Shown here piece after piece: positions 1 to 21,008 of a DNA stretch of 21,008 nucleotides. The position numbers were made by a program, and so were the translations under genes. The DNA comes from Candidatus Coatesiibacteriota bacterium (GTDB lineage: Bacteria > RBG-13-66-14 > B26-G2 > JAUVZD01). The stretch is taken from the NCBI GenBank assembly GCA_030602715.1, contig JAUVZD010000014.1, positions 1 to 21,008 on the forward strand, given 5' to 3'. Each line of letters starts with the position of its first letter. Position 1 is the first letter of the stretch. The notes under the pieces were generated by a model that searched no databases, was not told where the DNA came from, and was given only the letters and a program-made list of their open reading frames with translations.

Positions 1-14
1 AAATTAGGGATTTT

Positions 15-123
15 ATGGAAACTTTTTTCCAGAAATCCATTAAAAAAATGTATAGCCGTATGCTATACTAACGAGAAAAATGATGGAAACTTTTTTCCAG
101 AAATTCCGCCCTTTTTTCCAGAA
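15..123. repeat. Repeated short palindrome in the leftmost intergenic region
   Basis: The 16-nt palindrome TGGAAACTTTTTTCCA (6-bp arms, 4-nt centre) occurs at 16-31 and again at 84-99. Each copy sits inside a 22-nt identical unit (15-36 and 83-104). A third, half copy (CTTTTTTCCAGAA) lies at 111-123. No gene is visible from 1 to 336. The repeats may be operators for a gene outside the window or a dispersed intergenic repeat; the sequence alone does not decide. Confidence 0.6.
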
Positions 124-192
124 CTCGCGATAAAACTACACCAGTCCGGGGCTTTTTTTTATAAATATGTGAGAAATGAGGTAGAAAAAAAG

Positions 193-206
193 TTAGCTTT
201 GGCTAA
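193..206. promoter_or_regulatory. Candidate DtxR-family operator upstream of the regulator gene
   Basis: TTAGCTTTGGCTAA is a perfect 5-bp inverted repeat with a 4-nt centre, ten bases upstream of the -35 box of the regulator promoter. The same TTAG-N6-CTAA layout recurs before feoB at 1376-1389. The half-sites resemble the TTAG/CTAA halves of DtxR/IdeR boxes, though with different spacing. Binding by the encoded regulator is inferred. Confidence 0.5.
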
Positions 207-215
207 ATTTTCCCC

Positions 216-244
216 TTGACAGGGAACATTTCCGGTTGTATGTT
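216..244 (+). promoter_or_regulatory. Sigma70-type promoter of the feo operon
   Basis: The -35 box TTGACA (216-221) and -10 box TATGTT (239-244) are separated by exactly 17 bases. Transcription would begin near 251, giving a leader of about 85 nt before the regulator start. The palindrome TGCAA-N7-TTGCA (248-264) lies over the predicted start site and could be a second operator. Confidence 0.75.
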
Positions 245-336
245 TGTTGCAAGTAACAGTTGCAGGTGGTTGACCCAAATATGGTGAGTATGCTTTGGGA
301 TGTTAGTATCTTGAAGCATATTTGTGTAAAAGTGAT

Positions 337-1032
337 ATGGCAAACATAACCCACATTGACCAGATTACCCCCTCCCTGCAGGATTATCTTGAGGCTATCT
401 TGGAGTCGCTTGATGAGACAAGCGTTGCGACCATCTCGGATATCTCCAGGCGTCTGCAGATAGCGAAGCCCAGCGCCACCAGAGCGATAAAGAGACTCAA
501 TGAGATGGGGCTTGCCCGGCATGAGCACTACGGGAATATTGAACTGACCGAGACCGGGGATATGTTCGCTCGTCAGATACAGCACAGGCACAGATTGCTT
601 AAAACCTTCCTGGCGGATTTTCTCGGGCTTGCGGAAGCCATTGCCGAGCGAGACGCCTGTGCCATAGAACACAGCATAAGCAGTGAGACCATGGAGAGTC
701 TGGTGAAGTTCGTAGAGCAGAACAAAGACAAGCGCTCTATAAAGTTGGAAAGGGTTGATAAAACTCCGAGAAAGGGGGACGCTATTAAGATGGCTCAGGG
801 CGATAAGATGAAGTTGAGCGACCTTCCCGTAGGTGGAAAGGGTCGGGTGGTCTCTGTTGGGGCTAAGGATAGGCTTCGGAGACGTATTATGGATATGGGG
901 CTAGTTCCCGGTGTGGAGGTGGAGGTGGTCGGGGTGGCTCCTTTGGGGGACCCAATTGAGCTTGTGCTTAGGGGCTACAACCTCACCCTGCGTAAAGATG
1001 AAGCTGAAGTTGTTCTTGTTGAGGTGGTTTGA
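337..1032 (+). CDS. DtxR/MntR-family metal-dependent regulator with fused FeoA domain
   Basis: Predicted metalloregulator of 231 residues. Residues 1-60 form the winged-helix DNA-binding domain and 60-125 the metal-binding and dimerisation helices. A C-terminal FeoA (SH3-like) domain starts near residue 158. Likely metal ligands are D16 and E19 in the first helix, H85, and the C108-x-x-E111-H112 motif. The Cys there matches the iron-sensing DtxR type, where MntR has Glu, while D16 is MntR-like, so the site looks mixed. The protein probably senses Fe(II) and represses iron uptake. ATG 337 is chosen over the in-frame TTG at 322 because family homology starts just after it; neither has a strong ribosome site. 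It is first in the feo operon and its stop directly abuts feoA. Confidence 0.88.
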   Translation: MANITHIDQITPSLQDYLEAILESLDETSVATISDISRRLQIAKPSATRAIKRLNEMGLARHEHYGNIELTETGDMFARQIQHRHRLLKTFLADFLGLAEAIAERDACAIEHSISSETMESLVKFVEQNKDKRSIKLERVDKTPRKGDAIKMAQGDKMKLSDLPVGGKGRVVSVGAKDRLRRRIMDMGLVPGVEVEVVGVAPLGDPIELVLRGYNLTLRKDEAEVVLVEVV

Positions 1033-1320
1033 ATGAGAAGGGAGACAGCAATTCCCCTGGTAATGTTGAAGGAGGATGATACCGCTCAGGTGGTGGATAT
1101 AGATGCGGGTAGGGGTCTGCGCCGGCGCTTGCTGGCTATGGGCTTTACTTCGGGCAATATCCTGCGAGTGGTTCGGAAGGCGAATGGTGGTCCCATAGTG
1201 GTTTGTGTCAACGAGACCCGCATCGTCCTGGGACGGGGAATGGCAATGAAGATTCAGGTCGTTGTCGGTGATTATGACCTTCCCATCTGTGACTCGTGTG
1301 AGAAGAAGGATGTGTGTTGA
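1033..1320 (+). CDS. feoA: FeoA-family ferrous iron transport accessory protein with Cys tail
   Basis: Small cytosolic protein of 95 residues with the FeoA SH3-like fold, recognised by the RGLRRRLLAMGF segment and the following beta-rich part. FeoA proteins are thought to act on the GTPase part of FeoB. The start ATG follows the regulator stop without a gap, and GAGGTGG lies 5-6 bases upstream, so the two are probably translationally coupled. The last ten residues, CDSCEKKDVC, add three cysteines beyond the usual FeoA fold; they could bind metal or an iron-sulfur cluster, which is inference. It is the second FeoA domain in the operon, after the one fused to the regulator. Confidence 0.88.
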   Translation: MRRETAIPLVMLKEDDTAQVVDIDAGRGLRRRLLAMGFTSGNILRVVRKANGGPIVVCVNETRIVLGRGMAMKIQVVVGDYDLPICDSCEKKDVC

Positions 1321-1375
1321 TAGATATATCTGTTTTTTAGAGAGGGCTGAATTGGGAAAATTTTTCTACATAGTG

Positions 1376-1389
1376 TTAGCCCAGCCTAA
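1376..1389. promoter_or_regulatory. Candidate DtxR-family operator upstream of feoB
   Basis: TTAGCCCAGCCTAA, flanked by G and C so that the outer arms GTTAG/CTAAC pair perfectly, lies in the 87-nt gap between feoA and feoB, 18 bases before the feoB start. It shares the TTAG-N6-CTAA pattern and total length with 193-206. I saw no convincing promoter in this gap, so it may act as a roadblock or belong to an unrecognised internal promoter. Confidence 0.45.
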
Positions 1390-1407
1390 CTATTCCTGGA
1401 GAATCAG

Positions 1408-3429
1408 ATGAAGGACAAGATGACTGTAGCTTTGGCTGGTAATCCCAACAGCGGGAAGACTTCCATATTCAACAACCTCACCGGCGCCCGTCAGCATGTG
1501 GGTAACTGGCCGGGGGTTACTGTGGAGAAGAAAGAAGGGCGTTTTAATAAGGGGGGTTGCGAGGTCTCGGTGATAGACCTGCCGGGAACTTATTCATTGG
1601 GCGCTTATTCTCTGGATGAGGTGGTCGCTCGTGACTTCATCCTCTCCGGTGAAGCCGATGTGGTGGTAAACATCGTTGATGCCACCAACCTGGAACGCAA
1701 CCTCTACCTCACCACCCAGCTGATAGAGATGGGAGCCAATGTGGTGGTAGCCCTGAACATCTTTGACGAGGCGGAGAAGAAGTTTCACATAAATGTGGAA
1801 GCTCTCGGTGACCTTCTGGGTGTGCCGGTGATACCTACCGTCGCCCCGGAGAAGAAGGGGATAGAGGAGCTGGAGGAGGCGATATTTGAGGCGGCTAAGA
1901 CCAGCCCAGCGTGCAAGATTGAACTCTCATACGGCAGGGAGATACGCCCCCATCTTCAGCAATTGATTCAGATGATAGAGAAGATACCACAGTTAGAGAG
2001 GATGGGGAATCCTCGCTGGCTGGCGCTGAAGCTACTTGAGGAGGACGAACATATTCGCAAGCGGGTGGAGGAGACCAAGGGAACCGAGAAGCTCCTTGGG
2101 GAGGCGGATAAGGCGGTCGCCCACATCACCTCAATTATCGGCGACGATCCGGAAGTAGCCATCGCCGACCATCGCTACGGTTTCATATCCAGCCTTTTAA
2201 GGGAAGTGATGCATCTGCGCAGTCCGTCCAGAGCTCGGGTCTCGGTGAGCGACAAGATTGATAAAGTGTTGACCAATCGTTTCCTGGGACTGCCCATCTT
2301 CATCCTGGTCGCCTGGGGGATCTTTGAGGCGACCTTCCGACTGGCTGAGCCACTGGTGCACGGGATTGAGGTGGGAATGGAATATCTGGGCAATCTCTTC
2401 ACCACCTTGATGGCGAATGCCCCACAGTGGGCGACCAGCCTGGTGGTGGACGGTATAGTCGGCGGATTGGGGAATGTGTTGGTATTCCTCCCCAATATCT
2501 TTCTGCTCTTCTTAGCCATCTCCCTCCTTGAGGACAGCGGATATATGGCTCGGGTGGCATACATCATGGACCACCTGATGCACAAGTTGGGCTTGCATGG
2601 GCGCAGTTTCATTCCCATGCTCATCGGCTTCGGTTGTAATGTCCCCGCCATCATGGCAACCCGCACCCTGGACTCCCGCCGGGACCGGATGATCACCATA
2701 ATGGTCAACCCACTGATGTCCTGTTCCGCCCGACTACCGGTTTATGTCCTCTTTGTAGGAGCCTTCTTCACCAAGAATCAGGGCACGGTCATCCTATCCC
2801 TCTATCTTTTGGGGATATTTCTGGCGATAGTGCTGGCTAAGCTCTTTGGAAGCACTATCTTTAAGGGGGAGAGCTCCCATTTTGTGATGGAGCTACCCCC
2901 TTACCGTCTTCCGACCATCAAAGGGACTTTTGTGCATATGTGGGAGCGGGGCAAGCTCTTCCTGCGCCGTGCCGGCGGCATCATCTTCGCTGTAGTAGTG
3001 GTCATATGGTCCCTCTCCATTCTTCCTTACGGCGTGGAGTTCGGCGGGCAGGACAGTTTGGCTGGAAAGTTGGGCGGTGCTGTAGCCCCCATCTTTGCCC
3101 CCGCCGGTTTCAATGCCCCCGAAGCCAGCATCGCCCTCATATTCGGCTTCGTAGCCAAGGAGGTGGTGGTAGGCTCCCTGGGGGTGATGTATGGGGTAGG
3201 TGAGGAGGGGTTGGCGGGGGCACTCCAGCAGGATTTTACACCTCTTTCCGCATATGCTTTTCTGGTGATGATTCTAATCTACGTCCCCTGTATGGCTACA
3301 GTAGCGGTGATTCGGCGGGAGACCAACTCCTGGCCATGGACCTTCTTTGCGGTGGGCTATAGCATGGTATTGGGCTGGGTTGTAGCTACTCTGGTCTATC
3401 AAGGCGGGCTGTTGTTGGGATTCAGTTGA
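1408..3429 (+). CDS. feoB: FeoB ferrous iron transporter (GTPase-permease)
   Basis: Inner-membrane Fe(II) uptake protein of 673 residues, a usual length for the family. The N-terminal G domain shows G1 GNPNSGKT (11-18), [11 protein letters not shown] around the switch I threonine, G3 DLPG (57-60) and G4 NIFD (117-120). A helical linker follows to about residue 280, then a polytopic membrane region with the FeoB gate motifs [13 protein letters not shown] and [16 protein letters not shown] and later [16 protein letters not shown] lies six bases before the ATG. It follows feoA by 87 nt and is followed after ten bases by its small Cys-rich partner. No frameshift or missing G motif is seen. Confidence 0.97.
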
Positions 3430-3439
3430 GGTGGGAGAG

Positions 3440-3616
3440 ATGTTGGAGATTATTCTCATCGGTGCCATCGGTATTGGGGCGGTGGTGTTTGTGGTGTTTC
3501 ATCTGCGCAAGCAGATGAGCTCGGATAATCACTGTGCGGGTTGTGGTTTTGCGGGTCGCTGTGAACAGAGGGAATGTTTGATAAAGACCGAGATAAGTGG
3601 CGATGATAAGGGATAA
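3440..3616 (+). CDS. FeoB-associated Cys-rich membrane protein
   Basis: Small protein of 58 residues. One membrane helix (residues 3-20) is followed by a basic segment and a cysteine cluster, HCAGCGFAGRCEQREC, then a polar tail. Size, layout and position directly after feoB match the FeoB-associated Cys-rich membrane protein family, whose role is not established but may resemble that of FeoC in the transporter complex. ATG 3440 is preferred over the in-frame GTG at 3431 because GAGGTGGGAG sits just upstream of it. Last gene of the feo operon. Confidence 0.8.
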   Translation: MLEIILIGAIGIGAVVFVVFHLRKQMSSDNHCAGCGFAGRCEQRECLIKTEISGDDKG

Positions 3617-3629
3617 AATCGTTTTTTTC

Positions 3630-3659
3630 TTGACACATTTCCGATTTTTATGATAAAAT
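3630..3659 (+). promoter_or_regulatory. Sigma70-type promoter of the lipoprotein gene
   Basis: TTGACA (3630-3635) and TAAAAT (3654-3659) are separated by 18 bases. The leader would be about 90 nt and contains the 12-nt inverted repeat GTTAAAGTTAAC at 3731-3742. A weak U-rich end for the feo transcript (a four-pair CGAT/ATCG stem then seven T) just precedes it. Confidence 0.6.
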
Positions 3660-3757
3660 AAATATTGTAAGATGTGTGAAAATGTGAAACTTTCTTCCAT
3701 CTTTTAATGATGGATTGAGCTTCTTGGAGGGTTAAAGTTAACATTCGGGAGGAAGAT

Positions 3758-4366
3758 ATGCGCAGCTTATCCATTTTAGCTTTCGTCATAGTGCTCCTTG
3801 CTCTGGTCTCCTGTTCTTCAGATGAGAAGGAGATTACCGAGTACTACCCACACGAGAATAACAGCTCCTGGACCTACAAGGTGACTTCCAATTGGAAAGA
3901 GGATGTATATTTTGTCCAATATAAGTTCAACGGCATTACCCAACATGAACAGGGGTTCCAGTTGCAAGTTTTAGAGCGTTGGATTGAGGAAGGTGGTATA
4001 TGGGTAATGCACGAAGAATATATCCTCGCTGACAATGAAAAAGTGGATGTCTATTTTTTACTTGATGACGAAAACCCCTATCACCGACTGGAATTCCCTC
4101 TGGAGGTCGGAAAGACCTGGCTGGCTTGGGATGATAGCGATGACGAGTTCTTTACCGTGGTCGCTGTTGAGGATGTGACAGTCCCCGCAGGAGCGTTTAA
4201 AGATTGCTTCAAAGTGTCCTACACTTCGGAGACGGACCCCGAATGGTTTGAATACTACTGGTATAGTGCGTCCGTGGGTTTGGTGAAGATCTATGCAGGA
4301 TATCCTGAAGGTCATCCTGATGTGGGGTACACCACCTATGAGCTTAACTCGTATAATATTTTTTAG
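3758..4366 (+). CDS. Predicted lipoprotein of unknown function
   Basis: A 202-residue protein with a lipoprotein signal peptide: a short basic start, a hydrophobic core and a lipobox LVSC with lipidated Cys19, followed by SSDEKE. The acidic residues after the Cys do not settle inner- or outer-membrane retention. The mature part is rich in aromatic residues and beta-prone, with no recognised domain. It contains VTVPAGAFKDCFKV, a pattern repeated in the DUF3108-like protein at 6565. GGGAGGAAG precedes the ATG. The gene has its own promoter and terminator, so it is a single transcription unit. Confidence 0.8.
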   Translation: MRSLSILAFVIVLLALVSCSSDEKEITEYYPHENNSSWTYKVTSNWKEDVYFVQYKFNGITQHEQGFQLQVLERWIEEGGIWVMHEEYILADNEKVDVYFLLDDENPYHRLEFPLEVGKTWLAWDDSDDEFFTVVAVEDVTVPAGAFKDCFKVSYTSETDPEWFEYYWYSASVGLVKIYAGYPEGHPDVGYTTYELNSYNIF

Positions 4367-4396
4367 TGACCGTCCCTGTGACTGGAATTGCAATTC

Positions 4397-4428
4397 ACCC
4401 TCGGCTGAAAGCCGGGGGTTTTCGTTTC
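4397..4428 (+). terminator. Intrinsic terminator after the lipoprotein gene
   Basis: A ten-pair stem (4397-4406 with 4410-4419, one G-T pair) closes a GAA loop and is followed by TTTTCGTTT. Confidence 0.85.
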
Positions 4429-4526
4429 TGTGTTTTACGGTTCATCTCGCTCACCTGGCGCTTATCTTGACCCCCATCGGGGAACCAGGTCTGGCTGGCG
4501 TGCCTTCTCTCTTTCGCATATTCCCC

Positions 4527-4556
4527 TTGACTTTGTCCACCCCTATTGAGTAAAAT
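4527..4556 (+). promoter_or_regulatory. Sigma70-type promoter of the envelope-sugar operon
   Basis: TTGACT (4527-4532) and TAAAAT (4551-4556) with an 18-base spacer. The predicted transcript starts about 30 nt before the glycosyltransferase gene. Nothing else was recognised between the terminator at 4428 and this promoter. Confidence 0.65.
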
Positions 4557-4591
4557 ACAAGTGATTCCAAAAGAAAACTTTTGGGGTGTAT

Positions 4592-5473
4592 ATGGATATA
4601 ATCGGCTTTACTATGGTGCGCAATGCCCGGCTTCTGGACTATCCCTTGGAGGAGTCCATCCGCTCTATGTTGCCCATCTGCACTGAGGTGGTGGTTAATG
4701 TCTGTGAGAGTGAGGATGATACCCTGCAGATAGTCCAATCCATTGGTGACCCCAAACTGGTGATAATGGAAAGCCCATGGGATGAGAACTTACGTGAGGG
4801 GGGTCGGATACTCTCTTGGGAGACCAACCGGGCTTTAACCGCCTGTGAGGGTGACTGGGGGCTATATTTACAGGCTGATGAGGTGCTGCACGAGGATGAT
4901 TTGGAAAAGATAGAGGATTCTGCAAATAAACATGTGAACAACCCCCACATAGAGGGTTTGCTCTTTGATTATATACATTTCTTCGGCGGATACGACTTCT
5001 ATCAGAAGTCCAGAGAATGGTATCGCCGTGAGGTGCGTGTGGTCCGATTGGGTATCGGGGTGCAGTCATTCGGTGACGCCCAAGGCTTCCGCCTGAACGG
5101 GCGCAAACTGCATGTAGCCTTGAGTGGTGGGCGCATCTTCCACTACGGTTGGGTGCGCCGTCCGCAGGTGATGGGCAGTAAGTATAGAGAGCTGGACCGG
5201 CTTTATCACGATGACCAGTGGCTCTCGGATACCCACCCACAAGATTATCAATATTTTGACTACGGGCGACCCGATAACCTGGCTCGCTTCACTGGCACCC
5301 ATCCCCGGGTGATGGAGAAGCGTATCGCAGAAGCACCACAGTGGCTCGGTCGGGGGGTTGCTCGCCACGAGCATGATCGGTTGTGGGTGCGGGCACTGAC
5401 CTGGCTGGAGGCAAATATTCTCCGCTTCCGCATAGGCGAATATCGCAACTATATCCTCCACCAGGAGGAGTAG
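4592..5473 (+). CDS. Family 2-like glycosyltransferase
   Basis: A cytosolic or membrane-associated GT-A fold glycosyltransferase of 293 residues. The N-terminus has the family opening GFTMVRNA followed by DYPLEESIRSMLP. The nucleotide-sugar metal motif is in LYLQADEVLHEDDL. Further signatures are EGLLFDYIHFFGGYDF, WYRREVRVVR, the DAQGFR segment and HYGWVRRPQVM. Donor and acceptor cannot be read from sequence; the heptosyltransferase and heptose genes downstream suggest work on lipopolysaccharide core or another surface glycan. ATG 4592 is chosen with GGGGTG three bases upstream; an in-frame GTG at 4586 is possible. The next gene begins two bases after its stop. Confidence 0.85.
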   Translation: MDIIGFTMVRNARLLDYPLEESIRSMLPICTEVVVNVCESEDDTLQIVQSIGDPKLVIMESPWDENLREGGRILSWETNRALTACEGDWGLYLQADEVLHEDDLEKIEDSANKHVNNPHIEGLLFDYIHFFGGYDFYQKSREWYRREVRVVRLGIGVQSFGDAQGFRLNGRKLHVALSGGRIFHYGWVRRPQVMGSKYRELDRLYHDDQWLSDTHPQDYQYFDYGRPDNLARFTGTHPRVMEKRIAEAPQWLGRGVARHEHDRLWVRALTWLEANILRFRIGEYRNYILHQEE

Positions 5474-5474
5474 T

Positions 5475-6476
5475 TTGCCCCCCACGCTAGCCGCACTGCG
5501 CCTGGACCGGCTGGGGGATGTGATAATGGCTCTTCCGGTCTGGCAGGCGTTGAAGGAGCATTATCCAAATTGTCGCACCGCTGCGGTAGTTAGCGATTAT
5601 ACTGCCCCTTTGCTCGTAGGGTTGGACTATATAGATGAGGTTTATACACTCAAGGAGATGGACTTCCAGGGGCTTGAGGGGGCTGGCAGGTGGCTTGCCG
5701 AACTGGACTGCCGGGCGGCGGTGGTGCTGGAGCCCTCCTTCAGGATAGGTCTGATACCGCTGTTTGCCGGCGTCCCGGTGAGGGTGGGTTGTGCCAACCG
5801 CCCGCAAGCTCTTCTAGCCAACCGATGGGTCTATCAGCGCAGGACGGCAAGCGGACTCCATGAAGTAGACCTCAATCTGGCTATGTTGCGTCCGCTGGGT
5901 GTTTACCGAAGAGGGCTTATCCCCCGCCTGCAAGTAAGCAAGGAGGAGGGGGCGCAAGCGTTAAGTAAGCTGAAAGAGTTGCTGGGTGGAAGAAAGAAAC
6001 CCTTTGTGGTGATTCATCCGGGAAGTGGCGGGTCGGCTATAGATTGGCCCAAGGAACACTTCAGCGAACTGGCGAGGAGAATCTCCGAGCGGGTAGCGGT
6101 GGTGGTGAGCGGTAGGGACTCGGACCCGGTGCAGGAAGTCTCCCGAAGAGCAGGGGTGGCGGCTTGGCCCCAGGGAAACTTGAGGGAGTTTATCGCCCTT
6201 CTGGCTTGTGCCGATGCTTTGGTGAGTATAGATACCGGCCCGATGCATATCGCCTCAGCTCTGGGCACACCCACGGTGAGCATCTTTTCCCCCCTGCGCA
6301 GTGTAAGCCCCCGTAGGTGGGCTCCCCGGGGCAATCTCTCTTTGGTGCTTAAGCCCGGCGGTGTGGAGTGCGAGAGGTGCCTACGGGATAGGTGCGAGAG
6401 GTATCCTTGCACGAAGGAGGTGTCGGTTGGAGAGGTGGTGGAAGCGGTGGGAAGCATTCTAGGTAAGAGCGGTTAA
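5475..6476 (+). CDS. Glycosyltransferase family 9, heptosyltransferase-like
   Basis: A 333-residue protein of the ADP-heptose:LPS heptosyltransferase family (GT-B fold). The N-terminal LRLDRLGDVIMALP is the acceptor-side glycine loop. HPGSGGSAIDWP (181-192) and DTGPMHIASALGTPTVSIF (253-271) are the donor-side motifs typical of WaaC/WaaF. A Cys-rich stretch CERCLRDRCERYPC (299-312) near the end is also seen in some members. It would add heptose to lipid A-KDO or core on the inner face of the inner membrane. The start is TTG, with GGAGGAG overlapping the end of the previous gene. Whether it is WaaC, WaaF or WaaQ cannot be decided here. Confidence 0.88.
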   Translation: MPPTLAALRLDRLGDVIMALPVWQALKEHYPNCRTAAVVSDYTAPLLVGLDYIDEVYTLKEMDFQGLEGAGRWLAELDCRAAVVLEPSFRIGLIPLFAGVPVRVGCANRPQALLANRWVYQRRTASGLHEVDLNLAMLRPLGVYRRGLIPRLQVSKEEGAQALSKLKELLGGRKKPFVVIHPGSGGSAIDWPKEHFSELARRISERVAVVVSGRDSDPVQEVSRRAGVAAWPQGNLREFIALLACADALVSIDTGPMHIASALGTPTVSIFSPLRSVSPRRWAPRGNLSLVLKPGGVECERCLRDRCERYPCTKEVSVGEVVEAVGSILGKSG

Positions 6477-6564
6477 TTGGAATGGGACGGAATTTTTCAT
6501 CCCACCTTTAAGTGAGAGAAAAGCGGTTGAGCATATATACAGTCGGTAATCTTGAGGAGGTTTT

Positions 6565-7302
6565 ATGAATAGAGTAATGAGAGTAAGTCCGGCAGTTGGA
6601 CTGGTTTTGGTCTTGTTTATCGTCGGTATGGCGGCTGCCGCCCCCTTCAATGTGGGCGAGCGGTTGGTTTTCACCATCTCCTGGACCAATGTGATAGAAG
6701 CCGGTGTGGCTGTTATGGAGGTGGTTGATACCATCACCTTCAACGGTCACGAATGCTATCACTTGGTCTCCACCACGGAGTCGGCTCCAGTCTTCTCCAG
6801 CTTCTTCTACGTAAAGGACCGCATAGATGTTTATTTTGATGTGGACACCTACGCCTCTTTGAAGTATGAGAAGCACCTGCGGGAAGGCGACTATCAGAGC
6901 GATGTGGTGGTCTATTATGACCCGGATAACAAGTTGGTAGCACGGGAGGAGAAGTTGATCCGCACCCTGGAGAATGCTATGGATGTTATGACCGCCTTCT
7001 ATTGGGTGCGCAGTCAGGACCTTACTGTTGGGAATACTTTTTACTTCAACCACTGCGACGGCAAGACCTCAAAGACCATAGATGTCAAGGTGCTCAAGAC
7101 CGAGACGGTAACTGTGCCTGCGGGAACTTTTGACTGCATCTGTGTGGAGCCCAACCTGGCGGAGACCGAAGGTATCTTCAAGCAGTCCGGGCGCATCTGG
7201 ATCTGGCTGACCAACGATTCCAGGCACATGCCGGTGCTGATGAAATCATCCATCGCCATAGGAGACATCAACGCTCGGCTTGCCAGCTATTCTTCGGAAT
7301 GA
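6565..7302 (+). CDS. DUF3108-like exported protein
   Basis: A 245-residue protein with a cleavable-looking signal sequence (about residues 1-26, ending AAA-APF) and a beta-rich mature part. The opening FNVGERLVFTISWTNVIEAG, the middle YDPDNKLVAREEKL and the VTVPAGTFDCICVEP stretch resemble DUF3108 proteins, whose function is unknown. GAGGAGG is well placed before the ATG. The 88-nt gap upstream holds a weak hairpin (TGGGA 6483-6487 with TCCCA 6500-6504), and I found no sure promoter there. It sits between sugar-transfer and heptose-synthesis genes, so an envelope role is likely but unproven. Confidence 0.75.
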   Translation: MNRVMRVSPAVGLVLVLFIVGMAAAAPFNVGERLVFTISWTNVIEAGVAVMEVVDTITFNGHECYHLVSTTESAPVFSSFFYVKDRIDVYFDVDTYASLKYEKHLREGDYQSDVVVYYDPDNKLVAREEKLIRTLENAMDVMTAFYWVRSQDLTVGNTFYFNHCDGKTSKTIDVKVLKTETVTVPAGTFDCICVEPNLAETEGIFKQSGRIWIWLTNDSRHMPVLMKSSIAIGDINARLASYSSE

Positions 7303-7334
7303 TGGATACTCTATACATATTTTAGGAGAACGCC

Positions 7335-8285
7335 TTGCCGTCCCGGTATCGCCAGGAGGACCTATCTGCGGTCAAGACGGTGCCGATAGGTCAGAGAGTT
7401 AGCAAACTTCACGCCAATCAGATAATTTTCCCCGGCGGTGACTGGTCGCTCTATTCCCGCTTCATAGATGAACTACCTGCGGTGGGAAAGGGCGCTGACC
7501 TGCGGGGTTTGATAGATACCCTGGCAGACTTGCGCAGGAAAGGTCGTCCCCTGATTATCGGAATGGGGGCTCATGTAATTAAGTGCGGACTGACTCCCTG
7601 GCTCATCTCCCTTATGGAGGCGGGTCATCTCCAGCACCTGGCGTCAAACGGGGCGATGGCTATCCACGACCTTGAGTTGGCATATTATGGCCAGACCTCC
7701 GAGGATGTAGCTGAAAACCTGCCGGCGGGCACCTTCGGCATGGCTGCCGAGACCGGTCAGTTGCTTAATAACCTTGCCAAAGTGGCTCACAACGAGGAGT
7801 TGGGGCTGGGTGAGGCTTTCGGGCGGGCGGCGATGGATAATGCCCCCAATGCCCAACTCAGCGTTCTGGCTCAGGCATATCGGCTGAAGGTTCCGGTGAC
7901 CATCCATGTTGCCTTGGGCACCGACATCGTTCATCAACATCCTTCCTGCGACGGGAGTGCCTGGGGTGGGGCAAGCATGTGCGATTTTCGCATCCTGTGC
8001 GCCAGCCTGGCGGGGATGGTGGAAGGCGGAGGAGCCTACATCAATATCGGTTCTGCGGTCATAATGCCCGAGGTCTTCTTGAAGGCGCTCTCCGTGGTTA
8101 TTAATATCTATGGACCTATAAAGGGGCTGGTCACCGCCAACCTGGACCAGGTACAACATTACCGCCCGGGAGAAAATGTGCTCACCCGCCCCACAGACAA
8201 CTCCTATGCCCTGACCGGGCATCACGAGATAATGATTCCCCTGCTTGTGGGTGGGCTCTTACATAAACTTAGCGAAGGTGGGTAG
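7335..8285 (+). CDS. Deoxyhypusine-synthase-like protein in the heptose cluster
   Basis: Unknown function, 316 residues, no signal peptide or membrane helix. Its strongest blocks are LIIGMGAHVIKCGL (73-86), SNGAMAIHDLELA (104-116), GTDIVHQHPSCDG (195-207) and NIGSAVIMPEVFLKA (237-251). The SNGA..IHDLE block recalls the NAD-binding part of deoxyhypusine synthases (TTGAN.VHDL), and I infer a Rossmann-like fold of that family. I do not see the catalytic lysine motif of true deoxyhypusine synthase, and bacteria lack its eIF5A partner. The TTG start has AGGAG eight bases upstream. Its stop is immediately followed by the gmhA start, which ties it to heptose metabolism by context. Confidence 0.6.
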   Translation: MPSRYRQEDLSAVKTVPIGQRVSKLHANQIIFPGGDWSLYSRFIDELPAVGKGADLRGLIDTLADLRRKGRPLIIGMGAHVIKCGLTPWLISLMEAGHLQHLASNGAMAIHDLELAYYGQTSEDVAENLPAGTFGMAAETGQLLNNLAKVAHNEELGLGEAFGRAAMDNAPNAQLSVLAQAYRLKVPVTIHVALGTDIVHQHPSCDGSAWGGASMCDFRILCASLAGMVEGGGAYINIGSAVIMPEVFLKALSVVINIYGPIKGLVTANLDQVQHYRPGENVLTRPTDNSYALTGHHEIMIPLLVGGLLHKLSEGG

Positions 8286-8882
8286 ATGTCAGAAACGGTA
8301 AATCGCATAACCGATATTTTTGCCAAGCATCGTCGTCTGGTGGATGCGACTTTGACTGCGGTGCTCCCCGAGTTGAATAACTGGGTGCAGAGGGCTATGG
8401 AGACCTGGAAACGTGGCGGGAAGCTGTTGGCTTTTGGAAACGGTGGTAGCGCCGCCGATGCCTGCCATCTGGTCGCCGAATTGGTCGGTCGCCTGGACGG
8501 CGAATCCCCGGCACTTTCCGCCCTAGCTCTGAATACCGACCCGGCGGTGATGACCTCCCTGGCAAACGATTACGGCTACAAGGACATCTTCTATCGTCAG
8601 GTGGTGGCTCTGGGGCGCAAGGGGGATATGGTGGTGGCTATCTCCACCAGCGGTAACTCCATAAACTGCCTGCGGGGAGTGGAGTTGGCTAACTCCCTGG
8701 GCGTAGCCACCGTCTCACTGACCGGAAAAGGTGGGGGCAAGGTGGCAAAATCCAGCAATATCTCCGTCATCGTCCCCAGCAAGGATACTCAGCGGATTCA
8801 GGAGATGCACGGCATCATCATCCACGCCTTCTGTGATATAATCAAGAGCTGGGCGAAGAGAACCTTTCCAGGTAAAACTTAG
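8286..8882 (+). CDS. gmhA: Phosphoheptose isomerase (sedoheptulose 7-phosphate isomerase)
   Basis: A 198-residue SIS-fold enzyme that turns sedoheptulose 7-phosphate into D-glycero-D-manno-heptose 7-phosphate, the first step of ADP-heptose synthesis. The phosphate-binding GNGGSAADA (51-59) and STSGNS (120-125) motifs are present. The zinc and catalytic residues H61, E65, Q172 and H180 fall at the same numbers as I recall for the E. coli enzyme. AAGGTGGG precedes the ATG, which directly abuts the upstream stop. The length is normal. A 28-nt gap separates it from the kinase gene. Confidence 0.95.
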   Translation: MSETVNRITDIFAKHRRLVDATLTAVLPELNNWVQRAMETWKRGGKLLAFGNGGSAADACHLVAELVGRLDGESPALSALALNTDPAVMTSLANDYGYKDIFYRQVVALGRKGDMVVAISTSGNSINCLRGVELANSLGVATVSLTGKGGGKVAKSSNISVIVPSKDTQRIQEMHGIIIHAFCDIIKSWAKRTFPGKT

Positions 8883-8910
8883 TCCCACTAAAAAAGTTAG
8901 AGGAGTTCAT

Positions 8911-9912
8911 TTGTTTGATGTTGAAAAGTTGGGTGAGGTGATATCCGGTTTTTCCGGGCGCCGGGTCGCCGTCTTCGGCGACCTGATGCTTGATGAATAC
9001 ATCTTCGGCGACGCCAATCGTATCTCTCCTGAGGCTCCGGTGCCGGTGGTGCTGGCTGAGCGCAGAACGGATGTCCCCGGAGGGGCGGCTAATGTCGCCA
9101 ACAACATATCCGCCCTTGGGGGTATCCCCATAGTTAGTGGAATAATCGGGGAAGACGATGTGGGCGGACGTTTGCAGGGGGTGCTGGCGGAGCGAGGCAT
9201 TGACGGAAGGCATCTGGTGGTCTCCCCGGCACGGAAGACCACCTTGAAGATTCGGGTGATAGCCCACAACCAGCAGATTGTGCGCATTGATGAGGAGACC
9301 ACCGGGGAACCGAACCGGGAGGAGTTGGACCGGCTGAGTGAAGCCCTCAAATGGGTGCTTTCCGATGTGCATATTCTGGTCATCTCCGACTACGGTAAAG
9401 GTGCGGTAAACGCCGAGACGGTCGGGATACTCTTTGAGCTGGCTGAGAGGAATTCCATCCCCGTCGTCGTGGATCCCAAGACCGGCGACTATTCCCACTT
9501 CAAGGGTTGCAATGTCCTGACCCCCAATCACAAGGAGGCAGGTCGGGTTGTGGGTAGAACCATATGCACCGAGGAGGATCTGCGCTGGGTGGGAGGGAAG
9601 CTTCTGGCGGAAGTCGGCTGTGAGGGGGTGTTGATAACCTGGGGAGAACGAGGCATGGCTCTTTTTGAGGGTCGGGATCCCTTCACCCATCTTCCCACTG
9701 AAGCACGGGAGGTTTACGATGTGACCGGTGCCGGGGATACGGTGGTAGCCACTCTGGTGCTGGCTCTCGCCGCCGGGGCTGACCTGTTATCGGCGGCATA
9801 TCTGGCAAACTTAGCCGCCGGTATCGTGGTGGGAAAGATGGGCACCTCCACGGTAAACGGTGAGGAGCTCACCGAAAGGCTTACAGGACTGGACCGGAAA
9901 GGCGGGCGATAG
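8911..9912 (+). CDS. D-glycero-beta-D-manno-heptose-7-phosphate kinase (HldE N-domain type)
   Basis: A PfkB/ribokinase-fold kinase of 333 residues that makes heptose 1,7-bisphosphate from heptose 7-phosphate. It has the first PfkB signature GGAANVANNISALGG (57-71), SDYGKG (159-164), and the second signature DVTGAGDT (270-277) with the catalytic Asp276. It corresponds to the first half of the bifunctional E. coli HldE; here the two halves are separate adjacent genes, as in HldA/HldC organisms and many other bacteria. The start is TTG with AGGAG five bases upstream. The next gene begins one base after its stop. Confidence 0.93.
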   Translation: MFDVEKLGEVISGFSGRRVAVFGDLMLDEYIFGDANRISPEAPVPVVLAERRTDVPGGAANVANNISALGGIPIVSGIIGEDDVGGRLQGVLAERGIDGRHLVVSPARKTTLKIRVIAHNQQIVRIDEETTGEPNREELDRLSEALKWVLSDVHILVISDYGKGAVNAETVGILFELAERNSIPVVVDPKTGDYSHFKGCNVLTPNHKEAGRVVGRTICTEEDLRWVGGKLLAEVGCEGVLITWGERGMALFEGRDPFTHLPTEAREVYDVTGAGDTVVATLVLALAAGADLLSAAYLANLAAGIVVGKMGTSTVNGEELTERLTGLDRKGGR

Positions 9913-9913
9913 G

Positions 9914-10396
9914 ATGGGACGGGTGATTCCCAGAGGTGAAGCCGCCCGAGCCGCCGATGTGGTGCGGGGGATGGGTCTGGTCTTCACCAACGGTTGTTTT
10001 GACATCCTTCACGGCGGGCACATCTACCTTCTGCGCCAGGCAAAGGAGGAGGGAGGGGTCCTCTTTGTGGGATTGAACAGCGACCAATCCACTCGTCGCC
10101 TGAAGGGTAGCGACCGACCGGTCATACCGCAAGAGGAAAGGGCGGAGATTCTGGCCGCCTTGGATGTGGTAGATGGGGTGATAATCTTTGAGGAGGACAC
10201 CCCACTTGAGCTGATAAAGGTATTGCGCCCCGAGGTGTTGGTCAAGGGCGGGGACTACACCGTGGAAGAGGTGGTGGGGGCTGGTGAGGTCGTCTCCTGG
10301 GGTGGTAGGGTGGTTATCGTTCCCTACAAAGAGGGCTATTCGTCAAGCGACATCATTAGGAGGTTGATTGCGGGCGGTAGGGATAATACCGGCTAG
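9914..10396 (+). CDS. D-beta-D-heptose 1-phosphate adenylyltransferase (HldE C-domain type)
   Basis: A 160-residue cytidylyltransferase-fold enzyme that joins heptose 1-phosphate to AMP, giving ADP-heptose. The nucleotidyltransferase signature FTNGCFDILHGGH (24-36) has the HxGH histidines at 33 and 36. LVKGGDY and VPYKEGYSSSDIIRR complete the family pattern. ATG 9914 is used because homology to HldE C-domains begins there, although the open frame extends upstream into the kinase gene. The ribosome site is weak (AGGCGGG), so coupling to the kinase is likely. Its last 29 bases overlap kdsB in another frame. The phosphatase (gmhB) and epimerase (hldD) are not in the window. Confidence 0.93.
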   Translation: MGRVIPRGEAARAADVVRGMGLVFTNGCFDILHGGHIYLLRQAKEEGGVLFVGLNSDQSTRRLKGSDRPVIPQEERAEILAALDVVDGVIIFEEDTPLELIKVLRPEVLVKGGDYTVEEVVGAGEVVSWGGRVVIVPYKEGYSSSDIIRRLIAGGRDNTG

Positions 10397-11156
10397 GATG
10401 GAGTCCAGACGACTGCCGGGGAAGCCGCTTTTGGAGATTGCCGGGCGACCAATGGTGGAGTGGGTGTGGCGGAGGGCATCTTTTGCGAAGAGGTTGGAGG
10501 GGGTCTTTATCGCCACCGACAGCGCTGAGATTGCCCGTGCTGCAAAAGGATTTGGTTGTCGGGCGATAATGACCTCCCCGCACTGTGCCACTGGAACCGA
10601 CAGGGTGGCTTCCGCAGTGAAGCAGTTGGAGGATGAAGGGATAAGTCCTCGTGCGGTGGTCAATATTCAGGGCGATGAACCTCTGATTGAGCCGGAATTG
10701 ATAGATGCGCTGGTTGAGCCTTTGCTGGGAGCTGAACCGCCGGATATGCTCACCGCGGCTACTATCAATCCGGATCTTGAGGAGCTTAACCACCCGGCGG
10801 TCTGCAAGGTGGTCTGCGACAGCAACGGGCGGGCGCTTTACTTCAGCCGTTCGCTCATCCCCCAGCGTTTCAGAAGGGGCAAAACCCGGGAGGACGGAGA
10901 GGTCATCTATCTGCGCCACATCGGCATCTATGCTTACCGTGGCGACTTTCTTGCCACTTTCACAGAACTTCCTCAGAGCCCCCTGGAGCGGTTTGAGCGG
11001 CTGGAGATGCTCCGTGCTCTGGAGCATGGCTATCAAATTAAGGTGGTGAAGACCGAATATCGCTCCATTGGGGTGGACACCGAGGAGCAGTTAGCCCGGG
11101 TGCGGAAGCTATTTGCCCGACAGAATCTGGGGGAAAGAATCCTATCGGGCGGATAG
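10368..11156 (+). CDS. kdsB: 3-deoxy-manno-octulosonate cytidylyltransferase (CMP-KDO synthetase)
   Basis: A 262-residue cytosolic enzyme that activates KDO with CTP for lipopolysaccharide inner-core assembly. The N-terminal IIPARMESRRLPGKPL is the nucleotide-binding loop, and QGDEP (101-105), YFSRSLIP and HIGIYAYRGDFL are family motifs. The start is TTG 10368, within the previous gene: a perfect AGGAGG lies at 10358-10363, four bases before it, and the coding begins exactly where KdsB homology begins. The length is normal. A hairpin overlapping its stop codon may end the transcript. kdsA and kdsD are not in the window. Confidence 0.94.
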   Translation: MRAVGIIPARMESRRLPGKPLLEIAGRPMVEWVWRRASFAKRLEGVFIATDSAEIARAAKGFGCRAIMTSPHCATGTDRVASAVKQLEDEGISPRAVVNIQGDEPLIEPELIDALVEPLLGAEPPDMLTAATINPDLEELNHPAVCKVVCDSNGRALYFSRSLIPQRFRRGKTREDGEVIYLRHIGIYAYRGDFLATFTELPQSPLERFERLEMLRALEHGYQIKVVKTEYRSIGVDTEEQLARVRKLFARQNLGERILSGG

Positions 11157-11173
11157 AGGATTCTTATAATTTT
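11135..11173 (+). terminator. Candidate terminator overlapping the kdsB stop
   Basis: AAGAATCC (11135-11142) pairs with GGATTCTT (11158-11165), and TATC with GATA inside it, leaving a two-base bulge and a GGGCG loop. The following ATAATTTT is a poor U-tract, so it may be partial or an attenuator between kdsB and pyrG. Confidence 0.5.
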
Positions 11174-11243
11174 ACACAAAGAGCGATTTTTTTGATATAT
11201 TTATATGAGATTTTATGCGACGGGTTATTTAAGGAGTGATCTG

Positions 11244-12914
11244 GTGAGCACAAAATATATATTTATCACCGGCGGTGTGGTCTCCTCCTTGGGGAAGGGG
11301 ATAGCAGCCGCATCCATCGGTCGTCTGTTGATGTCCAGGGGTCTAAAGGTTGAGATAATGAAGATGGATCCATATATAAATGTGGACCCGGGAACCATGA
11401 GCCCCTTTCAGCACGGCGAGGTCTATGTTACCGACGACGGTGCGGAGACCGACCTGGATTTGGGTCACTATGAGCGCTTCACCGGCATCACCACCAGCAA
11501 GCTCTCCAATGTCACCACCGGGATGATATACAACACGGTCATCACCAAGGAGCGTGAGGGGGCTTTCCTGGGGGCTACGGTGCAGGTCATCCCGCACATA
11601 ACCGATGAGATAAAGGGTAGAATCCAGGCACTGGCGGTTGCCCGGGAGCCGGATGTGCTCATCTCTGAGGTGGGGGGCACGGTCGGCGATATTGAGGGGC
11701 TTCCTTTTTTGGAGGCAATCAGGCAGTTCTGGCTGGATGTGGGACGCAAGAACGCCATGTTTATCCATCTTACTCTGGTGCCGTTTATTGAGAGTATCGG
11801 GGAGCTGAAGACCAAGCCCACCCAGCACTCGGTTAGGGCTTTGCGGGAGATAGGTATCCAGCCGGATGTGCTCGTTTGCAGAACTCCGAAAAGTTTACCC
11901 CTCTCCCTGCGTAAGAAAATCGCCCTGTTCTGCAATGTGGACCTGAATGCGGTCATTGAAGCTCCGGACACCGACACCATTTATTCTGTGCCGATGAAGT
12001 TTCTGGACGAGGGATTGGACGAGATAATCGTTGACCTACTGCGTCTGGACTGCGACCGACCCAAACTGAGCGATTGGAAGGCTATGCTGGAGAAAGTGCG
12101 CAATCCCGCCTGCGAGGTGGATATAGGAATTGTGGGCAAATACACCTCCCTCAAGGATTCGTATAAATCTATCATTGAGGCTTTCGTTCACGCCGGGGTG
12201 GCAAACGACTGTCGGGTTAATTGCCACTGGATTGAGGCGGAGAATCTACGAACGGACAATATCTTTGACAGGTTGGGGAAGATGGCTGGCATTCTGGTTC
12301 CCGGCGGTTTCGGCACACGGGGTATTGAGGGGATGATAACCGCAGTTAAGTTCGCCCGGGAGAATGGTATCCCCTTCTTCGGCATCTGCCTGGGTCTGCA
12401 GTGTGCGGTTGTTGAGTTCGCCCGAAATGTGATGGGTCATGAGGAAGCCAACTCCACCGAGTTTGACAAGGATACGCCTTATCCAGTAATCTCCCTTCTG
12501 GAGGAACAGAAGAAAGTAAGAATAATGGGGGCGACTATGCGCCTGGGGGCTTACCCCTGCAAGCTGACCGCCAAAAGCCGGGCGATGGAAGCATACGGCG
12601 GGAAGCTGATCAGTGAGCGTCACCGCCACCGCTATGAGTTTAACAACGAATTTCTTGACTCCTTCAAGAAAGCGGGAATGGTGGCGGGGGGAATCTGCCC
12701 GGACAACGACCTGGTGGAGATAGTGGAGTTAACCGATAGTCCCTGGTTTGTCGGTGTGCAGTTCCATCCTGAGTTAAAGAGTCAACCCCTCTCGCCTCAT
12801 CCCCTGTTTACCGGGTTTGTCGCCTCCGCTTTGGCGGTAAAGAATGAAAGGGGGAGTGGGGCTGTTTCCGATGACCTTGATGTGGTGGAAAGCTCATCGG
12901 TGGAGAAGGATTGA
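11244..12914 (+). CDS. pyrG: CTP synthase
   Basis: A 556-residue enzyme converting UTP to CTP with glutamine or ammonia. The synthetase domain opens with [13 protein letters not shown] and has the GGTVGDIEG motif. The C-terminal class I glutaminase domain has PGGFGTRG, the nucleophile Cys382 in GICLGLQC, and His508 and Glu510 in VQFHPE. GTG 11244 is chosen because AAGGAG lies seven bases upstream and homology begins there, not at the in-frame ATG 11205. CTP is the co-substrate of the upstream KdsB, and kdsB-pyrG adjacency is common. A weak promoter candidate (TTTACA 11171-11176, TATATT 11196-11201, 19-base spacer) may serve it. A strong terminator follows. Confidence 0.97.
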
Positions 12915-12969
12915 GCCCTGGGAATTGAACAAGGGGCGCTGGAGATAAACGGAACGAATATGCTGGTAG

Positions 12970-13000
12970 GCCCCCCCGCCTTTGGCGGGGGGCTTCTTTT
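12970..13000 (+). terminator. Intrinsic terminator after pyrG
   Basis: GC-only stem of C-run plus GCC (12971-12980) with GGC plus G-run (12984-12992), TTT loop, one extra C on the left side, followed by TTCTTTT. It separates pyrG from the convergent barrel gene. The T-tract is on the plus strand only. Confidence 0.88.
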
Positions 13001-13017
13001 AAAGGCGGTGTTTATGC

Positions 13018-13566
13018 CTAGAGGTTATATCCCACCCTAAGATAGGTCCCTATCCCTGAGAATCGGTGGAGCGGACCCTGGGGCGTGGGAATGGATTGAT
13101 AGTCGGTGGTTAGAGATATGTAAAATGGTCCCTCACTTAGATAGCCGATGTTGATTGAAATAGCCCCCCCGCCTCCGAAGCCGCCTGCGACTCCTTCAAG
13201 TCCGCCGATGTTGGCGCTCTTATACCATCCGGCGAAGCCCTCCAGGGAGAGGGAAAGCCAGGATAGAAATCTGTGGTTCCATCCTCCGCTTACTATGATG
13301 GGGACGATGCTGTATTTGCTGGATTTGGTGTTTTGGAGGTTGTTGGAATTCTCCCCGCGGATGAGGGAGAGACTTCCGCCGGCGAAGAAGCCGTAGCCCA
13401 GAGGAACGGCGAGCTCCCCACCCAATCTCCAACCGGTTTTGAGATAATTCCCGGCTTCCCCCAGAGGAAGGAAATAGCCCCCCCTGAAGCCTGCAGAGAC
13501 GGCAAGCGCCTGGCAGGCAAAGAGGGATAGGATGAGGAGGAGAGAGGTAATTTTAAGGCTTTGCAT
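13018..13566 (-). CDS. Predicted small outer-membrane beta-barrel protein
   Basis: A 182-residue protein with a classical signal peptide (residues 1 to about 25, hydrophobic core TSLLLILSLFACQALA, cleavage near AVSA-GF). The mature part has alternating aromatic and glycine-rich strands such as FRGGYFLPLG, AVPLGYGFFAGGSLSLI and YISLTTDY, and ends YLRVGYNL, consistent with an eight-strand outer-membrane barrel. No specific family recognised. The ribosome site is weak (AAAGG about 12 bases upstream). It lies downstream of the TPR gene, on the same strand, behind that gene's terminator, so it needs its own promoter, which I could not identify. Confidence 0.7.
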   Translation of the reverse strand: MQSLKITSLLLILSLFACQALAVSAGFRGGYFLPLGEAGNYLKTGWRLGGELAVPLGYGFFAGGSLSLIRGENSNNLQNTKSSKYSIVPIIVSGGWNHRFLSWLSLSLEGFAGWYKSANIGGLEGVAGGFGGGGAISINIGYLSEGPFYISLTTDYQSIPTPQGPLHRFSGIGTYLRVGYNL

Positions 13567-13680
13567 AATGCGTTGTAGCCTTTATAGTGGTTGAGATGAT
13601 GGAATATAACATCTGAACCTTTAAGCGCTCCCTTTGGGAGGAGGGTCCGTTTTGATTGCAGGGCTCTTGTGAGCGCATTA

Positions 13681-13712
13681 AAAACAAAAGCCCCGAACAA
13701 GAGAGGGGCTTG
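13681..13712 (-). terminator. Intrinsic terminator after the TPR gene
   Basis: Read on the minus strand, AAGCCCC pairs with GGGGCTT across a ten-base loop and is followed by TTGTTTT. It lies 20 bases after the TPR stop. Another small hairpin (CTCCC-TTT-GGGAG, 13628-13640) lies in the rest of the gap and is unexplained. Confidence 0.8.
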
Positions 13713-13731
13713 CTTTATATTTGTAAGCGGG

Positions 13732-14403
13732 TTATTTCCCCAGACCTCTCAGGGCTTCCCCGAGAAGCATCATCCCCTTTTCCCAGCTGGGGTTCAATGC
13801 TAGACAGCGTTCGGCGCTCCGTTTGGCTTCCTCAAATCTCTTCAGCTTGAGGAAGACCCGTCCCTGGCGGTAGAGGGCATCTATGTTGCTCTCGTCTTTG
13901 GAGATGACCTCCTGATAGGAGGAGATGGCTTCCTCATCCTTGCCCATCTTCGCCAGGGTATCAGCCCGACCGAGCAGGGCATCTAAGTAGTCCCCGTCCA
14001 GGGATAGAGCTTTATCAAAGTTGCCGGTAGCGGATTCGTATTCCCCGGCAAGAAAGTTAATGTGCCCCATAAGATAGTAATTGGGGGCAAAGTCCCCCTT
14101 CAGCTTGATGGACTCCTCCAGCGCCTGGCGAGCCATCTTCATCACCCCTTTACGCAGGTAGGAGTAGCCCTCCTTGTGGGGATAGAGAAAGTTATTGGGG
14201 TCAATTTTTCCTGCCCGCTCAAACTGTTCGGCGGCTTGCCCGAACTGCATGAGACCCAGGTGGGCATTACCGGCAGAGAAGAAGGCAGGAGCATGGTTGG
14301 GTTTCTCCTCGGCGGCTTTTTGAAAAAACTCCAGAGCCTGGGAATACTCGCCTTGAGCCAACAGCTCCTCACCCTTGGCTATGAGTTCCTGGAAAGGGGG
14401 CAT
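13732..14403 (-). CDS. Tetratricopeptide repeat protein
   Basis: A 223-residue all-helical protein made of about six 34-residue TPR units from residue 5 to the end, recognisable by repeated A..LG...F..A...F..A....P patterns, for example YSQALEFFQKAAEEKPNHAPAFFSAGNAH and YESATGNFDKALSLDGDYLDAL. There is no signal peptide or membrane helix, so it is probably a cytosolic protein-interaction scaffold; the partner is unknown. AAGGA sits six bases before the ATG. It is divergent from the ATPase gene at 14874 across a 470-nt gap. It ends in a good terminator, so it is probably monocistronic. Confidence 0.85.
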   Translation of the reverse strand: MPPFQELIAKGEELLAQGEYSQALEFFQKAAEEKPNHAPAFFSAGNAHLGLMQFGQAAEQFERAGKIDPNNFLYPHKEGYSYLRKGVMKMARQALEESIKLKGDFAPNYYLMGHINFLAGEYESATGNFDKALSLDGDYLDALLGRADTLAKMGKDEEAISSYQEVISKDESNIDALYRQGRVFLKLKRFEEAKRSAERCLALNPSWEKGMMLLGEALRGLGK

Positions 14404-14454
14404 AATGTTCCTTTTCTAGTGTGGTTCAGGGTTGCTTAATGGAGTGAGCTAATT

Positions 14455-14539
14455 CACCGGTCTTTGCTCATAATACAGACTTCTGTTCGCAATATATTCT
14501 ATATTTTTATAGAATGTGCAAAGAATTACCTGACCGGTG
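14455..14539. other. Junction-like inverted-repeat element of unknown function
   Basis: CACCGGTC (14455-14462) is perfectly complementary to GACCGGTG (14532-14539). Just inside, CTTTGC (14462-14467) pairs with GCAAAG (14518-14523). Within these are ACAG-ACTT-CTGT (14475-14486) and a perfect eight-pair hairpin ATTCTATA-TTTT-TATAGAAT (14496-14515). Together they can fold as a three-way junction on either strand. On the minus strand it would lie in the TPR gene's leader. The rest of 14404-14810 has only small hairpins, including GGCTCAA (14739-14745) with TTGAGCC (14769-14775), and no gene I can support. Confidence 0.5.
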
Positions 14540-14811
14540 GGCTGAAGAGCGCCGCCCTCTTTCGTGGTATTTCCAAAGTGCGGGGACGATTGTTCTTTTC
14601 ACATCATCAATGCTCGTTATTCGTCTTCGGCGGCATACAAAAGACCTTTTAGGTTCAGAATTTTCCTGCGCTCTTTCTTGGTGCAATATTTTATGTTCAT
14701 TCAACCTTAAATACAAGGGAAATCCTTACCCATAATACGGCTCAAAGTTGTGCCCGGTTTTAAGACGATTGAGCCACAGTTACATAGCTCATCTGCATCA
14801 CTCGTTTGCGC

Positions 14812-14840
14812 TTGAAACCACATAATTTGTAGTATATAAT
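14812..14840 (+). promoter_or_regulatory. Sigma70-type promoter of the ATPase-barrel-tadA unit
   Basis: TTGAAA (14812-14817) and a perfect TATAAT (14835-14840) with a 17-base spacer. Predicted start near 14847, giving a short leader of about 27 nt with AAAGGAG before the GTG start. Confidence 0.8.
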
Positions 14841-14873
14841 CCTTAAAAAATGATTTTATAGATAAAGGAGATT

Positions 14874-15578
14874 GTGGCTTTACTTTCCTGCCAGGGAGTA
14901 GAGGCTTCATACGGCAACATCAAGGTGCTCAAGGGCATAGATTTGGAGATTAACCAGGGGGAGATAGTCTGCCTGATTGGGGCTAACGGTGCCGGAAAAT
15001 CCACCACCTTGATGACCATCTGCGGTATTTTGAAGGCCAGCGCCGGTCGGATTCTCTTCGGGGAGCGGGATATCACCGCTATGGCTCCGGAGCGCATTGT
15101 CGGCTTGGGAATCTCCCAGGTGCCGGAGGGACGGCGTATCTTTCCCCGTATGACCGTGGTGGAGAATCTGATGATGGGTGCTTACCTTCAGAAGGGGGTA
15201 GATACCCGGGCGATAGAAGCGGTCTTTAAGTTATTTCCGGAATTGAGCGAGCGCAGAAGCCAGAAGGGGGGCACCCTCTCCGGCGGGGAACAGCAGATGT
15301 TGGCTATCGGAAGGGCGCTTATGGCTAAACCCAAACTGCTCCTGCTAGATGAGCCCTCGCTGGGACTGGCTCCCTTGGTGGTGGAGCGAATCTTTGAGAC
15401 CATCCGCCAGATCAACGCGGAGGGCAGCACCGTTTTTCTGGTAGAGCAGAATGCCCGAATGGCTTTCTCCGTCGCCGATCGGGGTTATGTGATGGAGACG
15501 GGAAAGATCGTGCTGGAGGATGAGGCAAGCGCTTTACTGGACAACGAGATGGTTAAGACCGCATATCTTGGAGAATGA
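14874..15578 (+). CDS. LivF-type ABC transporter ATP-binding protein (orphan)
   Basis: A 234-residue ABC ATPase of the branched-chain amino acid (LivF) type. Walker A is GANGAGKS (36-43), the signature LSGGEQQMLAIGRALM, Walker B LLLLDEPSLGLAPL, and the H-loop position is replaced by Gln in FLVEQNAR, which is normal for LivF/LivG-like proteins. The QVPEGRRIFPRMTVVENL segment is typical of LivF. No permease, LivG or binding protein is in the window, so the substrate is uncertain. It starts at GTG with AAAGGAG three bases upstream and has its own consensus promoter. Two barrel proteins and tadA follow in the same direction with short gaps. Confidence 0.88.
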   Translation: MALLSCQGVEASYGNIKVLKGIDLEINQGEIVCLIGANGAGKSTTLMTICGILKASAGRILFGERDITAMAPERIVGLGISQVPEGRRIFPRMTVVENLMMGAYLQKGVDTRAIEAVFKLFPELSERRSQKGGTLSGGEQQMLAIGRALMAKPKLLLLDEPSLGLAPLVVERIFETIRQINAEGSTVFLVEQNARMAFSVADRGYVMETGKIVLEDEASALLDNEMVKTAYLGE

Positions 15579-15604
15579 CCTTCATTACATGTGGGAGGTG
15601 TTTT

Positions 15605-16321
15605 GTGAACAGGATAATTCCATTTTTGATTGTTGCTCTTTTGGCTCTGCCATCAATATCCCGAGCGGACAGCTTTGGCGGTGGGGGGTTCTATCTAGGG
15701 TTGAATATCCTGGATATGAGCGAGTTGAATAATGCTTTAGGAAGCGCCGGTTACAGTGATTTCAAGGACAACAACCTGTTTTTCGGCGGCGGTGGTTACG
15801 GCTTGGTCTTTGACCACCTGATCCTGGGGGGAAGCGGTGGGGCAATTTATTATCAGGAGGTGGCTACTGCCGGTGTTTTAGCCACATTGAGAGGAGGCTA
15901 CGGCGTCTTCAATTTCGGTTACTCCATGTTTAGGTCCAGCCGTTATCACCTCTTCCCTTACGGCGGGATGGGAGGGGGAGGGCTTCAGTTGGACCTTATC
16001 CCCGACGCAGGTGAGATTGATTTCGGGGATGTTATAAAAGAACCCAAAAAGATCAGCGTTCTAACTAGAATGGGAATCTGCCTGGATGCGGGTTTTGAGG
16101 TGGACTTCCTCATTCCTATGGGCGAAGACAAGACCGGATTCGGCGGATTTATGATTGGGGTGCGAGCGGGCTACCTCTACTTCCCCACCAATACTTCATG
16201 GAAACTTGCCGATTATAAAGTGCCCGGCGGTCCGGACACTTGGCTGACCGGTCCTTATGTTCATTTTGTTATCGGTGGGTTCGGTGGCTCCGGTCCCTCG
16301 GAGGGGAGAGTGGAGTTTTAG
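15605..16321 (+). CDS. Predicted outer-membrane beta-barrel protein, paralog 1
   Basis: A 238-residue protein. GTG 15605 is chosen because GGGAGGTG lies four bases upstream and a good signal peptide begins there (MNRIIPFLIVALLALPSISRA, cleaved before DSFGG); a longer in-frame reading from 15575 spoils the signal and overlaps the ATPase gene. The mature part is Gly- and aromatic-rich with strand-like stretches and ends in GRVEF with a terminal Phe, common in barrel proteins. It resembles the next gene product, sharing a FPYGGMGGGGLQL / YPYLHLGGARTSLQ block followed by IDFGDVIKEP / NDFGDIVADP. Function unknown. Confidence 0.72.
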   Translation: MNRIIPFLIVALLALPSISRADSFGGGGFYLGLNILDMSELNNALGSAGYSDFKDNNLFFGGGGYGLVFDHLILGGSGGAIYYQEVATAGVLATLRGGYGVFNFGYSMFRSSRYHLFPYGGMGGGGLQLDLIPDAGEIDFGDVIKEPKKISVLTRMGICLDAGFEVDFLIPMGEDKTGFGGFMIGVRAGYLYFPTNTSWKLADYKVPGGPDTWLTGPYVHFVIGGFGGSGPSEGRVEF

Positions 16322-16353
16322 CTATCTTCCTTTGAATTTTCTACGGTGAACTT

Positions 16354-17064
16354 TTGAGTAAGATATTGATTTTCTTGCTTGCAATTGTCCTGTTTCCAGG
16401 GGCGAGCTTCGGACAGTACTTTGAGTTCGGCATTGTCCTGGGCGGCGGGGTGATGCAAGTGGGAGAGCTTTCCCATGCCACCACAGTTGAGGGGGAGACT
16501 ATCCCCTCCACCTTCCAGCAGTTCGGCGCGATAGTCCAGGTTGCCCCCAATGATTATTTGCTCCTCGGCGGAAGTATCAGCCGTCTGGTGAATAAACAAT
16601 ATGCAGGAAGAGGAACCCTCGCTCGTTTAGGGGGTTTTGAATATAATATCATCCTTGGCTGGGTTGTCTCCCACTGGATGGGAGCTGAATTTTATCCGTA
16701 TCTACATCTCGGTGGGGCGAGGACCAGCCTGCAGTTTTTTGGTGGGGGAGAGGGAAATGATTTTGGCGATATTGTAGCTGACCCCAGCCAGATGGCGGAT
16801 ATCTCCACCTCCGACTTGGTATTGGGTCTGGGATTGGGCGGTGAGTGGAGATGGGACCTGAACCCCGGCTCCGGCAAGGCACGGGGAATCGCCCTGGGTT
16901 TCCGGGTCGGCTTCAGAACCACCGTGGGTGGACCCAATTGGGAGATGGTGGGATACACTCTATCATCGGATGTGGCGGGAATATTCAAGGGACCGTATGC
17001 CCTTCTCAGCCTGTCATTTTTTACCACTATGAGCGAAAATGCAAAACCAAAAACCACAGGATGA
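16354..17064 (+). CDS. Predicted outer-membrane beta-barrel protein, paralog 2
   Basis: A 236-residue protein with a signal peptide (MSKILIFLLAIVLFPGASFG, cleaved before QYFEF) and a Gly- and aromatic-rich mature region. The start is TTG, with GGTGAAC upstream, 32 nt after the previous gene. It is a likely paralog of the preceding protein (shared DFGD block and same strand pattern). The expected barrel end is near ALLSLSFF; a further 13 polar residues follow, encoded by the stretch that overlaps the start of tadA by 26 bases. Whether that tail is real or a consequence of a late stop is open. Function unknown. Confidence 0.7.
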   Translation: MSKILIFLLAIVLFPGASFGQYFEFGIVLGGGVMQVGELSHATTVEGETIPSTFQQFGAIVQVAPNDYLLLGGSISRLVNKQYAGRGTLARLGGFEYNIILGWVVSHWMGAEFYPYLHLGGARTSLQFFGGGEGNDFGDIVADPSQMADISTSDLVLGLGLGGEWRWDLNPGSGKARGIALGFRVGFRTTVGGPNWEMVGYTLSSDVAGIFKGPYALLSLSFFTTMSENAKPKTTG

Positions 17065-17533
17065 GCGAACGGACCTCAGGGATGAGGACGCTGTTTTTAT
17101 GGAGCTTGCCCTGGAGCTGGCAGAGCGGGCGGAGGAGGCGGGGGAGGTGCCCATAGGTGCGGTGGTGGTGAGTGGCGGTGAGGTGGTCGGTAGAGGACGC
17201 AACCGCATAGAGGAGCAAGGTTCTGCCACCGCCCATGCAGAGATGCTGGCTCTGCAAGAGGCTTGCGCCCTGCTGGGACGACGACTCAGTGACTGCACCC
17301 TCTATTCCACCATTGAGCCTTGTCCTATGTGCGCAGGAGCAATTATACTCGCCAGGGTGGGTCGGGTGGTCTTTGGGGCGGAGGACCCCAAGTTCGGTGC
17401 GGTGGGTTCCGTCGTGAATCTTTTGGAAGGCGAACGCTTTAATCACCAGCCGGAAGTTACCCGTGGAATTCTGGCGGAAAGATGTGGAGAGCTTCTGCAG
17501 AGGTTTTTTAGAAGATTAAGATCCAGAGAATAG
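17039..17533 (+). CDS. tadA: tRNA-specific adenosine deaminase
   Basis: A 164-residue cytosolic zinc enzyme that converts adenosine 34 of tRNA-Arg(ACG) to inosine. The zinc and catalytic residues are H66 and E68 in HAEM and C95 and C98 in PCPMCAGA. FGAEDPKFGAVGS and the final helices fit TadA. The start ATG 17039 lies inside the preceding gene (26-base overlap). No clear ribosome site is seen, so coupling to the barrel gene is likely. A later in-frame ATG (17099) would remove part of the first helix and is less likely. The MQNQKPQDERTDLRD extension is a few residues longer than usual. No other member of a tRNA pathway is nearby. Confidence 0.93.
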   Translation: MQNQKPQDERTDLRDEDAVFMELALELAERAEEAGEVPIGAVVVSGGEVVGRGRNRIEEQGSATAHAEMLALQEACALLGRRLSDCTLYSTIEPCPMCAGAIILARVGRVVFGAEDPKFGAVGSVVNLLEGERFNHQPEVTRGILAERCGELLQRFFRRLRSRE

Positions 17534-17545
17534 ATAGATAAATGA

Positions 17546-17838
17546 TCAGGTGTTGGGAAGAGAGCGTGAAATTTATTAAATTACATATTGTGTTTTGGCG
17601 TTATTCTACATCCAGAATAAAACTCTGTTACTTCGCCGCTTCCCTTATCACCTGACGGTGGGCAATGAATGCCGTTACCTCAATTGCTACTACGGCGAAT
17701 CTCGGTTTTTGGTCTTGACCAAGGTGGTAGCGCCAGGATAACATTTATGAACTGAGGGATTTTGTGGTCCTGGATGGGGATAAGTCATTCCAACAATATC
17801 CAATACAGCCCCAGCCGATGGAGGTCGGGGCTTTTTTA
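17546..17838 (+). ncRNA. Candidate structured non-coding RNA with intrinsic terminator
   Basis: The 389-nt gap after tadA contains nested complementary segments. TCAGGTG (17546-17552) pairs with CACCTGA (17649-17655) and GGGAAG (17555-17560) with CTTCCC (17639-17644). Inside are GGCG/CGCC (17597-17600 with 17634-17637) and TTATTC/GAATAA (17601-17606 with 17615-17620). A second domain has GCTACTAC (17686-17693) with GTGGTAGC (17724-17731, one G-T pair) around a hairpin TTGGT-CTTG-ACCAA (17709-17722). A terminator closes it at 17807-17838. It lacks the recognisable marks of tmRNA, RNase P RNA or SRP RNA. I found no convincing promoter, so it could also be the tadA 3' untranslated region. A 17-codon open frame (17665-17718) lies within and is not supported as a gene. 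Confidence 0.45.
17807..17838 (+). terminator. Intrinsic terminator downstream of tadA
   Basis: AGCCCC (17807-17812) pairs with GGGGCT (17827-17832) around a partly paired interior, followed by TTTTTATT. On the minus strand there is no T-tract, so it serves the plus strand only. Confidence 0.85.
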
Positions 17839-17922
17839 TTATTTTTACTGATTGTGTCGTGCGAGCTTAAAGAATGGTGAGGGATGTGGAGGTTCCGATG
17901 GTGGGGCTTTCACATGCAGGGA

Positions 17923-19281
17923 TTATTGGCTGTTGCCCAGTTTTTTTAGCTTCCAAAGGGTGGAGATGATCAAGGCTGAGATGAGCATGGCGGAGAATAA
18001 CAAATGAGAGATGAACGGACTTAGGGGTGTGTCAGCGATGTATTTCCATCCCCAGTAATAAGCGGAGAAGAACCAGGCGAGGAAGAAGGCGGGGAGGGTC
18101 AGCTTTCTCCAGGGTTTGAGTGAATATAGCGCAGGAAAGAGCATGGCACAGATGGGCAAAAGACAGGCATAAGTATGTTCCCAGGCGATGGGGTTGGCAA
18201 TGGTTATGCATAGCATCACCAGCGCCAGTTCCAGAACACTTCTCTGGCGGTATACGCTCTCGTCTCCCAACTGCTTTCTGTCCTTGCGGGAGATCAGGAG
18301 CGGCAGAAAGATGCCCACTGCCAGGAGGAGAACTGTGCCTATTTTCGTCCCATAATACACGATTGGATGATAGGGTGCATAGCGCAAGTGAATTATTAAA
18401 CCGTTATCAAACAGCCTGTTGAGGAAGCCGTTTATAGACTGATTGGCGAAGAAAGCGTAGCCTTTGTCCGCCATGTGGAAGACGATTTTGGTGTTGTAGA
18501 TGAGGGTATTTGTGGGTCCGAAGAAGATAGCACCCAAGGATGTCATTATAGCGAAGGAGGCGAGTGCGGAGAGGAGTGCTTTCCAGCGTCTGCGCAGTGC
18601 CAGCCAGGGGAGGATGAGGAGGTAGTGGGGTTTAAGGGAGGCGAAGATGCCGACGGAGACGGCGGAAGCATTTTCCTTACCAGCCAGGAGGAGGAGTATG
18701 GCCAGGGTTTGAAGACCGGCGATGAGCACCTGGATCTGGTGGAGGTATAAGCCCCTTGCCAAGGGGTAGAAGGCGAGGGAGATGAGGAAGAGGGTTGTGT
18801 AGCCGAGGATTTTATCTTTGGGTTTTGGGAAGGGGGTGGGTTCGCCTGTGAACAGGCGCCAGGCGAGGAGGAAGATGAGGGGGATGATGATGGTTATGAT
18901 GATGGTTATGATGCTCAGGAAGATATTGACCGACTTTATGAATTCTTGGGGAGGGAAGTGAGGGAAGGGGAGGAGGACGAAGAGTATGGAGGGGCTCCAT
19001 GTGAGGGCGACATACTTATCGAACCAGAGGTGGGAGTAGAAGTCAAAGTTGTATCGCTTATGATTCCAGAGCAGGAATGCCTGGTAGGCTGGTCCAAGGT
19101 CGTGGAGGCTATCGGAGGGTAGAATGATGGCGGCATAGTCTTTCTGCACATTTGCTTTGTAGTCGCTGTTGGTCAGGGTTTTGTGGATATAAGGGAAGAA
19201 GAAAGAGGGGAGGAAGAGGAGGAAGAGGAGAAGTCCCACCAGGAATGTCAGCAGACCTTTTTGTATGCGGGGGTTGTGCAT
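17923..19281 (-). CDS. GT87/DUF2029 family membrane glycosyltransferase
   Basis: A polytopic inner-membrane protein of 452 residues with about ten hydrophobic helices, the GT-C architecture of polyprenyl-phosphate-mannose-using transferases. Family signs are the large first periplasmic loop with YNFDFYSHLWFDKY, the HQIQVLIAGLQTL helix, KPHYLLILPWLAL, FFANQSINGFLNRL, and ANPIAWEHTYACLLP near the C-terminal end. Sugar and acceptor are not known; a surface glycan or glycolipid is likely. It starts at ATG 19281 with no strong ribosome site seen. A TTGACA on the minus strand 21-26 bases before the start has no fitting -10. It converges on the tadA-side terminator and stands alone on its strand. 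Confidence 0.78.
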   Translation of the reverse strand: MHNPRIQKGLLTFLVGLLLFLLFLPSFFFPYIHKTLTNSDYKANVQKDYAAIILPSDSLHDLGPAYQAFLLWNHKRYNFDFYSHLWFDKYVALTWSPSILFVLLPFPHFPPQEFIKSVNIFLSIITIIITIIIPLIFLLAWRLFTGEPTPFPKPKDKILGYTTLFLISLAFYPLARGLYLHQIQVLIAGLQTLAILLLLAGKENASAVSVGIFASLKPHYLLILPWLALRRRWKALLSALASFAIMTSLGAIFFGPTNTLIYNTKIVFHMADKGYAFFANQSINGFLNRLFDNGLIIHLRYAPYHPIVYYGTKIGTVLLLAVGIFLPLLISRKDRKQLGDESVYRQRSVLELALVMLCITIANPIAWEHTYACLLPICAMLFPALYSLKPWRKLTLPAFFLAWFFSAYYWGWKYIADTPLSPFISHLLFSAMLISALIISTLWKLKKLGNSQ

Positions 19282-19421
19282 AGATGGCGGTTTTAACTGT
19301 CAAAACATGGGGAGCGGTTGATTCTTACGCCGACCGCTGTAGTGGGCTAATATCGCTTGGCTTTGCCGAACACAAGGAGTGCGAGGATTGAGTAAAAAGA
19401 CTTTATTTTAATAAAAAAAAG

Positions 19422-19494
19422 TGGAGACGATCGGATTTGAACCGACGACCTACTGCGTGCAAAGCAGTTGCTCTCCCAACTGAGCTACGTCCCC
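19422..19494 (-). tRNA. tRNA-Ala(TGC)
   Basis: Read on the minus strand, it forms a 73-nt cloverleaf: acceptor GGGGACG with CGTCTCC, D arm GCTC/GAGC, anticodon stem ACTGC/GCAGT with loop TTTGCAC (anticodon TGC), and T arm with GGTTCGAATC. The G3-U70 wobble pair, the main alanine identity element, and A73 are present. CCA is not encoded. It lies 16 nt after the stop of a small protein gene on the same strand and is followed by an eight-T run, so the two are probably cotranscribed. The T-run follows without an obvious extra hairpin. Confidence 0.97.
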
Positions 19495-19510
19495 AGATAT
19501 ATGAAACCGG

Positions 19511-19726
19511 TTATAGAACTAACTTCCCCCGCGCCCAGACCATCATTATGATGAGGGCGGCGAAGAACAGGGCATAAACGAGTATGCGGAAGAAGGTATT
19601 GGTGCGTCGGCCGGCGGCGGCTCTACGCCGTTCCAGGCGTTCGCTCTCTTCTATACTGCGCAGTGTGCGTTCCATACGGCGCATGCGCCTCTCCAGTTCC
19701 TCAATTCTTTTTTCTGTGTCCGCCAA
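19511..19726 (-). CDS. Small coiled-coil membrane protein, unknown function
   Basis: A 71-residue protein: an Arg/Glu-rich heptad-like helix (residues 3-43, including RIEELERRMRRMERTLRS) followed by one membrane helix (about 48-66, FRILVYALFFAALIIMMVW) and a short basic end. I place the start at TTG 19726 because GGAGAAGG lies just upstream. A consensus promoter (TTGACA at 19789-19784, TATAAA at 19766-19761) lies inside the longer in-frame reading from ATG 19837, so that reading would begin before its own promoter. The layout suggests a membrane-anchored coiled coil facing the cytosol. No family recognised. Confidence 0.6.
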   Translation of the reverse strand: MADTEKRIEELERRMRRMERTLRSIEESERLERRRAAAGRRTNTFFRILVYALFFAALIIMMVWARGKLVL

Positions 19727-19760
19727 ATCCTTCTCCGATTGAGGTGAATAACGATTGTCT

Positions 19761-19789
19761 TTTATACCATAAGAGTTATCCACTGTCAA
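19761..19789 (-). promoter_or_regulatory. Sigma70-type promoter of the small protein and tRNA-Ala
   Basis: On the minus strand TTGACA and TATAAA are separated by exactly 17 bases. Predicted start near 19754, giving a leader of about 28 nt before the TTG start. It also reads into tRNA-Ala, for which no closer promoter is seen. Confidence 0.75.
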
Positions 19790-19876
19790 GGGATGAGTGG
19801 TAGAGAAGAGAGCTGGGGAGCCGATGGTCATATTCAAAAAATCGTCTTAAGGGGAGCAAAAAAAGATAAAAAAGAC

Positions 19877-19905
19877 TTGACAAATATGGGCTTATATGTT
19901 AGCAT
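19877..19905 (+). promoter_or_regulatory. Ribosomal RNA promoter
   Basis: TTGACA (19877-19882) and TAGCAT (19900-19905) with a 17-base spacer, preceded by an A-rich stretch (19857-19873) that could serve as an UP element. Downstream in the leader are the hairpin AGGGG-CAAAT-CCCCT (19938-19952), a BoxA-like GTTCTTTGACA (19961-19971) used in antitermination, and GTGCAC at 19980-19985 and again at 19991-19996. Confidence 0.7.
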
Positions 19906-20050
19906 ATCTATTGCTGAGGGGTAAGTTTCCTTCGGCGAGGGGCAAATCCCCTGAAAAATCGTTCTTTGACATGACCGTTGTGCACAGTGAGTGCACGAGA
20001 AGAGCTTACTTGTAAGGCGTGCTTTATTCTGTCAAAACCTTTTGTTGATT

Positions 20051-21008
<958 letters not shown>

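Follow-up and report, generated by a model that had tools for sequence, protein, structure and literature searches.

A long stem-bearing stretch between tadA and a downstream intrinsic terminator in a Candidatus Coatesiibacteriota bacterium, probably an untranslated 3′ trailer

Introduction

The closest described counterparts of the stretch studied here are mRNA 3′ trailers with rho-independent terminators, which it resembles in following a coding gene on the same strand, in carrying no gene of its own, and in ending with a G+C-rich hairpin and a T tract. It is also like the bacterial small RNAs derived from 3′ UTRs, in that it occupies the last part of a coding transcript, whose terminator it uses, and like the bacterial large and small SRP RNAs (RF01854 and RF00169), in that it is about 270 nt long, has a rod-like minimum free energy (MFE) fold, and lies downstream of tadA. 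The SRP RNA gene adjoins tadA in many Firmicutes.

The window, that is, the whole stretch of DNA analysed, comprises 21,008 nt, and the gap of interest separates tadA from a convergent glycosyltransferase gene. A preliminary description had read this gap as a possible structured RNA, either an independent ncRNA or a long structured 3′ end of the tadA transcript. Here, we compare its structure with that of the surrounding genome, with known RNA families, and with related genomes, and weigh the two readings against others.

Results

The locus and its stems

The features of the gap and of the two genes on either side of it are as follows.

17039–17533, plus strand: tadA (tRNA adenosine deaminase-like), an ORF with its stop codon at 17531–17533; Pfam PF14437 (1e-42) and PF00383 (1.4e-29)
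17534–17806, plus strand: putative untranslated trailer, from the tadA stop to the terminator; 42% GC, without a supported ORF
17546–17655, plus strand: domain 1 stem, with outer and inner parts; local z −3.6
17686–17731, plus strand: domain 2 core, an 8-pair stem around a CUUG hairpin; stable in all folds
17807–17845, plus strand: intrinsic terminator, stem 17807–17812/17827–17832 with inner pairs (inner stem 17815–17828), then a T tract
17923–19281, minus strand: convergent glycosyltransferase family 87 (GT87) gene; Pfam PF09594 (6.5e-17)

No coding ORF is supported between tadA and the GT87 gene, as originally described; the longest plus-strand ORF beginning in the gap ahead of the terminator has 48 aa. 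A 37-aa ORF at 17542–17655 begins 9 nt past the tadA stop and covers the whole of domain 1; it has no Pfam match and no clear ribosome-binding site, and is probably due to chance.

The nested complementary segments of the preliminary description are all present. In domain 1, the outer stem is built in two parts, 17546–17552/17649–17655 with seven Watson–Crick pairs and 17555–17560/17639–17644 with six, again all Watson–Crick, and it encloses an inner stem of seven pairs (17601–17607/17614–17620). There are also a hairpin at 17655–17660/17670–17675 and a 5-pair closing stem at 17678–17682/17753–17757. In domain 2, the 8-pair stem (17686–17693/17724–17731, one G–U pair) contains the CUUG hairpin (17709–17713/17718–17722). 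The strong terminator reported to close the region near 17838 was likewise recovered: it is found on the plus strand only, 274 nt after the tadA stop, as a G+C-rich hairpin (17807–17832) of −14.7 kcal/mol followed by a T tract.

The length of the interval ahead of this terminator is the one real oddity of the gap. In our genome sample, a terminator could be detected behind 36 genes; the median distance from stop codon to terminator is 33 nt among them, and only 8 of the 36 reach at least 150 nt. Among the other long intervals are some that harbour tRNAs or a cobalamin riboswitch, and a long trailer here can therefore mean an RNA gene.

Not all of the stems are compatible with the best fold. 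The MFE structure of 17540–17845 is a long rod (−90.7 kcal/mol) in which the 5′ half pairs with the 3′ half and the domain 1 outer stem is excluded, while the best fold that keeps the outer stem is nearly isoenergetic with it (−89.2 kcal/mol). The pair probability of the outer stem ranges from 0.02 to 0.62 with the exact ends folded, and it is near 0 both for the small hairpin and for the 5-pair closing stem. The 8-pair stem of domain 2 and its CUUG hairpin are stable throughout the folds, with pair probabilities mostly between 0.7 and 0.98.

Upstream of tadA, in the part of the window that runs from 14874 to the tadA stop at 17533, lies a LivF-like ABC ATPase, and a very similar one stands beside tadA in a relative of the same order (G001, contig L012); the shared neighbourhood suggests old synteny. 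Between the ABC ATPase and tadA in the window are two proteins without a Pfam match, beta-barrel-like by eye. At the other end of the window, a 16S rRNA gene (20051–21008) runs off the contig end, so the right edge of the window is an assembly break at an rRNA operon.

Structure against shuffled sequence and genome background

Nesting of this kind had been called unlikely to arise from random sequence, and shuffling seems to bear this out: a two-part stem of at least 13 pairs appeared in only 1 of 600 shuffled copies of the gap. Yet the genome itself tells a different story. In 421 kb of background (a 400-kb sample of the same genome plus the window) there are 21 such stems with a span of at least 60 nt, nearly all inside coding sequence, and a 21-kb window should therefore hold about one; in the mostly non-coding stretches of the 421 kb, two were observed against about 1.5 expected. 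The density of such stems equals the genome background, and shuffles alone are the wrong yardstick. The value of the case is mostly one of calibration: a nested 13-pair stem can be striking both by eye and against shuffles, but at this background frequency stems are not by themselves sufficient reason to claim a new RNA.

Folding energies give a similar picture. The gap as a whole folds only slightly better than its shuffles (z −1.6 to −2.0) and ranks 28th among 94 gap strands from the same genome, where tRNAs lie in several of the strands that fold better; folding clearly beyond the genomic background, as expected of an independent structured ncRNA, was not found for the gap. Domain 1 taken alone has z −3.6 and outdoes all of its 200 shuffles, within limits that were picked once the stem was known; in 112-nt windows placed every 20 nt, the best z on the plus strand is −1.3. 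The domain 2 core has z −2.2 (5 of 200 shuffles as good). Over the full gap the minus strand has z −2.7 against −2.0 for the plus strand; measured against shuffles, its folding is at least equal, and there is therefore no strand signature.

Other gaps in the same genome (L159:17543–17756, L159:18396–18847, and L165:1082–1322) fold far better, with best local z values of −6.9 to −5.5, and no Rfam match lies over them at the gathering cut-off. Terminator hairpins may explain part of their folding.

Known families and related genomes

The preliminary description had proposed an Rfam run and a search of related genomes. Rfam 15 gives no match in the gap at the gathering cut-off, and at a relaxed threshold only snoR41 (E 2.5), a chance match, so no known class was recognised. 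ARAGORN finds no tmRNA in the window, the tmRNA of this genome being at C4:135428–135783, which agrees with the original judgement that neither tmRNA nor SRP RNA fits (for SRP RNA, see below). A literature search found nothing.

In the DNA search of 98 genomes, one other of the same order and 14 of the phylum, no homologue of the gap was found beyond its own genome. There it is present once, so it is not a repeat. Covariance models of the two domains (R1 and R2), which as single-sequence models have limited reach, matched only the gap itself across the 14 phylum genomes. The tadA gene is present in nearly all relatives, and its downstream flanks could be compared directly in G001 (L012), G003, G004, and G005, with G002 left out and G006 set aside for its masking with N at this place. 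In the order-level relative G001, a short hairpin is followed by an apparent convergent gene, and in the other three different genes follow; an equivalent of the gap structure occurs in none of the four. A contig scan with TadA brought up no close relative, its matches lying mostly in Firmicutes and other distant phyla. Conservation was thus looked for and none was found, an outcome that the preliminary description had named as speaking against its proposal, but which makes a weak test, because the nearest genome compared belongs only to the same order and the absence accordingly holds at order level and above.

SRP components in the class

A separate observation concerns the signal recognition particle. 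The M domain of Ffh/SRP54 (PF02978) was detected at E 0.001 in all 14 control genomes and in none of the 7 that represent the class, namely this genome (G000) and its relatives G001–G006. SRP RNA went undetected in 6 of the 7 class genomes, including two single-contig relatives, one of them with masked stretches; the exception is G001, which has an SRP RNA at L032:1501–1601. The one weak Ffh candidate in the 400-kb sample (E 0.004) falls in a protein that looks, on inspection by eye, like a PP2C-type phosphatase, and was rejected. Strong divergence or loss of the SRP in this class is possible judging from these searches, and the absent PF02978 and SRP RNA matches may reflect divergence, or the first-look filter of the search, rather than loss. 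If it holds, this observation could matter more than the gap itself.

Discussion

We believe, with a probability of about 0.6, that the tadA transcription unit continues through this stretch as an untranslated 3′ trailer and ends in an ordinary intrinsic terminator. RNA polymerase would read through tadA and then through 274 nt of non-coding, moderately AT-rich sequence, to be released at the strong terminator at 17807–17838, which would also protect the convergent glycosyltransferase gene from read-through. Like many gaps of this genome, the trailer would contain local stems, of which that at 17686–17731 is best supported, and these may delay decay from the 3′ end; a dedicated, selected RNA architecture would not be needed. 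We infer that transcription comes from upstream of tadA and that the stretch has no separate function. No sigma-70-like promoter was found ahead of 17546, in a lineage whose promoter consensus is not established, and the sole plus-strand match in the gap falls inside domain 2. Between the two proposals of the preliminary description, the tadA transcript with a long structured 3′ end fits what we see (same strand, no gene between, terminator at the end), while the independent ncRNA fares poorly, with no Rfam match, conservation, or promoter-like site, and with structure at background level. What counts against a plain trailer is its 274-nt length, together with a domain 1 that beats all 200 shuffles.

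These same two points speak for a small RNA specific to the lineage and confined to this genus or family, about 290 nt long, with two domains and the terminator. It would be transcribed from a promoter of its own within the last part of tadA, or else processed out of the 3′ end of the tadA transcript, and could work, for example, through base pairing or by binding a protein. The long terminated gap, the local z of −3.6 in domain 1, and a domain 2 core that is stable in every fold are what such an RNA could show; its absence from the relatives compared by DNA search and by R1 and R2, structure at the level of the genome background, two incompatible folds of nearly equal energy, the missing strand signature, and the lack of a promoter match in front, for what the unestablished consensus allows, all weigh the other way. 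We regard it as a less likely alternative, given some weight because the trailer is unusually long and some other long cases hold tRNAs or a riboswitch. Were it a true small RNA, it would be a further orphan RNA, from a lineage that has been little sampled.

A very divergent SRP RNA hidden in the gap would suit the rod-like MFE and would fill a vacancy, since the small and large SRP models of Rfam match nothing in this genome, and neither the core motif (with 3 mismatches) nor R3, a phylum-specific covariance model built from six phylum SRP RNAs, gives anything credible elsewhere in it (best E for R3, 6.9). The gap itself, however, does not contain the domain IV core GUCAGGnCCGGRAGGnAGCAGC, has no SRP match in Rfam at E up to 5, and with filters off reaches only 4.6 bits with R3, on the wrong strand; no such RNA occurs in the tadA flanks read from class members, nor was its binder, the Ffh M domain, found. 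We therefore reject this candidate as highly improbable. Hardly better is the remnant of a decayed gene or of a small mobile element with inverted repeats: several imperfect inverted repeats run across the gap and both strands fold, but the sequence is single copy in the genome, its small ORF has no protein-family match, and neither terminal repeats nor a target duplication were seen, which leaves this reading unlikely.

Returning to the described systems, the gap differs from RF01854 and RF00169 in lacking the SRP core motif and any model match, and from 3′ UTR-derived small RNAs in having neither conservation in the relatives compared nor a known processing site. The mRNA 3′ trailers are the nearest match, and against other gene ends of its own genome the putative tadA trailer stands out by its length, 274 nt against a median of 33.
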